A DNA stretch of 64,000 nt from Psychrobium sp. MM17-31 (GTDB taxonomy: Bacteria > Pseudomonadota > Gammaproteobacteria > Enterobacterales > Psychrobiaceae), in assembly GCF_022347785.1 (NCBI RefSeq), contig NZ_JAKRGA010000001.1:186001-250000 (forward strand). The letters are read 5' to 3'. The position numbers and the translations under genes are program-made. The notes beneath the pieces were generated by a model. That model made no database searches, was not told where the DNA came from, and saw nothing but the letters and a program-made list of their open reading frames with translations. This document shows positions 1-64,000 of the stretch, piece by piece (the first letter of the stretch is position 1; every line of letters starts with the position of its first letter).

Positions 1-2848
1 ATTGGCTAAGCTTATCTAAACTCAAGGCGATCCACTCATCATAAAGGCCCTGTGACGTTAACTTGGCATTGCTCTCAAATAACGCAATAGCCTGATCTTC
101 AAACGGGTAAGCCTGCTCTTCGAGCAAAATTTCGTACTGCTCTAACGCTAATTCATCTAAACCTGTTGGTCGTTGTGACTCCATCAAATCACTCGCAAGC
201 TGGCGATAAACCTGCGCCGTTTCGTAGTTAGACTGAGTAGAAAATGACGCCACGCGATAGTCAGACACTTTTTTATAAGCACTCAGTGTTTTCTCTAAGC
301 TTTTCGTCTTACGAGCTAAACTCGCCTGTAGCGGCAATTTAAGCTTAATTTTATCAAAATCCCTTTTCGCATCGCGGGCAAATACCAAGGCGCTTTGTGC
401 CGCAAGGAATTTAGATCGCGCAGTTTGCTCACTGCTAGCACTGTCATGTGCTTTGATCATTTTATTAAGCCAGAATCGATACTTTCTTTGCTCTTCCACT
501 TCAAGGTATTTGTCGCTAAGGCGATGCATCACTTCCATGTAACGGCTAAACGGCGCCTGATAGGTATTCGCATGGCGGCGCAACGTCAAAATGGTGTTTT
601 TATCATCACCAGCACGTTCGTAAAAAGAAGCCGTTAGGTAAAGCGCTTCTTGTTGCGCTGTCGATTTCTTCATACCGTTTGCGATGGCAAGACGTTGTGA
701 CGCAGCTTTATCCCAATCTTGCTGCTGCTCATAGATTGAGGCCAGCTGGACATCGATATTCTTAGCAAGCTCGTCTTGCGGATAGCGAGTTTTAAATGCA
801 ATTAGCTGAGTGACCGCATCTTCAAACGACTTAAGCTGATAAAGGTATTGCGCTGCATTGTAATGGGCAAGTTTGCGCACTGGCGAATCAGGTGTTTTAC
901 TTAACACCTGCAAGTAAAAATCCACCGCTTTTGCCAGCTGTTTGTTGGTTGCTAGTTGCTCTGCGTATTTAAATAAACTGGCGGCCAAATTGTTAGCAAT
1001 TACAGTCTTTCTATCATCCGCTTGCGACAGCTGGGCTAACACACTTTCGTATTCAGAAATCGCTTGTTGATAGTTGCCTTGGTTGTACACACTGTGCGAT
1101 TTGATTAATTGCGCATCTAGCATGCGTCCTTGCTCAATTGGCTCTTGCCAATTAGCGAGATTATCAACAACCTCAATAGCGTCTGAATATCGCGCTTGTG
1201 CATAGCGATGATTCATTAAATCGAACATCACATCGACCGCTCGCTCATCACCGCTGAAAATATTAGCAAACTGCAGGACGTTGCGCTCTTGTTCACTTAG
1301 CTCAAACTTGCCTAACTCGTTAGGCACAGGCTTTGGCATGATAGCGCCTGCATTGAGTTGGTTAAACGCTAAAATCGCGGCATAAGCGGCGTCGGCACGT
1401 TTACCGCGCTCACGGCCAAACTTTTGATCAGCTCCGTAGGCAAAATGATTATAAACATCAATCGCGCGTAGCCATTGCTCACTAGCGAATAAACTTTCGC
1501 CATAGAGAAATGCTAATTCAGCGTCATCGTTAAAGGTACGTTGATATTGCAACAATAAATCTGCAGCTTTAGCGTATTCGGCAACCTGTTCTCGTTTATC
1601 ATTAGCATTTTGCGCTAAACGATACTGATCAAGCGCCATTTCCGAGAGATACGCTTTAAGGGTAGGCCCAAACTCCTGCTGACGTTGTTCGCTCCACTTG
1701 CCCCAATACGGCCCATCGATGCCGTAACTAGCCACATACTTCGCCTTTTCCGCTTTAGCTAATGTCGGGAAGCGCCCTTGCTGATAGATGTCTACTTTAT
1801 TAATGGCGAACTGCGGTGACCAAAAATGCGCTGGATAATTACTAACAAATACATCGTAAGTATGCGCGCTATCTCGATAACGCTTATCGATTAGTAATTG
1901 CTCTGCCATCACCTTGAAATGTAGATACTCAAAATAGCGACCGCCGATAGACTGATAGTGTTTCGCTAAACTGGTTGCGCCCTCACTATTGGCAAAAATA
2001 AGATTCATTACCTTAAATGCGTCACTCACCAACTGCTTACTAGAGACAGGTAAACTATCGAGTGATAGTTGAGTGGTCGCTTTAGTCGGTAAATTTAAAT
2101 CGAGTATTTCGCTAAACTTGGCTAGCGACGGCTTCGGTTGCTCAAGTTTATAATGGGCCCAGCCCAGCATGTAGAGCGCAGTTTGGTAATATGGCGAGCT
2201 AAAATCGCTAGTCGTTGTCGCACGATCAACAATCAACTGATAGGCCTCAACCGCTTGACGATAGTTTTGCTGCGAAAATAAATATTCGCCCCGTCTAAAG
2301 TTAAGCTCGTCACTGGCTAAATTTTGCTCTGGAAATTTCTCCGATAGTTGAGACAAGAGCTCAAAACTTTGCGCGGCTTCACCTTGAAGTTCATGGGCTT
2401 TGGCCAGTTCATACATTACCGTTTGATTTAAAGCGCTGTCAGGGTATTGGCTTAGCCACGCTTTGTAGGCATTAATTGCGCTATCGTAATAACCGTTTGC
2501 GCCCTGTGCCAATGGTTCACCAACTTCCTGCGCACGCTCGGCTTTAATCGCCAATAATTGAGCGAGCCGATAATCGATTTTTTCGCGCAATTCGGGCGCT
2601 TGGGTTATCTCTACCAAATGCTGGTAGTCTGTAATCATTTTATCGAGGCTAGGTGCAGGTTGCAGCGTCTTAGCATTGGACGCCTGCACTTTAATTAAAT
2701 CACCTAACGTAGGCTTTTTAACCACGGCAACAGCGTTGGCATTTGGATTTTGCTTAGTGCTATCAACCACCGGAGAGTCGTCCGCATTGACACCAAATAC
2801 CGACAACGCAATTGTAGATAAGCAAAGATATGGCGTAAGTAATTTCAT
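1..2848 (-). CDS. Tetratricopeptide-repeat exported protein (3' end beyond window)
   Basis: Open frame of about 949 codons read from ATG at 2848 to the left edge without a stop, so the C-terminus is missing. The N-terminus is a clear Sec signal peptide (MKLLTPYLCLSTIALSVFGVNA, cleavage before DD). The mature part is almost all helical, with repeated TPR-like A/Y/L-spaced helix pairs such as SPYYQTALYMLGWAHYKLE and a run of YDSAINAYKAWLSQYPDSAL type units, so a periplasmic scaffolding role is likely. It starts 1 nt after the stop of the 603-aa gene, so the two are translationally coupled. The specific function is unknown. Large TPR proteins of this type often neighbour ExbB/ExbD/TonB-like genes in gammaproteobacteria, but none is visible here. 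Confidence 0.75.
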   Translation of the reverse strand, partial: MKLLTPYLCLSTIALSVFGVNADDSPVVDSTKQNPNANAVAVVKKPTLGDLIKVQASNAKTLQPAPSLDKMITDYQHLVEITQAPELREKIDYRLAQLLAIKAERAQEVGEPLAQGANGYYDSAINAYKAWLSQYPDSALNQTVMYELAKAHELQGEAAQSFELLSQLSEKFPEQNLASDELNFRRGEYLFSQQNYRQAVEAYQLIVDRATTTSDFSSPYYQTALYMLGWAHYKLEQPKPSLAKFSEILDLNLPTKATTQLSLDSLPVSSKQLVSDAFKVMNLIFANSEGATSLAKHYQSIGGRYFEYLHFKVMAEQLLIDKRYRDSAHTYDVFVSNYPAHFWSPQFAINKVDIYQQGRFPTLAKAEKAKYVASYGIDGPYWGKWSEQRQQEFGPTLKAYLSEMALDQYRLAQNANDKREQVAEYAKAADLLLQYQRTFNDDAELAFLYGESLFASEQWLRAIDVYNHFAYGADQKFGRERGKRADAAYAAILAFNQLNAGAIMPKPVPNELGKFELSEQERNVLQFANIFSGDERAVDVMFDLMNHRYAQARYSDAIEVVDNLANWQEPIEQGRMLDAQLIKSHSVYNQGNYQQAISEYESVLAQLSQADDRKTVIANNLAASLFKYAEQLATNKQLAKAVDFYLQVLSKTPDSPVRKLAHYNAAQYLYQLKSFEDAVTQLIAFKTRYPQDELAKNIDVQLASIYEQQQDWDKAASQRLAIANGMKKSTAQQEALYLTASFYERAGDDKNTILTLRRHANTYQAPFSRYMEVMHRLSDKYLEVEEQRKYRFWLNKMIKAHDSASSEQTARSKFLAAQSALVFARDAKRDFDKIKLKLPLQASLARKTKSLEKTLSAYKKVSDYRVASFSTQSNYETAQVYRQLASDLMESQRPTGLDELALEQYEILLEEQAYPFEDQAIALFESNAKLTSQGLYDEWIALSLDKLSQ

Positions 2849-2849
2849 G

Positions 2850-4661
2850 TTATTGCGCTACCCCACCCTGCTCTTTAACAAACTGACGATTAAAACTGGC
2901 ATCATTAATTCGCACCAGTGCGAGTTTAGCGTCGACAATAAAACGGGCAAGTTCAATGGACTCTTGCGCGTAAAACTGCGTTATTTTCTGCTCTATATCG
3001 TTAATGATTTGTTGCTTAACTGGCATAATTGCCAATTGTTGCTCAGTAATATCGGCACTAATTGTTACCATGCTCGCTAATTGTTGTTCCATTACCGACA
3101 CCTTAGCTAAATAATCTTGGAGTATTTGATAGGCCAAATTGTTGTCGGTGAGTTGATTATTTAAGTCGGTAATCGCGGCTCTAGTTTGCGCTAGATGCTC
3201 CGAGAAGTTACTAAAACTATGCCACCAAACAATTCGCTGCATTAAAGTAACGCGTCGCTCAGATGCAGTGTTTTTTTGTCCCGCTCGTTTTAAAAACACC
3301 ATGCGCGCAAAGGTATTGTCAATTCGTTCTTGCAGTTCCAAATACTCTTGCGACAAAAAGAAGTGACCATTGCGCTCTGCTTCTGCTTTATCAACACTAG
3401 TCACTATTACCGCGCGCTGCGCTGTCGTATCAGCAATGCGTGCCTCTAAGCCGTCAATGACACTCGCATTTAACAATTCACTGATCATCTTGATCTGATG
3501 GTTTAGTAAAAAATTAAAGGCAGCAATTGTCTGCAGTTGCTGATTATAATCCATCTCCATCTCAGTTAATTGCGTGTATTGTCGATTAGCATTAACCAAA
3601 GACTGACTTGCGAGTAAGGCGACAAAGTTCTCGTTGTTCTGCTCGCCAAAGTAATTACATAAGCTCGTCTGCGGATCGGCAAGCAGAGTCGCAAAACACG
3701 CCGATTGTTGTTTAAGGTTTGTTGTCAAGTCAGCTTGTGCTGCCAAGCGCTGCTGAGCTTTTACAATGCCATCAACAAGCAGATTAATCGCTGAAACTTC
3801 ATTGCCAGCACGCTCGTGTGCATAAGCATTACCTAGCACGGCTTCATAATAAAAAACGCTCGGGTCTCCACTCTCAAGCACACGCTTAAATGCCGCATTG
3901 GCATTGTCGTATTGTGACGTGAGATTAAACGCCAAACCCAAGCCCAATGTCGCGCTGTTATCTACCGTCGAATTTATAGAAATATTACTAAAACTAGCAA
4001 TGGCATTTTCAGCATCATCCTGTGCTAAAAATTGATAGCCCAAATTATGCAGCGCTTGATCTTTAAATACTTGCTGACTCTCACCAATAGCTTGCACCTT
4101 TGAAAGTAGTGAAGTTAACTGCGCATCCGCTTCTTTATCTCCGCTTAGGCTTTGCAACCACGCAGCGTCTAATTCAGAGCCTTGGGTTAAGCTGGCTTCT
4201 GGCGTTTTTTCATGAAGCGCCAATTGTACTCGCGCGTATAAATAACGATATTGGTCACGGAGCACTGGTGGGATATCATCTTCAACAATGGCTAGCAAAC
4301 GCTCAGTCTGTGTCCAATTTTCAAGTGCGGATTGCTCTTGGGCTAGCGATAAAATGGCTTGTACATTCACCGTATCATCAAGATCTAAATTCGACACAAA
4401 TAATTCATTGCCATTTATAACTTGCAATAGGCTTTCGAGGTAACGATGCGTTCTAAACTGGTTGGTGTTGTCTCGATTAACCTTGATCATCGACAAGGAT
4501 TTTAAGGCCTGCTGGTAATCTTGCTGATAATAGTGAAATAACACATCTCTGTAATCAGGAGAGCTACTAACAATAGGTTCTACTGCCACAGGAGCCATGT
4601 CTTGTGCACAAATTGACGACGTGCACATCGTCATCATTAAGAAAACAACCAACCGTTTCAT
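2850..4661 (-). CDS. Exported helical/TPR-like protein, 603 aa, function unknown
   Basis: Signal peptide MKRLVVFLMMTMCTSSICAQ at the N-terminus, then an all-helical protein. The first ~300 residues contain TPR-like units (YYQQDYQQALKSL; ATLGLGLAFNLTSQYDNANA; AYAHERAGNEVSAINLL). The C-terminal half has long Gln/Ala/Leu-rich helices that look like coiled coil. No catalytic motif was recognised. It is the middle gene of a minus-strand operon: 11 nt separate it from the upstream 168-aa gene and 1 nt from the downstream large TPR gene. Inference: part of an envelope protein complex made with its two neighbours. I do not recognise a named family with certainty. Confidence 0.75.
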   Translation of the reverse strand: MKRLVVFLMMTMCTSSICAQDMAPVAVEPIVSSSPDYRDVLFHYYQQDYQQALKSLSMIKVNRDNTNQFRTHRYLESLLQVINGNELFVSNLDLDDTVNVQAILSLAQEQSALENWTQTERLLAIVEDDIPPVLRDQYRYLYARVQLALHEKTPEASLTQGSELDAAWLQSLSGDKEADAQLTSLLSKVQAIGESQQVFKDQALHNLGYQFLAQDDAENAIASFSNISINSTVDNSATLGLGLAFNLTSQYDNANAAFKRVLESGDPSVFYYEAVLGNAYAHERAGNEVSAINLLVDGIVKAQQRLAAQADLTTNLKQQSACFATLLADPQTSLCNYFGEQNNENFVALLASQSLVNANRQYTQLTEMEMDYNQQLQTIAAFNFLLNHQIKMISELLNASVIDGLEARIADTTAQRAVIVTSVDKAEAERNGHFFLSQEYLELQERIDNTFARMVFLKRAGQKNTASERRVTLMQRIVWWHSFSNFSEHLAQTRAAITDLNNQLTDNNLAYQILQDYLAKVSVMEQQLASMVTISADITEQQLAIMPVKQQIINDIEQKITQFYAQESIELARFIVDAKLALVRINDASFNRQFVKEQGGVAQ

Positions 4662-4672
4662 ATCGAAAATTC

Positions 4673-5179
4673 CTAAAGACGTGATACGGAAATTGCTGCA
4701 GGTTGGGTGCCAGCGGCATCTACCACATTAATACTCAAAGACAACGGCTTGTTACTCTTGTAAAGACCTGCTTCACCTTCAAGCACAATAGTTTGTTGTT
4801 TACTATCGATGCTTTTCGCAACTGCTTTAAAGACGTGTTCGCCAACCTTTAGATTCCCCAAATACAATCGCTGCATACCACCAAGATCTAAGGCATGGTT
4901 GTCTTCGCTATTGTATATAAAACTGGTCACGCGCTGATCGTCGATGTACAAATCCAATTGACTGAGGGCTAGGTTCTTAGCTAATTTTTTAGAAACGTAA
5001 ATTGCGACTTGGGTTGTTGAAGGGTAAAGAAGATCTTGCTCTAACTGCGCCAAATCCTTATGGAGTTTTACCGCCTGTTGCTTGAGCGCCTGAATCTTGC
5101 CAGCGACACTCGTTTTTTCCGCAGCCATCACATGACTTGATGCCGTCAACAACAAAACAATCAACAATAATCTTTTCAT
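4673..5179 (-). CDS. Small exported protein with N-terminal coiled coil, 168 aa
   Basis: First gene of the three-gene minus-strand operon. Signal peptide MKRLLLIVLLLTASSHVMA, then a predicted coiled coil (about residues 22-50, heptad-like IQALKQQAVKLHKDLAQLEQ). A beta-rich domain follows, with VAIYVSKKL, LDLYIDDQRV and the conserved-looking GGMQRLYLGNLKVGEH. I recall relatives in Shewanella and other gammaproteobacteria that have been mislabelled as AraC regulators. This one has no helix-turn-helix and is plainly exported. The beta domain may be a small periplasmic binding or adaptor domain working with the two TPR-like products downstream. Function unknown. Confidence 0.72.
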   Translation of the reverse strand: MKRLLLIVLLLTASSHVMAAEKTSVAGKIQALKQQAVKLHKDLAQLEQDLLYPSTTQVAIYVSKKLAKNLALSQLDLYIDDQRVTSFIYNSEDNHALDLGGMQRLYLGNLKVGEHVFKAVAKSIDSKQQTIVLEGEAGLYKSNKPLSLSINVVDAAGTQPAAISVSRL

Positions 5180-5231
5180 GAAATTTCCTATCAGTTAGCG
5201 CTATCACAAACTTTTTAACTTTGCACTGGTC

Positions 5232-5393
5232 ATACCAATCACATTAAATCCTTGAGCATTTTTCACGGTCTAAATGAATGATAACTGCGTTATTTATTTT
5301 TCAAATAGAACAACTATTTATCAAAATAAAAGCTTTGTTCTAATCCATTTATCCGCGTTACAAAATTGATCACTTATTCAATCAAATTGGTAT
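5232..5393. repeat. Intergenic element bounded by ATACCAAT inverted repeat
   Basis: The left end ATACCAATcacATTaaAT (from 5232) is mirrored at the right end, where the reverse complement reads ATACCAATttgATTgaAT (to 5393). The 162-bp interior is AT-rich with no ORF. A shorter element with the same ATACCAAT start lies at 57008-57094. The arrangement resembles the short palindromic or MITE-like repeats scattered in Alteromonadales genomes. Element identity is inferred from form only. Confidence 0.5.
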
Positions 5394-5653
5394 TAAGTTT
5401 AATCTAGGATTTTTGATATTCAGCAGGAAAGGTCAACAAATAAATCCTTTTCTACATCTGTCAAAACATCCACTATTGCGGGACATTTTGCATCGTATCA
5501 ATCCAAAACTTAGTATCAAGGTGGCAGTATGTTTATCAACCCAAATACTAAGTGGGGCGAAGCGCTGAAACCTCTCCGCCAAAACGCCGTGAGTATACTA
5601 TCTTTTCACTGCAAAAAGATAGTAAGCCATGGCAATACAATATGTTAGCAGGG
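5394..5653. other. Non-coding stretch with two hairpins
   Basis: No plausible gene. A 9-bp stem ACTTAGTAT/ATACTAAGT joins 5508-5516 to 5545-5553. A perfect 11-bp stem TACTATCTTTT/AAAAGATAGTA lies at 5596-5624 with a 7-nt loop. The second stem is downstream of the minus-strand permease gene but is not followed by a clear T-run on either strand. Together with the repeat at 5232-5393 this makes a 474-bp gap between genes. The part around 5440-5500 could be a remnant of a mobile element, but I cannot show it. Confidence 0.4.
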
Positions 5654-6691
5654 CTAGCTTGCGCTTTGCTCTTCACCGCCGAGCAATAATGCCAGCCATC
5701 GTGTAGAGTTATTTGATTCTAGTCCAATTTTTAGAATCATGGTCAGTGGTACTGACAATAACATCCCAACGGTGCCCAATAACCAGCCCCAGAAAATTAA
5801 CGATAAAAATACCACGAGCGTTGATAAACCAAGTCCTTTACCCAAAAAGCGCGGCTCTACGGCATTGCCCATGACCACATTAACCACCAAGTAAAGTGCA
5901 ACGACACCGCCGGCCCATCCAATTCCCAATTGGATAACGGCAAGTAAAACCGCAGGCACGGCCGCAATTATCGAACCGATATTGGGAATATAGTTTAACA
6001 AGAACGCCAATACGCCCCACAACACCCAATAATCAAGACCAATGGCCCAGAGTACCAATCCGATAATGGTCCCTGTCGCCATACTCACCATGGTTTTAAT
6101 GGCAAGATATTGGTTAACTGATAGCAAAAACTGATCGATTTGCGCCATACGCATATCAGCGTCATCTAGAGCGACGTGAAGTTTTTTTGGAAATGACGAT
6201 GCTTCAGTGAGCATAAATATCACCGTTAGCAAGATTAAAAATAAATTCGCCATCACGCCGCCAAATCCGCCGACAATCATTGTCACCACATTCATTGCAG
6301 CGCCAGGATCAAAATATTCAGTTAGCTGATTAAGCTCTACTGGAAAGTTATATTCCGCCAGTTGATTCGACAAACCACCAAATCGCTCTGTTAATTGCGC
6401 TTGATAGGCAGGTAGCTGACTAGAAAAGTCGTTCACCGCCTTGCCGACAAGGTTTGCTAACCACATCCCTGCTAACACCACAAAGCTGATTATCAAACCA
6501 ATTGCGACACCTTTAGGTACGCGACGAGTTGTTAACCAATTAAGCGCGGGATTACAGATGATGGCAATAAACACTGAAAGGATAAAAGGAACGATAACTG
6601 GGCTAGCGGTTTTAATTCCCGCGAGAATAATAACCACAGACGCTAACATTAAAGCGGTTTTTAACGAAGGAGACAGTTGAGTTTTCGGCAC
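5654..6691 (-). CDS. AI-2E family transporter (PerM/YdiK-like permease)
   Basis: 345-aa polytopic membrane protein with about seven to eight hydrophobic segments. An N-terminal hairpin (residues ~10-90) is followed by a soluble amphipathic stretch (~90-130) and a C-terminal bundle. The bundle carries family hallmarks such as FLLNYIPNIGSIIAAVPA and the GNAVEPRFLGKGLGLSTLVVF loop, then WGWLLGTVGMLLSVPLT. Length fits the family. Members have been linked to AI-2 export, Na+/H+ exchange or unknown substrates, so substrate cannot be assigned. The gene stands alone, divergent from folX across about 100 bp. Confidence 0.9.
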   Translation of the reverse strand: MPKTQLSPSLKTALMLASVVIILAGIKTASPVIVPFILSVFIAIICNPALNWLTTRRVPKGVAIGLIISFVVLAGMWLANLVGKAVNDFSSQLPAYQAQLTERFGGLSNQLAEYNFPVELNQLTEYFDPGAAMNVVTMIVGGFGGVMANLFLILLTVIFMLTEASSFPKKLHVALDDADMRMAQIDQFLLSVNQYLAIKTMVSMATGTIIGLVLWAIGLDYWVLWGVLAFLLNYIPNIGSIIAAVPAVLLAVIQLGIGWAGGVVALYLVVNVVMGNAVEPRFLGKGLGLSTLVVFLSLIFWGWLLGTVGMLLSVPLTMILKIGLESNNSTRWLALLLGGEEQSAS

Positions 6692-6798
6692 GGTAACATC
6701 GTAATAATTAAAATAATATTAAGTAATTTACGCACTAACGGTTGCAAAAACAACACAAAATGGCCTTAATGGAGGGAATTCAACAAATAAGGATTATT

Positions 6799-7161
6799 AT
6801 GAACAGTGAACTGGCCGTTATTCGGATCAAAAATTTACGCCTACGAACTTTCATTGGTATTAACGACGATGAAATTGCCAATCGTCAAGACGTTATCATT
6901 AACGTAAAAATTCAATACCCTGCGGAAAAAGCAACATTAAGCGATAACATGGACGATGCCCTTAATTATCGCACCATCACCAAGAAAATTATTGCCCTAG
7001 TCGAAAATAACAAATTTGGCTTGCTCGAAAAAATGACTCACGACGTGCTAGCCATCGCCAGCGAACATCCGTGGGTGACTAGTGCAACCGTAGAAATCGA
7101 TAAACCGCATGCCCTACGCTTCGCCGATTCGGTATCACTAGAGCTAACTTATCAAGCATAA
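6799..7161 (+). CDS. folX: Dihydroneopterin triphosphate 2'-epimerase
   Basis: 120-aa pterin-binding T-fold enzyme that epimerises 7,8-dihydroneopterin triphosphate, as in E. coli FolX. The translation tracks E. coli FolX closely from memory: [14 protein letters not shown] near the N-terminus, [34 protein letters not shown] and the ending [12 protein letters not shown]. These features favour FolX over the aldolase FolB. The longest frame opens at 6742, but the ATG at 6799 matches the family N-terminus and follows an AAGG ribosome site about 7 nt upstream, so I chose it. Convergent with the tRNA operon. Confidence 0.9.
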
Positions 7162-7225
7162 TTGAAATAGAGATCCATGGATGGATTAGAAATATTTATA
7201 GTTTTATTTAGATACTTGATACGAA

Positions 7226-7311
7226 TGGTGCCCGGGGACGGACTTGAACCGTCACACTCTATGAGCGGGGGATTTTAAATCCCCTGTGTCTACCAATTCC
7301 ACCACCCGGGC
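7226..7311 (-). tRNA. tRNA-Leu(TAA), copy 3 in operon order
   Basis: The minus strand reads GCCCGGGTGGTGGAATTGG at the 5' end. Its anticodon stem GGGGA/TCCCC encloses the loop TTTAAAA, giving anticodon TAA. It has a long class II variable arm (CTC ATA GAG), a TTCAAGT T-loop and encoded CCA. The 86 bases are identical to the copy at 7441-7526. It is the last gene of the tRNA operon; no convincing terminator hairpin follows in 7162-7225. Confidence 0.97.
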
Positions 7312-7440
7312 TTCGAGTGTTGACGCAAGGTCAAAATTGTGGACAGTTTTAGCGAAACTAAAACCAACAAATTGTATTCAACAATTTATTCAAATAAACA
7401 ATCATTCAATTTAGAAACATTTGATTATTTGGATAAATGA

Positions 7441-7526
7441 TGGTGCCCGGGGACGGACTTGAACCGTCACACTCTATGAGCGGGGGATTTTAAATCCCCT
7501 GTGTCTACCAATTCCACCACCCGGGC
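7441..7526 (-). tRNA. tRNA-Leu(TAA), copy 2
   Basis: Same sequence over all 86 bases as the copy at 7226-7311, including the variable arm and encoded CCA, indicating a recent duplication or gene conversion. The two copies are separated by 129 bp of AT-rich spacer. Confidence 0.97.
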
Positions 7527-7570
7527 AGGATGTCTGCAATGCAGATATGTGGTCAATTTCTTATAAGAAA

Positions 7571-7620
7571 TTGGAGCGTCTTTCGAGGTACTAAATTTGT
7601 TGACCTTGAGGTTCGCTTAT
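7571..7620 (-). pseudogene. Decayed tRNA-Gly remnant
   Basis: The plus strand TTGGAGCGTCTTTCGAGGTA matches the 3' end of the neighbouring tRNA-Gly genes (TTGGAGCGACTTACGAGGTT) at 17 of 20 positions, including the encoded CCA. Degraded similarity continues through TTGACCTTGAGGTTCGC to about 7620. The anticodon arm is broken and the 5' half is missing, so it cannot fold as a tRNA. It sits where a Gly gene would be expected before the second Leu copy, so it marks an old duplication of a Gly-Leu unit. Confidence 0.7.
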
Positions 7621-7659
7621 CTCTTAATTCCTGATATCACTTAACATCAGAAAATAATT

Positions 7660-7735
7660 TGGAGCGACTTACGAGGTTCGAACTCGTGACCTCGACCTTG
7701 GCAAGGTCGCGCTCTACCAGCTGAGCTAAAGTCGC
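7660..7735 (-). tRNA. tRNA-Gly(GCC), copy 2
   Basis: 76 bases with encoded CCA. The minus strand starts GCGACTTTAGCTCAGCTGG, carries the anticodon loop TTGCCAA (anticodon GCC) closed by CGACC/GGTCG, and has a T-arm with GTTCGAA. The discriminator base is U, as in glycine tRNAs. It differs from copy 1 (7969-8044) by a compensatory pair in the anticodon stem (CGACC/GGTCG versus CAACC/GGTTG). Confidence 0.97.
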
Positions 7736-7755
7736 ATAAAACCTTGAAACTAAGA

Positions 7756-7840
7756 TGGTGCCCGGGGACGGACTTGAACCGTCACACCCGAAGGCGGGGG
7801 ATTTTAAATCCCCTGTGTCTACCAATTCCACCACCCGGGC
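7756..7840 (-). tRNA. tRNA-Leu(TAA), copy 1
   Basis: 85 bases with encoded CCA; anticodon loop TTTAAAA, anticodon TAA. The body matches the other two Leu copies, but the variable arm is different (GCC TTCG GGT type in place of CTC ATA GAG). It corresponds in position to leuZ of the E. coli glyW-cysT-leuZ operon. Confidence 0.97.
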
Positions 7841-7875
7841 ATCTTAGTATTCTTATTGATATCAATCCAAGTAAA

Positions 7876-7949
7876 TGGAGGCGGGTCCCGGAGTCGAACC
7901 GAGGTAGACGGATTTGCAATCCGCTGCATGGCCACTCTGCCAACCCGCC
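7876..7949 (-). tRNA. tRNA-Cys(GCA)
   Basis: 74 bases with encoded CCA. The minus strand begins GGCGGGTTGGCAGAGTGG, has the anticodon loop TTGCAAA with GCA, and a T-arm with GTTCGAC. Single copy, placed second in the operon like cysT of E. coli. Confidence 0.97.
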
Positions 7950-7968
7950 GATATCATTTTTGTTAATT

Positions 7969-8044
7969 TGGAGCGACTTACGAGGTTCGAACTCGTGACC
8001 TCAACCTTGGCAAGGTTGCGCTCTACCAGCTGAGCTAAAGTCGC
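7969..8044 (-). tRNA. tRNA-Gly(GCC), copy 1
   Basis: 76 bases with encoded CCA, anticodon loop TTGCCAA (GCC), discriminator U. First gene of the six-tRNA operon, corresponding to glyW. Its 5' end lies about 80 bp downstream of the promoter at 8123-8150. Confidence 0.97.
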
Positions 8045-8122
8045 ATTTCAAATTAACTTATCAGAAGACTCATTGTTGGTACTACGTTTTGTGTAGTGCC
8101 GTGTTGTCATCCGATGCAGCGC

Positions 8123-8150
8123 ATTCTAATGATTTATTAATGTGAGTCAA
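8123..8150 (-). promoter_or_regulatory. Promoter of the tRNA operon
   Basis: On the minus strand TTGACT (8150-8145) is followed by a 16-nt spacer and TAGAAT (8128-8123). GCGCTGC follows directly: a GC-rich discriminator, as in stringently controlled stable RNA promoters. It lies between pgsA and the first tRNA-Gly, so the tRNAs need not depend on pgsA transcription. Confidence 0.7.
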
Positions 8151-8236
8151 CAATGTTTTTTATCTTTTTATTTCACTTGGACAAATATCCAACGAAAAGC
8201 GCAAGATTAGTGCAAAATGACTTTTAAATAAACGGT

Positions 8237-8791
8237 TTAACCGTTATCTGCATCCGTTGAGCGAGTGGCAGCCCATAAATAACTCACCATAGATGAGATA
8301 GTTAGCGCTGTTGCAATATACATTAAGCCATAACCAATATTAATAACGGTTTCATTATAGCGGGATAATAACGCGATAATTGCAAGCATCTGCGCAGCAG
8401 TTTTCACTTTGCCCCAAATAGATACAGCCACCACACCACGACGACCTAGCTCCGCCATCCATTCACGCAACGCGCTAATAATGATTTCACGCGATATCAT
8501 AATAATAGCGGGAATAGTCACAAACGGCGTTTGATAATCTTGGCTAAGCATAACAAGCGCTGCACCCACCATGACTTTATCGGCCACAGGATCGAGGAAA
8601 GCGCCAAACTTGGTACTTTGATTTAGTTTACGCGCCAAATAACCATCTAGCATGTCGGTGCCAGCGGCAAACCAAAAAATAAAGGCAGAAATTAAGTAGC
8701 GATGCTCGGTTTCTAAGAAAAAAGAGAAGATGAAGACAGGAATTAATACTACACGTAACATCGTGAGTAAGTTTGGAATGTTTAACGGCAT
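8237..8791 (-). CDS. pgsA: CDP-diacylglycerol--glycerol-3-phosphate 3-phosphatidyltransferase
   Basis: 184-aa inner-membrane enzyme that makes phosphatidylglycerophosphate, the committed step to phosphatidylglycerol and cardiolipin. The CDP-alcohol phosphotransferase signature is complete: D46, D49-G50, A-R, then G63, D67 and D71 in the segment DMLDGYLARK...GAFLDPVADK. Membrane segments surround it (residues ~10-45 and ~85-175). The start MPLNIPNLLTMLR fits the family. It lies between uvrC and the tRNA-Gly/Cys/Leu genes, the same order as in E. coli. Confidence 0.95.
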   Translation of the reverse strand: MPLNIPNLLTMLRVVLIPVFIFSFFLETEHRYLISAFIFWFAAGTDMLDGYLARKLNQSTKFGAFLDPVADKVMVGAALVMLSQDYQTPFVTIPAIIMISREIIISALREWMAELGRRGVVAVSIWGKVKTAAQMLAIIALLSRYNETVINIGYGLMYIATALTISSMVSYLWAATRSTDADNG

Positions 8792-8898
8792 CGATAAAAA
8801 CTAACGGTTTTAAAAAGTGCCCTTATGTTGCCTGATTCACATTACTATTACAAACGCCAACAGCCAATGGCGACATAATTGACTACTTAATGCGCAGC

Positions 8899-10722
8899 TT
8901 AGTGATTTAATGCATCAAATATCGTTTGTGCTAAATCGCTGCTAATACCAGGGACCTTAGCAATTTCTGCAACGCTGGCTTTTTTAAGCGCCTGCAAGCC
9001 CCCCATATTCTTGATCAGCGCTTGGCGACGTTTAGGGCCAATTCCGGGGATATTCTCTAAGGTTGAGGTATTTTTAACTTTAGCGCGACGGGCGCGATGG
9101 CCAGTGATAGCAAAGCGGTGAGACTCATCGCGAATATGCTGGATTAAATGCAGCGCCGGATTATCATTCTCTAAATCGATAATTTCGCGGGTGATACCAA
9201 CAAATAAGGTTTCAAGGCCTGCTTTACGCCCTTCCCCTTTGGCAACACCAAGTAACAATGGCATCTTTGGCAAAGTATCTTGGTACTTCGCCATCACCGC
9301 CTCGGCTTCACTTAATTGACCACGACCACCATCGATAAATAAGATATCAGGAATTAACGCGGGATCATTGGCTTTAGCAAAACGACGAGTTAACGCTTGA
9401 TTCATTGCCGCATAGTCATCGCCGCCAGTGATGCCTTCGATATTAAACTTGCGATATTGCGCTTTAGCAGGCCCTTCGCGATCAAATACCACACAAGACG
9501 CCACCGTTTGTTGGCCAGAGGTGTGAGAGATATCGAAACACTCCATCCGCGCTATTTTCTTATCGCTATCAATTGCTTTTTCAAGTGCTGTAACCCTTTG
9601 CAGCTGCGTGCCTTTTTGCGCCAACTTACTTTCAAGGCCAATTCGCGCATTACGCTGCGCCATATCCACCAGCTTGGCACGCTCACCACGTGTGTTATTA
9701 AACAGGCTCACCTTGTAACCTGCTTCACTGGTTAATGCCGCTTCAATAGCGCCTTCTTCCAGTTTTTGTGCGCTATGAAGAATTTGCCGGGGAATTTGTC
9801 GCCCTGCGCTCGCATTGAGATAAAACTGCAAAATAAAGGCGCTGTACAGCTCTTCACTATCAGTATCTTTGGGAATTTTTGGATAATAACTGCGTGAGCC
9901 CAACACCTTACCGTTGCGAATAAACAAGGTATGGAAACAAGCAATACCATGATCATAATTAAAACCGATAACATCAACGTCACTTTGATCGCTATTGATC
10001 CATTGCTGCTCTTGCACTTTGCGCAATGCGGTTAATTGATCGCGATATCGAGCCGCTGCTTCAAATTGTAATGATTGACTCGCCTGCTCCATTTTTTCAA
10101 TCACTTTATCAAGCACATGCTGACTATCGCCCGATAAAAACATCCCCGCGAGTTTGACTTCACTGGCGTAATCTTCGTCAGTCACCAAACCTTCGACACA
10201 AGGCGCTAGACAGCGCTTTAATTGATATTGCAAACAAGGGCGTGAGCGGTTGCGATAATAAGCATCTTCACACTGACGAATAGGAAAAATCTTTTGCATC
10301 AAATGCAAGCTTTCACGCACCGCACCAGAGTTGGGATAAGGGCCGTAATATTTGCCTTTGGCTTTCTTAGCGCCGCGATGGCTACTAATGCGAGGATGCT
10401 TGTGATCAGAAATAAAGATAAAAGGATAAGACTTATCATCTCGAAGCAACACATTGTATTTCGGCATGTGATGCTTAATGAGATCATTTTCTAAGATTAG
10501 TGCTTCGGTTTCACTGGCGGTAACAATAACTTTGATATCAGCAATTTTACTGACTAAGACTCGCGTTTTGCCGTTCGTTATGTTACTGCGAAAATAGCTG
10601 GCTAAACGTTTTTTGAGATTTTTAGCTTTGCCGACGTAGATAACGACTTCGTCGCTATCATACATTTGATAAACGCCAGCCGAGGTGGTGACGTTTTTTA
10701 GGAAAGATTGACTATCAAACAA
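8899..10722 (-). CDS. uvrC: UvrABC system protein C (excinuclease subunit)
   Basis: 607 aa, the usual length. UvrC makes both incisions flanking a lesion in nucleotide excision repair. Domains in order: GIY-YIG nuclease (residues ~15-95, with GVYQMYD and [14 protein letters not shown]), a Cys-rich linker ([27 protein letters not shown]), UVR interaction segment (~205-240), RNase H-like C-terminal nuclease ([36 protein letters not shown]) and tandem helix-hairpin-helix ([18 protein letters not shown]). It follows uvrY by 18 bp in the same direction, the uvrY-uvrC arrangement of enterobacteria. Confidence 0.97.
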
Positions 10723-10740
10723 GAAAGTACTCGCGGGTAT

Positions 10741-11385
10741 TTAAAGCTTTTCAGTGTCTAAAATACCGTGGCGGATCGCCAAGTGAGTTAGCTCAACATC
10801 ACCACTGACTTCAAGCTTAGTAAACAAGCGGTAGCGATATGAATTAACCGTTTTCGGGCTTAGGCTAAGCTGCTCAGAAATATCATTCACTTTTTGACCC
10901 GTGGTTATCATCATCATGATTTGCAACTCACGCTCAGACAGTGTTTGGAAAGGGTTGTCTTGTGACGGTCTAAATTGACTCAATGCCATTTGCTGAGCGA
11001 TTTCAGGCGACAAGTAGCGTTGACCAGTCTTCACCTGACGAATAGCATTGATCATCTCAAGTGGCGCAGCGCCTTTCGTTAAATACCCCGCGGCACCAGC
11101 CTGCATTACCTTTGTCGGATAAGGCTCTTCACCGTGAATACTAATTACAATAACTTTAATGTCTGGGTTTAAGCGTAAAATACGTCGTGTAGCTTCAATA
11201 CCACCAATGCCCGGCATATTCATATCCATCAACACAATATCTGTATCGTTGTTACGACACCATTGCACTGCTGTTTCACCCGAATCGGCTTCGCCAACGA
11301 CTTTAATACCACGTACATCTTCAAGCAAACGCTTAATACCCGTACGCACTAATTCATGATCATCAACTAAAAAAACGTTTATCAC
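10741..11385 (-). CDS. uvrY: Response regulator UvrY/GacA
   Basis: 214-aa NarL-family response regulator, partner of the BarA/GacS sensor that controls CsrB-type small RNAs. The receiver domain (1-120) has the acidic pair DD at 8-9, the phospho-acceptor D54 in VLMDMNMPG and the conserved K near 104 in YLTKGAA. The LuxR-type helix-turn-helix is at ~145-205 (LSERELQIMMMITTGQKVNDISEQL, LSPKTVNSYRYRLF). Synteny with uvrC confirms the assignment. A palindrome 87 bp upstream (11472-11488) could be an operator. Confidence 0.95.
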   Translation of the reverse strand: MINVFLVDDHELVRTGIKRLLEDVRGIKVVGEADSGETAVQWCRNNDTDIVLMDMNMPGIGGIEATRRILRLNPDIKVIVISIHGEEPYPTKVMQAGAAGYLTKGAAPLEMINAIRQVKTGQRYLSPEIAQQMALSQFRPSQDNPFQTLSERELQIMMMITTGQKVNDISEQLSLSPKTVNSYRYRLFTKLEVSGDVELTHLAIRHGILDTEKL

Positions 11386-11471
11386 AAAAACCTCTCGACA
11401 CTCATTAAGTCAACTACGACATCAAGTAAATAATGAGAATGTTACTTATCTTGCTCGGCGGTGAATAAATT

Positions 11472-11488
11472 TTAGACACTCTGTCTAA
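11472..11488. promoter_or_regulatory. Palindrome upstream of uvrY
   Basis: TTAGACACTCTGTCTAA: 7-bp arms TTAGACA/TGTCTAA with a 3-nt centre, in the 245-bp gap upstream of uvrY. Geometry suits a dimeric regulator. It does not match the LexA consensus. No bound protein is known. Confidence 0.35.
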
Positions 11489-11630
11489 CTTTTTCTACAT
11501 CGCCCAATACAGTAATCTATTTTACGTTAGATTGATACACAATTTTACTCGGCAATGCGATTGATTAACGCACATAAATTTACAGTTCTTTAAAAAGCGT
11601 AAACCAATTAACGTTATGAATTAAAAGTTA

Positions 11631-12818
11631 TTAATCCGAAAATATTTTACTAAGCAAACTAATCACTTCATCAACTTTCTTACCCGCTTCTACCTGAGCA
11701 ATAATCGATAGACGTTGCGCTTTAATAATCTCCGGCGTCCCTTCCATTGCTAATACGCGGTCAACTAATTGCGCTGCCGACTCTTTGCTACGGCGCGTTG
11801 ATTTAGCACCAGATTTACTTGCTGATTTACGTGCGGGTTTATTTTTCATGCGTAAATAATTAGATCGCTGGGCGTGATCTTTATCTACATAAAACAGTAA
11901 ATCCATCAAAATCACGCGGTAATTCCATAGCGTCAGTTCTTTCTCATCATCTGGCTGTTCACTGTTATACCAAGGCATAATGCGCACAGTGCCGATAACA
12001 TCACTCCAATAGGCTTCGAAGTCGTTGAGCTTAAATTTAGCGATATCCAGCCCTTGGCATAAGTCATCTAATTTACTACTAGTTACTACTACAAATTGGT
12101 CAGGACGTTTCATCGCCAATAGTCGAGTAGCAACAGCGAGGCTTGGCTTCTCGCCCGTGCTCATATTCGCCATCATAAAGGCCGCCACAAAGTCCGCAAA
12201 CTGTGCTTGGGTTACTTCGCCCTCATTAGGGATTGCCGCTAATGCTTCATCGAAAGCACTCGGATTTACGCTAAGTAATTCATGAAAACCTTTAGCTGTT
12301 TTTGTTTGCCCGAACCACTGCACATCAAAGTTGTATAAAGCGGTATCATGGCTAGCCGAGTACTTACCTACAACGGCTAAGCAATCTTCAACTGTTAATT
12401 CGCCAAGCTGTGATAAATCGAGCTTTGCCACATAATCCAATAAGCGCAGACGCTCATCTAAGCCGTGACGCACTGACTGCTCGGTTATAAACTCTTGATA
12501 AAGTACCCACGGCGCAACTTTAGCCATATTAATTTGCGTCACGCTAAGCGCTTGTTCTAACAGCGCGATAAGTTTTTTAAGCGGCTTAAACTGCGCCTCA
12601 TCCATTAAATCGCGATTGATGCGATTAACACACACGTCGAGTAATTCATGACACCAACCTAAAAATTCATCAGGGTGATTTTCAACCTTTACTGCCATCA
12701 AATTTAAACTCAGCGGCGCCACTTGTTCTAGTACCTTTTGGTAAATGGCAGATTGCGCGCCTGACAGCGACATCTTAGAAGGAGAAATCAATAAATTTTT
12801 CACGTGTAACAGCTCCAC
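11631..12818 (-). CDS. Conserved-looking protein of unknown function, 395 aa
   Basis: Cytoplasmic, no signal peptide or membrane segment. Three parts can be seen: a helical N-terminal region (1-~200), a globular segment (~205-320) and a C-terminus (~325-395) with a very basic Ser/Lys linker (KPARKSASKSGAKSTRRSK) followed by a helical tail. The middle segment, with TRLLAMKRPDQFVVV, a Trp in YWSDVIGTV and PWYN, LWNYRVILMDLLFYVD, reminds me of a segment I associate with restriction or defence-related proteins (ATRLL...KRPD...W...W...R...LDALFY). That is a recollection, not a search. It is monocistronic, with a 245-bp gap before uvrY. The basic linker suggests nucleic-acid contact. Confidence 0.7.
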   Translation of the reverse strand: MELLHVKNLLISPSKMSLSGAQSAIYQKVLEQVAPLSLNLMAVKVENHPDEFLGWCHELLDVCVNRINRDLMDEAQFKPLKKLIALLEQALSVTQINMAKVAPWVLYQEFITEQSVRHGLDERLRLLDYVAKLDLSQLGELTVEDCLAVVGKYSASHDTALYNFDVQWFGQTKTAKGFHELLSVNPSAFDEALAAIPNEGEVTQAQFADFVAAFMMANMSTGEKPSLAVATRLLAMKRPDQFVVVTSSKLDDLCQGLDIAKFKLNDFEAYWSDVIGTVRIMPWYNSEQPDDEKELTLWNYRVILMDLLFYVDKDHAQRSNYLRMKNKPARKSASKSGAKSTRRSKESAAQLVDRVLAMEGTPEIIKAQRLSIIAQVEAGKKVDEVISLLSKIFSD

Positions 12819-12955
12819 AACGCATGAAATACAAGACTAAGACGATAGACAATTTGCTACAAAACAGAACCTATCGAAAAATAAAGGCGTGCATCATACG
12901 GTTTATTTCAAACGCTGCAATGGCTATGCGTCACAAATGTTGATTTGATGGTGTG

Positions 12956-12985
12956 TTAGGTCAAATTTTATATACTTTGACCTAA
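12956..12985. promoter_or_regulatory. 10-bp perfect inverted repeat
   Basis: TTAGGTCAAA (12956-12965) and TTTGACCTAA (12976-12985) flank a 10-nt AT-rich centre. It lies between the 149-aa exported-protein gene and the 395-aa gene, about 140 bp upstream of the latter's start. There is no T-run, so an operator is as likely as a terminator. Confidence 0.35.
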
Positions 12986-13019
12986 ACTATTGAAATATCT
13001 TTTTAAGCAAGCTGAATGA

Positions 13020-13469
13020 TTAATCAATCAGTGAGTAGCCGTCAGCGTCAACTTGAATCAAATAGCCATTAATAAAATCACTGACAGCAACCGGGGTAAC
13101 TTTTTCGATAGAAACTCCATTCCTGGTCAATCGGTTTTTCACCACATAATAGGCACTGTTACTGGCGCGTGTTTGACACGATGAATCACCAAAACCGCAG
13201 CGGTCTGAACTATACATCACCAGAATACGTCTACCGTCGCTACTACCTGCAACTCTCATTCGTACACCGTTGATTGTAATCTTCTTATTCGCGCCTGAAA
13301 TATTGTCACAATCTTTTTTTACACCCATACTTGAGCAACCTGCAGTAATTCCGTTTATTGGTGGACTATACAATGCATCTTCAACAACTAGATTGCTAAT
13401 GGCATCTGCGTTTACACAGCCGAAAGTTAACATAGAAGTGGCTAGTAAAAGCGCGATATTTTTAGGCAT
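13020..13469 (-). CDS. Small exported protein, probable lipoprotein, 149 aa
   Basis: The N-terminus MPKNIALLLATSMLTFGCVNADA is a signal sequence. The Cys at 18 follows a loose lipobox (TFGC), while VNA before DA offers a normal signal peptidase I site, so acylation is uncertain. The mature part is Cys-rich for its size (GCSSMG, KKDCDN, DRCGFGDSSCQ), suggesting disulphides, and mostly beta. No family recognised. It stands alone between AT-rich gaps, with the inverted repeat 12956-12985 just downstream. Confidence 0.65.
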   Translation of the reverse strand: MPKNIALLLATSMLTFGCVNADAISNLVVEDALYSPPINGITAGCSSMGVKKDCDNISGANKKITINGVRMRVAGSSDGRRILVMYSSDRCGFGDSSCQTRASNSAYYVVKNRLTRNGVSIEKVTPVAVSDFINGYLIQVDADGYSLID

Positions 13470-13557
13470 TTGAATCCTTCCTTAAGATTAATAATGTAGA
13501 TACTAAGTTAATAATTTTATCAGGTATGAACTAGTTAGTATTAATTTGACATACTTT

Positions 13558-13598
13558 AATTCAAATCTTTTTACCGTCGGTTTAAAAAGAATTGAATT
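13558..13598 (-). terminator. Long AT-rich hairpin downstream of the parE-parC operon
   Basis: AATTCAAATCTTTTTA (13558-13573) pairs with TAAAAAGAATTGAATT (13583-13598), 15 of 16 positions, with a 9-nt loop CCGTCGGTT. It begins 5 nt after the stop of the last gene of the parE-parC-DUF3565 operon, so a transcript end or stabiliser is likely. It lacks the usual GC core and a clean U-tract. Confidence 0.45.
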
Positions 13599-13602
13599 TA
13601 TC

Positions 13603-13911
13603 TTAGTCACTAAATCCATTACGCAAAAACTCGCCGCGCGTTGTCATAAAACTATCTGGCGTCGCATTAATAAAATCAATCGCCAGCTTGGCACCTGCTT
13701 TTAAACATTTTGTCTCGTCCACCAACTCGTATTCATTCATCACGATATGCATGGCTTCAATGGTGTGCTCTTCTTCGCCTTTACCAATATCAAACTCGTC
13801 TGGTTCGAAATTATCAATCATCCACACTTGCAGTTTTTCGGTGGTAATTTTATCGCTATGCCATTGATTTAAGATATCGATTAATTGGGCTTTAGTAATA
13901 ATTTGACTCAT
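13603..13911 (-). CDS. Small acidic protein of unknown function, 102 aa
   Basis: Start taken at the ATG at 13911 (MSQIITKAQLIDIL), because the longer frame to 13998 would overlap the DUF3565 gene by 77 bp. The product is soluble, acidic and helical, with residues such as WHSDKITTEKLQVW and an EEEHTIEAMHIVMNEYE helix. Not recognised. It is the last gene of the parE-parC-DUF3565 run (10-bp gap) and is followed by the hairpin at 13558-13598. Confidence 0.65.
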   Translation of the reverse strand: MSQIITKAQLIDILNQWHSDKITTEKLQVWMIDNFEPDEFDIGKGEEEHTIEAMHIVMNEYELVDETKCLKAGAKLAIDFINATPDSFMTTRGEFLRNGFSD

Positions 13912-13921
13912 ACGGAATTCT

Positions 13922-14164
13922 TTACTCTTTATCACTATTTCCAAGGAAGTCAGAAAGGGAGTGCCAGTCACGGGGCGCGTTTTCATCACACTTAACACAG
14001 GTAAGCTCGATACCTAACATGGCATCACGCGCATCTTTGTTTTGTACCCAAGGGCGATTTTGCCACGGCGGGTCGTGACGGACGTGTTGATTGTGGCCGC
14101 ACGCGAGTTTGGCCACCCAGTGGTTTTCATCGTCCTTGTGAAAACCCACCATCGGTTGTTTCAT
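13922..14164 (-). CDS. DUF3565 family protein
   Basis: 80-aa protein matching the DUF3565 pattern I know: GFHKDDENHWVAKLACGHNQHVRHDPPWQ near the N-terminus, then RPWV and an ELTCVKC motif. The Cys/His spacing (CGHNQH, C-x2-C) suggests bound zinc. Function is unknown in the family. The start is 3 nt after the parC stop, so it is co-transcribed and probably translationally coupled with parC. Confidence 0.85.
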   Translation of the reverse strand: MKQPMVGFHKDDENHWVAKLACGHNQHVRHDPPWQNRPWVQNKDARDAMLGIELTCVKCDENAPRDWHSLSDFLGNSDKE

Positions 14165-14167
14165 TGA

Positions 14168-16471
14168 TTAAACTGACTCATCAGGTGTCGCTTGAGACTC
14201 TTCTTCAACCAAAGGTTCACCCAAATTAACATCAATCGAGTCGACGCGCTGTAGACCACGCGGCAGCTTGTTACCACGACGGCCACGTTCGCCAATATAA
14301 TGCTCTAAATCACTGGCTTTAAGCATTAGCTTGCGTTTACCTGCATACAAGGTCACGTCACTGTCGCGATTAAGCACGGCGATTTGTTTGACAAACTCTT
14401 CGCGAGTTGCAACACGTGAGCTAGGAATATTAATAATCTTATTCCCTTTACCTTTGCTTAGCTTAGGCAGACTTTCCAGTGGGAAAATCAGCATGCGTCC
14501 TTCGTTTGAAATGGCTAGACACAACTGATTGTCGTAGTCCTGTACTTTAACTGGTGCCATCACTTCACTGCCCTTCGGACGTGACAGTAATGCCTTACCT
14601 TTCTTATTGGCTGATACCATGTCATTGAATGAGCCGATAAAGCCATAACCGCCATCGGTAGCCATTAAGAACAGTTGCTCTTCGCCGCCCATCACAGTAT
14701 GAGCAATGGTTTCACCTGCGCCTAGGGTAAAGCGACCAGTGAGTGGTTCCCCCTGACTACGTGCCGATGGCAAAGTGTGAGCATCGGTGCTGTACGCTCG
14801 GCCTGAGGTATCGATAAACACCACTGGCTGATTAGAGCGCCCTTTTGCCGAGCTTAGGTACGCATCCCCCGCCTTGTAACTGAGGTTTTGTGGCTCGATA
14901 TCATGGCCTTTGGCGCAGCGAGCCCAGCCTTTTTCTGAAACAACAACAGTTACTGCTTCACTTGGTACTAAATCTTTTTCTGATAATGCTTTTGCTTCTC
15001 TACGCTCAATAATTGGTGAGCGGCGATCGTCGCCAAACTTCTCGGCATCCGCGATGATTTCCTTTTTCACCAAGGTCTTCATGCGGCGCTCGCTCGATAG
15101 CGTTAGCTCAATCTTATCGCGCTCAGCGGCAAGCTCTTCTTGCTCTGCTTTGATTTTAATTTCTTCAAGTTTGGCTAACTGACGCAGTTTAATTTCTAAA
15201 ATGGCTTCCGCTTGAATTTGCGTTAAGCCAAAACGCGACATTAACTCGGCTTTTGGATCATCATAGGTACGAATGATTTCAATCACTTCGTCGATATTCA
15301 AAAACGCAATCAATAGACCATCTAGAATGTGCAGACGCGCTAAAATCTTATCAAGACGATGTTGCAAGCGGCGGCGCACCGTCTCAAGGCGATATTCAAT
15401 CCACTCGCTTAAAATATCATGTAACCCCATGACACGTGGACGGTTATCCAGCCCGAGGATATTAAGATTAACGCGGTAGTTTTTCTCAAGATCTGTGGTA
15501 GCAAATAGATGATTCATTAAACCGTCGATATCAACGCGGTTTGAGCGCGGTACTATCACCAAACGCGTCGGACATTCGTGGTCTGACTCATCGCGCAAAT
15601 CAGACACCATCGGCAGTTTCTTCGACTGCATTTGGCTAGCTATTTGTTCTAAAATTTTCGCACCTGATACTTGATGCGGCAGCGCAGTAATCACCACTTC
15701 GCCATCTTCGATATCAAACACGGCGCGCATCTTAATTGAGCCTTTACCCGTGGTGTAAATCTTTTCGATATCAGACTTTGGCGTAATGATCTCGGCATTG
15801 GTTGGATAATCAGGTCCTTGAACATGTTCAAGTAACTCACCCAATTCGGCTTTTGGCTTTTCTAACAAGGCCACGGTGGCATTGGCCACTTCACGCACGT
15901 TATGCGGCGGAATATCCGTTGCCATACCAACGGCAATACCGGTGATACCGTTTAGTAAAATGTGTGGCAGACGCGCAGGAAGTACTACTGGCTCTTTCAT
16001 GGTGCCGTCGAAGTTTGGCTGCCACTCAACGGTGCCTTGACCAAGTTCCCCTAGCATCACTTCACTAAATTTCGAGAGTTTCGCTTCGGTATAACGCATC
16101 GCAGCGAAAGACTTAGGATCGTCTGGCGCGCCCCAGTTACCTTGACCATCAACCAGTGGATAGCGATAAGAAAACGGCTGCGCCATTAATACCATGGCTT
16201 CGTAACAGGCAGTATCACCATGGGGATGGAATTTACCGAGCACGTCACCTACGGTACGGGCAGATTTTTTGTATTTTGCAGACGCATTAAGGCCTAACTC
16301 GCTCATGGCGTAAACAATGCGGCGCTGTACAGGCTTTAAACCATCGCCAATATGCGGCAAGGCCCTGTCCATAATCACGTACATTGAGTAATTTAAATAG
16401 GCGTCTTCGGTAAAGCTGTGCATTGATTGTTGTTCAACGCCGTCCAAGCTCATTAGTGTTTCGTTACTCAT
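14168..16471 (-). CDS. parC: DNA topoisomerase IV subunit A
   Basis: 767 aa. Breakage-reunion subunit that decatenates daughter chromosomes. The catalytic tyrosine is Y127 in [10 protein letters not shown]. The quinolone-determining segment reads [11 protein letters not shown]; position 80 of E. coli numbering is Thr rather than Ser, while Glu84 is kept. The winged-helix and tower regions are followed by a C-terminal beta-pinwheel domain (~500-740). It is 9 bp downstream of parE in the same direction, giving equal dosage of the two subunits. Confidence 0.97.
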
Positions 16472-16480
16472 TTATCCAGC

Positions 16481-18388
16481 CTACTCTTCAATGGTGTTAA
16501 TAGTTTGCGCTAAGTTGCCCTTGGTTTCTAACCACTGACGACGATCTGGTGAGCGTTTCTTAGCAAGTAACATATCCATCACTTCACAAGTTTGCTCTTC
16601 TTCATCTAGCGTTAACTGCACTAGACGGCGAGTGTTAGGATCCATGGTAGTTTCACGCAGCTGTAGCGGATTCATTTCACCCAAACCTTTAAAACGTTGT
16701 ACATTGACTTTACCGCGTTTTTTCTCGGCTTCGATGCGATCTAAAATGCCGTTTTTCTCATCTTCGTCCAAAGCGTAAAACACTTCTTTACCGATATCGA
16801 TACGATAGAGCGGCGGCATCGCGACATAAACATGGCCTTGGCGTACCAGCTCTCTAAAGTGCATCATAAAGAGTGCACATAATAGCGTAGCGATGTGCAA
16901 ACCATCCGAGTCGGCATCCGCTAAAATACAAATTTTGTCATAACGTAGTGCCGATAGATCTGAAGAGTCAGGATCTAAGCCAATCGCCACCGAAATATCA
17001 TGCACCTCTTGTGATGCCAATACCTGAGTCGATTCCACTTCCCATGTATTAAGAATTTTACCGCGCAGTGGCATCACCGCTTGGAAATCACGATCACGTG
17101 CTTGTTTAGCACTACCGCCCGCCGAGTCACCCTCTACGAGGAATAATTCAGCACGTGATGGATCTTGTCCGGTACAATCGGTGAGCTTACCCGGTAATGC
17201 AGGGCCTGATGTCACCTTTTTACGGGCGATTTTCTTAGTCGCCTTCATACGGCGCTGCGCGTTGTTAATACACAAATCAGCGATTTGTTCAGCGATTTCA
17301 GTGTGCTGGTTAAGCCATAAACTAAAGGCATCTTTCACTACGCCAGACACAAAGGCGCTACATTGACGGGACGATAAACGCTCTTTGGTTTGTCCCGCGA
17401 ATTGCGGATCTTGCATTTTTACTGATAAAACGAAGCTACAGCGATCCCATATATCATCTGGGGTTAGCTTAACGCCCCGAGGCAAGAGGTTTCTAAATTC
17501 ACAAAACTCGCGCATTGCATCTAACAAGCCAGCACGTAAACCGTTTACGTGAGTACCGCCTTGGATGGTTGGAATAAGATTCACATAGCTTTCGCTAAGA
17601 GAATCACCACCTTCTGGTTGCCAAACAACCGCCCAATCAACCGCTTCAGAAGCACTGCTCATGCTGCCAACGAACGGCGTTTCAGGTAGACAAGGCCATT
17701 CTTTGACAGTTTCTAATAGGTAATCTTGCAGACCTGATTGATAACACCACTCTTGTACATCTTTGGTGATCTTATTGGTAAACTTGATCTTAAGACCAGG
17801 ACACAATACCGCTTTAGAGCGCAGATTGTGATTAAGGCGTGAAACAGAGAATTTATTAGAATCGAAATAAGAGGCATCAGGCCAAAAACGGACACGAGTA
17901 CCAGTATTACGCTTGCCACAAGTACCAGTCTCACGCAGTTCTTCGACTTTCTCGCCGTTTTCAAAGGCGATTTCATACACCTTAGCATCGCGGCGAATAG
18001 CCAGCTCAACACGTGTTGATAACGCATTTACTACCGAGATACCTACCCCGTGTAAACCACCAGAGAAAGCGTAGTTTTTGTTAGAGAACTTACCGCCAGC
18101 GTGTAGCTTACATAAAATAAGCTCAACACCACTCACTCCTTCTTCCGGGTGAATATCGATTGGCATGCCACGACCGTCATCGATAACTTCTAATGAATTA
18201 TCTTCATGAAGAATGACTTGGATTGAGCTAGCAAAGCCAGCGAGGGCTTCATCGACACTGTTATCGATAACTTCTTGGCCAAGATGATTTGGGCGCGTGG
18301 TTTCGGTATACATGCCGGGACGGCGTTTAACAGGCTCTAAGCCATTAAGGACTTCGATGGCATCCGAATTATATTGCTGTTCTGTCAC
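16481..18388 (-). CDS. parE: DNA topoisomerase IV subunit B
   Basis: 635 aa, ATPase subunit of topoisomerase IV. The GHKL ATP-binding site shows EVIDNSVDEAL, DDGRGMPIDIH and GGLHGVGISVVNALS. The transducer domain follows, then TOPRIM with LFLVEGDSAGGSAKQARDR and the metal-binding DADSDGLHI, and the C-terminal tail RFKGLGEMNP. First gene of parE-parC-DUF3565-102 aa. Upstream lies yqiA in the same direction, as in E. coli. Confidence 0.97.
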   Translation of the reverse strand: MTEQQYNSDAIEVLNGLEPVKRRPGMYTETTRPNHLGQEVIDNSVDEALAGFASSIQVILHEDNSLEVIDDGRGMPIDIHPEEGVSGVELILCKLHAGGKFSNKNYAFSGGLHGVGISVVNALSTRVELAIRRDAKVYEIAFENGEKVEELRETGTCGKRNTGTRVRFWPDASYFDSNKFSVSRLNHNLRSKAVLCPGLKIKFTNKITKDVQEWCYQSGLQDYLLETVKEWPCLPETPFVGSMSSASEAVDWAVVWQPEGGDSLSESYVNLIPTIQGGTHVNGLRAGLLDAMREFCEFRNLLPRGVKLTPDDIWDRCSFVLSVKMQDPQFAGQTKERLSSRQCSAFVSGVVKDAFSLWLNQHTEIAEQIADLCINNAQRRMKATKKIARKKVTSGPALPGKLTDCTGQDPSRAELFLVEGDSAGGSAKQARDRDFQAVMPLRGKILNTWEVESTQVLASQEVHDISVAIGLDPDSSDLSALRYDKICILADADSDGLHIATLLCALFMMHFRELVRQGHVYVAMPPLYRIDIGKEVFYALDEDEKNGILDRIEAEKKRGKVNVQRFKGLGEMNPLQLRETTMDPNTRRLVQLTLDEEEQTCEVMDMLLAKKRSPDRRQWLETKGNLAQTINTIEE

Positions 18389-18461
18389 GTGTAGGCCTTT
18401 CGGGATTCTTATTATTGCGCTCAGTGTAGCGAAATTTGTGTGATGATTTAAGTAGTTAACA

Positions 18462-19058
18462 TCAATTTTCGAATAAAAATTCTACAATTGCATGCAAAAA
18501 ACGATTAAAGCCGACAAAACCGTGATCGCCAAGGGGTTCAAGGGTAATTCGACTGCCCTGATAAAGCGCTAAAGCATCGCGATAATCGAGGGTTTCATCC
18601 CCTTCTTGTAACAACACCCAAAAATTATTTGGCGAGGCAATGTTATCAAAATGGAGCTTAGCCAATTCTTCACCGTCTTGCTCAGTCACTGAAAAAGACT
18701 TACCTGAATACGGATTAGTGTGCTCACCAATTAAATGTTTGATTAGACGATATGGTGCGACCGCGGGATTAATTAGCACTGCTTTCGTGTTATAGAATTC
18801 ACTACACTTAGTCGCCAGAAAGCCGCCCATGGAGCTTCCTACAAAGCCGATATTCGCTGTTTGATGCTGTGATTTAATATTATCGACAATCTGCTTAATT
18901 TGGCTTAGCGCCTCATGAGCATTTACAGCAAGCTCAGGGATAATAAGATTGATCTGCGGTTGATTTTCAGTCAAAAAGTCGTGCACCTGCTGTGCTTTTA
19001 GCGATTGCGGTGAGCTATTAAAGCCGTGGAGATAAATTAGATAACGTGGTTTGGTCAC
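18462..19058 (-). CDS. yqiA: YqiA/YcfP-family alpha/beta-hydrolase (esterase)
   Basis: 198 aa. Opens with LIYLHGFNSSPQSLKA, the oxyanion-hole HGF motif of the family. The nucleophile elbow is GSSMGG with Ser76, and the catalytic His is in LGDHGFVGF near the C-terminus. E. coli YqiA is an esterase acting on short acyl esters; the natural substrate is unknown. It sits between cpdA and parE exactly as in E. coli. A stem-loop (19097-19131) separates it from cpdA. Confidence 0.9.
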   Translation of the reverse strand: MTKPRYLIYLHGFNSSPQSLKAQQVHDFLTENQPQINLIIPELAVNAHEALSQIKQIVDNIKSQHQTANIGFVGSSMGGFLATKCSEFYNTKAVLINPAVAPYRLIKHLIGEHTNPYSGKSFSVTEQDGEELAKLHFDNIASPNNFWVLLQEGDETLDYRDALALYQGSRITLEPLGDHGFVGFNRFLHAIVEFLFEN

Positions 19059-19096
19059 TTGTATACTGCGTCAATAAAAACAATGGACCGCAGCAT

Positions 19097-19131
19097 AAAC
19101 CATCTTATTGCTCGTAGCAAAAAGATGGTTT
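19097..19131. other. Stem-loop between cpdA and yqiA
   Basis: AAACCATCTT (19097-19106) pairs with AAGATGGTTT (19122-19131). The inner arms TTGCT and AGCAA extend the stem past an A-A mismatch around a CGT loop, for 15 bp in all. No T-run follows on the minus strand, so it may be a processing or stabilising element within the operon rather than a terminator. Confidence 0.5.
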
Positions 19132-19143
19132 GATTTATTAACG

Positions 19144-19953
19144 CTAATAGCCTGCTGGATCGAAGGTGGCTAAAAACTTATTGTCTTCAACGCGGTGCAC
19201 CTTAGTCTTAATGGTGCCATTGGCGAGTAGTTCTAAATAACGAAAGCCCGGCTGAGCATCATCAACGGAAAAGTCATCTTGTTTAGGCGCAAATTGCACA
19301 CTTGTTGACGGACAACCTAATACACGCACGCCATCGCGCTCTTCATCCACCAATTGATGGACATGACCAAACATCATGCCTTTAACGTTACCAACCTCAT
19401 TGACCACCTGCCATAGCTCGTCACGATTAGTCAGGCAATGATTGTCAATCCATGCGCTTTCCATCGAAATAGGATGGTGATGCATCACAAGCATTAAGTG
19501 ATGATTGGGATAATCGCTAGCTGCCTGCTTTATTTGCGCGAGCTCTTCATCGCTAATCGCGCCGCAGATTTTACCGGGAATTTGTGAATTAAGCAGTAAC
19601 AGCTGCCAATGCTTAAACAGAATACGTTTGACGGGGGTTATAGCACCAACTGACAGAATGTCGTTTTGCATTTGCACATCGTCGTGATTACCAGTAATCC
19701 ATGCCACAGGATGCTGTTGATAGCGAAAAATTTCACAACATTTCTGGTAGGAAGTTTCACTGTGATCTTGGGAGATATCACCAGTAATTAACGTTAAGTC
19801 CGCACTGTGATATTGCGATGCTAATGCTTTAACAGCAGCAAAACTCTCATCGCAATTTATGCCCATCAATTCATCGTTGGTCGATAAATGAAGGTCGCTA
19901 AACTGCAAGATCTGTGGATTGGCCTGTCCTAGCCTTAAAATGTCTTCGTTCAT
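19144..19953 (-). CDS. cpdA: 3',5'-cyclic-AMP phosphodiesterase
   Basis: 269-aa class III cyclic nucleotide phosphodiesterase that hydrolyses cAMP and so tunes CRP activity. The metallophosphoesterase motifs are all present in order: FSDLHLS, ITGDIS, ITGNHDD, MVMHHHP and FGHVHQ. The start overlaps the yqiB stop by 4 nt (ATGA), showing translational coupling. Order nudF-yqiB-cpdA-yqiA-parE is conserved with E. coli. Confidence 0.95.
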   Translation of the reverse strand: MNEDILRLGQANPQILQFSDLHLSTNDELMGINCDESFAAVKALASQYHSADLTLITGDISQDHSETSYQKCCEIFRYQQHPVAWITGNHDDVQMQNDILSVGAITPVKRILFKHWQLLLLNSQIPGKICGAISDEELAQIKQAASDYPNHHLMLVMHHHPISMESAWIDNHCLTNRDELWQVVNEVGNVKGMMFGHVHQLVDEERDGVRVLGCPSTSVQFAPKQDDFSVDDAQPGFRYLELLANGTIKTKVHRVEDNKFLATFDPAGY

Positions 19954-20417
19954 GAATGCCTCGGATCCAATGTCATTACACGTCCGTCTTTAAAACAATG
20001 CTCTAACCACTGTGTTAAAAACTTATTAATCTGATACTTCTCATCCGGCTGTTGCATTAACCGATTGGGATAATCATAACGTGATTTAAAATATCGGATC
20101 TGTCGACTAGCTAACACTTCTGCCATTTGGGCATCGTGATATAAACGAACTTTTAAACGAGGTGTGAGGCTGGTGGCATTTTCCTCGCCCACCACTACAC
20201 TTGACGCTATATTCTCGATGTCTAACACACTGGTGTATTGCGTTTGCTCGCAAATACTCAATTGATAACAGCCGTTGTCTAAGTGAAAAAAATACGGCTT
20301 ATCGAAGGTAAATTCAGGCAGTAACTTTAATATCAATAGATAGTTATAAGAGTGAGCACGATGAAGCGCCAGCATATCTGGTTGATATTTTGGTTTTGAT
20401 TGACAATAACTCGCCAT
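19950..20417 (-). CDS. yqiB: DUF1249 family protein YqiB
   Basis: 155 aa. Recognised by position and by the family pattern (YQPDMLALHRAHSYNYLLILKLLPE at the N-terminus, ending with a KYQINKFLTQWLEHCFKDG helix). Soluble, no known catalytic motif; function not established in any organism I know. It lies 25 bp after nudF and overlaps cpdA by 4 nt, so it is in the same operon. Confidence 0.9.
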   Translation of the reverse strand: MASYCQSKPKYQPDMLALHRAHSYNYLLILKLLPEFTFDKPYFFHLDNGCYQLSICEQTQYTSVLDIENIASSVVVGEENATSLTPRLKVRLYHDAQMAEVLASRQIRYFKSRYDYPNRLMQQPDEKYQINKFLTQWLEHCFKDGRVMTLDPRHS

Positions 20418-20442
20418 AGACCACTCAGCTAATTGGAAAACG

Positions 20443-21054
20443 TTAAGACGCCCATTTGTCCTTCATCTTCTGATGATTAAGCGCCAACCATTGCAAGCCC
20501 ACTATAGTAACACCATTTTGGAACTTGGCTTGGCTCAATTGTTCAAGTGCGCAATTTACGTCCATAACCAGTGTTCTAATATCTTCTGACTCACTTTCAA
20601 GACCGGCTATTTCAGCAGCCTTTGACGCATCAACATGAGCAATGTATAAATCTATACGCTCCGAAGTGCCGCCTGGGCTCACCAAATAACTGAACAGTTT
20701 TTCAAGCCGCTGACATTTCAATCCAGTTTCTTCAAACAGTTCGCGCTTAGCAACATCATCCGCCTCTTCGCCTTCCTCTATCATGCCGGCCACCAATTCA
20801 ACCATCCATGGATTGACGTCGTGTTCAAAAGCGCCAACGCGGATTTGTTCAACCATCACGATCTGGTCACGCACGGGATCGTAAGGTATGACCGCAACTG
20901 CGGTATCCCGCTCAAATAGTTCACGTTCAACAATGTCGCTGGTGCCGCCACCGAACAACGCGTGAGTGAAATAATATTTGAGCATGCGGAAATAGCCTTG
21001 AAAGACCACTTCTTTCTTCACGACATTAACGTCATTTTTAGAAAAGGATTTCAT
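20443..21054 (-). CDS. nudF: ADP-ribose pyrophosphatase (Nudix)
   Basis: 203 aa. Hydrolyses ADP-ribose to AMP and ribose 5-phosphate. The Nudix box is complete: G-x5-E-x7-REL-x-EE-x-GL in GMIEEGEEADDVAKRELFEETGL. Downstream SPGGTSERIDLYIA is typical of the NudF/ADPRase branch. First gene of the nudF-yqiB-cpdA-yqiA run and divergent from tolC, as in E. coli. Confidence 0.95.
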   Translation of the reverse strand: MKSFSKNDVNVVKKEVVFQGYFRMLKYYFTHALFGGGTSDIVERELFERDTAVAVIPYDPVRDQIVMVEQIRVGAFEHDVNPWMVELVAGMIEEGEEADDVAKRELFEETGLKCQRLEKLFSYLVSPGGTSERIDLYIAHVDASKAAEIAGLESESEDIRTLVMDVNCALEQLSQAKFQNGVTIVGLQWLALNHQKMKDKWAS

Positions 21055-21308
21055 TAATACACTAACCTTTACAAAGATTTACATCTTGCGGGGTAAAATT
21101 ACATTATTATTGCGCAGTATAACTTGAAATGTGTTAGCTTAGACACCATTACTATGGCTAGTACGAAAATTTCGAGAAACGCTATGACTTTCAACGAGAA
21201 AGTCGACGTTTATCGCATAAAACAAACTGTTACACTTGGCGACTGGTTAAGTGACGTAAAAACGCTTAAATTAAGCACAAATTATCCAAATAACCCTTAG
21301 GATTTCAA

Positions 21309-22604
21309 ATGAGCTCTAAATTAAATAAACTCATGTTGTCAGTAAGCTTAGGTTTACTTTCTATGACAGCCAATGCAGATGGATTGCATCAAATTTATCA
21401 GCAAGCCTTACAAGGCGATCCGCAAATCAAACAAGCTAAAGCAAACCGTGACTCTAGCTTCGAAGCAATTAACGAATCTCGCGCCGTATTATTACCACAG
21501 ATTTCTGGTTCTATCAGCGCAGGTACTGGTGGTAATGACGCAACTGGCAGCTTTAAATGGAGTTCACAGTGGAACAGTAGTGCTAATATTACGTTAACTC
21601 AACAGATCTATTCACACGGCTCATGGCTAAGCCTTAGCTTGTCAGAAAAGACAGCATCTCGCAGTGACGCACAACTAGCTGCAGCGCAACAAGGCCTGAT
21701 CTTACGTGTCGCTAACGCCTACTTCGACGTATTAAAAAATAAAGATAACCTATCTTTTGTTCAAGCTGAGAAGCGCGCTATTGAGCGTCAATTAGAACAA
21801 ACCAAACAACGCTTTGAAGTTGGTCTTAATGCGTTTACTGATGTGCACGAAGCACAAGCGCAATTCGACTTATCGACAGCTAACGAAATCATGGCATTAA
21901 ACAGCCTAGAAAATAGCTTAGAAGCACTAACAGAAATCACCGGCCTTAAGCACAGTGATTTAGACGAGTTGAACACCGATTCATTTAGCGCCGCTATTCC
22001 ACAACCAGCATCATCTGCTGAGTGGATCAAGCTGGCTGAAGAAAACAACCTAACATTGTTAGATAGCCGTTTAGCCCAAGATATCGCTAAGCAGCGTATC
22101 GACTTAGCAAAATCTGGTCACCTACCAACACTAGGTGCAACAGTATCTGCTGATAAAGACTTTAAAGGCGATAAGACATTAGGTGCATCAGTTGGCGTTA
22201 AATTAAATGTGCCAATTTATAGTGGTGGCGCTAAGACATCACAAGTTGAGCAATCGCGTTTTGGTTATGTTGCTAGCGCACAAAAGCTTGAGCAAGACCA
22301 CCGCAGCGTAGTGCGCAACGTTCGCAACAACTTCAATAACGTTCGCGCGTCTATCTCATCTATCAAAGCCTATGAGCAAGCAGCGAAGTCTGCTGACAGT
22401 GCATTAAAAGCCACTGAAGCTGGTTTTGAAGTAGGTACTCGTACTATCGTTGACGTTCTAAACTCAACGCGCCAAGTGTACAACTCGAAGCGTCAACTAT
22501 CAGATGCTCGTTACCAATACATCTTGTCAGTACTTAGCCTAAAACAAACAGCAGGTACGCTAAAAGAGCAAGACCTAATCTTAATTAGCAAAGGCTTAAA
22601 ATAA
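21309..22604 (+). CDS. tolC: Outer-membrane channel TolC
   Basis: 431 aa including a signal peptide ending SMTANA before DGLHQIYQQAL. Two repeated outer membrane efflux protein halves: coiled-coil helices such as LILRVANAYFDVLKNKDNLSFVQAEKRAIERQLEQ, and the mirrored C-terminal pair near 330-410 (SALKATEAGFEVGTRTIVDVL). Forms the trimeric exit duct for RND pumps and type I secretion. Divergent from nudF and followed by a rho-independent terminator. The next genes downstream are two RND pump operons on the opposite strand that probably use it. Confidence 0.95.
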   Translation: MSSKLNKLMLSVSLGLLSMTANADGLHQIYQQALQGDPQIKQAKANRDSSFEAINESRAVLLPQISGSISAGTGGNDATGSFKWSSQWNSSANITLTQQIYSHGSWLSLSLSEKTASRSDAQLAAAQQGLILRVANAYFDVLKNKDNLSFVQAEKRAIERQLEQTKQRFEVGLNAFTDVHEAQAQFDLSTANEIMALNSLENSLEALTEITGLKHSDLDELNTDSFSAAIPQPASSAEWIKLAEENNLTLLDSRLAQDIAKQRIDLAKSGHLPTLGATVSADKDFKGDKTLGASVGVKLNVPIYSGGAKTSQVEQSRFGYVASAQKLEQDHRSVVRNVRNNFNNVRASISSIKAYEQAAKSADSALKATEAGFEVGTRTIVDVLNSTRQVYNSKRQLSDARYQYILSVLSLKQTAGTLKEQDLILISKGLK

Positions 22605-22625
22605 GCCACTAATTAGTTAATTATT

Positions 22626-22653
22626 AAAAAGCCAGCATCACGCTGGCTTTTTT
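22626..22653 (+). terminator. Terminator of tolC
   Basis: AAAAAGCCAGC pairs with GCTGGCTTTTT around ATCAC and is followed by Ts, 22 nt after the tolC stop. Confidence 0.9.
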
Positions 22654-22780
22654 ATGCTTACAGCTTTTGTTTTAAACAAAAGCAATTTAACCACCTACCC
22701 CTAACAACTCATTGATAAAAATGAGATGTTAGACAAGCATAACCTTCTTGCGCGCTTAGTTTAGAGTGAAAGTCACTAAC

Positions 22781-22814
22781 AAAAAAAGCCCAAACCTAGA
22801 AAGGATTGGGCTTT
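22781..22814 (-). terminator. Terminator of the first RND operon
   Basis: On the minus strand AAAGCCCAA / TTGGGCTTT forms a 9-bp stem followed by seven Ts, 29 bp after the permease stop. Confidence 0.85.
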
Positions 22815-22842
22815 AAGTTACAGCAATTAAATCATGCGCCTA

Positions 22843-25800
22843 TTACGAAGTTTTCTCCTCAACTTCAACACGTGATTTACGGCCAAGCAGCGCTTTAACA
22901 TCTTCTAGTACCACGTAGAAACACGGAATAAATATCAAGGTAACTACGGTAGCAAATAAAACACCAAAGGCTAGCGATATCGCCATTGGGATAACGATCT
23001 TCGCCTGTAAACTAGTCTCAAAGATTATCGGCATTAAGCCAATAAAGGTCGTTAGCGAGGTCAGGATAATCGCCCGAAAGCGCTTAGTACCAGCCTGAAC
23101 TACGGCATCTTTAATACGAATGCCCTGCTCACGCGCCTTGTTGACAAAATCCACCATCACCAAAGAATCGTTAACCACAACACCCGCAGCCGCAATAATG
23201 CCGAAGATTGACATTAAGCTTAAATCCAGACCAAAGAGTAAGTGGCCCAACACCGAGCCAACGACGCCAAAAGGAATAGCTGACATAATAATGATTGGCT
23301 GTGAATATGAGCGCAGTGGGATCGCTAACAGCGCAAAAATCAGCATCAACGACATACCAAAGTTGCGTAGTTGCTCAAACACGCCGTCCATTTCCTCTTG
23401 AATACGCCCTGCTAACTCAGTTTTAACGCTTGGATAAAGCTTTAGAAGCTGCGGCATAAAATTATCGCGAATGTCAGAAGCAACCTTAAAAGTTTCTACT
23501 TGAGCGCTATCTACCGACGCCCAAACACTAATGGTCCGTTGACCGGCTTCACGACGAATGCGATTTACGCCATCGGTTAAGGTAATGGTTGCCAATTCAG
23601 ATAGTGGAACGTAATCACCGGTTGGTGTTTTGATTAATGTAGTGTCTATATCGCCAATTGAGCTGCGCTGTGACTTAGGATAACGCAGCATCACTTTAAG
23701 CTCTTCGGTATCGCGCAAAATACGCTGCGCTTCTAGGCCGTAAAAACTAAAGTTCACTTGTGACGCAACGTCTTGCAGCGTTAAACCTAAACTAAATGCT
23801 AGCGGATTAAGTTTAAATTGCACTTCCTGCGTGGCGCTTTGACGACTGTCATTAACATCTGACACCCCTTTTAAACTTTTGAGTTTGTCTTTTAGCGCTT
23901 TAGTCGCCGCCACCAGCTCATCATCGTTTTTACCAACGAGTCTAAAGCTAACATCGCCATCATCACGGCCGCCGCCAAATAGATTATCGCTCACTGAAAT
24001 CGATTTAACGCCCGGCATATTCGGCAATGCATCACGCCAGCGTTGGGCAACTTGGAAAGTATCTAAAGTGCGAAGCTCAGGATCTGTCATCTTAACCATG
24101 ACTTCCCCTGAAGTGCGAGACTCTAAACGCGCGTTAATATCGCTAATTGCGCCAACACCAATTTCTTGCTCGATTTCCTTATCAATATTGCGCAGTACCT
24201 GCTCCACAGCCTTGATCGCATCCAAGGTGGCTTGTTCTGACGCTTGCTGCTTCATTTCAATTGATACTCGTGGAAAATCATGCGGCACCGACGGCATACC
24301 AATATAACGAATAGCACCGCCACCAAACAGGCCTCCGCTAATAATTAAGATGCCGGTAAAGCCCATAAAAATTGAGTAACGATAGTGGATGGCTTTGGTT
24401 AAAATTGGGCGATAGCTGTTTTCTACAAAGCGCTTTAAGCCGCCATCAATAGTGCTACGTACGCGATGCATAAAACCGCTAGGCTGATCATTGCTCATGC
24501 GCATATGTGCTAAATGGGCAGGTAGAATAAGTTTTGATTCAATCAAACTAAAGATCAAACACAAGACCACCACATAACCAATCGCCTGAGACATCGCAGA
24601 GCCTGGCCCACTGCTCATTACCATAGGCAAAAATGCAGCAATGGTAGTCAATACACCAAAGGTTGCCGGCACAGCCACCCGTTTAACGCCGCGCACAACA
24701 TTATCTAATGAATGACCTTTACGCTCAATTTCGTCACTTGCGCTTTCACCTACAACTATTGCGTCGTCTACCACAACCCCGAGCACGAGAATGAACGCAA
24801 ATAAGCTGGTGACGTTGATGGTTTGATCAACAAACTCCATCGGCATAAAGAATAGTGCGCCTAAGAAGCTAACTGGCAGTCCCATCATTACCCAAAAGGC
24901 TAGTCGCAAGCGTAAAAATAGCGCCAACATTAGAAACACCAGCACGCCACCCGAGACCATGTTTTCCAGCATCATGTTAAGACGGCCATTAAGGTAGAAC
25001 GTCATGTCGACCCAAGGCTCTAAACTGACCCCCTGTGGCAACTCGTGTTTTTTAAGATCGATGTACTTTTTGACTTGCTCAGCAATCGCAGTCATCGACT
25101 GATCGCTAGAAGCGCCAACATAAAAGGTCACTGAGTTTTTACCATTGAACTTGGCATAACGCAGTCCTTCGATAAAACCGTCGTTGACGGTAGCTAAATC
25201 ACCTAATTGCAGCAATGTACCATCGCTAAGGGTAATTACTGGGATCTGTTCAAACTGTTGCTGGTTATACGCCTGATTTTCAACCCGCATCGAAATAATG
25301 CCATTATCGGCACGAATTTGCCCCGCAGACATATTCGATGAAAAACTACGAATGGCATTAGCAACATCACGAAACGACAGCTGATACTCTCTTAGTTTGT
25401 TCTGATCAATTTCAACACCAATCTCATAAGGTAAACCACTATAAAAATCTGAGATGTTTACGTTGCTTAACTGCTGAATTTCATCGTGAATACCTTTACC
25501 CAGTTCTTTCAGCTGTTTTGGTGATAGGTCGCCGTACAAACTTATGTACATAACCTCTTGGCGAAATTTCTCACGTGTTACAACAGGGCGCTCAATCCCA
25601 TCGGGAAAGCTCGAGATTGAATCAATCTGAACCTTGACCTCATCGAGCACCTCTTGCATATCAAAATCACTATCGACTTCGATCCAAGCACTTGATGAAT
25701 TTCGATTAGAATAGGTAATAACGCGTTTTAAGCCTTCAACACTTTCCAGCGCTTCTTCGACTTTTACCGTAATGCCCTCTTCAACTTCCTGTGGCGCAGC

Positions 25801-25986
25801 CCCTAAATAAGGAACGCTCACCGAAATCCAATTAATCTCTTCCAGTGGAAACATCTGTTTGCGCACAATTAAGGACGCCATCAAACCACCGACGATAATA
25901 AAAATCATCAATAAATTTGCTGCAACATTGTTGCGAGCAAACCACGCGATGAGGCCTTTTTCTTTAGTGTCGTTAACGGCTTCCAT
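22843..25986 (-). CDS. RND efflux transporter permease (AcrB family)
   Basis: 1047-aa proton-driven inner-membrane exporter with 12 membrane segments and two large periplasmic loops (after TM1 and TM7). The TM4 proton-relay pair is present as two Asp in LGVVVDDAIVVGES. The start overlaps the adaptor stop (TAATG), so the pair is translationally coupled. The N-terminus MEAVNDTKEKGLIAWFARNNVAANLLM is longer than in AcrB, as in many marine homologues. Substrate cannot be told from sequence. TolC, encoded just downstream on the other strand, is the likely outer-membrane partner. Confidence 0.92.
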   Translation of the reverse strand: MEAVNDTKEKGLIAWFARNNVAANLLMIFIIVGGLMASLIVRKQMFPLEEINWISVSVPYLGAAPQEVEEGITVKVEEALESVEGLKRVITYSNRNSSSAWIEVDSDFDMQEVLDEVKVQIDSISSFPDGIERPVVTREKFRQEVMYISLYGDLSPKQLKELGKGIHDEIQQLSNVNISDFYSGLPYEIGVEIDQNKLREYQLSFRDVANAIRSFSSNMSAGQIRADNGIISMRVENQAYNQQQFEQIPVITLSDGTLLQLGDLATVNDGFIEGLRYAKFNGKNSVTFYVGASSDQSMTAIAEQVKKYIDLKKHELPQGVSLEPWVDMTFYLNGRLNMMLENMVSGGVLVFLMLALFLRLRLAFWVMMGLPVSFLGALFFMPMEFVDQTINVTSLFAFILVLGVVVDDAIVVGESASDEIERKGHSLDNVVRGVKRVAVPATFGVLTTIAAFLPMVMSSGPGSAMSQAIGYVVVLCLIFSLIESKLILPAHLAHMRMSNDQPSGFMHRVRSTIDGGLKRFVENSYRPILTKAIHYRYSIFMGFTGILIISGGLFGGGAIRYIGMPSVPHDFPRVSIEMKQQASEQATLDAIKAVEQVLRNIDKEIEQEIGVGAISDINARLESRTSGEVMVKMTDPELRTLDTFQVAQRWRDALPNMPGVKSISVSDNLFGGGRDDGDVSFRLVGKNDDELVAATKALKDKLKSLKGVSDVNDSRQSATQEVQFKLNPLAFSLGLTLQDVASQVNFSFYGLEAQRILRDTEELKVMLRYPKSQRSSIGDIDTTLIKTPTGDYVPLSELATITLTDGVNRIRREAGQRTISVWASVDSAQVETFKVASDIRDNFMPQLLKLYPSVKTELAGRIQEEMDGVFEQLRNFGMSLMLIFALLAIPLRSYSQPIIIMSAIPFGVVGSVLGHLLFGLDLSLMSIFGIIAAAGVVVNDSLVMVDFVNKAREQGIRIKDAVVQAGTKRFRAIILTSLTTFIGLMPIIFETSLQAKIVIPMAISLAFGVLFATVVTLIFIPCFYVVLEDVKALLGRKSRVEVEEKTS

Positions 25987-27149
25987 TATTTGGCCTCACT
26001 CACTGCTACAGATTGCGCGTCTTGTGCTGAAGATTCAGCCATCACCGAGATTTTCATCCCCTCTACGGGCGCATCAAGAGCGCTAACAATTATGTTGCGA
26101 TAGTTGCTTAAATCACCCGCAATAATCACGTTGTCACCTTGTTGCCTTACAACGGATACAGGTTCGAAATGTAATTTATTATCTTGCGTGGCAAAGGCTA
26201 AACCACGCGCTTCAACTAAATGACGAGGCACAATACTGGCGTTAGGAATCACAATGCCATCGATCTGCGCTGTAACATAACTACCAAAGCGTAGTGGTTT
26301 TTCTAGTGTGTATGGCGCGACCACTTCAGCAACTAAGTAGTTCATTCGTGATTTGCTGTCGATAATGCCTTCGTTGCGGACAATACGTGCTTGCCATTGT
26401 GTCGGGACACCATTGAATAACGCCGATAAGGTCACCTTGGCATCAATGCCCTGAAAATTTAAGAACCCCATATCTTTATCAGCGATGGGTAAACGAATTT
26501 GCGCAATATCGGTGCGCGATAGCTCGCCAATAACGCTGCCACTGCCGACAATACTGCCTAAACCAATATTACGAGTATCGATGATGGCATCATAAGGCGC
26601 GATAATCTGAGTGCGAGATAAATTGCGCTCTGCACGTGATACGCCAGCGGTTGCAGCGCGCACTCTAGCAACTTCTTGGGCAAGTTGTGGTTTGCGCAAG
26701 CCCAACTCAGATGGGCTAGCGTTAGTGATTTGCTCCCACTCAACTTCAGCTACACGCCCTTTTGCTTTTTCTTGTTGTAGCGCAGCACGTGCCGAGGCCA
26801 AATTAGCTTGAGCTTCCACGAGCTGTGTTTGATAGTCGCTATCGTCAATCCAAGCTAAGACATCCCCCGCTTTAACCATGCCGCCGCGTCTGAACGCTGG
26901 CGCAAGCTTTACGATTTTTCCGCCTACTTGTGCCACCATCACCGTTTTCTCTTCCGGCATGATCATTCCTTGAGAGTTCACAGTCATCACAAGATCTGTC
27001 ACTTCAATAGGTTTGGTTCTTACCACCTGAACAAACTCTTCTGGCACTTTTTCTTCTGGTGGCTCTTTCAGCATTACAAAGCCAATGGCAACGCCCACTG
27101 AAATCAAAAGTATTAGGAAGGGGAGAAATTTCTGCTTTTTTGTCGCCAT
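25986..27149 (-). CDS. RND efflux periplasmic adaptor subunit
   Basis: 387-aa membrane fusion protein bridging the permease and TolC. An N-terminal membrane anchor (residues ~8-26) is followed by the barrel-sandwich half-motif (VMVAQVGGKIVKLAPAFRRGGMVKAGDVLAWID), an alpha-hairpin coiled coil (~100-170, YQTQLVEAQANLASARAALQQ) and the second lipoyl half with IIAPYDAIID. The beta-barrel domain is C-terminal. First gene of the operon; it has its own promoter region in 27150-27295. Confidence 0.92.
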   Translation of the reverse strand: MATKKQKFLPFLILLISVGVAIGFVMLKEPPEEKVPEEFVQVVRTKPIEVTDLVMTVNSQGMIMPEEKTVMVAQVGGKIVKLAPAFRRGGMVKAGDVLAWIDDSDYQTQLVEAQANLASARAALQQEKAKGRVAEVEWEQITNASPSELGLRKPQLAQEVARVRAATAGVSRAERNLSRTQIIAPYDAIIDTRNIGLGSIVGSGSVIGELSRTDIAQIRLPIADKDMGFLNFQGIDAKVTLSALFNGVPTQWQARIVRNEGIIDSKSRMNYLVAEVVAPYTLEKPLRFGSYVTAQIDGIVIPNASIVPRHLVEARGLAFATQDNKLHFEPVSVVRQQGDNVIIAGDLSNYRNIIVSALDAPVEGMKISVMAESSAQDAQSVAVSEAK

Positions 27150-27295
27150 GTCGGCATCCTACCAATGAGTTGAAAGTAAAAGTCGACGAAATATAGCAAA
27201 TAACATCCGAGCAAATTGTAATGAACTCGCATGAGTTTGTAAGATTTTGTGTTGTTGCTCTCTTCTCGACAGTCTTAACATAACGATTTTCACGT

Positions 27296-27331
27296 AAAAA
27301 AAGAAGGCGCAGTGGTTAGCTGCGCCTTCTT
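27296..27331 (-). terminator. Terminator of the second RND operon
   Basis: AAGAAGGCGCAG (27301-27312) pairs with CTGCGCCTTCTT (27320-27331); on the minus strand it is followed by a run of Ts, 21 bp after the permease stop. Confidence 0.9.
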
Positions 27332-27352
27332 GAGCGTGAAATTTAATGCCGT

Positions 27353-30300
27353 TTATCGATGTTTTATGCCAAAAAACATCGCGTAAAACACCGGGACATA
27401 AACGAGTGTTAGGATTGTCGCAAAACCTAATCCGAACATGATGGTTACCGCCATTGACTGGAAGAACACATCAAACAGCAATGGAATCATCCCCAAAATG
27501 GTTGTTATTGCCGCCATTGCAACAGGACGAACACGACTCGCACCAGCATTTAAAATAGCATCGATGGGGGTTAAGCCAGACTCGAGTTCAATATTGATTT
27601 GATCCAGCAACACAATGCCATTTTTAATCAGCATTCCCGTCAAAGAAAGCAGGCCTAACAAGGCCATAAAGCTAAACGGCGCTTGCATCACCAATAGGCC
27701 ACCAGCTACACCGATAATAGCCATCGGCACAGTTACCCAAATCACTAACGGCTGACGGATTGAATTAAACAAGAATACGGTGATCATAAACATGATCAAA
27801 TAGCCTAACGGCAGACCACCCATCAATGCCTTTTGTGCGTCAGTTGAGCTTTCGTACTCACCGCCCCACTCCAAGACATAACCGCGAGGCACTTCAATCG
27901 CTTCAATCACCGGACGAACTTGGTTAAATACCTGTGCCGCAGTACCATCACCAAGCACGTCGTGATCGGCTTTCACGGTAATGGTGCGCTTGCGGTCGCG
28001 GCGCATAATAATGGCATCTTCCCACTGGGTTTCAAATCCATCAACGATTTGGCTCACCGGAATATAGCGCCCTAAACTGCGGCTATAAATTTGCAGTGCA
28101 TTTAAGCTATCAACTGATAATCGTTCGTTGTCAGGTGCTCGCGCCACAATAGGTAACATTTGCGTACCATCACGATATAAACCTACTGCTTTACCTGTAT
28201 AGCTGACTAACAGCAAATCATCTAGATCCGCTTTGGTGATTCCGACACGACGAGCAGCGGCTTCATTGAAAATCGGACGAATGGTTTTACTGCGCTGACG
28301 CCAGTCGTGGCGTACATTAAATGCCGCAGGGTTATTCAATAAAATTTGTTTAGCCTGCGCCGCAAGGCCTCTGAGTACATCAGGATCTGGGCCAGAGAAA
28401 CGTACCTCGATTTTCGATTCCACTGGCGGGCCGATTTCCATCGGCTTGATTTTCGCTAGTGCATCCGGGAAGTTATCGCGTAAATAGCCCCGCAACTCTT
28501 TCATTATCACCAGCTGCTTTTCACGATCTTCCGCTCTAACAATGAGCTGTCCAAACGCCGAATAAGCTTTTTCAGGACCATAAGTCAGCATAAATCGCAA
28601 CGCGCCCTGACCAACAGTAGACGTTACCTGTTCAACGCCTTCTTGCTTCATTAAGTGCTCTGTTAGCTTTGCGATATCCTTTTGTGTTTCACGGATATCA
28701 GAGCCTTGATAGCGCCACAGATCGACATAGAACATCGGCGTATTCGATGCAGGGAAAAATGATTGTTTAACCTGACCAAAACCAATCACCGACACTACTA
28801 AAATGGCAACGATCGCAATGGCCGACAGCGCCTTAAATCGAATACAAAAATTAACGAATTTCTTATAGGCGACAAACATCGCGCCTTGATAAGGATCACT
28901 ATCCTCTTGCTCTTGCGCGCCTGCTTTTGATTTACCGAATAATAAGTTGGCAAAAAATGGCGTTAAGGTAACTGCCGTTACCCAGCTAAGCAGCAGTGAA
29001 ATCAATAGTACCCAGAACAAGCTACCGGCAAACTCGCCAGTTGCGTCTGACGACAAGCCAATTGGCGCAAAGGCAGTTACTGCGATTATAGTCGCGCCAA
29101 GTAGCGGCCACTTGGTTTGCTTAACGATATCGCTCGCTGCTTCGATGGTGGTGCGGCCTTTCTTCTTACCAATGAGGATACCTTCAGTGACAACGATGGC
29201 GTTATCCACCAACATCCCTAATGCAATAATCAACGCCCCAAGAGAAATACGCTGCAATTCAATGTCCATCAGTTTCATAAAGATGAAAGAACCGAAGACG
29301 GTAATCATCAATATCAAACCGATGAGGAAGCCACTGCGTGGTCCCATAAAGATAAGCAGCACTAAAATAACAATAGCCACAGCTTCAACGAGGCTTAAAA
29401 TAAAGCCTGAGACCGAGTTTTCAACCTCAACAGGTTGGTTATAAACCGTGTCTATCTCCAACCCCAGCGGCTTAAAATACTCGAGCTCTTCTAGACGCTG
29501 ACTCAAACGCTCGCCAACCTCAACCACATTAACACCAGAAGCAAAGGAAACGCCGATCAACAAAGCCTGTTGCTGATTGTAATAAGTAATATGGTTTGGC
29601 ACGTCATTATATTCGCGGCTGATGTTGGCAACATCGCCTAAATAAATGAGTTCACTAGCACCCGGCGCGGAAATAATCAGTGTTTCTAATTCTTTAACAT
29701 CGCTAAATTCGCCAGTAGAGTGGAAGCGAATTGATTCCTCACCCACTTTGATTTTTCCAGCGTTAGACACGGTATTTTGAGTGCGGAGCAATTCAAAAAT
29801 ATTGGCTTGCGGAATGCCAAGCGACACGAGCTTGCTACGAGATATTTCCACCACAACCATTTCTTGTTGGGTGCCAGCAACGCCAACTTTACTCACACCG
29901 TCAACGAGCACCAGTTCGCGGCGTAAAAAGTCAGAATAATCTTTCAGCTCTTCGTTACTGTAACCCTGCCCAGTTAACGCCAGCATTACCCCAAATACAT
30001 CACCAAAATCATCTTTAACTTGCGGGGTATTCACACCTTGTGGAAAGTTACCTGCTAAATCATTAACTTTACGACGTACTTCATCCCAAATCTGACGTAG
30101 CTCTTGCTTACGGTAAGTTCCTTTCATCTCAACGATGATTTGTGACATGCCCGGCGTAGAAATTGAGCGGATTTTTTTAATCGACGGCAGTTGCTGCAGG
30201 GCATTTTCAATCGGATAACTGACCTCTTCTTCTACCTGCAGCGGGCTAGCGCCGGGGTAAGTGGTAATTATCATCGCTTCTTTGATAGTAAATTCAGGAT

Positions 30301-30409
30301 CTTCCAAGCGTCCTAAATCGGTATAGGAAATGACGCCGCCAATTAACAGCAGCGCGGCAAACATCCAGCTAATTACCGAATTTTTAATCGAGAGTTTTGC
30401 AATATCCAT
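27353..30409 (-). CDS. RND efflux transporter permease (second system)
   Basis: 1018-aa 12-TM exporter, distinct from the first one. The N-terminus MDIAKLSIKNSVISWMFAALLLIGGVISY and LEDPEFTIKEAMIITTYPGAS are typical of a different RND branch. The TM4 relay reads GMLVDNAIVVTEG, with one Asp and one Asn where AcrB has two Asp, which is common in that branch. Start overlaps the adaptor stop (TAATG). The divergent LysR gene at 31621 is the likely regulator of this operon. Substrate unknown. Confidence 0.92.
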   Translation of the reverse strand: MDIAKLSIKNSVISWMFAALLLIGGVISYTDLGRLEDPEFTIKEAMIITTYPGASPLQVEEEVSYPIENALQQLPSIKKIRSISTPGMSQIIVEMKGTYRKQELRQIWDEVRRKVNDLAGNFPQGVNTPQVKDDFGDVFGVMLALTGQGYSNEELKDYSDFLRRELVLVDGVSKVGVAGTQQEMVVVEISRSKLVSLGIPQANIFELLRTQNTVSNAGKIKVGEESIRFHSTGEFSDVKELETLIISAPGASELIYLGDVANISREYNDVPNHITYYNQQQALLIGVSFASGVNVVEVGERLSQRLEELEYFKPLGLEIDTVYNQPVEVENSVSGFILSLVEAVAIVILVLLIFMGPRSGFLIGLILMITVFGSFIFMKLMDIELQRISLGALIIALGMLVDNAIVVTEGILIGKKKGRTTIEAASDIVKQTKWPLLGATIIAVTAFAPIGLSSDATGEFAGSLFWVLLISLLLSWVTAVTLTPFFANLLFGKSKAGAQEQEDSDPYQGAMFVAYKKFVNFCIRFKALSAIAIVAILVVSVIGFGQVKQSFFPASNTPMFYVDLWRYQGSDIRETQKDIAKLTEHLMKQEGVEQVTSTVGQGALRFMLTYGPEKAYSAFGQLIVRAEDREKQLVIMKELRGYLRDNFPDALAKIKPMEIGPPVESKIEVRFSGPDPDVLRGLAAQAKQILLNNPAAFNVRHDWRQRSKTIRPIFNEAAARRVGITKADLDDLLLVSYTGKAVGLYRDGTQMLPIVARAPDNERLSVDSLNALQIYSRSLGRYIPVSQIVDGFETQWEDAIIMRRDRKRTITVKADHDVLGDGTAAQVFNQVRPVIEAIEVPRGYVLEWGGEYESSTDAQKALMGGLPLGYLIMFMITVFLFNSIRQPLVIWVTVPMAIIGVAGGLLVMQAPFSFMALLGLLSLTGMLIKNGIVLLDQINIELESGLTPIDAILNAGASRVRPVAMAAITTILGMIPLLFDVFFQSMAVTIMFGLGFATILTLVYVPVFYAMFFGIKHR

Positions 30410-31506
30410 TATAGGCCTCGCTCACGAGACCATGCGCGCACTTCATCACCTTCAGATAAATAATGAGTACCTGCAGCAACTATTTTTTCATCGCCTGCCA
30501 AACCGCTTTTAATGACAATACCATCACCAGTCAGCGTGCCCACTTCGACTCCTCGGCGACTTACTTTCATGTCATCACTTACCACCCACACGTAACGTAC
30601 TTTATCTTTGCTTTGCTTATCATCGGCCGCAAATACTGCTGATACTGGCACCACAATTTGGTTGTAATCGCGCTTAGTCACTTGCGCTAAATCGGCATAC
30701 AGCGTGCCAGACATCCCTGGCAAAATATTGTCTTGCTCGGTCAACTTTAAGGTAAATACAACTTTGAATGTGCGAGTTGCCGCATCGGCCTGCGCGTCCC
30801 ATTCTTTTACTGTTACCTTAAACTCTTTATTAGGTAATGAGTCAAAGACCACCGTTGGTGAATAGCCTGAATCTTTATTAACCACGGCCACCAATCGCTC
30901 AGGAAGCTGAATCGAAACATCAACGCTGTCAACATTTTGCATATTCAAAATGACCTGCTGCGCTTGTACGTTCTGCAGATTTTCGGTAAATACTTTAGCG
31001 ACTACGCCATCATAAGGAGCATATAGGGAGGTATATTCCAATGCCGTTTTCGCGCTATTAAGATTTGCTTGTGCAACAAGCAAGTTAGCCTTTGCCTCGT
31101 CGAACTGCGCCTGAGAAGCAAGTTTACGATCGAGCAACTGCTTAGCGCGCTCGTAGTGTGATTTAGCAAGAGCGTGGCGCGCTTTGCGATCATTAAGCTG
31201 AATTTTAAAGTCGCGATCATCGAGTTTCGCCAATAACTGACCTTTTGACACGCGATTACCCGCTTTAACCGCAAACTGCGCTAATTCACCACTGACACGA
31301 AATGCAAGATGGCTGTCTTTATTGGGTTCTACTTGCGCAGGAAATTGACGAATAGTGCCTTGAGACAAGCCTCCAACATCAACAATTTTTACCATAGGCG
31401 GGAAACTGACAGCTTGAGGCGCTTCTTCTTTGCCACATGCGGATAACAACAAGGTAGAGATTAAAGCCACCGCAAAAGACTTGCGATTAGAGAGCGGGCT
31501 AAACAT
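30409..31506 (-). CDS. RND efflux periplasmic adaptor, lipoprotein type
   Basis: 365-aa membrane fusion protein. The signal peptide ends in a good lipobox LLSAC with Cys24 followed by GKEE, so it is anchored by lipid rather than by a membrane helix. The hairpin region reads HALAKSHYERAKQLLDRKLASQAQFDEAKANL, flanked by the lipoyl halves (FRVSGELAQFAVKAGNRVSKGQLLAKLDD; APYDGVVAKVF). Beta-barrel and membrane-proximal domains follow. Couples to the 1018-aa permease downstream. Confidence 0.92.
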   Translation of the reverse strand: MFSPLSNRKSFAVALISTLLLSACGKEEAPQAVSFPPMVKIVDVGGLSQGTIRQFPAQVEPNKDSHLAFRVSGELAQFAVKAGNRVSKGQLLAKLDDRDFKIQLNDRKARHALAKSHYERAKQLLDRKLASQAQFDEAKANLLVAQANLNSAKTALEYTSLYAPYDGVVAKVFTENLQNVQAQQVILNMQNVDSVDVSIQLPERLVAVVNKDSGYSPTVVFDSLPNKEFKVTVKEWDAQADAATRTFKVVFTLKLTEQDNILPGMSGTLYADLAQVTKRDYNQIVVPVSAVFAADDKQSKDKVRYVWVVSDDMKVSRRGVEVGTLTGDGIVIKSGLAGDEKIVAAGTHYLSEGDEVRAWSRERGL

Positions 31507-31589
31507 GAAAAAATCCTAATAATTAGACGACAGTAAACAATAGTAACTTGCTTGAGAATACAAAAAAATTTATATAAAGTTATCGACAC

Positions 31590-31606
31590 TATAAATTAAA
31601 TTTATA
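31590..31606. promoter_or_regulatory. Candidate LysR-type operator
   Basis: Perfect 17-bp palindrome TATAAATTAAATTTATA, 14 bp upstream of the LysR gene start, in the 114-bp region shared with the divergent efflux operon. It contains the T-N11-A pattern typical of LysR-family binding sites. AT-rich context makes chance more likely than for a GC-rich palindrome. Confidence 0.45.
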
Positions 31607-31620
31607 CAAAGCTAATTCTA

Positions 31621-32508
31621 ATGACCCTAGAACAATTAAAAGCTCTGCAAAAAGTTGTAGAGTTAGGCACGATTCAAGCCGCGGCAGATGCGCTACATAA
31701 AACACAGCCCGCGTTATCTATGGCAATTAAAAAACTCGAGCAACAATATGGTTTTGCATTATTAGATCGTTCTAAATATCGCTTAACATTAACCCCACAA
31801 GGCAAAGTTTTCTATCGCCAAGCAAAATCATTACTGCTCGGCGCTGAACAATTAGAGTCTGTAGGTAAACATCTAGCACAGGGCCATGAAGCCGTGTTTC
31901 GCGTTGGCTATGATCCATTGTGTGATAGTCAGTTTATTATCGACATACTGGCAAAATTCCAAACACAATTTCCCACCACCAGCTTTGAACTAATCGCTGG
32001 CTCGCGATTTTCGTCACTCGAACAACTTAATAACGATGAGGTAGATATTACGTTCGGCGCGTGGTTTCACCTTTTCCACGGTATCGGAGATTATCTAACT
32101 TTACCTGTTGAAGAATTTGAAATCGTGGTTGTCGCTGCGCCATCTTATCTAAAAGATAAAACAATTGAGAGAATTACGGATTTGTATCACCACCCCAGTG
32201 TTACCTTAATTGAAAGTAATTTTAGCTTTGACAGTGAACAGCTTGGTGCCCATTCAGCTAAACCACTTATCAAAACCCGCGATGCACAAACTCTAAAAGC
32301 CATGTTGGTTGCTGGTATGGGAATAGGATTTGTGCCCAAGTCTCGTATTAAACACGAATTACTCAACGGCCAACTACAACAAATCGCTCTGGCGGATTTC
32401 GAAAAGAGCTTGATTGGGGAAATCAGAGCCATCATAAAAGAGGACAAAGTATTAGGTCCAGTTGGCCAACAATTTTGGCAGGAGATAAAGAAATTATCTA
32501 ATAGTTAA
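31621..32508 (+). CDS. LysR family transcriptional regulator
   Basis: 295 aa. N-terminal winged helix-turn-helix (residues 2-62: LEQLKALQKVVELGTIQAAADALHKTQPALSMAIKKLE) and a C-terminal periplasmic-binding-like effector domain (~90-290). Divergent from the adaptor-permease operon, with a palindrome next to its own start, the classical layout for a LysR protein controlling its neighbour and itself. The inducer is unknown. Confidence 0.93.
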   Translation: MTLEQLKALQKVVELGTIQAAADALHKTQPALSMAIKKLEQQYGFALLDRSKYRLTLTPQGKVFYRQAKSLLLGAEQLESVGKHLAQGHEAVFRVGYDPLCDSQFIIDILAKFQTQFPTTSFELIAGSRFSSLEQLNNDEVDITFGAWFHLFHGIGDYLTLPVEEFEIVVVAAPSYLKDKTIERITDLYHHPSVTLIESNFSFDSEQLGAHSAKPLIKTRDAQTLKAMLVAGMGIGFVPKSRIKHELLNGQLQQIALADFEKSLIGEIRAIIKEDKVLGPVGQQFWQEIKKLSNS

Positions 32509-32568
32509 GTTTGAATTCAGTTTACAACGTTATGATGAATCCATAACGTCGCTCACTGGAGAGTAAAT

Positions 32569-33075
32569 ATGACAAATCTAATGACAAAATTATCTATTAC
32601 CGGTTTGATTTCAACGTCACTGTTATTATCACCAATGGCCTTCGCGGGGCATAGCGTTAATCATCATAGCAATTACAACAAGCACCATAAAAAACATTAC
32701 AATTCGTACAAACGTCATCATCACAAAGTGAAACATCACCATAAATTGCGTCACAAACATCGTCACCACCATCGCCACAGTCACACTGGCGCAGTAGTCG
32801 GTGGCATTATAGGCGGTGTTGTTATCGGCAGCATCTTAGCGGATGCCAATGCGAGTACTCATGTAACAACAACTTATTCAAAGCCGTATTATCACCATGG
32901 TTACCGTACAACAGTTTATCAACCACCTGTTGCTGTTAATAAAACCATTATTGTTAACAATACGCCAACGCAAACTTATCGCGTTTTAAATGGTACAGAC
33001 TGTTACTTGGTTAACTACAACAACCAAGGGAATGAAGTATTAACCCAGGTTCCAGGTGTTAACTGTGGCTTCTAG
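32569..33075 (+). CDS. Histidine-rich exported protein with glycine zipper, 168 aa
   Basis: A signal peptide ending PMAFA before GHSVNHH is followed by an extremely His/Lys-rich block (about residues 29-75, with runs such as HHHKVKHHHKLRHKHRHHHRH). Then comes a Gly-zipper helix (GAVVGGIIGGVVIGSILAD, ~78-96) and a Tyr/Val/Thr-rich beta tail with two Cys (DCYLVNY; VNCGF). Inference: a periplasmic or outer-membrane protein that binds metal through the His block. RcnB-like proteins show a similar build, but I cannot assign that family. Ribosome site GGAGAG precedes the start; a terminator follows. Confidence 0.8.
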   Translation: MTNLMTKLSITGLISTSLLLSPMAFAGHSVNHHSNYNKHHKKHYNSYKRHHHKVKHHHKLRHKHRHHHRHSHTGAVVGGIIGGVVIGSILADANASTHVTTTYSKPYYHHGYRTTVYQPPVAVNKTIIVNNTPTQTYRVLNGTDCYLVNYNNQGNEVLTQVPGVNCGF

Positions 33076-33098
33076 CATGGCATAATATTTACTCACTG

Positions 33099-33126
33099 GC
33101 GCTGTAATTTTTACAGCGCTTTTTTT
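33099..33126 (+). terminator. Terminator of the His-rich gene
   Basis: GCGCTGTAA/TTACAGCGC stem with a TTT loop, followed by seven Ts. Confidence 0.92.
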
Positions 33127-33167
33127 ATGCCTTTACGACTGTTGCACTACTGTTTCAGTCATAGGTG

Positions 33168-36059
33168 TTAAGTCACAGGCTCTGTCAGCATGAGGCGGCG
33201 CCAAATGTTACTCACCTGCTCACGTTGCTCGGCAAACTCTTTTTCATCCGTCTGATTCTTTAAATCATTTAACACCAAACGATGACCTTTATGGCGATAA
33301 TCTTGATAAGCTTGACTAAGGATTTGTTGCTCTTGCTCGCTGATCAAATTGACAGCCAAGGCCTGTTCAAAGATCCGCACATTATCGCTATAGCGGGTCA
33401 AATTGGCAAATTGCTCGCTGTACCCTAACACTAAAAACTGCGCAATAAACTCAATATCAGCAATGCCGCCGTTGTCTTGCTTTAAATCGAAAATCTCATC
33501 ATTGCCTTGAGTTAGGTGGTCACGCATTTTCACGCGCATTTTGGCTACTTCACCTTGTAACTCCGCTCTATCGCGTACTTGGCATAAAATTCCTTCACGG
33601 ATTTCGTTAAACCGATCATTGAGCCAGTGTGAGCCACAAACCACGCGAGTTCTTACCAATGCTTGATGTTCCCACACCCAAGCTTCTTGCTCTTGATAAT
33701 CTACAAACGACTCGATATGGGTCACCATCAAGCCCTTACTGCCAGAGGGCCTCAAACGCATATCCAGTTCATATAAAATGCCTGATACGGTGCGCGTATT
33801 AAATAAGTGCAAAATACGCTGGGCAAACTTGAGATAAAAATGGGCGCTATCGATTTGCTTGTCACCATCAGTATAGGTACCGCTCTTACCACTGTGTACA
33901 AATACTAAATCTAGATCTGAGCCATAGCCCAGCTCATAGCCGCCCATTTTACCGTACCCAATGACCGCAAAACCTTTGTCATCGCCGTCAAATTGCGGTG
34001 TGCCATAGCGCTGGATTAATTGCTGCCACGCAATGTTAATCACGTGTTCAACCACACTTTGCGCAAGCGCGGTAAGATGATCACTCACCTTCATTAATTC
34101 CATTGCCCCCGTCACATCAGCGGCGGCTATTCGCAATTGTTGGCACTGTTTATATTGACGAAGCCCTTCCATCACCTGCTCCATATCATCAGTGGGAATG
34201 CGCATTAAATATTGGTGAAGCTGTGCACTGTACTCATCAAGCGGTGTTGGACTGTATAGCGATTTAGGATCAAGTAATTCATCGAGTAAAATAGGATGCA
34301 GCGTTAATTGCTCACTGATCCAATCACTGGCCTGACACAAGGTCACCAACTGCTTTAACGCCCCAGGGTTTTCAAGCAACAATTCAATATAAGCGGTTCG
34401 GGTAGCAATAGTTTTTAAAATGTTAGCGATTTTTCTAAACAGATCGCTAGCATTTGTCTCGTTAATTAATTGCATTACTAGTAGTGGCAATAACTTGGTC
34501 ATTGCCTCTTGACCACGCTCACCAACTCGGCGTTTTGATAGCTCGTTTTTAAGGGCGATAATTTCATTAAATAATGCTTGCGGTTTTTGACACCCGAGTT
34601 CAAATAAAATGGACTCGCCATCAAAGTCTTCATCCGCGCTGCAGACAACAGTAAGTAATTCATGCTCCTTACTTTCAGTCCCGTCATCTTCGTCTTCTTG
34701 GCCAATGACATTACTAAACTGTTGCTCGACGACGTTCATGTGACCTTTGAGAGTGTCTCGAAATGATGTTTCATCTGGCTCACCACACACCCATAGCAGG
34801 CGCGTCCAATCAAGCTCATTGTCCGGGAGCGTTTGAGTTTGTTTATCACCAATTTGTTGCAGCGTCTGCTCACACAAACGCAAATACAAATAGCTTTCTC
34901 GCAATTGCTCACACTCATTTTTGTCAATAATTTCCAATGCCTGAAGGCGGGATAAAATCACCAATAATGACTGATTTTGCAATTGAGGCTCTCGCCCACC
35001 GCGGATCATTTGAAAGACTTGAACAATAAATTCCACTTCACGAATGCCACCACTGCCCAGCTTGATATTGTCGACTAAGCCACGACGGCGAACTTCATGA
35101 CTAATCATCAGCTTCATCTTTCGCAGTGATTCGATGGCACTAAAATCAATGTAGCGTCTAAACATGAAAGGTCGAATTAAGCGTTTTAGCTCTTCTGCGT
35201 ATTCGCCATCATTGCCAAGAATTCGCGATTTAACCATCGCGTAGCGCTCCCAATCTCGGCCTTGTGATTGATAGTAATCTTCCATTGCTGCGAAACTCGC
35301 TACCAAAGGACCTGAATTGCCAAATGGGCGTAAACGCATATCCACTCGATACACAAAGCCATCAACTGTAATTTTGTCTAAGGCATTGACTAGCTTTTGC
35401 GCAAGTTTAACGAAATATTGCTGATTATCAGTGCTGCGGCGACCGCCTTGTGTTTCGCCGTGATTTGGAAAGGTAAAAATAAGATCGATGTCTGATGAGA
35501 AATTTAGTTCATGGCCACCGAGCTTGCCCATGCCAAGCACCATTAATGGTTGAACATTGCCCTTACTGTCTGTGGGCAGTCCCCATGTGCTCTCAAGTAA
35601 TTTACTGAGCGCATCGCGTGCGCCAATAATCAATATTTCAGCGAGCTCTGACACATCGATTAGCGATTGAGTGATAGGCGCAAACTTTCCCATATCCCGC
35701 CATGCGATGACGATCTGAAAGAAATTACGTACGTCCCTGAGGCATTTTTCAAGCTGTGCTTCAGTAGTAACCTGTGCCACCAAGGCATTAAATCGCTCTT
35801 CAATCTTTGGCTTAAGCGCCGGAGCAATTAATAAATCGTCTGCAATGATGTCATCAAGCCAATTTGGGTGTTTACATAGTTGGGCATGAGCAAAATCACT
35901 GACTGCTAAAAATTCACCTAACTGTTCTAATTGAACTGAATTAATACTGGTAATGTCGTTTTTATAGGCTAATTTATAGTCTTCTAGACGCTGCTGTTTT
36001 AATAATAATAATTGAGAAGGCAAAGAGTTAGTGTTATTCGCGGTCATTATTGATAACAT
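33168..36059 (-). CDS. glnE: Bifunctional glutamine synthetase adenylyltransferase/adenylyl-removing enzyme
   Basis: 963 aa. Adenylylates and deadenylylates glutamine synthetase in response to PII and glutamine. Two nucleotidyltransferase domains are visible: the N-terminal one with GMGKLGGHELNFSSDIDLIF and the C-terminal one with GYGKMGGYELGYGSDLDLVF. Each is followed by the paired helical domain (RLRPFGNSGPLVAS; RLRPSGSKGLMVTH). ATG at 36059 or 36047 are both possible starts. In E. coli glnE is next to ygiF; here a 6.4-kb plus-strand cluster lies between the two. Confidence 0.97.
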   Translation of the reverse strand: MLSIMTANNTNSLPSQLLLLKQQRLEDYKLAYKNDITSINSVQLEQLGEFLAVSDFAHAQLCKHPNWLDDIIADDLLIAPALKPKIEERFNALVAQVTTEAQLEKCLRDVRNFFQIVIAWRDMGKFAPITQSLIDVSELAEILIIGARDALSKLLESTWGLPTDSKGNVQPLMVLGMGKLGGHELNFSSDIDLIFTFPNHGETQGGRRSTDNQQYFVKLAQKLVNALDKITVDGFVYRVDMRLRPFGNSGPLVASFAAMEDYYQSQGRDWERYAMVKSRILGNDGEYAEELKRLIRPFMFRRYIDFSAIESLRKMKLMISHEVRRRGLVDNIKLGSGGIREVEFIVQVFQMIRGGREPQLQNQSLLVILSRLQALEIIDKNECEQLRESYLYLRLCEQTLQQIGDKQTQTLPDNELDWTRLLWVCGEPDETSFRDTLKGHMNVVEQQFSNVIGQEDEDDGTESKEHELLTVVCSADEDFDGESILFELGCQKPQALFNEIIALKNELSKRRVGERGQEAMTKLLPLLVMQLINETNASDLFRKIANILKTIATRTAYIELLLENPGALKQLVTLCQASDWISEQLTLHPILLDELLDPKSLYSPTPLDEYSAQLHQYLMRIPTDDMEQVMEGLRQYKQCQQLRIAAADVTGAMELMKVSDHLTALAQSVVEHVINIAWQQLIQRYGTPQFDGDDKGFAVIGYGKMGGYELGYGSDLDLVFVHSGKSGTYTDGDKQIDSAHFYLKFAQRILHLFNTRTVSGILYELDMRLRPSGSKGLMVTHIESFVDYQEQEAWVWEHQALVRTRVVCGSHWLNDRFNEIREGILCQVRDRAELQGEVAKMRVKMRDHLTQGNDEIFDLKQDNGGIADIEFIAQFLVLGYSEQFANLTRYSDNVRIFEQALAVNLISEQEQQILSQAYQDYRHKGHRLVLNDLKNQTDEKEFAEQREQVSNIWRRLMLTEPVT

Positions 36060-36101
36060 CCATTGGTCTAAAAATTAGTTGTCGCACATAGTTATTTTTG
36101 G

Positions 36102-36130
36102 TGGACATATTATGTCACATCGTATACAAC
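36102..36130 (+). promoter_or_regulatory. Candidate promoter of the lipoprotein-DUF350 operon
   Basis: TGGACA (36102-36107) as -35, 17-nt spacer, TACAAC (36125-36130) as -10; an overlapping TATACA is an alternative. Both boxes are imperfect. The -35 overlaps the operator palindrome at 36104-36116, the same layout as at 39932. Confidence 0.45.
36104..36116. promoter_or_regulatory. Operator palindrome GACATATTATGTC (copy 1)
   Basis: Perfect 6-bp arms GACATA/TATGTC around one T. Found again at 39934-39946 (identical) and 39970-39982 (central A). I saw no other copy in the window. It overlaps a -35-like box upstream of the lipoprotein gene, so binding would be expected to repress. Confidence 0.7.
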
Positions 36131-36216
36131 TAATGTTGCACACGCTGCATCACCTATTTCAGTTAAATGCAGTGTGAAACTGAATGAATCGTTACCATAT
36201 CATTGAAGAGGTTCAT

Positions 36217-37182
36217 ATGGCAGGTAAGCCTTTAAAAATAATGTTAATGCTGGTGTTTTTCGCATTGCTCGGTGGGTGTTCAGATCCCCTCGATGATGCC
36301 ATCGCCAATTTAACACAAACCAATAATAATAAACTTAAGACGTTAGAACGACAGCTTGATGATAAGCAAGTACGCAATGCCGTCTTAATTAGTGAATATG
36401 GCAAGCTCCTGGAGCAATCTCGTCCAGAGCTAGCGCCATTGATAAAAAACCTGGTGCGAGATGCCACGACTCAAGGCGCAATGTATCAAGGCTTGGCCAA
36501 CCGAGTTAAAGATTCGCAGGTTGCTAGTAACTTTGTTACCAAAGACGAGCAAGCGCAAGAGATGACTAATCTCGGTGAAGCACTTAACCCCGTGTTATTT
36601 AATGACGCGTTAAGTGATGTAGTGAACGTGCTCGCCGATATGTCTAATGGTGCATTGGCTCGCGTTAATGCACTTAGTCAAGCCCAAAGCCAGCAAGCCA
36701 ATGGCAGTGAAGACTTCGGTGTAGGTTCTCAGCTAGTAGGCAATCCTAATTACGGCACTTGGAACACCAATAGCAATGGCATGTCATTCTGGGAATGGTA
36801 TGGCATGTATGCGCTAATTTCTAATATCACCAGTCCTATTTCTTATGATCGCTGGGGTCGTTACCGCGGCTACAGCTATTACAACGATTACGGGCGATAC
36901 CGCTACAGCTCACCAAAGCAGCGTAAAAAGCACCGCGATGTTTGGAATAAAACCTCGAAGAAATTTAGTACTGGCTCGCACTACTCTACCCCTTACTCGA
37001 AATCACGCGTGGGTAGCAGCAGATTATCACGTCAAAGTACCCAAGCTAAAACTGCTGCAGGTAAAGGCTTTAGCAGCAACAATCGCTTTAAGCAGACGCG
37101 TTCGCGCTCTAGCTATGCAAATAATTCAAGTTTTAGAAATAGCCGCAGCACAACTTCTCGTGGCTCACGCCGCGGCAAATAA
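36217..37182 (+). CDS. Lipoprotein with low-complexity Tyr/Arg/Ser C-terminus, 321 aa
   Basis: Start chosen at ATG 36217 (MAGKPLKIMLMLVF), behind GAAGAGG, because the lipobox LLGGC then lies at residue 21; the longer frame from 36184 would bury it. The mature N-terminal half (~25-180) is helical (LTQTNNNKLKTLERQLDDKQV). A segment around WEWYGMYALISNI may contact the membrane. The last ~110 residues are basic and low-complexity (RYRGYSYYNDYGRYRYSS, then many Ser/Arg). Heads a cluster with DUF350, PspA and a K+ channel, and is 14 bp from the DUF350 gene. Function unknown; possibly the counterpart of the lipoprotein-like YjfM in E. coli, by position only. Confidence 0.75.
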   Translation: MAGKPLKIMLMLVFFALLGGCSDPLDDAIANLTQTNNNKLKTLERQLDDKQVRNAVLISEYGKLLEQSRPELAPLIKNLVRDATTQGAMYQGLANRVKDSQVASNFVTKDEQAQEMTNLGEALNPVLFNDALSDVVNVLADMSNGALARVNALSQAQSQQANGSEDFGVGSQLVGNPNYGTWNTNSNGMSFWEWYGMYALISNITSPISYDRWGRYRGYSYYNDYGRYRYSSPKQRKKHRDVWNKTSKKFSTGSHYSTPYSKSRVGSSRLSRQSTQAKTAAGKGFSSNNRFKQTRSRSSYANNSSFRNSRSTTSRGSRRGK

Positions 37183-37196
37183 TAGGATTGATAACC

Positions 37197-38099
37197 ATGG
37201 AACAATTACAACTATTAATAAATCACGAACCTAACCTGCTGGTTATTTTGGCCATCGATTTAACCATTGCGATTGTTTTGCTTTACGCAATGCGATTTAT
37301 TTCAGGGCTTTGGGCGGGTGTTGATACAACCGACGAATTAGCAAGCAAAGACAACTTCGCTTTTGGTATTTCACTAGCGGGTAGTTTATTAGCCTTAGCC
37401 ATCGTGTTAACAGGTGCTATTACTGGTGAAGCTGGAACTTCATTCGCACAAGAAGCCATTGGCATGACGATCTACGGTGTGTTTGGGTTGATCTTAATTA
37501 AACTTGGCCGCATCGCCCACGATAAATTTGCACTATCTGGATTAGATAAAGTTGCTCACATTAAAGAAGGTAATGTTAGCGTAGCTATAATTGACGCTGC
37601 CGCGTTAGTAGCAACGGCATTAATTATCCGTGCAACCTTACTATGGGCACATGATTTAACCGTCGATACATTTATCGCTATTTTCAGCGGTTTTGTTATC
37701 GCTCAAGCATTATTGATTGCCGTAACGCGCCTGCGTGAGTCTGCATATCGTAAAAACAATCAAGGTAGCCAGTTCCAAGATGCAATTGCCGGTGGCCAAA
37801 TTGCCCTATCGATTCGCCACTCAGGTTTCTTAATTGCAACAGGCTTTACCCTAACTGCGGCGTCAAACTTCCTTGTTTATGTACCACAAGCTTATGTGGA
37901 AAATGCGCTAGGTTGGTTATTGTTTGGCGTGGTCATGGTCGCTTTACTGTATGTGTTAGTGCCACTTGTAAAAAAATTAGTACTCTCGCGTATTAACCTT
38001 ACGGAAGAAGTCGATCATCAACACAACATTGGTGTTGCATCACTAGAATTTGTAATCAGCATTGCTGTTGCCCTAATCCTAATGGCGTTAATGTCATAA
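37197..38099 (+). CDS. DUF350 family membrane protein (YjfL-like, duplicated)
   Basis: 300 aa with about eight membrane helices arranged as two similar four-helix units, each a DUF350 domain: FAFGISLAGSLLALAIVLTGAI in the first half and IALSIRHSGFLIATGFTLTAAS in the second. Start taken at ATG 37197, with AGGA 9 nt upstream, rather than TTG 37188. DUF350 proteins are found with PspA homologues (E. coli YjfL beside YjfJ). Inner membrane. Function unknown; proposed roles in envelope stress are inferred from neighbours. A strong hairpin follows at 38109. Confidence 0.88.
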   Translation: MEQLQLLINHEPNLLVILAIDLTIAIVLLYAMRFISGLWAGVDTTDELASKDNFAFGISLAGSLLALAIVLTGAITGEAGTSFAQEAIGMTIYGVFGLILIKLGRIAHDKFALSGLDKVAHIKEGNVSVAIIDAAALVATALIIRATLLWAHDLTVDTFIAIFSGFVIAQALLIAVTRLRESAYRKNNQGSQFQDAIAGGQIALSIRHSGFLIATGFTLTAASNFLVYVPQAYVENALGWLLFGVVMVALLYVLVPLVKKLVLSRINLTEEVDHQHNIGVASLEFVISIAVALILMALMS

Positions 38100-38108
38100 T
38101 TATCTTCT

Positions 38109-38144
38109 CGGCTAGGTGAGCCCTCACCTAGCCGTTTATTGTTT
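38109..38144 (+). terminator. Strong hairpin between DUF350 gene and aminopropyltransferase gene
   Basis: CGGCTAGGTGAG (38109-38120) and CTCACCTAGCCG (38123-38134) form a perfect 12-bp stem followed by TTTATTGTTT. It looks like a rho-independent terminator, 10 nt after the DUF350 stop and only 23 nt before the next start. It would limit, or gate by readthrough, expression of the downstream gene. Confidence 0.8.
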
Positions 38145-38156
38145 ACAGGCTTTCCA

Positions 38157-39884
38157 TTGAACTCTTCGGTTACTCCAAAACCTTCAGCCAGACTCTTTGA
38201 TGACGTTTTACTCATCACTATCATGGCAGTACTCGCCGGCTGTGGCTTAATTTACGAATATTTACTCTCTCATTATGCAGGCCGCGTGATTGGCGCCGTT
38301 GAATCTGCAATTTACACCATGATCGGCATTATGATTGTGTCGATGGGCTTAGGCGCGTTTGCCGCGCGAAAGGTCAAATGTGCCTTTAGTGGCTTTGCAT
38401 GGCTTGAACTTACCATTGCCTTGCTTGGTTGTAGTGCGATTCTAGTCATTTCTAGCGCCATTGCGGCGGTACAACTACTGCCGCAAATTATTAGCGAAAC
38501 CTTTAATTTACCGCCTGATGCGGAAATTCGCGGCGGTTTATTCGGCGTGCTGCACGATATTACTCACTACAGTCCTTATTTTTTTGGTGCTGTGTTGGGC
38601 TTATTTATTGGCATGGAAATTCCGCTGATTGCCCGGATCCGCGAATTTGTTCATAAACAACATCTAGTGCATAACGCAGGTACGATTTACGGCGCGGATT
38701 ATATTGGCGCAGGCATTGGCGCGGCCATTTGGATAACTATTATGTTATCACTAGAAATCAATCTAAGTGCCAGCATTACCGCTAGTGCGAACCTGATTGC
38801 TGGCGTGGTATTTTGGCTGCGTTATAAAGAGCACATTCGCTTTAAATACTTATTGTTGGTTGGTCACGTGCTATGTGCGGTGCTCGTTGCGGCAATCTTT
38901 AGTTACGGCGGTCAATGGGCAAAGTCATTTAATAACCTGTTATACCTCGATAAGGTGGCCTATCACCAACAAACCCGTTATGCCCAAGTAGTACTCACCG
39001 AGCGTCAGTTACCAAACCACAACTACCCAATGGTCAGTTTATACCTTAATGGCCGACTTCAATTTGCCCAAGACGATGAGCACATTTATCACAAATTCTT
39101 AGTCTACCCTGCGATGGCCGCATCAGCACGCCATGACAATATTTTAATTATTGGCGGCGGTGACGGACTTGGATTACGCGATGTTTTAGCTTGGTCACCA
39201 AAGAAAGTCACCTTGATGGATCTCGATAGTGAAGTAGTGGATTTGTTTAAAAACCCTCACAATTATCTTGACGACGGACTAGCCGACAATATTACGCGCT
39301 TAAATAATAATGCCCTTAACGATGAGCGCGTGCGACTTATTCACGCTGATGCCTATAACGGAACTGATCAGCTTATTACCGATATGGAACGTTTTGACAC
39401 TATCATTGTCGACCTACCAGATCCATCGCATCCAGATCTCAACAAGCTTTATAGCCGCACGTTTTATTTAAAATTAAAACAGCTACTATCAAATGATGGC
39501 GTGATGGTCGTGCAATCAACATCGCCATTTCACGCCAAAAAAGCCTTTATGAGTATTGCTAAAACGGTGAAGTCTGCACAATTTAAAGACGTTGAGCAAT
39601 ATCATTTTAACGTGCCGAGTTTTGGCCAATGGGGCTGGACGATTGCCACGCAAAGCGGCTTGTCACCGCGCGCGCGACTAGCACAGCAGAAAACGCTGCA
39701 ACCGTTTGAAACTTGGTTAACACCGCAGCTGATTCAAGCGAGCTTTGAGTTTTCGCAAGGTTTTTATCAACAAATGGATGAAATAAAGGTCAATGAACTT
39801 GGCAGTTTTATACTTTATCGCTACCATCAACAGGCGTGGGAATCGCAGCAAGGAAACAACAATAGTTGGTATCAGAATGAGTAA
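38157..39884 (+). CDS. Membrane-bound polyamine aminopropyltransferase-like protein
   Basis: About 575 aa. The N-terminal half has seven or so membrane helices (residues ~10-250). The C-terminal half is a spermidine synthase fold: LNGRLQFAQDDEHIYHKFL substrate gate, the nucleotide-binding loop IIGGGDGLGLRD (~residue 325), an acidic residue pair in LMDLDSEVV and the catalytic-loop equivalent VDLPDPSHP (canonical SpeE has D-x-x-DP). It would transfer aminopropyl groups or act as another SAM-dependent enzyme at the inner membrane. No ATG fits the N-terminus; TTG at 38157 has AGG 7 nt upstream, and TTG 38139 is an alternative. It follows a terminator-like hairpin. Fused membrane forms of this kind are known beside PspA-type genes. 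Confidence 0.82.
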   Translation: MNSSVTPKPSARLFDDVLLITIMAVLAGCGLIYEYLLSHYAGRVIGAVESAIYTMIGIMIVSMGLGAFAARKVKCAFSGFAWLELTIALLGCSAILVISSAIAAVQLLPQIISETFNLPPDAEIRGGLFGVLHDITHYSPYFFGAVLGLFIGMEIPLIARIREFVHKQHLVHNAGTIYGADYIGAGIGAAIWITIMLSLEINLSASITASANLIAGVVFWLRYKEHIRFKYLLLVGHVLCAVLVAAIFSYGGQWAKSFNNLLYLDKVAYHQQTRYAQVVLTERQLPNHNYPMVSLYLNGRLQFAQDDEHIYHKFLVYPAMAASARHDNILIIGGGDGLGLRDVLAWSPKKVTLMDLDSEVVDLFKNPHNYLDDGLADNITRLNNNALNDERVRLIHADAYNGTDQLITDMERFDTIIVDLPDPSHPDLNKLYSRTFYLKLKQLLSNDGVMVVQSTSPFHAKKAFMSIAKTVKSAQFKDVEQYHFNVPSFGQWGWTIATQSGLSPRARLAQQKTLQPFETWLTPQLIQASFEFSQGFYQQMDEIKVNELGSFILYRYHQQAWESQQGNNNSWYQNE

Positions 39885-39931
39885 CATCTGCAGCTTTTGA
39901 TCATCGTTGAAAAAAGATTGAAATAATTGTT

Positions 39932-39960
39932 TGACATATTATGTCTAACAAACTAAATTA
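39932..39960 (+). promoter_or_regulatory. Sigma-70 promoter of the DUF2170-PspA operon
   Basis: Perfect -35 TTGACA (39932-39937), 17-nt spacer, TAAATT (39955-39960) as -10. The -35 overlaps operator copy 2, and operator copy 3 begins 10 nt after the -10, around the expected transcription start. Confidence 0.75.
39934..39946. promoter_or_regulatory. Operator palindrome GACATATTATGTC (copy 2)
   Basis: Identical to the copy at 36104-36116, and overlapping the -35 box of the DUF2170-PspA promoter. Centre-to-centre distance to copy 3 is 36 bp. Confidence 0.75.
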
Positions 39961-39969
39961 CACACTCAA

Positions 39970-39982
39970 GACATAATATGTC
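39970..39982. promoter_or_regulatory. Operator palindrome GACATAATATGTC (copy 3)
   Basis: Perfect arms GACATA/TATGTC with a central A. Lies between the -10 and the ribosome site (AAAGGAAAGG), so together with copy 2 it brackets the promoter. Confidence 0.75.
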
Positions 39983-39997
39983 GCAAAAGGAAAGGTT

Positions 39998-40411
39998 ATG
40001 AATATACATCTAATTGCTAATCACTTAAACGAACTCGCTGATAACAGCGATACTGGTTTTACATTCGACAGCCTACCAATTGCTGGTGAAGTTGATGTAC
40101 TACAAGTAACTATCAAGGGACGTGAAGAAATTCCAATCTTTGTTTCTGTCACAGACGATCAAATTCTTTGTATTGCTTATCTTTGGGGTGAAGAAGAAGT
40201 TAAGCAAGACACTCGCGGAGAAATGCTTGAAGCCATGGTGGAAATGAACATTCCAATGCCACTGTCTTCATTCTCAAAAATCGACGACAAATACGTCATT
40301 TTTGGTGCCCTTTCGGTAAATTCATCGCTACACGATGTTGAGCATGAGCTCAGTGTGTTAAGTGATAACTCACTTGAAGTCATTAACGAAATGGCCGACT
40401 ACTTAGTCTAA
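39998..40411 (+). CDS. DUF2170 family protein (YjfI-like)
   Basis: 137-aa soluble acidic protein matching the DUF2170 build: MNIHLIANHLNELADNS, a beta-rich middle with REEIPIFVSVTDDQILCI, and FGALSVNSSLHDVEHELSVLSDNSLEVI at the end. In E. coli the homologue YjfI precedes the PspA paralogue YjfJ. First gene of a five-gene operon (DUF2170-PspA-DUF2491-RHH-channel) behind a strong promoter with two operators. Biochemical role unknown. Confidence 0.88.
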   Translation: MNIHLIANHLNELADNSDTGFTFDSLPIAGEVDVLQVTIKGREEIPIFVSVTDDQILCIAYLWGEEEVKQDTRGEMLEAMVEMNIPMPLSSFSKIDDKYVIFGALSVNSSLHDVEHELSVLSDNSLEVINEMADYLV

Positions 40412-40439
40412 CTAATTAACAATCCCACGGAGAATCATT

Positions 40440-41129
40440 ATGAGTATTTTTAGTAAAATTATTACTGCCATCCGCGGCGGTGCTAGTGAAGCAGGTGAAG
40501 CGATTGTTGATGCAAACGCAACTCGAATCTTTGCTCAAGAAATCAGAGATGCAGAAAATCACCTAACTAAAGCTAAGCGCGACCTAACAGGTATTCTTGC
40601 TAAGCAAATGCAAGCGCAACGTGAATTAGATCGCATCAACCGCTCTATCACAGAGCACGAAGGTTACGCGACGCAAGCACTAGGCCAAGGCAACGAAGCC
40701 CTAGCGCTTGAAGTGGCAGAAAAAATCGCCGCACTAGAAGTTGAGCTTGGCGAGCAACAAGCGTCATTTGACAGCTACGAAAAAGGCGCACAACGCCTTA
40801 AAGAGCTTGTTAAAGGCACTGAGCGTCAATTAGCCGATTACCAACGTCAACTAAGCATGGTAAAGACGACTGAAAGCGTACAAAAAGCGACTGCTGCCAT
40901 TACTGATAATTTCAGCAACAGCAACTCTAAGTTATTAAATGCTAAGCAATCATTAGAGCGTATTAAAGCTAAGCAACAAGACTTTGACGATCGCATGCAA
41001 GCAGCTGACGACTTAGCAGCAGAAGGCAGTGACCAGTCACTAAAAGACAAGCTAAGTGCCGCTGGCATCGGCGAGCAACAAACTAGCGCCAACAGTGTGT
41101 TAGATCGCATTAAAGCAAAACAGGGGTAA
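40440..41129 (+). CDS. PspA/IM30 family protein (YjfJ-like)
   Basis: 229 aa, ESCRT-III-related helical membrane-remodelling protein. Opens with MSIFSKIITAIRGGASEAGEA, the amphipathic membrane-binding helix. Long charged coiled-coil helices follow (residues ~25-190: QEIRDAENHLTKAKRDLTGIL; LEVAEKIAALEVELGEQQASF) with a short tail helix. The neighbours DUF2170 and DUF2491 place it in the YjfJ rather than the classical PspA branch; there is no PspB, PspC or PspF nearby. It probably coats and protects the inner membrane under stress. Confidence 0.92.
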   Translation: MSIFSKIITAIRGGASEAGEAIVDANATRIFAQEIRDAENHLTKAKRDLTGILAKQMQAQRELDRINRSITEHEGYATQALGQGNEALALEVAEKIAALEVELGEQQASFDSYEKGAQRLKELVKGTERQLADYQRQLSMVKTTESVQKATAAITDNFSNSNSKLLNAKQSLERIKAKQQDFDDRMQAADDLAAEGSDQSLKDKLSAAGIGEQQTSANSVLDRIKAKQG

Positions 41130-41133
41130 TACT

Positions 41134-41772
41134 ATGGGATTTTTTGGCAAACTCTTTGGTTCATCGAACGACGACAAACCAAAACGCACCCTCGAAAAGC
41201 CTGAACAGCTTCAGGTGGGTGACATCATTACCCTAGATGATAGTTTTGCCTTGCCTGCACTTTTGCGCGGGCAGTCCCTAGAAATAAAACAGATTAATAC
41301 CTACGAATACGAGTTCAGCAAGTCCGTTGAGTGGGTATTACAAGGCTCGACTGATGACATTTTATTTTTATCAGTCGAAAATGACGATGTACAAACCCTA
41401 GTATTTTCCCTTAAAATAAGCCGCGATATCGTCGGTCAAATATTTGATTTAGACGAATTTTCACAGCTTTTCGACGAGCCAGGCCGCGCCGTCCTTAACG
41501 CAAAAGAACTTCCGCCAGAGTACAGCCAATGGGCTGGACAAGTGTATCGCCAGTGTGAATTTGCCCAATTTGGCTATTTCCACGACAGAGTTGATCACCG
41601 CTCGCAGCGTCTAAACGAAGACCAAGGCGACTCTTTTGAACGTTATAGCGCTGAGTCTGACGATGAGAAATACGGCGTCGAAGCTGAGGTTTACGAAGGT
41701 GGTGAAACCGATGTTGTTCTAACAGTACAACGTCCAATTACCGATATTAGGCAATACTGGCCGAAGAGTTGA
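41134..41772 (+). CDS. DUF2491 family protein (YjfK-like)
   Basis: 212 aa, soluble, beta-rich. Recognised by the family-like MGFFGKLFGSS opening and LQVGDIITLDDSFALPALLRGQSLEIKQINTYEY, then VLQGSTDDILFLSVENDD and a C-terminal VLTVQRPITDIRQYWP. It starts 4 nt after the PspA gene, so translation is coupled. In E. coli YjfK follows YjfJ. Function unknown; the tight pairing suggests a PspA partner. Confidence 0.88.
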   Translation: MGFFGKLFGSSNDDKPKRTLEKPEQLQVGDIITLDDSFALPALLRGQSLEIKQINTYEYEFSKSVEWVLQGSTDDILFLSVENDDVQTLVFSLKISRDIVGQIFDLDEFSQLFDEPGRAVLNAKELPPEYSQWAGQVYRQCEFAQFGYFHDRVDHRSQRLNEDQGDSFERYSAESDDEKYGVEAEVYEGGETDVVLTVQRPITDIRQYWPKS

Positions 41773-41805
41773 TTTTCGAGCCGGTAAGCAGTACACAGAG
41801 TTGTT

Positions 41806-42150
41806 ATGAGCGATAAAAAGACCGAAAACGACGATAAACTCCCCCCTAAATGGCGTGGTGCAACAAAAGCAATCAAAGCGACTCAGGTCGCTTTTGATAT
41901 GGATGAAGCTATCCAATATGAAATCAGACGCCAAGCCCTTGAAGATGGTATTAGCCCATCAGATCAAATCAGACATATTCTAGGCCTGCCATGCTCTCGC
42001 AGGCCAAAGCGCCCTCGCCTGACGGTTTCGTTAAGTCCTGATGATTATCAATTACTCGCTGATAAATACGATTTGTCACCAGAGCAGCAGCTAGAGATTA
42101 AAAAAATTGTGGTTGAAGAGTTAACCCAATTTGCAAAACCAAAGAAATAA
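41806..42150 (+). CDS. Tandem ribbon-helix-helix-like protein, candidate regulator of the cluster
   Basis: 114 aa. Two ribbon-helix-helix-shaped units are visible. Unit 1 has strand TQVAFDM (26-32), helix DEAIQYEIRRQALEDG and helix SPSDQIRHILGL (50-61). Unit 2 has strand RLTVSLS (71-77), helix PDDYQLLADKYDL and helix SPEQQLEIKKIVVEEL (91-106). A basic linker SRRPKRPR joins them. Ribbon-helix-helix proteins insert a beta-strand into the major groove of short palindromes. Three GACATA(A/T)TATGTC palindromes lie in the promoters of this same cluster, so I infer that this is their ligand and an autoregulator. No homologue was checked; an accessory non-DNA role remains possible. Confidence 0.6.
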   Translation: MSDKKTENDDKLPPKWRGATKAIKATQVAFDMDEAIQYEIRRQALEDGISPSDQIRHILGLPCSRRPKRPRLTVSLSPDDYQLLADKYDLSPEQQLEIKKIVVEELTQFAKPKK

Positions 42151-42159
42151 GGAAGTTGT

Positions 42160-42582
42160 ATGGTTGAGTTACATCACACAGACGAATATGGCGTCAAAAA
42201 TTACAAAACACGTTATTTAGCCCTCATGGGCGTGGCGGTTATTTATTTAATCATCGGTATCGGTGCTTACTTGCTGCATTATTTTGAAGGGCAAAACGCC
42301 GACGCCAATATCACTTCTTACGGTCAAGCCTTCTGGGTCTTGATTATGGCTAGTTCTACCATCGGATTTGGTGATTTTTACCCAACAACGCCAGGTGGTT
42401 ATGTCATAGTAACTATCATGTTTTATATTGGTGTGGGTATGATGGGTTATATCGGTGCGTTGATAGCGACTAAAATTATGGGTTTTTCCGACACCAACGT
42501 GAAGAACCGTGAATTACGACGTCAAAACGCTGAAATTATCGAAGAGTTACGCGCGCTGCGTAAAGATATCGAAAACAAATAA
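42160..42582 (+). CDS. Two-TM potassium channel, KcsA type
   Basis: 140 aa. TM1 at ~19-42, pore helix ~55-65, selectivity filter TIGFGD (residues 67-72), TM2 ~80-107 and a short C-terminal coiled coil (~112-139, NRELRRQNAEIIEELRALRK). GFG in place of GYG is common and compatible with K+ selectivity. There is no RCK domain. Last gene of the DUF2170-PspA operon, 9 bp after the ribbon-helix-helix gene. A channel beside PspA suggests control of membrane potential or ion leak during envelope stress (inference). Confidence 0.9.
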   Translation: MVELHHTDEYGVKNYKTRYLALMGVAVIYLIIGIGAYLLHYFEGQNADANITSYGQAFWVLIMASSTIGFGDFYPTTPGGYVIVTIMFYIGVGMMGYIGALIATKIMGFSDTNVKNRELRRQNAEIIEELRALRKDIENK

Positions 42583-42586
42583 CCTG

Positions 42587-42621
42587 ATTGTCCAGCTAAT
42601 ACCTTATTTTAGCTGGACAAT
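42587..42621. terminator. Hairpin between channel gene and CYTH/CHAD gene
   Basis: ATTGTCCAGCTA (42587-42598) pairs with TAGCTGGACAAT (42610-42621), 12 bp, 11-nt loop. It lies between convergent genes and probably ends both transcripts, although the flanking T-runs are weak. Confidence 0.6.
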
Positions 42622-42630
42622 TTACTGTCC

Positions 42631-44151
42631 TTACTCTTGCCAGTAAGGGGTCAATTTTAACGCCTGCTTTCGCGATTGCTCCATCGCATGTAACAAAGAC
42701 TCTTCCTTACGCGCTAACCACTTTTTAGTAGCACCTTCGTCATCCACTAGTTTCTCACCGCGCAATAGCTGTTTGATAGGATCAAATTGCAGTAGCTGAT
42801 CAATACCATAGATAATGTCTAACCACGGCGCCCTGAATTTAAGGCGTTCACTCTCTTCGAACATCTCGCCAACACATAAACCCACTTGTAGATTGTGTTG
42901 CAGGTTAAATCGTTGCGACAAATAATCTTGGTAAGTCATATCGCTATCAATCGGCAATGACTGTTGGATAAGCGTCCAATCATTATCTAATAACGATGCA
43001 GCCTTTTTACGTAGCAATTTCGTTTGAAACTTCTCTAAACTCGGTAGCGGCTGCTGTTGCCATGGTTTAAAGAATAACCACTGCATTAAACGACTCACTA
43101 GTGCTGTGTGTTGTGAACTATTAAATAAATCGATTAAATTAGCCACGCTCGGCATTGTCGCTTGCTCAGTTGCCAGTAACTCGACAACTTGCTCTTGCGT
43201 ACTGAGCTTTTTAATTTTGTGACCATTATTGTCGAGCAAGGATTCAATACGCTGATAACTATCGATAAATGCTAACTCTTCCACCAACCAGAACAAGGCT
43301 TTGGTCAATTGCTTTAACTGATCGTCTTGAAAATAGTCGCTGTAAATATCATTGGCTTTAATGATTAGCGATAATGCTTTACGAATTTCGACAATGGCTT
43401 GGTAAGTACCCTGTTCGATAAAGACTTCAATATGACGCTGCCAATGCGCAAGACCATGATTGATGGCTTTAATATAGGCTTGCTCAAGAGTATCGTCTCG
43501 TCCAAGATTAACAGCCGTTAGCTCTGACACCTGATGCGAAACACCTTTAGCTAACATATAACCCCGCGCAGCCTTACTGTCAACACCAAAGCGTAACGGC
43601 GAGCCTTGAGCAAGAGCTTCCGCCAGCTCAAAAATTAGTTCAGGCTTACCTTTAACCAATTCTAATTCTACTTCACATACATCGATGTCACGTTCACCGC
43701 TAATAATCTTTCCTTGATCAAGCACCATCTCAACTACAGCGCCGTCTGGATATACCATCATATAACCACGACGAGTAAAGTTAGTGGCAAATAAAGGGGT
43801 TATTTCACTACTTAATTGTTCGAGATTAGTATCTTTCGGCCAAATTTGTTGCGGAAATAAGTCAAGTTGCGGCTCACGCGAGGAAATATCAATATTGTAT
43901 TCAGGTCGCTGATGTAACCCGCCAATGACTTCACCCGCTGTTTTAATGGTCTGCTCAATATGATCGCCATTAACGCGAATTCTCATCCCCATATCCCATT
44001 GTCTAAGTTTTTTATCCGGGGTATCGAAATAAATATTCTCAAGAGCAAACTGCTGTTCTATGAGTTTAACATCCTGTTTTTCTGAGAGATCTTTTAAAGT
44101 TTCTTCAATATTGTTCGAAACTATGAGCTTGATCTCTATTTCGTGTTGCAT
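42631..44151 (-). CDS. CYTH-CHAD domain protein (inorganic triphosphatase, YgiF-like)
   Basis: 506 aa from the ATG at 44151. That start puts the CYTH signature EIEIK at residues 4-8 and has GGA upstream; the longer frame to 44301 is unlikely. The CYTH domain (1-~200) has the acidic and basic tunnel residues in EIEIKLIV, GMRIRVNGD, QTIKT and VCEVELELVKG. The CHAD domain (~255-500) is helical with His/Arg/Lys patches (HWQRHIEVFI, VEIRKALSLI), a type known to bind polyphosphate. E. coli YgiF hydrolyses inorganic triphosphate. Divergent from the phosphate transport pair. Confidence 0.9.
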   Translation of the reverse strand: MQHEIEIKLIVSNNIEETLKDLSEKQDVKLIEQQFALENIYFDTPDKKLRQWDMGMRIRVNGDHIEQTIKTAGEVIGGLHQRPEYNIDISSREPQLDLFPQQIWPKDTNLEQLSSEITPLFATNFTRRGYMMVYPDGAVVEMVLDQGKIISGERDIDVCEVELELVKGKPELIFELAEALAQGSPLRFGVDSKAARGYMLAKGVSHQVSELTAVNLGRDDTLEQAYIKAINHGLAHWQRHIEVFIEQGTYQAIVEIRKALSLIIKANDIYSDYFQDDQLKQLTKALFWLVEELAFIDSYQRIESLLDNNGHKIKKLSTQEQVVELLATEQATMPSVANLIDLFNSSQHTALVSRLMQWLFFKPWQQQPLPSLEKFQTKLLRKKAASLLDNDWTLIQQSLPIDSDMTYQDYLSQRFNLQHNLQVGLCVGEMFEESERLKFRAPWLDIIYGIDQLLQFDPIKQLLRGEKLVDDEGATKKWLARKEESLLHAMEQSRKQALKLTPYWQE

Positions 44152-44302
44152 TTTTTTTCCAGTAATTAGTTGTTGTAATAAAACCGTCACAAAAGAGTCA
44201 TATACTTTCGCCGTTCCTAAATGGGGCGTAGATAACTCGTTAACTTTGTCACAGTTTATATCGATTAGCGGGAAAATATAAGACATTATAATGATGTACA
44301 TA

Positions 44303-44317
44303 GTTTCAAATCGAAAC
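44303..44317. promoter_or_regulatory. Inverted repeat GTTTCAAATCGAAAC
   Basis: 5-bp arms GTTTC/GAAAC with a 5-nt centre, in the 237-bp region between the divergent CYTH/CHAD gene and the DUF47-PiT operon. It is not a Pho box by eye. Possible operator only. Confidence 0.25.
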
Positions 44318-44388
44318 GAGTTAGGATAAGATGCGCTCGATTTTCAATTGTTACTTTTAGCTAACATAATCACAAAAAGGTCTAAAGT

Positions 44389-45069
44389 ATGTCGATGAAT
44401 TCGATACTAGGTGTTTTCGCGAAATCACCAATCAAACCTCTACAAGAACACATCCGTAAAGTTCACGATTGTGCTGAGCACTTAATCCCATTTTTCGAAG
44501 CTTGCGCCAAGCAAGATTGGGAAAAAGCTGCCGTTGTACGCAAAGAACTTTCACAATTAGAAAAAGCCGCTGACAAACTCAAACGTGAAGTGCGCATTAA
44601 CCTACCTAAGGGTTTGTTTATGCCAGTTGATCGTACTGATATGTTAGAGCTAATCACTCAACAAGATAAAATTGCCAACACTGCAAAAGATATCTCAGGC
44701 CGTATCCTTGGTCGTAAACTCGCTATCCCAACCCAAATTGAAGAAGAATTCATGGTTTACCTAGCGCGTTGTATTGAGACATCAAAATTCGCAGTAAAAG
44801 CAATTGACGAATTAGATGAGTTGGTTGAAACAGGTTTCCAAGGTAAAGAGCTACAAATTATTGAAAACCTACTAAACGAACTCGACGCAGTAGAAGATGA
44901 TACTGACAGTATGCAGATTAAACTACGTCATTCATTGCACGGAATTGAGCAAGAATTAAACCCAGTGGATGTGGTTATTTTATACAACGTGATCGATTGG
45001 GTTGGCGATTTAGCAGACCTAGCAGAGCGCGTTGGCGACCGTTTAGAGCTAATGCTAGCTCGTTCGTAA
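44389..45069 (+). CDS. DUF47/TIGR00153 family PhoU-like protein
   Basis: 226-aa all-helical protein with a PhoU-like fold. MNSILGVFAKSPIKPLQEHIRKVHDCAEHLIPFFEA opens the family, followed by LKREVRINLPKGLFMPVDRTDMLELI, which carries metal-binding acidic residues, and ILYNVIDWVGDLADLAERVGDRLEL. Such proteins are encoded with Pit transporters and modulate them. Here the PiT gene follows 21 bp downstream in one operon. Confidence 0.93.
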   Translation: MSMNSILGVFAKSPIKPLQEHIRKVHDCAEHLIPFFEACAKQDWEKAAVVRKELSQLEKAADKLKREVRINLPKGLFMPVDRTDMLELITQQDKIANTAKDISGRILGRKLAIPTQIEEEFMVYLARCIETSKFAVKAIDELDELVETGFQGKELQIIENLLNELDAVEDDTDSMQIKLRHSLHGIEQELNPVDVVILYNVIDWVGDLADLAERVGDRLELMLARS

Positions 45070-45090
45070 TAATAATTAAGGTTTATCTCA

Positions 45091-46359
45091 ATGGATATCA
45101 TTGCAAATTACGGCTTTGAACTCGTATTAATGGCCGGTATTTTCGGCTTCTTCATGGCATGGGGTATTGGTGCCAACGACGTAGCAAACGCTATGGGTAC
45201 TTCGGTAGGTTCTAAAGCACTTACTATCAAACAAGCGATTTTAATCGCGATGGTCTTCGAATTCGCTGGTGCATATTTAGCTGGTGGTGAAGTAACTTCA
45301 ACTATCCGCAAAGGCATTATCGACGCTTCTTACTTCGTAGACGCGCCAGAATTGCTGGTCTACGGTATGATTGCATCGCTACTCGCTGCTGGTACATGGC
45401 TACTTGTAGCTTCTTACTTAGGTTGGCCTGTATCTACAACACACTCAATCATTGGTGCTATCGTAGGTTTCGCCGCTGTTGGTGTGAGTGCAGACGCTGT
45501 TACTTGGTCTAAAGTTGGCGGTATCGTAGGTAGCTGGGTAATTACTCCACTTATCTCAGGTATCTTCGCGTACATCATCTTCATGAGTGCACAGAAGTTC
45601 ATCTTTAACACTAACGACCCACTAGCAAATGCAAAACGCTACGTACCAGTTTACATGGCACTTGCTGGCTTTATCTTGTCATTAGTAACAATCAAGAAAG
45701 GCTTAAAGCACATCGGTCTTCACTTCTCTACGAATGAAGCAATGATGCTATCAATTGGTATTGCAGTAGTTGTTGGTTTCCTAGGTGTTATTGCAATTAA
45801 ACGTCTAAAAGTTGACCCTGCTGCCGATAAGAAAATGCACTATGCAAGCGTTGAGAAAGTATTTGCTATCTTAATGGTTGTAACGGCTTGTTGTATGGCA
45901 TTCGCACACGGTTCAAACGACGTTGCTAACGCAATTGGTCCATTAGCTGCTGTAGTATCTATCGTTGAAAGCGGTGGTGAAATTGCTAAGAAAGCCGAGT
46001 TAGTGTGGTGGATTTTACCACTAGGTGGTATCGGTATCGTATCTGGTCTTGCTATTTTCGGTAGCCGCGTTATGGCAACTATCGGTCAAGGCATCACCCA
46101 CTTAACACCAAGCCGTGGTTTCGCTGCTGAACTTGCTGCTGCAACAACTGTTGTACTAGCCTCTTCAACAGGTTTACCTATCTCAACGACACAAACATTA
46201 GTTGGTGCGGTATTAGGTGTAGGTATGGCACGTGGTATCGCTGCGCTAAACATGGGTGTTATCCGTAACATCGTAGTGTCTTGGGTAGTAACACTACCAG
46301 CGGGTGCAGCACTATCTATCTGTATCTTCTACATGTTAAAAGGTATCTTCGCAGCCTAA
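45091..46359 (+). CDS. Inorganic phosphate transporter, PiT family
   Basis: 422 aa, about ten to twelve membrane helices. Both inverted PiT signatures are clear: GANDVANAMGTSVGSKAL near residue 27 and AHGSNDVANAIGPLAAV near residue 273. Each half also has the WPVSTTHS / LPISTTQT substrate motif. Cation-coupled low-affinity phosphate uptake at the inner membrane. Operon with the DUF47 gene; terminator at 46380-46410. Confidence 0.95.
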   Translation: MDIIANYGFELVLMAGIFGFFMAWGIGANDVANAMGTSVGSKALTIKQAILIAMVFEFAGAYLAGGEVTSTIRKGIIDASYFVDAPELLVYGMIASLLAAGTWLLVASYLGWPVSTTHSIIGAIVGFAAVGVSADAVTWSKVGGIVGSWVITPLISGIFAYIIFMSAQKFIFNTNDPLANAKRYVPVYMALAGFILSLVTIKKGLKHIGLHFSTNEAMMLSIGIAVVVGFLGVIAIKRLKVDPAADKKMHYASVEKVFAILMVVTACCMAFAHGSNDVANAIGPLAAVVSIVESGGEIAKKAELVWWILPLGGIGIVSGLAIFGSRVMATIGQGITHLTPSRGFAAELAAATTVVLASSTGLPISTTQTLVGAVLGVGMARGIAALNMGVIRNIVVSWVVTLPAGAALSICIFYMLKGIFAA

Positions 46360-46379
46360 GCTTGCTAAAGATCCTAAAC

Positions 46380-46410
46380 AGCCCGACTGTTTTTTCAGTC
46401 GGGCTTTTTT
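46380..46410 (+). terminator. Terminator of the DUF47-PiT operon
   Basis: GCCCGACTG/CAGTCGGGC stem with a T-rich loop and six Ts after it. Confidence 0.92.
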
Positions 46411-46441
46411 ATGTCCGGCGCTTTTATGAATTAGCAGACAT

Positions 46442-46472
46442 AAAAAAACCGCGGTAACTATACCGCGGTTTT
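46442..46472 (-). terminator. Terminator of the ilvIH operon
   Basis: AAAACCGCGGTA/TACCGCGGTTTT, 12-bp stem with ACTA loop; on the minus strand the stem ends in a run of Ts, 21 bp after the ilvH stop. Confidence 0.92.
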
Positions 46473-46492
46473 CATCATTTATAATTAACGTT

Positions 46493-46990
46493 TTAAGCTT
46501 TTAGTGACTTCTCGCCACGAGAAATACCAATTACCCCAGAGCGAACGACTTCTAAGATCTCACAAGTCTGCTCTATTTGTTTAACAAAGGCATCAAGCTT
46601 ATCGCCATCACCAAACAGGCGAACCGTATAAATTTTGGGTGTCGCGTCGATAATTTTACCATTGAAAATATCAACTAAACGGCATACTTCATCACGCTTA
46701 GATCCGATACAAGCAACTTTAACCAGTGATAATTCCTGCTCAATATGTTCACTGGCAGTTAGTTCAGAAACACGCAGCACATTAATCAACTTGTTAAGCT
46801 GTTTCATGATTTGCTCAATCACGCGTGGTTCACCGCGAGTAACCAGTGTCATACGTGACAAAGACGGATCTTGTGTCGCCGATACTGTTAGTGATTCGAT
46901 GTTATAACCGCGTTGCGAGAACAGGCCAACAATACGAGATGTCGCGCCTGATTCATTTTCTAATAATAGAGAAATTACAGTTTTAGACAT
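46493..46990 (-). CDS. ilvH: Acetolactate synthase small (regulatory) subunit
   Basis: 165 aa, IlvH length. The N-terminal ACT domain ([36 protein letters not shown]) binds valine for feedback inhibition. The C-terminal half continues with LVKVACIGSKRDEVCRLVDIF. The start overlaps the ilvI stop by one base (TAATG), giving coupled translation of the two subunits. Confidence 0.95.
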   Translation of the reverse strand: MSKTVISLLLENESGATSRIVGLFSQRGYNIESLTVSATQDPSLSRMTLVTRGEPRVIEQIMKQLNKLINVLRVSELTASEHIEQELSLVKVACIGSKRDEVCRLVDIFNGKIIDATPKIYTVRLFGDGDKLDAFVKQIEQTCEILEVVRSGVIGISRGEKSLKA

Positions 46991-48708
46991 TAGGTGCGCT
47001 CCGTCTTACTCAAATACATTTCGTTCATCGCGCCATATTTCACCAACATTGGGTATACGTGCTCTAACTCATCAACAGCAATATCCATTACCACCAATTT
47101 GTCTTTTAGCGAGAAACAACGCTCTAGTGCGCCCTCAAGTTCACTTGGTTTTTCAACTTTAATACCAACGTGACCATAAGCTTCAGCTAAGCGGACAAAG
47201 TTTGGCACTGAGTCCCAATAAGAATGTGAATGGCGACCTTTATACACCATATCTTGCCACTGCTTCACCATGCCTAGGGCGTGGTTATTAAGAATGATGA
47301 TCTTAATTGGCAAGTCATACTGCAGGCAGGTTGATAGCTCTTGAATATTCATTTGAATACTGCCATCGCCCGAAATACAGATTACCGTTTCATCAGGGAA
47401 CTCCATTTGAACCCCCATCGCAGCCGGCAAACCAAAGCCCATAGTGCCTAAGCCACCTGAGTTAATCCATTGCCCCGGACGTTTAAATGGATAGTACAAT
47501 GCGGCAAACATTTGGTGCTGACCAACATCACTACACACATAAGCATCACCGTTCGTCGCTTTATACATGGCCTCAACAACTTGCTGTGGTTTTAGTGACT
47601 CTTCGCTCGTTTCATAGGCCAGACACTTTTTATCGCGCCATTCGTTGATTTGTTTCCACCATTCATCCATATCTGCTTTATTGTTTTGCAGATTTTCATC
47701 ATCAATCATCTCAAGCATTGCTGTCAATACATTGTGTGCATAACCAACAATAGGAACATCAGCGTTCACTGTTTTAGAAATTGATGTTGGATCAATATCG
47801 ATGTGAATGATGGTCGAGTTAGGACAGTACTTTTCCAGATTGTTAGTGGTTCTATCATCAAAACGCACACCAATGGCGAAAATAACATCACTAAAGTGCA
47901 TCGATTTATTGGCTTCTAACGTGCCGTGCATACCAAGCATGCCAACAAATTTCTCGTCAGTGCCCGGATAAACGCCTAATCCCATCAAGGTATTAGTGAC
48001 CGGACAACCAATGTGATCAGCAAGCCGCTTAATAAGCTCAGGTGTGCCATTCCATACGGCGCCGCCACCAGCGTAAATAATTGGGCGCTTGGCTTCAATT
48101 AGCGTCTTTAATGCCTTGCGAATTTGTTTCTTATGGCCTTGTTGCGTTGGATTATATGAACGCAGCGACACCGATGTTGGATACTCGTAAGGAAACTTAA
48201 GCGCTGGATTCATTACATCTTTTGGAATATCAACAACTACCGGACCAGGACGACCAGTAGAGGCTATATAATAGGCTTTTTTAATGGTACTCGCTAAATC
48301 TTCAGCGCGTTTAACCAAAAAGCTGTGTTTTACCACTGGACGCGAAACACCGATCATGTCGGTTTCTTGGAACGCGTCTTCACCAATCATCGTCGTTGGT
48401 ACCTGACCTGAAATCAGTACCATAGGAATGGAGTCCATATAAGCGGTGGCAATACCAGTGATACAGTTAGTCGCACCAGGACCTGAGGTCACTAGTACCG
48501 TTCCGACTTCACCGGTTGCACGAGAATAACCGTCTGCCATATGGACAGCAGCTTGCTCGTGGCGCACCAGAATGTGTTCGATGCTTGACTGTTGAAACAA
48601 CGCATCATAAATATCTAAAACAGAACCACCAGGATAGCCATAAATCCGCTCAACCCCTTGATCCTGCAAGGAGCGGATCACCATTTCGGCGCCGGATAAC
48701 ATCTCCAT
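46990..48708 (-). CDS. ilvI: Acetolactate synthase large subunit
   Basis: 572 aa, ThDP- and FAD-dependent first enzyme of valine, leucine and isoleucine synthesis. The ThDP-binding motif [12 protein letters not shown]...ILNN and the catalytic Glu region [17 protein letters not shown] are present, as is GQVPTTMIG. Start at ATG 48708 because GGAG lies 6 nt upstream; the TTG at 48720 would overlap that ribosome site. IlvI rather than IlvB/IlvG is favoured by the adjoining full-length IlvH. Confidence 0.95.
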
Positions 48709-49281
48709 TACAAACTCCAACTCACATAATTAATCTTAAAATTCTTTTGAAACAGCGTTACTTTAATCATTCAACATTGTATGAGGATGACAGCCTTTCT
48801 TGGTTGTGAACGCTTAATGATAGAAAACAACACAATAAGAAAGAAACAGTCATCACGAAAATGTTACATGGATGAAATAACCGTTACCTGATATTAACCA
48901 TTATTTTTCTAGCTCCGCAATAGACATTTCGGCTTTTCTTATAAAAAAATATACTTTTATAGGGCTTTTAAGTGAAAACTATTAAAAAAGCCGCCAAAAT
49001 AACAAAAATGCTGCATCAAGCGAAGGAGTAACTAGGTCATTATTTGGACAGCAAAGGGGCGGCATATTTATTTACGCTTCGTGCAAGCTAAACCACTGTT
49101 TTAATGACAGTAATAAAAACACTGTAAAATCGTAAAGTTTTATTAACAGTAAGTTGTCTATACAAACTATTTGTAATTACAACACCATGATTATGATTCT
49201 AAAAATTAGAATATTTTTTTGCTAAATATTCACTATAAAAGTGATAAAATTATCAATTAGAGACACAAGCCGAGTTAAAAC
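48709..49281. other. Long intergenic region between ilvI and the 109-aa gene
   Basis: About 570 bp, AT-rich, between divergent genes. It must hold the ilvIH promoter (minus strand) and the promoter for the pair at 49282. I see no convincing gene, attenuator or terminator. A 17-bp palindrome lies at 49196-49212. The length would fit Lrp-type control as known for ilvIH in E. coli, but I could not pick out sites. Confidence 0.5.
49196..49212. promoter_or_regulatory. Palindrome upstream of the 109-aa gene
   Basis: ATTCTAAAAATTAGAAT: perfect 7-bp arms around AAA, about 70 bp before the start at 49282. Candidate operator; the AT-rich surroundings reduce its weight. Confidence 0.3.
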
Positions 49282-49611
49282 ATGGAAAATGATATATTAA
49301 TTGCAGTTCATCAATTACTTGTAGAAAACAAAAAGCCTACTGTAGCAACGGTTAAAGGAAAACTGGCAACCCCTGCTCCTATGCCATCAATTATCAAAGT
49401 TCTTCAAAAAACAATGAATTTGAGTGCTAATGACGTGGCCAAACTATTACCTCAAGCACCTAGTGTCGACACGTCGATTGTTGAAAAATCAGCAGACATC
49501 GCCGAACTTTCACAACAAGTTGCCGAGCTGACAGCAGAGCTCAAAGCAACCAAGCAACAACTCAACGACTTGCAACGCTTGGTAGAAGTGCATTTAGGAA
49601 ACGAAAAATGA
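49282..49611 (+). CDS. Small protein with predicted DNA-binding N-terminus and coiled-coil tail
   Basis: 109 aa. Residues ~4-60 (DILIAVHQLLVENKKPTVATVKGKLATPAPMPSIIKVLQK) resemble a winged-helix segment as in KfrA-type proteins, where helices read a short site. Residues ~70-105 form a coiled coil (IAELSQQVAELTAELKATKQQLNDLQRL). Its stop overlaps the start of the Zn-ribbon gene by 4 nt (ATGA), so the two are made together. Family assignment is tentative. Confidence 0.7.
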   Translation: MENDILIAVHQLLVENKKPTVATVKGKLATPAPMPSIIKVLQKTMNLSANDVAKLLPQAPSVDTSIVEKSADIAELSQQVAELTAELKATKQQLNDLQRLVEVHLGNEK

Positions 49612-50378
49612 TTTTAAAAAGACTCATCTTCGAATGTTTTGAAGATACGACGCTCACCGCAGCAGAGCGCGCTATTTCCGGACTAATTACCGAGCTAAAA
49701 TACAACGGTCAAATCATCGGTAACGAGTTTCCATGCTTGCTTAAAGACGGGCAATTCGTCACTCAAGCGCTTTGTCCAACTGAAGATGCCCTCACCTATC
49801 AAAACAACAATACAGCGGTCAACCGCGCACTAGACGCTCTAAGTGATGCAGGCTTACTAAAACCCAAGATTGACATTCTCGGCCAAGAGTTACATTCGGA
49901 TATGTCTGATCCAGAGCACACGCCAAGCTGGCAAATCCTCTATACCAGCTATGTACAAACTTGCTCGCCATTACGCTGTGGCGAACACTTTGCACCGATC
50001 CCACTGTATCGCCAACCCAAGCTTGCCAATGGCTGCTATAAACAGCTAATTAACTGGCAGCAAGACTGGCAAGCTTGCGATCAATTGCAAATGAACGGTC
50101 GCAGTGCCGAATTTGCCGCTTTAACAGAAATTGGTGATGTCGACAGCTCGCTCGCCAAACGTGGCAGGGCCTTAGTCGCTCAATTAGAAACAAATAGTGG
50201 CATTGCCACTTATTATTACCTTTATCGCGTGGGTGGAGAAAGCAAAGAAAGCGAACAGCAGCGCCGCTGCCCAAGTTGCGGTGGTGATTGGGCGTTAGAT
50301 GAGCCCATTCACCAAGTATTTGATTTTAAATGTGACGATTGTCGCTTAGTATCAAACTTGTCGTGGGATTACAATTAA
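49608..50378 (+). CDS. Zn-ribbon-containing protein (DUF2310-like)
   Basis: 256 aa. The long N-terminal part is not recognised by motif (MILKRLIFECFEDTTLTAAERAISGLI). The C-terminus carries a zinc ribbon, CPSCGG...FKCDDC (residues ~223-246). This fits the DUF2310 family of possible nucleic-acid-binding proteins as I remember it. Translationally coupled to the 109-aa gene; convergent with syd 14 bp downstream. Function unknown. Confidence 0.75.
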   Translation: MILKRLIFECFEDTTLTAAERAISGLITELKYNGQIIGNEFPCLLKDGQFVTQALCPTEDALTYQNNNTAVNRALDALSDAGLLKPKIDILGQELHSDMSDPEHTPSWQILYTSYVQTCSPLRCGEHFAPIPLYRQPKLANGCYKQLINWQQDWQACDQLQMNGRSAEFAALTEIGDVDSSLAKRGRALVAQLETNSGIATYYYLYRVGGESKESEQQRRCPSCGGDWALDEPIHQVFDFKCDDCRLVSNLSWDYN

Positions 50379-50392
50379 GCCCACTCACGCTT

Positions 50393-51043
50393 TTATTTTT
50401 GACGCCCTAAAAGACTGCGCATCACTTCTTTTAGGCGCGGCATGAGTCCAGGTTTAATATCGACAGGGGCTTGATAAGCTAACTCTTCATCAGGCGTTGC
50501 TAATGGCGTTAATGCCTTCAGAAATTCTGCCAAGGACGGCGCTAATTCGATGCGGTTATCATCCCCAGGAACTTCTAGCACCACAGCGCCACTTTCATTG
50601 TCGACACAAACCATAAGATGGCTATTAATGACGCTACCTATGAACACAGTATGTGATTGCTTTAGCTTTCGCTGCATCAAAATATGACCAATGATATTTT
50701 CACATAGGCGCTTAATATCTTCTTCGTTCCAACACTGAATTAATTCGTATTGTTTATCACCGAAGCTGCCATACAAACTCGCCCCTAAATAGCTACCATA
50801 AAAGGCTTTGACTGATTCATGCAACGATAGCTCTAACGCAGATTCAATATCAGAAAAATCAAACTCAGACGTTTGGCTCACTTGTTGCCAGCTGATTTTG
50901 TCACCGTCTTCACTACCCGTAATTTCACAGGGCGAGCGCCAACTCTCATCAAAAACAACCTGTGGTAATTTTTGCGTTTCATTTTCACAGGCTTTGCTAT
51001 AATCGCCAGCAAAATCCGCAAGTGCATGTGCAGTGTGATTCAT
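50393..51043 (-). CDS. syd: SecY-interacting protein Syd
   Basis: 216 aa, slightly longer than E. coli Syd because of a C-terminal basic extension (PGLMPRLKEVMRSLLGRQ). The conserved core is clear: SPCEITGSED, ALELSLHESVKAFYGSYLGASLYGSFGDKQYELIQCW and NEEDIKRLCENIIGHILMQRKLK. Binds SecY at the cytoplasmic face of the membrane and checks translocon integrity. Divergent from queF, the same pairing as in E. coli. Confidence 0.92.
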   Translation of the reverse strand: MNHTAHALADFAGDYSKACENETQKLPQVVFDESWRSPCEITGSEDGDKISWQQVSQTSEFDFSDIESALELSLHESVKAFYGSYLGASLYGSFGDKQYELIQCWNEEDIKRLCENIIGHILMQRKLKQSHTVFIGSVINSHLMVCVDNESGAVVLEVPGDDNRIELAPSLAEFLKALTPLATPDEELAYQAPVDIKPGLMPRLKEVMRSLLGRQK

Positions 51044-51071
51044 TCAATTCTCTTAATCGTTGGAAACCTTT

Positions 51072-51926
51072 ATGACTGAGCCATCGTCTCACTATGAAAA
51101 CGCCCCAGAACTTCAATCTCTTAGCCTAGGCAAAGAGACGCAGTATGATAACAGCTTCGACGCAAAACTGTTACAAGGTGTGCCGCGTTCGTTAAATCGC
51201 GATGGTTTAAGCCTCGGCGACAGCCTACCATTTACTGGCGTTGATATTTGGACGGGTTATGAACTGTCTTGGCTCAATAACAAAGGTAAGCCAGTAGTAG
51301 CGATGGCGAGTTTTAGCGTGCCATTTGATAGCGTTAACTTAGTAGAGTCTAAGTCATTTAAACTCTATCTAAACAGCTACAACCAGCATAAATTTGCTGA
51401 TGAAATCGAAGTAGTAAAGCAACTTGAGACAGATTTAAGCGCTTGTGCGCAAGGTGACGTCAAGGTTGAAATCATCCTCGCTAAAGACTTTCCTGCACAG
51501 CAAATCGTCGGCCCGAAAGGAGAATGCATTGATGAGCTCGATATTGAAATTACCGACTTTGAATTCTCACGTGATTATTTAAACGATTCAACTTCAGATG
51601 ACATTGTCAGTGAATCACTGCACTCAAACCTGCTCAAATCAAACTGCTTGATCACCAACCAACCAGATTGGGGCACAGTGGAGATCAATTATCAGGGGCC
51701 GAGAATAAATCCCGAAGCCCTTTTGCGCTATCTGATTTCATTTCGCCAACACAACGAGTTTCACGAGCAGTGTGTCGAGCGTATCTTTAGCGACTTAAGC
51801 GAGCTGTGTCACTGCGAAAAACTCACTGTCTACGCCCGTTATACCCGTCGCGGAGGATTGGACATTAACCCGTTTCGTTCAAACTTCGAAACGGCGCCAA
51901 GTAATGTGCGTCAGGCGAGACAATAA
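51072..51926 (+). CDS. queF: NADPH-dependent 7-cyano-7-deazaguanine reductase
   Basis: 284 aa, two-domain (tunnel-fold) QueF. Reduces preQ0 to preQ1 in queuosine synthesis. Motifs: [14 protein letters not shown] (family NADPH signature), catalytic Cys in [28 protein letters not shown] and the end [14 protein letters not shown]. Start ATG 51072 follows GGAAACC; the TTG at 51060 is less likely. Confidence 0.96.
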
Positions 51927-51957
51927 CCGCTAATACTTCTTAAGAAATAGAAGACAA

Positions 51958-51988
51958 TAAAAAAACGGCGCTATCAAAGCGCCGTTTT
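51958..51988. terminator. Bidirectional terminator between queF and the HDOD gene
   Basis: AAAACGGCGCT/AGCGCCGTTTT, 11-bp stem with ATCAA loop, between convergent genes. A-run on one side and T-run on the other. Confidence 0.88.
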
Positions 51989-52007
51989 CGTATAACTAAT
52001 TGCGGGA

Positions 52008-52850
52008 TTATGCAAAGGTTGCACGTGCCGCCGCTAGTTCATCAGTGAAAGTATCACTTGAAAGATCGTCTACTGAATCAATCAATCCTTTCTCAACAAA
52101 TGATGCCATGGCATCGCTTGCGCCAGCTAAGTTTGCCTCGTTCGCCTGACATAACACAGCAAAGCGCACGAAATCTAAGTAGCTAATTTCATCAGTCTGA
52201 TAGTCGCTGCTTGAGTAGTAGCGCACAGACTCTGCCATATCATCACTAAAGTTCCATGCCTTAACGATTGATAAACCAATGTGATTGTGAAGATCGCTAA
52301 TTGCACGCTCTAAAAATTCAGGCTCTGCGAATACATCTGGGTAGCCATCGGCTTCCGTTAAAATTGGCAAAGTACCAATGTTGTGTAGCAGCGCAGCAAG
52401 TGACAAGGTATCAACTTGTAGCGATGTGTGCTTGTTCTCTTCTTTGTGCACTGCAAACAATGCCATCGCATAAGCAGCCACTTCAGTAGAGCGTTTCCAC
52501 GTTTTAGCAAGGTAAGTGGCAATTAACTCATTGTTAGAAACAAATAACTGCTCCATCGCCAGTGCCATCACAATGTTTTTAATTTGGCGCATGCCAATAC
52601 GAGTTACCGCAGCTTGAAGATTTTCAACGCGAACAGCGCGGCTGTAATGCGCCGTATTTGCAATGCGAATTAAGCGTGCAGACAATGCTGCATCTTGTGC
52701 AATAATCGCCGCAATATCATTGAGGTTAGTATCTGGATCTGCCACAGCTTCTCGAACTTTCATGGCAATTTTTGGTAAGGTTGGTAGAACTAAAGCATCG
52801 CTTTTGAGTTTTTCGATTAAGATGGTACGTAATGCATTGGCAGTAGACAT
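52008..52850 (-). CDS. HDOD domain-containing protein
   Basis: 280 aa. The HDOD fold (residues ~20-215) opens with LPTLPKIAMKVREAVADPDTNLNDIAAIIAQDAALSARLIRIAN, followed by MRQIKNIVMALAMEQLF and a degenerate HD-like helix around SLAALLHNIGTLPIL. Single-domain HDOD proteins act in signalling linked to cyclic-di-GMP, motility or stress, without proven catalysis. Monocistronic, convergent with queF. Confidence 0.9.
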   Translation of the reverse strand: MSTANALRTILIEKLKSDALVLPTLPKIAMKVREAVADPDTNLNDIAAIIAQDAALSARLIRIANTAHYSRAVRVENLQAAVTRIGMRQIKNIVMALAMEQLFVSNNELIATYLAKTWKRSTEVAAYAMALFAVHKEENKHTSLQVDTLSLAALLHNIGTLPILTEADGYPDVFAEPEFLERAISDLHNHIGLSIVKAWNFSDDMAESVRYYSSSDYQTDEISYLDFVRFAVLCQANEANLAGASDAMASFVEKGLIDSVDDLSSDTFTDELAAARATFA

Positions 52851-53012
52851 AAATCTTCGCTTCCATTTCCAATTTTATAAAAATACTGCATTGAATTCAT
52901 GTGTCATAAAGTATTGATGCAGCGTTACAGCTCAATATTACAGCTTTACTAATATATACTCCTAATTTAGATCAAATGCTACGTATTTTTACGTATTAGG
53001 TTAAATCACAGA

Positions 53013-53489
53013 ATGAATCAAATATTGACCAATAACCATCAACAAATTATCGGCTTAGGTAATCCCAGTAGTAAGTTTTGTTTTAATTTACCAAACGTGC
53101 CAATTGTCGGTGAGCTAGGCTACGACGTAGCAGAAATCGTCGATATTAACGGTAATCATTGGCGGAAAATTTTCGTTATCATCGCCAAGTTATGTGATGA
53201 TAGTGACAATTGGCAGCAATTTCGCGACCAAAGGCTTGTAAATGAAGTTTATCTTAACTTTACAACACAACTGGGAAACGCGAGTAAAATTGAATATTTA
53301 TGCGGCAAAAACCACGCCGAATCATTCGAGTTAGGCCATCGAAAATGGTGCAATATCGATGAAGAATACCAAGTAAAATCAGCGAAAAATGCTAATGAAC
53401 AGCTTCTATTACTGACGCCGTATCTCGATTACCGTCAATTTCCCAATGCACTAATAACGAAGGTTAAAAATTTTATAGAGACGGCTTAA
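53013..53489 (+). CDS. Conserved-looking hypothetical protein, 158 aa
   Basis: Soluble, no signal peptide. Contains GLGNPSSKFCFNLPNVPIVGELGY near the N-terminus, NHWRKIFVIIAKL and LLTPYLDYRQFPNALI near the end. I have a vague memory of a gammaproteobacterial domain of unknown function with the NHWRKIF motif but cannot name it. Monocistronic, convergent with the DUF2986 gene 13 bp downstream. Confidence 0.65.
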   Translation: MNQILTNNHQQIIGLGNPSSKFCFNLPNVPIVGELGYDVAEIVDINGNHWRKIFVIIAKLCDDSDNWQQFRDQRLVNEVYLNFTTQLGNASKIEYLCGKNHAESFELGHRKWCNIDEEYQVKSAKNANEQLLLLTPYLDYRQFPNALITKVKNFIETA

Positions 53490-53502
53490 CTTCTTCGGAA
53501 GA

Positions 53503-53712
53503 CTAAGATTCTTCAGGCGACTGTGATTCTACAGATGGTGTAATAGCTTCAGTTTGTATAGCACCATCATCATTTTCTTGAGCTTGCAGCGCTTCTAGCT
53601 TGGCGCGCTCCGCTTTCGAAATATACTTGGGTTTATTGTTGTGGGCTAACTTGCCGTTCTTTTTCTTTTGTTTCTTTTCAAGAATCGATTTGATTTTCTT
53701 TTTGCGGTTCAT
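53503..53712 (-). CDS. DUF2986 family small basic protein
   Basis: 69 aa. The basic N-terminus (MNRKKKIKSILEKKQKKKNGKLA) and KPKYISKAERAKLEAL match DUF2986 proteins of Vibrio and Shewanella. The tail is Glu/Ser-rich. Likely nucleic-acid or ribosome associated by charge alone; function unknown. Confidence 0.8.
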   Translation of the reverse strand: MNRKKKIKSILEKKQKKKNGKLAHNNKPKYISKAERAKLEALQAQENDDGAIQTEAITPSVESQSPEES

Positions 53713-53757
53713 ATTTTTATACCTCTAGACTGTCCAGCCAGTTTACGCTAACGCCAC

Positions 53758-53782
53758 AAAAAAAGCCGCTATAAATAGCGGC
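53758..53782 (-). terminator. Terminator of argG
   Basis: GCCGCTA/TAGCGGC stem with TAAA loop; the minus strand continues into seven Ts, 33 bp after the argG stop. Confidence 0.9.
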
Positions 53783-53815
53783 CAAAGGTCTCATCTGAAT
53801 AAAAATAAAGCTGGA

Positions 53816-55054
53816 TTAACTATCTCCTTCGAACTGACCAGCTTTTGCTAAAGCACATGCTTCAACAGATAAAATATCGGCATACCCTTGAGAGCTTTCA
53901 GGATTTAAACCATCACTTGCTTCCATTGAGCTATCTTCTTCGTTGTAAAGTGAGGCTGCAATATCGCCCATCGACAAGAAGAATACATTACCTTTGTACA
54001 AGCCAAGTTTCACAGTCCCGGTTGCGCTAGCAGTCAGCGTTTCAATACCTTGGACTGCCGCTTTAGTGGCTACATCAAAACCACGACCATCGTAGAACTG
54101 ATCACTAATCACCTTACTTAAGCTCTCATACAGCGCAGTCGCGCGTCTGTCTAAAGTCGCTTGTAAGATATTTTGTAGCCCTTGGCTTAATAGCTCCATG
54201 CCCGGCGCTTCATATACTCCGCGACTCTTGGTACCAATAATTCTGTTTTCCAACGCATTGGACATGCCAACGCCATTGCGGCCCCCCACTTCATTGGCCT
54301 TGGTCATCATATCGAATGGATTTAGTTTTTCGCCATTAAAGGCCACGGCTTCGCCAGCTACATAATCGATAGTCACTTCTTCAACCGCATCAGGCGCATC
54401 TTGCGGCCATACGCCCATGGTTGGCTCAACAATGAGCATCGACGTTTCTAGGCTTTCTAAATCTTCTGCTTCATGAGACAAACCAGCAAGGTTGGCATCA
54501 GTTGAATATTTCTTTTTCATACCAACCACAGCTGGAATATCGAACGTCGCCAAGTAATCCGCCATTTCACTACGACCAGGGAATTGTTCGAGTAAATCGG
54601 CATCACGCCATGGTGCATATACTTCCATTTCAGGCGCTAGCGAGCGAGTGTAGCGCTCAAAACGCATCTGGTCATTACCACGTCCAGTCGCACCATGGGC
54701 TAGAATGTTAACGCCGCGCGATTTCATCGCTTTTACCAAACCTTGCACGGTTACCGCACGAGCAATACCTGTGGTATTCCAATAGCCACCATCATAAGTA
54801 GCATTGGCTTTAATGGCCGCAAAACACGCGTCAGCCATCTCTTTCTTAAGATCGACCAATACTGTTTCTGCGCCACACGGCTCCATCTTGCGAGCAACAT
54901 TCTGAATATCATCTTCATCTGGCTGTGCTAAATCAGCCGAAAAACAAATAACGTTAATATTCTCTTCCATTAAACGTTTGGTCACTGTCTTGCTGTCCAG
55001 TCCACCAGATACACATACGCCAACGGTTTTGCCTGCTAAGTTTGATAATTTCAT
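53816..55054 (-). CDS. argG: Argininosuccinate synthase, divergent form
   Basis: 412 aa from ATG 55054, which has GAGAG upstream. Condenses citrulline and aspartate using ATP. The PP-loop is VSGGLDSKTVTKRL; HGATGRGNDQMRFE and YEAPGMELL are typical ArgG motifs. It differs from both common forms: VCVSGGLDS in place of AYSGGLDT, and a stretch NTTGIARAVTVQGLVKAMK resembling the E. coli branch (NTTPLGRAV). It stands alone, not in an argCBFGH operon, so it may be a second paralogue. Possible ArgR sites lie about 140-170 bp upstream. Confidence 0.85.
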   Translation of the reverse strand: MKLSNLAGKTVGVCVSGGLDSKTVTKRLMEENINVICFSADLAQPDEDDIQNVARKMEPCGAETVLVDLKKEMADACFAAIKANATYDGGYWNTTGIARAVTVQGLVKAMKSRGVNILAHGATGRGNDQMRFERYTRSLAPEMEVYAPWRDADLLEQFPGRSEMADYLATFDIPAVVGMKKKYSTDANLAGLSHEAEDLESLETSMLIVEPTMGVWPQDAPDAVEEVTIDYVAGEAVAFNGEKLNPFDMMTKANEVGGRNGVGMSNALENRIIGTKSRGVYEAPGMELLSQGLQNILQATLDRRATALYESLSKVISDQFYDGRGFDVATKAAVQGIETLTASATGTVKLGLYKGNVFFLSMGDIAASLYNEEDSSMEASDGLNPESSQGYADILSVEACALAKAGQFEGDS

Positions 55055-55358
55055 TTCACTCTCACACATTTGACGAATTATTCAACTCGTCGTTTTACAG
55101 ATAATCTTTAAATTTAGACCTAACTTAATAGTTAATCTATCTTATAGCTGCATAAGATAATTCAATCGCTGAGTATAAACAACCATAAAATGAATATTTA
55201 TGCTCTTTTTGTGAATTTTTATTTCAGCGGGATTATCCCTGCAAAGTTATCAAAATTGACTTAAATCAATTTTGATATAAACAATGCTAGCTTTACGTTG
55301 TACTGCAACAGCCTGCTCTCTAAAATATTCGCCCCCGAGATTAAAGAGGTCGTTTTTA
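55055..55358. other. Intergenic region between argG and trhP
   Basis: About 304 bp, AT-rich, between divergent genes. The only structure I can support is the pair of ARG-box-like sites at 55189-55227. There is no small gene; the frame extending trhP upstream to 55284 lacks family similarity. Confidence 0.5.
55189..55227. promoter_or_regulatory. Possible tandem ArgR boxes
   Basis: Two TGAAT half-sites begin at 55191 and 55212, exactly 21 bp apart, the usual spacing of paired ARG boxes. The second has a partner TTCA arm (TGAATTTTTATTTCA) one base too far, the first a poor one. About 140-170 bp before argG. Confidence 0.4.
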
Positions 55359-56744
55359 GTGTCTTTCATTCCTGAATTATTATGCCCAGCTGGCAGTTTA
55401 AAAAACATGCGTTATGCCTTTGCTTATGGCGCCGATGCTGTATACGCTGGTCAACCGCGTTACAGCCTACGTGTGCGCAACAATGAGTTTAATTTAGAAA
55501 ACTTAGCAATCGGCATAAAAGAAGCACATGAACTTGGCAAAAAATTCTACGTTGTTAGTAACATAGCGCCTCATAACAGCAAACTCAAAACTTATATTCG
55601 CGATCTAAAACCCGTGGTGGATCTAAATCCAGACGCATTAATAATGTCTGATCCCGGTTTGATCATGATGGTGCGTGAAGCTTTCCCGCAGTTACCAATC
55701 CACCTATCAGTGCAAGCAAACGCGGTAAACTGGGCTACGGTGAAGTTTTGGGAGACCCAAGGCATTGAACGCGTCATCTTATCGCGAGAGTTATCAGTCG
55801 ATGAGATTAAAGAAATTCGCGAAGCTGTACCAAACATGGAACTTGAAGTTTTTGTCCATGGCGCATTGTGTATGGCCTACTCTGGTCGCTGCTTATTATC
55901 GGGTTACATCAACAAACGCGATCCAAATCAAGGGACTTGCACCAACGCCTGTCGCTGGAAATACGGTGTCCATGATGCACAAGAAAATGAGACTGGTGAT
56001 GTCGTTGCAACAGCGCCACAAGACAACGACAATTCACAGACTGAAGCGCTAGCGCAGCCTGTAGTGGTTGAGCCAACGCTGGGTGAAGGTGAAACCACCG
56101 ACAATATCTACTTGTTGCAAGAGCCTAATCGTCCGGGTGAATACATGCCAGCGTTCGAAGACGAACACGGCACTTATATCATGAACTCAAAAGATTTACG
56201 TGCAGTGGAAATGGTTGAGCCCTTGACTAAAATGGGCGTTCATTCACTAAAAATCGAAGGCCGTACCAAGTCGTTCTACTACTGTGCAAAAACAGCGCAG
56301 GTATATCGCCGCGCCATCGACGATGCAGTTGCTGGCAAGCCTTATGATCCTGCACTAAGCTCACAACTCGATCATCTAGCACACCGCGGTTACACCGAAG
56401 GCTTCTTGCGTCGCCACACTCATGATAAGTACCAAAACTACGATTATGGTCACTCAGTATCCGACAGCGCGCAGTTTGTTGGCGAAGTGATGGGACGCGA
56501 TGATAACGGTGATGCAATTATTGATGTTAAAAACAAATTCGTTGTTGGTGATACGCTAGAACTAATGACGCCTCAAGGTAACGTTGTATTTACCCTCGAA
56601 TCAATGCGCAACAAAAAAGGGGAAGAGACAGATGTTGCACCAGGCTCCGGCCACATCGTTTCAATCCCAGTAGATGGTGAAATTGATTTAACCTACGCTC
56701 TGATCATGCGCTATTTACCGCAAGACAAGAGCACTCGAGGCTAA
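55359..56744 (+). CDS. trhP: tRNA 5-hydroxyuridine synthesis protein (U32 peptidase family, YegQ/TrhP)
   Basis: 461 aa from GTG 55359 (AGAGG 9 nt upstream; this gives the family N-terminus SFIPELLCPAGSLKNMRYAFAYGADAVYAG). Needed with prephenate for hydroxylation of U34 in certain tRNAs. The U32 signature is EVFVHGALCMAYSGRCLLSGY. Cys clusters in GTCTNACRWKY probably hold an iron-sulphur cluster. A Gln/Thr-rich insertion of some 20 residues (~ATAPQDNDNSQTEALAQP) is absent from the E. coli protein as I recall it. Followed 2 nt later by yfhL. Confidence 0.92.
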   Translation: MSFIPELLCPAGSLKNMRYAFAYGADAVYAGQPRYSLRVRNNEFNLENLAIGIKEAHELGKKFYVVSNIAPHNSKLKTYIRDLKPVVDLNPDALIMSDPGLIMMVREAFPQLPIHLSVQANAVNWATVKFWETQGIERVILSRELSVDEIKEIREAVPNMELEVFVHGALCMAYSGRCLLSGYINKRDPNQGTCTNACRWKYGVHDAQENETGDVVATAPQDNDNSQTEALAQPVVVEPTLGEGETTDNIYLLQEPNRPGEYMPAFEDEHGTYIMNSKDLRAVEMVEPLTKMGVHSLKIEGRTKSFYYCAKTAQVYRRAIDDAVAGKPYDPALSSQLDHLAHRGYTEGFLRRHTHDKYQNYDYGHSVSDSAQFVGEVMGRDDNGDAIIDVKNKFVVGDTLELMTPQGNVVFTLESMRNKKGEETDVAPGSGHIVSIPVDGEIDLTYALIMRYLPQDKSTRG

Positions 56745-56746
56745 TC

Positions 56747-57004
56747 ATGGCACTTAAGATCTTAAGCAATTGCATTAACTGCGATATGTGTGAGCCAGAG
56801 TGCCCTAACCAAGCTATTAGTTATGGTGAGGTTATTTATGAGATCGATCCCGACCTATGCACCGAGTGTGTAGGTCATTACGACAAGCCAACCTGTATTG
56901 CTGTGTGCCCTATCGACTGCATTGAAGTTGATCCTGAGCGCGTCGAATCACAAGACTCACTTTATGAAAAATTTGTGGCAATTCACCACAGCGATTTGAT
57001 CTAA
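56747..57004 (+). CDS. yfhL: YfhL family 2x[4Fe-4S] ferredoxin
   Basis: 85 aa. Two cluster motifs: C-x2-C-x2-C-x3-CP-type NCINCDMCEPECPN (residues 7-20) and C-x2-C-x8-C-x3-C type around LCTECVGHYDKPTCIAVCP, with the 8-residue insertion typical of the YfhL/Alvin group. Only 2 nt separate it from trhP, so it is co-translated and a plausible electron donor for it. Confidence 0.93.
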   Translation: MALKILSNCINCDMCEPECPNQAISYGEVIYEIDPDLCTECVGHYDKPTCIAVCPIDCIEVDPERVESQDSLYEKFVAIHHSDLI

Positions 57005-57007
57005 TCC

Positions 57008-57094
57008 ATACCAATTCTAGCGCGGTTTTACGCCTTAAATTGCTGATATTTTGAATGATGTTTACTTTTCAAAATTATGCGCTAGAATCAATAT
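57008..57094. repeat. Short inverted-repeat element, ATACCAAT type
   Basis: ATACCAATTCTAGCGC (57008-57023) is mirrored by GCGCTAGAATCAATAT (57079-57094), 13 of 16 positions. Same terminal ATACCAAT as the element at 5232-5393. It begins 4 nt after the yfhL stop, so it may also shape the transcript end. Confidence 0.5.
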
Positions 57095-57198
57095 GCTTGT
57101 TATTTAGGCAGTTCACTTGATAGCCAATATAAAATAGCGAGTTTGAATAGTGCAGCGGTTGCCTATTCAATCAATATATAAAATGGAGAATGGCTATT

Positions 57199-57405
57199 AT
57201 GGCTACAATGACAGGTCGCGTTAAGTGGTTTAATGAAAAGAAAGGCTTTGGCTTTATTGAACGCTCAGGTGGCTCAGATGTATTTGTTCACTTTAGAGCA
57301 ATTCAAGGCGAAGGTTTCAAAACACTAGCCGACGGTCAAGAAGTTCAGTTTGAAGTAGAAGACGGTCCTAAAGGTCCACAAGCACTCAATGTAACTGCAC
57401 TTTAA
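57199..57405 (+). CDS. Cold-shock protein (CspA family)
   Basis: 68 aa single cold-shock domain. RNP1 KGFGFI and RNP2 DVFVHF are intact, followed by [22 protein letters not shown] chaperone and single-stranded nucleic-acid binder. Start ATG 57199 is taken because GGAG lies 10 nt upstream; the ATG at 57190 is too close to it. Monocistronic with its own terminator. Confidence 0.95.
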
Positions 57406-57437
57406 AAATTAGCCATTACGGTTAATTTAGAATAACT

Positions 57438-57466
57438 GGCTACCTTTTTGGTGGCCTTTATTTTTT
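57438..57466 (+). terminator. Terminator of the cold-shock gene
   Basis: GGCTACC/GGTGGCC (one T-G pair) with a TTTTT loop, followed by TTTATTTTTT. Confidence 0.8.
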
Positions 57467-57585
57467 GTTCACACTTCCTTTACCCGCCCTTGATTTTGGT
57501 TGACTTTTTCCACCAAAAATCTACAATTTAGCGCTTTTTGTAGGCATTTGCCCTACAACCCATTCCCAAACTAAAGAAACTAATC

Positions 57586-59115
57586 ATGCTCAAGCTACAC
57601 ATTAATAAAGTAGTTAGCCTTAAGGCTGATATACTCTCGGGCCTCACGGTTGCCCTCGCCCTAGTGCCAGAAGCCGTTGCCTTTGCCTTTGTGGCAAATG
57701 TTGATCCTATCGTTGGTCTATATGCCGCCTTTATGGTGGGCTTGATCACTTCTATCTTCGGCGGTCGTCCGGGCATGATTTCTGGTGCAACTGGCGCTAT
57801 GGCTGTTGTAATGGTGTCGTTAGTGGTCGAACACAGTGTGCAATATCTCTTTGCTGCCGTTGTGCTCACGGGTATCTTACAACTTCTGTTTGGGGTGTTT
57901 AAACTCGGTAAGTTTATTCGGATGGTACCGCATCCAGTAATGCTTGGGTTTGTAAACGGCTTGGCGATTGTTATTTTCTTAGCTCAGCTAGGACAATTTA
58001 AAGTTGCCGATGAAAACGGTGTAATGCAATGGATGCAAGGCGAAATGCTCTACACCATGCTTGGCTTAGTTGCGCTAACGATGGTAATCATTCACTTCTT
58101 GCCTAAGTTAACCAAAGCAGTACCTTCTGCCCTTGCTGCCATCGTAATAGTATCACTGACAGTAATTGGCCTTGATATAGAAACCAAAGTCGTTGGTGAT
58201 GTAGCATCGATTGCAGGTGAATTGCCTAGCTTTATCATTCCTGATGTACCATTTACGTGGGAAACACTAATGATTATTTTACCGTACTCGCTGATTTTAG
58301 CGGCTATCGGTTTAATTGAATCTTTATTAACCCTAACGCTAATTGACGAGTTAACGCAAACGCGCGGCCAAAGTAACAAAGAATGTGTGGCGCAAGGTCT
58401 TGCGAATACTACGAACGGTTTCTTCGGCGGCATGGGTGGTTGTGCGATGATCGGCCAATCGATGATCAACGTAAACTCTGGCGGCCGTGGTCGTGCATCG
58501 GGTATTACAGCATCACTTGCCCTACTTGGATTCATCTTATTTGCTTCGGGTTTAATCGAGCAAATCCCATTAGCGGCACTTATCGGTGTTATGTTTATCG
58601 TTGTTATTGCCACCTTTGAATGGTCAAGCTTCCGCGCGCTTAAGAAGATCCCTAAATCAGACGCCTTTATTCTGATCTTAGTATCAGGCGTAACAGTAGC
58701 AACTGACTTAGCAATCGCTGTAATCGTTGGTGTGATTGTATCGGCATTAGTATTTGCTTGGGAGCACGCTAAACACGTACTCGTTAAGCGTTCAACCGAC
58801 GACAACGGCTCAACCGTTTACCAAGTTGAAGGTCCATTGTTCTTCGGCGCAATTAGCGATTTCAAATCGCAATTTAAAGTTGAAGAAGACGCTGGCGATG
58901 TGATTATCGACTTTGAAAAATCACGCGTCTATGACCACTCTGGTATCGAAGCTATCGACGCATTAGCAGAGCGCTACGGCAAAGCGGGTAAAAAATTACA
59001 CCTGCGTCACCTAAGCCCAGAGTGTAAAGAGTTATTCACTAAGGCAAGTGACTGTGTTGAAGTTAACGTGATGGAAGATCCAACGTATCACGTAGCAACA
59101 GATAAGCTTTCTTAA
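57586..59115 (+). CDS. SulP family inorganic anion transporter
   Basis: 509 aa. Membrane domain with about 12-14 helices (residues ~10-400): [49 protein letters not shown] and the conserved [23 protein letters not shown]. The C-terminal STAS domain (~415-500) contains [20 protein letters not shown]. The family carries sulphate, bicarbonate or other anions, often with Na+; the substrate is not decided by sequence alone. Monocistronic. Confidence 0.93.
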
Positions 59116-59120
59116 AAGCC

Positions 59121-59158
59121 AAAAAGCCAGTGCGGTAATAAACACCCACTGGCTTTTT
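59121..59158 (+). terminator. Terminator of the SulP gene
   Basis: AAAAAGCCAGTG (59121-59132) and CACTGGCTTTTT (59147-59158), 12-bp stem. Confidence 0.88.
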
Positions 59159-59170
59159 ACTGAGCTAAAA

Positions 59171-59659
59171 ATGCTATCCACTCAACTACAATCAGACTTA
59201 CTCACCACAGTAGAAAACTGTTACGCCAAAGCTGAAAGCAAACTCAGTCGCACCTTCCCCAGACCTCAAGTGTTATTCAATCAGCGGGGAAAGATCGCCG
59301 GCAGTGCACTGCTGCAGAAAAACACCCTCAAATTCCATCCAGCCATTTATCAGCAAAACATCGAGCACTTTCTTTACCACGTCGTGCCTCACGAAATCGC
59401 CCATTTATTAGTGTGGCAAATTTATGGGAAAACGGCCCCCCATGGCAGGGAGTGGCAGCACATGATGATCAATGTTTTTGAACGCCCACCTCATCGCACT
59501 CATCAATATAATATCGATGACATTGGTATTAAGCACTTTGATTATTTTTGTGATTGTGGCGAGGTGAAATTGACGATAAGGCGTCACAACAAGGTATTAA
59601 AAGGGGCAATTTACCGCTGTCGCCGCTGCGGTAATGATTTACAGATCAAAACCGCATAA
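59171..59659 (+). CDS. sprT: SprT family zinc metalloprotease
   Basis: 162 aa. The HExxH site is HEIAH (in VVPHEIAHLLVW) with a third ligand His downstream in PHGREWQHMMINVF. A C-terminal zinc ribbon C-x-C...C-x2-C (FCDCGEVKL; YRCRRCGN) follows. Related to eukaryotic SPRTN, which degrades DNA-protein crosslinks; the role in bacteria is not settled. Starts 55 bp after the SulP gene behind its terminator. Confidence 0.92.
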   Translation: MLSTQLQSDLLTTVENCYAKAESKLSRTFPRPQVLFNQRGKIAGSALLQKNTLKFHPAIYQQNIEHFLYHVVPHEIAHLLVWQIYGKTAPHGREWQHMMINVFERPPHRTHQYNIDDIGIKHFDYFCDCGEVKLTIRRHNKVLKGAIYRCRRCGNDLQIKTA

Positions 59660-59677
59660 CAACGCCAGACAGTAAGA

Positions 59678-60529
59678 TTAGTGAAGTAAGCTGTATAAAC
59701 GGCGACGTGAGCTAGAGGCTAGTGGATCGCCATCAGGCAGTGCTGCAACGATATCTAAATAACGCTTTTTGGCATCATCGAAGTTTAAATCCACCGCTAA
59801 GATCTCAAACAGTAAATCTAACGCATCGCTACTACGATTGGCCTGAGAGTAATTGACAGCAAGCGTCAATTTAACCGCCATATCATCAGGCGTTGCCGCT
59901 AGTTGTTGTTCAAGTGCGGTAATTTCTGGCGACTGCCCCGCCTCTTCTGCGAGCTCTAATAAAGAAACTATGCGCTGGTAGCTCGCGTTCTTATCTTCTA
60001 ACGCAAAGCTTTCAAGCAGTGCTTTAGCATTTTCTAGTTGACCAACTTTTACTAGGATCTCGCTGTAACACAACTTAATATCGATGCGGCTAGGATCCAG
60101 CTCGTACGCTTGTTTTATAAAACCAAAAGCCTGATTTGAATCGCCGTTTTCATCGAGCAAAATCGCATTGGCTTTTAGCAACAAGTCATCTTCTGGTTTT
60201 GGTAGATATTTAAACAGCAGTTCTTTGATCTGCTCTATCGGCGTAACTCCCGTTAAGCCATCAAGTGGCTTACCCGCGCGAATCAATACCAAGGTTGGGA
60301 CAGATTGCACACCAAATTGCTGGGTAATTTGAGGTTGCTCATCGCAGTTTACACGTGCCAACACAATGGCATCACCTAATTCATTGGCCAAGGTCGCTAA
60401 GTCATGTGACATCGCTTTGCCCGCTTCATCGCGCGGTGAATAAAGCTCAACAGCAATTAACTGCTCTGGCGAGGTTTCAATAAGCGTGGTTTGAAAATTT
60501 TCAATGGTTAATTCAACGATGTTAGACAT
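59678..60529 (-). CDS. cnoX: CnoX (YbbN)-like thioredoxin-fold co-chaperone with TPR domain
   Basis: 283 aa from ATG 60529 (GAGAAAG upstream). Thioredoxin-like domain (~1-110) with VPTLVLIRAGKPLDG, then TPR-like helices (~115-280: AFGFIKQAYELDPSRIDIKLCYSEIL). The position of the CxxC site reads YSPRDEAGKAM with no cysteine, so it cannot be a thioredoxin-type reductase; a single Cys remains in VNCDEQPQ. Family members hold clients for GroEL/DnaK and protect against bleach-type oxidation. Convergent with sprT. Confidence 0.88.
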   Translation of the reverse strand: MSNIVELTIENFQTTLIETSPEQLIAVELYSPRDEAGKAMSHDLATLANELGDAIVLARVNCDEQPQITQQFGVQSVPTLVLIRAGKPLDGLTGVTPIEQIKELLFKYLPKPEDDLLLKANAILLDENGDSNQAFGFIKQAYELDPSRIDIKLCYSEILVKVGQLENAKALLESFALEDKNASYQRIVSLLELAEEAGQSPEITALEQQLAATPDDMAVKLTLAVNYSQANRSSDALDLLFEILAVDLNFDDAKKRYLDIVAALPDGDPLASSSRRRLYSLLH

Positions 60530-60658
60530 GTGCTTTCTCAATAAACGGGATTAATCAGTTATTTGCGGCCATTTCATCATTTTTCAAGCCATTATTTTTT
60601 TATTGTTTGATTACTGCTAGTATTGCACCCACTCAATTAGAATTATTACTCTAAATTT

Positions 60659-61192
60659 ATGAATTTATACCTTCGTCTGTTTTACTTATTACTGTGGGAG
60701 ATTCCCCGCAATAAAATCCGTCAATCGATTACTGCCACCAGTAAATACCAGTTTAGAGCACTGCCGCTAGACATCGATATTAACGCGCACCTTACCAATT
60801 CACGCTACCTAGCCTTAATGGATTTGGCCCGCACCAAAATGATTTCAGACAGCGGCATGTTCAAACAAATCATGAAACGCAAATGGCTGCCAGTAGTAAG
60901 CTCAACGGAAATCACCTTTATTAAAGATGTCCGTCCGTGGCAAAAATGCACCATCGAGTCGCGACTAGTCTGTTGGGATGAAAAATACTTTTATATGGAA
61001 CAACGCTTTGTGAGTGGCGATACCATTCATGCTATCGCCCACTTGCGCGGACTATTCGTTCACAAACGCAAACCTGTGCCAAGCCAAAAATTGATGGAAT
61101 TAGCGGGTGAACCTGATTTAGTATCACCTGAGCCACCAGCGCATATTCAGCACTGGAAAGCGTTGTTAGAAGCTAAGAAAGCAGCAGGTTAA
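60659..61192 (+). CDS. Hotdog-fold thioesterase family protein
   Basis: 177 aa. Hotdog fold of the 4HBT type: ALPLDIDINAHLTNSRYLALMDLARTKMI has the central helix with the Asp/Asn typical of the active site. Strands with STEITFIKDVRPWQKCTIESRLVCWDEKYFYMEQRF follow. An N-terminal hydrophobic segment (LYLRLFYLLLWEI) suggests membrane association. Probably acts on acyl-CoA; substrate unknown. Its end overlaps the end of the convergent 141-aa gene by 4 bp. Confidence 0.85.
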   Translation: MNLYLRLFYLLLWEIPRNKIRQSITATSKYQFRALPLDIDINAHLTNSRYLALMDLARTKMISDSGMFKQIMKRKWLPVVSSTEITFIKDVRPWQKCTIESRLVCWDEKYFYMEQRFVSGDTIHAIAHLRGLFVHKRKPVPSQKLMELAGEPDLVSPEPPAHIQHWKALLEAKKAAG

Positions 61193-61614
61193 TCGCGACT
61201 CTTTAGCATTTCATCGATATGTTGAGCGAGTTTTTGCAAATCACTCGCTCGAAACGTCGTACTAAAAAACTCTAATCGCTGTCCTTGTATGGTCACTAAC
61301 TCGATATGGCTAGCCGTATTACTACTGAGTGCTAAATCCAATTCCCGAATATCAATAGTGACATCTCCACCCCACTCAGTTGATTGATTTATAAAATATC
61401 CATCAACATTAACTTCCTGAAAGAATGGCAAAAATAACGACATTAATCCTTTCAACACAAGAATCACGATCACCATAAAAGATATCGCCATCACTTTGCC
61501 TTCATCTTGACCGAATGGATTTAAGTAAAGATACGCAAACTGAAAGCAGAGAAAGGGAACAATAAAATAAAACGTGGTTTTATGGATTTGCGGGCGAATA
61601 GAAAACTTCAACAT
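61189..61614 (-). CDS. Hypothetical inner-membrane protein, 141 aa
   Basis: Two membrane helices (~13-33 TTFYFIVPFLCFQFAYLYL and ~40-64 VMAISFMVIVILVLKGLMSLFLPF) then a cytoplasmic beta-rich domain of ~75 residues (SFFQEVNVDGYFINQSTEWGG-like region, VTIQGQRLEFFS). Looks like a small pleckstrin-homology-like or bPH2-like build, but this is a guess. Monocistronic. Confidence 0.65.
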   Translation of the reverse strand: MLKFSIRPQIHKTTFYFIVPFLCFQFAYLYLNPFGQDEGKVMAISFMVIVILVLKGLMSLFLPFFQEVNVDGYFINQSTEWGGDVTIDIRELDLALSSNTASHIELVTIQGQRLEFFSTTFRASDLQKLAQHIDEMLKSRD

Positions 61615-61654
61615 TCATTCCTTGAATTATAAGAGTACTGCAATATAACACAGG

Positions 61655-62059
61655 CTATTTCAACTTCATATGCGGTTGTCGCGGCCCTAACGCATAAAAT
61701 CCGTGTTTTTCGTAAAACGGTACTAAGCCCTCACTAGGCCACAAGTTAACGCTAGCAAACTGTTTTTCGCGACAATAACGCACCACTTCACTGATAATCT
61801 TGTCGCCAATACCCTGCCCTTGATGTGACTGACTAACAATTACATCAACGATAAAAGCATAACGCGCACCATCTGTTATTACACGGGCAATCCCACAACG
61901 CTTATCACCATCATCCATGGCACTAAACCAAATAGATGATGTGGATTCAACGCATGCTTGCATTTCATCAATACTCGGCGTTTCCACCCAGCCGGCTTCG
62001 CTATAGAACTGTGCTAGTTCGCTTGCTGATGGTGCTGCGTTAGTTATTTGAATGACCAT
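61655..62059 (-). CDS. GNAT family N-acetyltransferase
   Basis: 134 aa. The acetyl-CoA motif is QSHQGQGIGDKII (Q-x2-G-x-G) preceded by the strand YAFIVDVIVS, and the C-terminal motif B region is VNLWPSEGLVPFYEKHGFYALG. Acceptor unknown. About 90 bp downstream of rraB, after that gene's terminator, so separately transcribed or by readthrough. Confidence 0.9.
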   Translation of the reverse strand: MVIQITNAAPSASELAQFYSEAGWVETPSIDEMQACVESTSSIWFSAMDDGDKRCGIARVITDGARYAFIVDVIVSQSHQGQGIGDKIISEVVRYCREKQFASVNLWPSEGLVPFYEKHGFYALGPRQPHMKLK

Positions 62060-62104
62060 TGATACTCCATTGAACAGCCGTTAGATTTGTCCAAATTTAG
62101 CGAT

Positions 62105-62132
62105 AAAAAAAGCGAATCATCAGATTCGCTTT
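62105..62132 (-). terminator. Terminator of rraB
   Basis: AAAGCGAATC/GATTCGCTTT with ATCA loop; the minus strand continues into a T-run, 18 bp after the rraB stop. Confidence 0.9.
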
Positions 62133-62149
62133 CTTCACAACACAAATTC

Positions 62150-62554
62150 TTACTCGAAGTATTCTTCGTCGTCGAGCTCGTCACTTTGCACAACACCGTT
62201 CTCATCGATGAAGTAAGTGCCCCAACCGTCATATTGAATTTTGTGCTTAAACGCTAAACGAATTAAAGCTTCAGTATCTTTGTCTAAACGCTCAACCTCA
62301 AGTTTGTGGTCAATAGTCGCGTCAAAACAGTAAATGACTGCGCCGTCATCCAATTCAAGTTCTTCGGCATCTGACACTTCGAATCCTAACTTAAAGGCGT
62401 CTACTGCCGCTTTTTCTAGTTGGTCAAAATTAGCACAAGAAAGGTGATGCTCAATTGGGTATTCAGCATCTGGGTTGCTACCATCAGCTAAAATACTCTC
62501 AACAATCTCGCGATTATCAGCGTGCTGATGTTGAATTTCTTTTTCTACAGACAT
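62150..62554 (-). CDS. rraB: Ribonuclease E inhibitor RraB
   Basis: 134 aa, strongly acidic. Family pattern: [38 protein letters not shown], then [26 protein letters not shown] and the acidic end [10 protein letters not shown]. Binds RNase E and alters degradosome composition, slowing turnover of some mRNAs. Confidence 0.93.
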
Positions 62555-62612
62555 GATTGTTCTCTATCAAATAATTAGCCGTATTATACCGCTAAATATT
62601 CCGCAATGGGCG

Positions 62613-63335
62613 TTATTTTTCGTTGAGCTTAACAACTTCTGCGTCTAGCTGATCAAGCTTGGCTTGCATATCGCTGTGTGCTTTAGCTGCTACTTCACGC
62701 ACATTGTCTTTGTTGATGGTTTCAACATCGATTGGTGGCATACTTTCAATGATCATAACGCCATTATTCCAGCGGTTTAGGCTGATGTGATCAGAACTAC
62801 TCATAACAATCGGCACCACGTCGACTTTAGCTTGCATTGCCGTGTGGAATGCACCCGTTTTAAAAGGTAATAAGCCTCGGCCACGGCTGCGGGTTCCTTC
62901 AGGAAAAATCCAAACCGATAAATTGTCTTTTAGCATTTTTTCGGCAGTTTGTGCGATGGTGCCCGCCGCTTTAGATTTGTTTTTGCGGTCAATTAAGATA
63001 TTGCCGCTTAACCAATACAGCTGACCGAAAAATGGAACCCAAATCAGGCTCTTCTTACCAAGGCTTACCACACCGCGTGTTACACCAGCAGAAATGGTGA
63101 CTACATCAAAATTATTTTGATGGTTGCCAATTACAACTTTCGATGTTTTTGATAAATCCTGCGGCACACGCACAATCAGCTTAATACCGAAAAGTGGTGC
63201 AAATCCCGATAACATTTTTGACATCAAAAAAGTATTATCACGATGAAATGGACGAATAAGGCAGATGAGGATACCACCGACTATTGCAATAATAATTAGT
63301 GGAAGTAAAAAAATGACACGAAGTACAGCAATCAT
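62613..63335 (-). CDS. plsC: 1-acyl-sn-glycerol-3-phosphate acyltransferase
   Basis: 240 aa. Makes phosphatidic acid from lysophosphatidic acid at the inner membrane. N-terminal membrane helix (MIAVLRVIFLLPLIIIAIVGGILICL), HX4D motif in GNHQNNFDVV, the FPEGTRSRGRGLLPFKTGAF block and a VVPIVMSSSD strand. An inverted repeat (63385-63416) lies about 50 bp upstream. Confidence 0.94.
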   Translation of the reverse strand: MIAVLRVIFLLPLIIIAIVGGILICLIRPFHRDNTFLMSKMLSGFAPLFGIKLIVRVPQDLSKTSKVVIGNHQNNFDVVTISAGVTRGVVSLGKKSLIWVPFFGQLYWLSGNILIDRKNKSKAAGTIAQTAEKMLKDNLSVWIFPEGTRSRGRGLLPFKTGAFHTAMQAKVDVVPIVMSSSDHISLNRWNNGVMIIESMPPIDVETINKDNVREVAAKAHSDMQAKLDQLDAEVVKLNEK

Positions 63336-63384
63336 TGGCGCCCTAAAACAGTGATTAGATAAATTGGCGCGTATTATGCGAAAT

Positions 63385-63416
63385 CAGCGTACAAATGTAT
63401 ACACCTGTACGCTGAA
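63385..63416. promoter_or_regulatory. Inverted repeat upstream of plsC
   Basis: TCAGCGTACA (63385-63394) and TGTACGCTGA (63407-63416), perfect 10-bp arms, 12-nt centre, between the 98-aa gene and plsC. No T-run on the minus strand, so an operator or transcript end are both possible. Confidence 0.35.
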
Positions 63417-63434
63417 ATGTGGCTAGTTTCACGC

Positions 63435-63731
63435 TTAGTAATACATGAATAACGTAGTTAAACAAATAAAGAAACTTGCCATTACTGCGGTAAATAAGCC
63501 TTTACGGGCGACGATTTGCTTAAGAGGAAATTGAATTAGGTAGGCGCCAAAGAACATCCAATAGGTGCGCCACGCGCTGCCAACAAATAAACTCACAGCT
63601 TTTGGCTCTAACGGTTGGTCAATGGCCAAGAAGCGGATAACAAAATAACCTGCTTGTGACAACGACAACAAACCAAATACCACCATTAAAGCAGCAATGG
63701 TTAAACGGATAGCCCGTTCATTCTTTTTCAT
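63435..63731 (-). CDS. Hypothetical small membrane protein, 98 aa
   Basis: Three membrane helices (~8-32, ~46-66, ~78-97). The opening MKKNERAIRLTIAALMVVFG has a positive-inside start. No motif or family recognised. Lies between plsC and the M28 peptidase gene, all on the minus strand; a 47-bp gap separates it from the peptidase stop. Confidence 0.65.
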   Translation of the reverse strand: MKKNERAIRLTIAALMVVFGLLSLSQAGYFVIRFLAIDQPLEPKAVSLFVGSAWRTYWMFFGAYLIQFPLKQIVARKGLFTAVMASFFICLTTLFMYY

Positions 63732-63778
63732 AACAATCTCTAACCATGGGCTTAGCGAGTTACTTAGCCCACTAATAC

Positions 63779-64000
63779 CTAATAAATTAAACCGCTTTTG
63801 TTAACTTTAGACGTATCAACACGGGTCGGCGTTGCTTTGCCATCAACTAAGGCTTGGCTACCGATAGCAATTGATTTGATCACTTGGGTCATCGACTCAA
63901 GATCAAGGCTAGCAACATCGTCAGACGCTTTGTGATAGTGCTTATCTTTATCAAGCTGAGTTGACGAAAAGCTGTGTGCCGGAACACCTAAACGCGCCAG
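63779..64000 (-). CDS. M28 family metallopeptidase, C-terminal fragment (continues beyond window)
   Basis: Last 73 codons only, with stop TAG at 63781-63779. The readable part ARLGVPAHSFSSTQLDKDKHYHKASDD carries the closing motif of M28 aminopeptidases: G-x-P-A-x-x-F followed by a final zinc-ligand His in HYHKASDD. VASLDLESMTQVIKSIA then matches the usual last helix. Probably exported like its relatives, but the N-terminus is off the edge. Confidence 0.8.
   Translation of the reverse strand: MARLGVPAHSFSSTQLDKDKHYHKASDDVASLDLESMTQVIKSIAIGSQALVDGKATPTRVDTSKVNKSGLIY

What the first reader, a model, noticed from the sequence alone, without database searches (positions are those of the whole stretch)
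36104..39982. Three copies of GACATA(A/T)TATGTC mark both promoters of a PspA/DUF350 cluster
The same perfect palindrome occurs at 36104-36116, 39934-39946 and 39970-39982 and, as far as I can see, nowhere else in the window. At 39932 it overlaps a perfect TTGACA -35, and the third copy sits at the expected transcription start. At 36102 it overlaps a TGGACA -35. The two operons (lipoprotein-DUF350 and DUF2170-PspA-DUF2491-RHH-channel) therefore look like one repressed regulon.
Basis: partly seen in the sequence, partly recalled or inferred. Interest (0 to 1): 0.78.

Follow-up and report, generated by a model that had tools for sequence, protein, structure and literature searches.

The report
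Hidden switch of a membrane-stress regulon
A short mirror-image DNA sequence marks the start of a bacterial membrane-repair gene cluster and of several other membrane-protection genes, and it occurs almost only in genomes that carry one small, uncharacterised protein encoded in that cluster, so the two look like the lock and key of an undescribed stress response.

Summary
GACATA(A/T)TATGTC lies exactly three times in the window (36104-36116, 39933-39945 [reader one base off], 39970-39982) and six times in the 4.17-Mb genome. It reaches beyond this cluster. Upstream of DUF2170 a copy recurs in 79 of 79 named-genome loci found through the cluster's 114-aa tandem ribbon-helix-helix (RHH) candidate: 59 exact, 14 with one mismatch, 6 with two; 64 of 79 have a pair. 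Across 388 genomes of the order, 80 of 114 RHH+ genomes have two or more exact sites against 4 of 274 RHH-. Exact sites also precede htpX, nhaA, yqiJ, nfeD, SPFH, AIM24 and other pspA genes. In a follow-up test the site (up to 1 mismatch) lies upstream of htpX in 12 of 12 RHH+ and 0 of 13 RHH- genomes. At the PspA operon one copy overlaps the -35 and one lies just past the expected start; at htpX it mostly sits a fixed 19 bp after CTTGA. Best reading: operator of an autoregulating tandem-RHH repressor of an envelope-stress regulon. The operon, with an occasional RHH gene, is in print (PMC11237479); my searches found no operator or regulon. Binding, sign and signal are inferred.

The parts
36104..36116 (.). 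operator-like palindrome GACATATTATGTC upstream of the lipoprotein-DUF350 genes
   Evidence: exact match; exact site upstream of the orthologous lipoprotein gene in 68 of 82 rows, 1 mismatch in 4, none in 10
36217..37182 (+). small lipoprotein gene (lipobox-like LLGGCS; start taken at the ATG after GAAGAGG)
   Evidence: ORF; no Pfam family over cut-off; start and lipobox are my reading
37197..38099 (+). DUF350 (YjfL-like) membrane protein gene
   Evidence: PF03994, E 2.8e-35; start choice is my reading
38109..38134 (+). terminator-like hairpin after DUF350
   Evidence: 11-pair stem then T-rich tail, (consensus match only)
38139..39884 (+). polyamine aminopropyltransferase gene between the two promoters
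   Evidence: NF002956, 590 bits over a cut-off of 472
39931..39936 (+). -35-like hexamer TTGACA overlapping the distal operator
   Evidence: TT before the distal palindrome in 100 percent of the 58 loci with two exact sites
39933..39945 (.). distal operator-like palindrome GACATATTATGTC
   Evidence: exact match
39954..39959 (+). -10-like hexamer TAAATT
   Evidence: TAAATT-like column consensus, in most rows preceded by TGn, in the 58 loci
39970..39982 (.). proximal operator-like palindrome GACATAATATGTC, just past the expected transcription start
   Evidence: exact match; spacing of the exact pair 34-39 in 58 of 58 loci that have one
39998..40411 (+). DUF2170 (YjfI/BacA-like) gene
   Evidence: PF09938, E 1.3e-38
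40440..41129 (+). PspA/IM30-family (YjfJ-like) gene
   Evidence: PF04012, E 9.4e-38
41134..41772 (+). DUF4178-like gene (reader: DUF2491)
   Evidence: no Pfam hit itself; relative in L333 25.6 bits, DUF4178 cut-off 25
41806..42150 (+). tandem ribbon-helix-helix protein, candidate repressor reading the palindrome
   Evidence: no Pfam, NCBIfam or PDB sequence relative over cut-off; AlphaFold2 gives beta-alpha-alpha twice; presence tracks the motif
42160..42582 (+). small ion channel gene
   Evidence: PF07885, E 3.5e-07

Best explanation
GACATA-W-TATGTC is the operator of the tandem-RHH protein encoded at 41806-42150. The protein binds the dyad and represses its own operon (DUF2170-PspA-DUF4178-RHH-channel), the lipoprotein-DUF350 operon, and a set of membrane-protection genes elsewhere (yqiJ with a band-7/flotillin gene, nhaA and an M17 aminopeptidase in this genome; htpX, nfeD, SPFH, AIM24 and further pspA genes in relatives). 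At the PspA operon one operator covers the -35 and one lies just past +1, so RNA polymerase is blocked until a membrane-stress signal releases the repressor. Shown: the sites, their conservation, their link to the RHH gene, their position on promoter-like sequence. Inferred: DNA binding, repression, release by envelope stress. Unknown: the signal and what relieves repression.
For: Motif and RHH gene travel together: 2+ exact sites in 80 of 114 RHH+ and 4 of 274 RHH- genomes; among genomes with DUF2170, 80 of 114 with RHH against 2 of 46 without, one of the two (G096) having a contig end before the RHH position. RHH-less DUF2170 operons: 0 of 15 have a site within 1 mismatch in 400 bp upstream, 1 of 15 within 2. 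Outside the order 7 of 11 RHH+ genomes have exact sites, 0 of 10 RHH- genomes that I picked, mostly at the RHH operon itself. De novo count: GACATA is the half-site in 59 of 79 upstream regions, the next best in 6. Follow-up htpX test 12 of 12 against 0 of 13. The same targets recur in several bacterial families. A yqiJ-flotillin pair, separate with a site here, stands downstream of RHH in L163, L334 and L335 (names by my reading). Positions on the -35, past +1 and 19 bp after CTTGA at htpX. Q27 and R71 of the two predicted strands are invariant in 31 of 31 site-bearing rows.
Against: Binding was not measured. hhalign finds no sequence repeat between the halves. RHH genes without a site near them: L326, L329, L341, L342; in L171 the RHH gene is split from DUF2170. 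G294, G382 and G083 have 2 exact sites without a detectable RHH. Only 26 of 56 listed target sites form TTGACA and 11 more lie 19 bp after CTTGA; the other 19 are not placed on a recognised promoter element. At classical pspA genes the site is 147-159 bp from the gene start. 26 of 131 sites have no recurring target. Site and RHH gene could both follow a third, unscreened factor.
Confidence: 0.85

Rival explanations
1. Another, unlinked regulator reads the palindrome and the RHH protein is a passenger or binds elsewhere.
For: G294, G382 and G083 carry 2 exact sites without a detectable RHH gene; RHH genes in L326, L329, L341 and L342 have no site near them; other regulators were not screened for the same distribution.
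Against: The one transcription-factor candidate among the cluster's genes tracks the site through 388 genomes and through 11 genomes of other orders, and DUF2170 operons without RHH lack the site.
Confidence: 0.07
2. The RHH protein binds the site but works mainly as an activator, for instance at classical pspA promoters.
For: At five small-protein/pspA promoters the site lies 147-154 bp from the gene start, where an upstream activator could sit.
Against: At the DUF2170 promoter it overlaps the -35 and lies past +1; 26 of 56 listed target sites form TTGACA and 11 htpX sites lie where a -10 would be, the usual places for a repressor.
Confidence: 0.07
3. The palindrome is only conserved promoter core sequence (TTGACA and neighbours), not an operator.
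For: TTGACA is contained in the distal site of all 58 loci with two exact sites.
Against: The same 13 bases also lie past +1 and after CTTGA in htpX promoters, while RHH-less genomes such as G010 and G018 keep CTTGAAA upstream of htpX without it.
Confidence: 0.01

Closest known systems
PSP operon with CesT/Tir-like YjfI, PspA (YjfJ), DUF350, spermidine synthase, DUF4178 and, in some cases, RHH (Ravi et al. 2024, PMC11237479; passages seen)
   Same: Gene content and the remark that the final gene can be an RHH transcription factor; band-7/flotillin and YqiJ named as partners in other PspA operons.
   Different: The words operator, palindrom- and HtpX do not occur in its main text; here the operator, its co-occurrence with RHH and a wider regulon are added.
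Enterobacterial pspABC-PspF system
   Same: PspA-centred envelope-stress response with its own regulator alongside.
   Different: PspF is an NtrC-type AAA+ enhancer-binding protein (PMC11237479; sigma-54 dependence and PspA-PspF inhibition recalled); here sigma-70-like and CTTGA promoters appear blocked by a small RHH protein.
Tandem or single-chain RHH proteins (permuted single-chain Arc 1u9p; F relaxosome 9f0x, whose matched chain is TraY by recall)
   Same: Two beta-alpha-alpha units in one chain in the predicted models; both listed by Foldseek.
   Different: Not significant by E-value (0.68 at best); no sequence relative over cut-off.
bac operon of Pseudomonas aeruginosa (BacA = DUF2170, PMC10948618; passages seen)
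   Same: DUF2170-PspA pair; BacA suggested to act negatively on its operon.
   Different: A sigma-54 site is proposed at its promoter; the word ribbon does not occur in the main text.
Cpx and heat-shock control of htpX in E. coli (recalled, no call)
   Same: htpX as an envelope-stress target.
   Different: CpxR boxes are direct repeats of GTAAA (recalled); the palindrome here is different.

Membership tests
Ribbon-helix-helix transcription factors | beta-alpha-alpha unit pairing into an RHH fold | tested here: inconclusive
   secondary structure beta-alpha-alpha twice in both models, pLDDT 71.7 and 74.5; no significant Foldseek hit; no Pfam family over cut-off; such a gene is called RHH in PMC11237479
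Ribbon-helix-helix transcription factors | short palindromic operator, often repeated, at its own promoter | tested here: met
   palindrome within 2 mismatches at its own operon in 79 of 79 named-genome loci, two copies in 64 of 79; binding itself not testable
Autoregulated repressor regulon | same site at own and unlinked promoters, found with the regulator and not without it | tested here: met
   exceptions G083, G294, G382 and L326, L329 are told in the report
Autoregulated repressor regulon | loss of the regulator raises target expression | not testable with these tools
   needs an experiment
PspF-controlled psp operon | AAA+ activator gene alongside and an activator-dependent promoter | tested here: not met
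   no AAA+ activator among the eight cluster genes; the DUF2170 promoter has TTGACA-17-TAAATT
YjfI-YjfJ type PSP operon | DUF2170 next to a PspA/IM30 protein | tested here: met
   PF09938 and PF04012

The most novel reading that the evidence does not exclude
A PSP-type membrane-stress circuit that does without PspF and sigma-54: a tandem-RHH repressor holds down PspA, flotillin, HtpX, NhaA, NfeD/SPFH and AIM24 genes through operators laid over sigma-70 and sigma-32 promoter elements, and one of the proteins of its own operon (PspA, DUF2170 or DUF4178) senses the membrane and strips the repressor off, a partner switch like PspA-PspF but with opposite sign.
Probability: 0.4. Interest if true: 0.85.

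Novelty: new variant of a known kind. Interest (0 to 1): 0.74.

Why it matters
How the PspA-DUF2170-polyamine operons are controlled is open in the papers I saw. A near-invariant 13-bp operator, a candidate regulator and a target list turn this into a testable regulon in at least 14 bacterial families (the anonymous family labels with an exact or 1-mismatch site at the DUF2170 promoter: f1, f2, f6, f7, f8, f13, f16, f25, f63, f79, f91, f104, f152, f206). It also groups PspA, flotillin, HtpX, NhaA, NfeD and AIM24 proteins as one membrane-protection programme, which helps to assign functions to several unknown partners.

Tried and rejected
Sites with 2 mismatches genome-wide: 64 against 60 for the reversed pattern in this genome, so dropped. 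Sequence search of the RHH protein in Pfam, NCBIfam and PDB gave nothing over cut-off. Test for an internal sequence repeat by hhalign: negative. Operator variants (Psychromonas GACATATAATGNC and GACATTAAATGTC, f102 CCCATAATATGTC, f8 GACATTTTATGTC) were seen, but covariation with the RHH sequence was not tested. The conserved-promoter-core explanation is rejected because the same bases lie on the -35, past +1 and after CTTGA at htpX. Literature: searches for the motif letters (one unrelated plant paper), DUF2170 with PspA (2 papers), RHH with PspA and Shewanella (one listing, not opened), htpX/nhaA/PspA/Shewanella (none), regulon/RHH/flotillin, DUF2170/DUF350, yjfJ/yqiK/htpX (none), DUF350/RHH; some searches returned only PMC11237479. 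Regulon databases such as RegPrecise could not be searched. Rows dropped: L132 and L133 from the lipoprotein count, because their contigs begin inside that gene and read the wrong stretch (corrected). L163 has only 9 bp upstream of DUF2170 and is untestable. Named-genome loci L046-L125 and G-handle loci L126-L185 partly come from the same genomes, so the 130 rows are not independent; counts by genome are those. In the htpX test 5 of 30 genomes gave no usable htpX locus and were dropped: G000, G041, G152 (RHH+) and G031, G106 (RHH-).

Full report
Observation. The palindrome GACATA(A/T)TATGTC occurs exactly three times in the window, at 36104-36116, 39933-39945 and 39970-39982. 100 dinucleotide shuffles gave a mean of 0.00 and a largest count of 0. 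The genome of 4.17 Mb has six exact copies; the pattern read backwards has none. The promoter-like site TTGACA-17-TAAATT (39931-39959) scores highest of 18 in the region, with the distal palindrome over the -35 and the proximal one just past the expected start.

Surroundings. A terminator-like hairpin follows DUF350. This arrangement, with the remark that the final gene is in some cases an RHH transcription factor, is in Ravi et al. 2024 (PMC11237479; I saw passages). The words operator, palindrom- and HtpX do not occur in its main text.

The candidate regulator. AlphaFold2 models of the 114-residue protein (alignment of 72 rows) and of an Oceanimonas homologue (25 rows) show beta-alpha-alpha twice, with mean pLDDT 71.7 and 74.5. 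Foldseek returns no significant match. For the second model permuted single-chain Arc is rank 1 (E 0.68, TM 0.41). The halves show no sequence repeat by hhalign. In 31 site-bearing homologues Q27 of the first strand and R71 of the second are invariant; of three site-less homologues compared, L341 and L342 have K at position 71 while L326 keeps R.

Conservation at the operon. Of 80 named-genome loci found with the RHH alignment (the best 80 of 159 kept by the tool), 79 include DUF2170. Within 300 bp upstream, 59 have an exact site, 14 (the Oceanimonas-Zobellella-Oceanisphaera group) one mismatch and 6 (Psychromonas) two; 64 of 79 have two sites within 2 mismatches and 15 have one. 58 loci have two exact sites, 34-39 bp apart. 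Counting all possible 6+W+6 palindromes de novo, GACATA is found in 59 of the 79 regions and the next best half-site in 6. In those 58 loci TT always precedes the distal site, and a TAAATT-like hexamer follows 16 bp after the TTGACA, mostly with TGn before it. Of 42 RHH+ loci from G genomes 31 are exact, 3 have one mismatch, 7 two, and L163 cannot be tested. Upstream of the lipoprotein gene 68 of 82 rows are exact, 4 have one mismatch and 10 have none (two mis-scanned rows dropped).

Link to the RHH gene. In the 388 genomes of the order searched, 80 of 114 RHH+ genomes (RHH) have two or more exact sites against 4 of 274 RHH- genomes; with one or more it is 90 of 114 against 23 of 274; the reversed pattern occurs once in each of 8 genomes. 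24 RHH+ genomes have no exact site: 22 are of the Psychromonas family (f12), whose fetched members have sites with two changes, and the other two are G249 (Oceanisphaera group, one mismatch) and G312 (GACATTTTATGTC pair). All 114 RHH+ genomes also have DUF2170; of the 46 genomes with DUF2170 but no RHH, 7 have one or more exact sites and 2 have two or more: G096, where the contig ends before the RHH position, and G294, where no RHH was found. In 15 RHH-less DUF2170 operons no site within one mismatch lies in the 400 bp upstream, and one (L182) has a site with two. These 15 include the second, RHH-less DUF2170 operons of two genomes (L172, L173) that also carry the RHH operon, and L170 of G023, whose RHH gene lies elsewhere.

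Outside the order. A class-wide scan of 369 genomes found 11 RHH+ genomes outside the order. Seven of the 11 have exact sites; 0 of 10 RHH- genomes that I picked from the list do. In L323, L324, L325, L330, L332 and L333 exact sites lie upstream of DUF2170 in the RHH operon; in L331 (G571) the copy there has one mismatch and the exact pair lies before another DUF2170 gene (L309). RHH identity to the window protein is 36-55 percent in these loci. Two genomes of family f102 have CCCATAATATGTC and CCCATATTATGTC there. Two genomes have nothing within 2 mismatches near RHH: G675 (L326, a free-standing RHH gene) and G625 (L329, RHH with lipoprotein and DUF350 but no DUF2170 in reach). These are real exceptions.

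Wider regulon. The loci fetched for this were chosen by me from exact-site lists, mostly of RHH+ genomes, and leave out many operon sites on purpose, so proportions mean little. Among 131 distinct exact sites in them, 31 precede DUF2170 and 2 the lipoprotein gene; of the rest 19 precede htpX (six families: f1, f6, f13, f16, f23, f25), 10 nhaA, 6 yqiJ, 5 nfeD, 4 SPFH/band-7, 4 AIM24, 4 M16 peptidase, 8 other pspA genes or the small gene before them, 4 a 98-aa protein, 3 a Tim44-like protein, 3 a bPH_5 protein, 2 a 120-aa protein; 26 have no recurring target (two sites before one gene count twice; Pfam names, except Tim44-like, which is my reading). In the window's genome the three other exact sites precede yqiJ and a band-7 gene, nhaA, and an M17 aminopeptidase gene. 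In L335, L334 and L163 a YqiJ-like and a flotillin-like gene stand downstream of RHH on the same strand (directly in L335, after one gene in L334, after a gap of about 0.4 kb in L163, names by my reading), which supports their membership independently.

Follow-up test at htpX. I named 30 genomes before looking at their htpX promoters; 25 gave a usable htpX locus. The site lies upstream of htpX in 12 of 12 RHH+ genomes (10 exact, 2 with one mismatch) and in 0 of 13 RHH- genomes even at two mismatches. Eight of the 12 are of family f6 and two of f16, where other genomes had already shown htpX sites; two are of f2. The 13 include two of genus g25 (other members of which are RHH+ with the site) and four more of families f6 and f25. 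Exactly 19 bases before the palindrome CTTGA begins in 11 of 12 earlier htpX sites and in 10 of these 12. RHH- genomes such as G010 have CTTGAAA followed by CCCATAT without the palindrome. That CTTGAAA...CCCAT is a sigma-32-type promoter is recalled. The window's own genome has no full HtpX match.

Mechanism. Sites over the -35, just past +1 and at a -10 are the usual layout of a repressor, and the candidate regulator lies in its own target operon. Of 56 listed target sites elsewhere, 26 form TTGACA and 11 lie 19 bp after CTTGA; 19 are not placed on a recognised element, so the layout is not uniform. I infer repression by the tandem-RHH protein, relieved by a membrane-stress signal; neither is shown. 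By analogy with PspA-PspF (recalled), and because BacA (DUF2170) is suggested to act negatively on its operon (PMC10948618, passages), a partner encoded in the operon may control the RHH protein; this is speculation.

Verdict. The parts are of known kinds; the operator, its pairing with this RHH family and the wider regulon were in none of what my searches returned.

Noticed in passing
L204, L206, L216, L221, L225, L228: Classical pspA genes, or the small secreted-protein gene before them, in Thalassotalea-like genomes carry an exact palindrome 147-159 bp from the gene start; in some a TTGGC-like sigma-54 element (by recall) lies nearer the gene. The site may work differently there.
   Followed up: partly
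L345 and G366:C7: In f8 genomes a second exact pair lies upstream of another PspA paralogue followed by a rhomboid-like gene (L345, my reading; the G366 pair was seen only as coordinates).
   Followed up: partly
L005:1490-1540: Beside the exact nhaA site lies an imperfect second copy (TCGACATAATGTTTAGACATATTATGTCGAC on the minus strand).
   Followed up: no
L007, L008, L009, L013, L014: One-mismatch sites of the window's genome, several in TTGACAT contexts, upstream of a carbonic anhydrase-like gene (L014), a periplasmic coiled-coil gene (L009) and others (my reading); not tested for conservation.
   Followed up: no
L326, L341, L342: RHH relatives outside DUF2170 operons without a site near them; in L341 and L342 the strand-2 arginine is lysine.
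   Followed up: partly
L171, L170, L294: In G023 the RHH and DUF4178 genes are split from DUF2170-PspA; the DUF2170 promoter has no site while another PspA promoter (L294) has an exact pair.
   Followed up: partly
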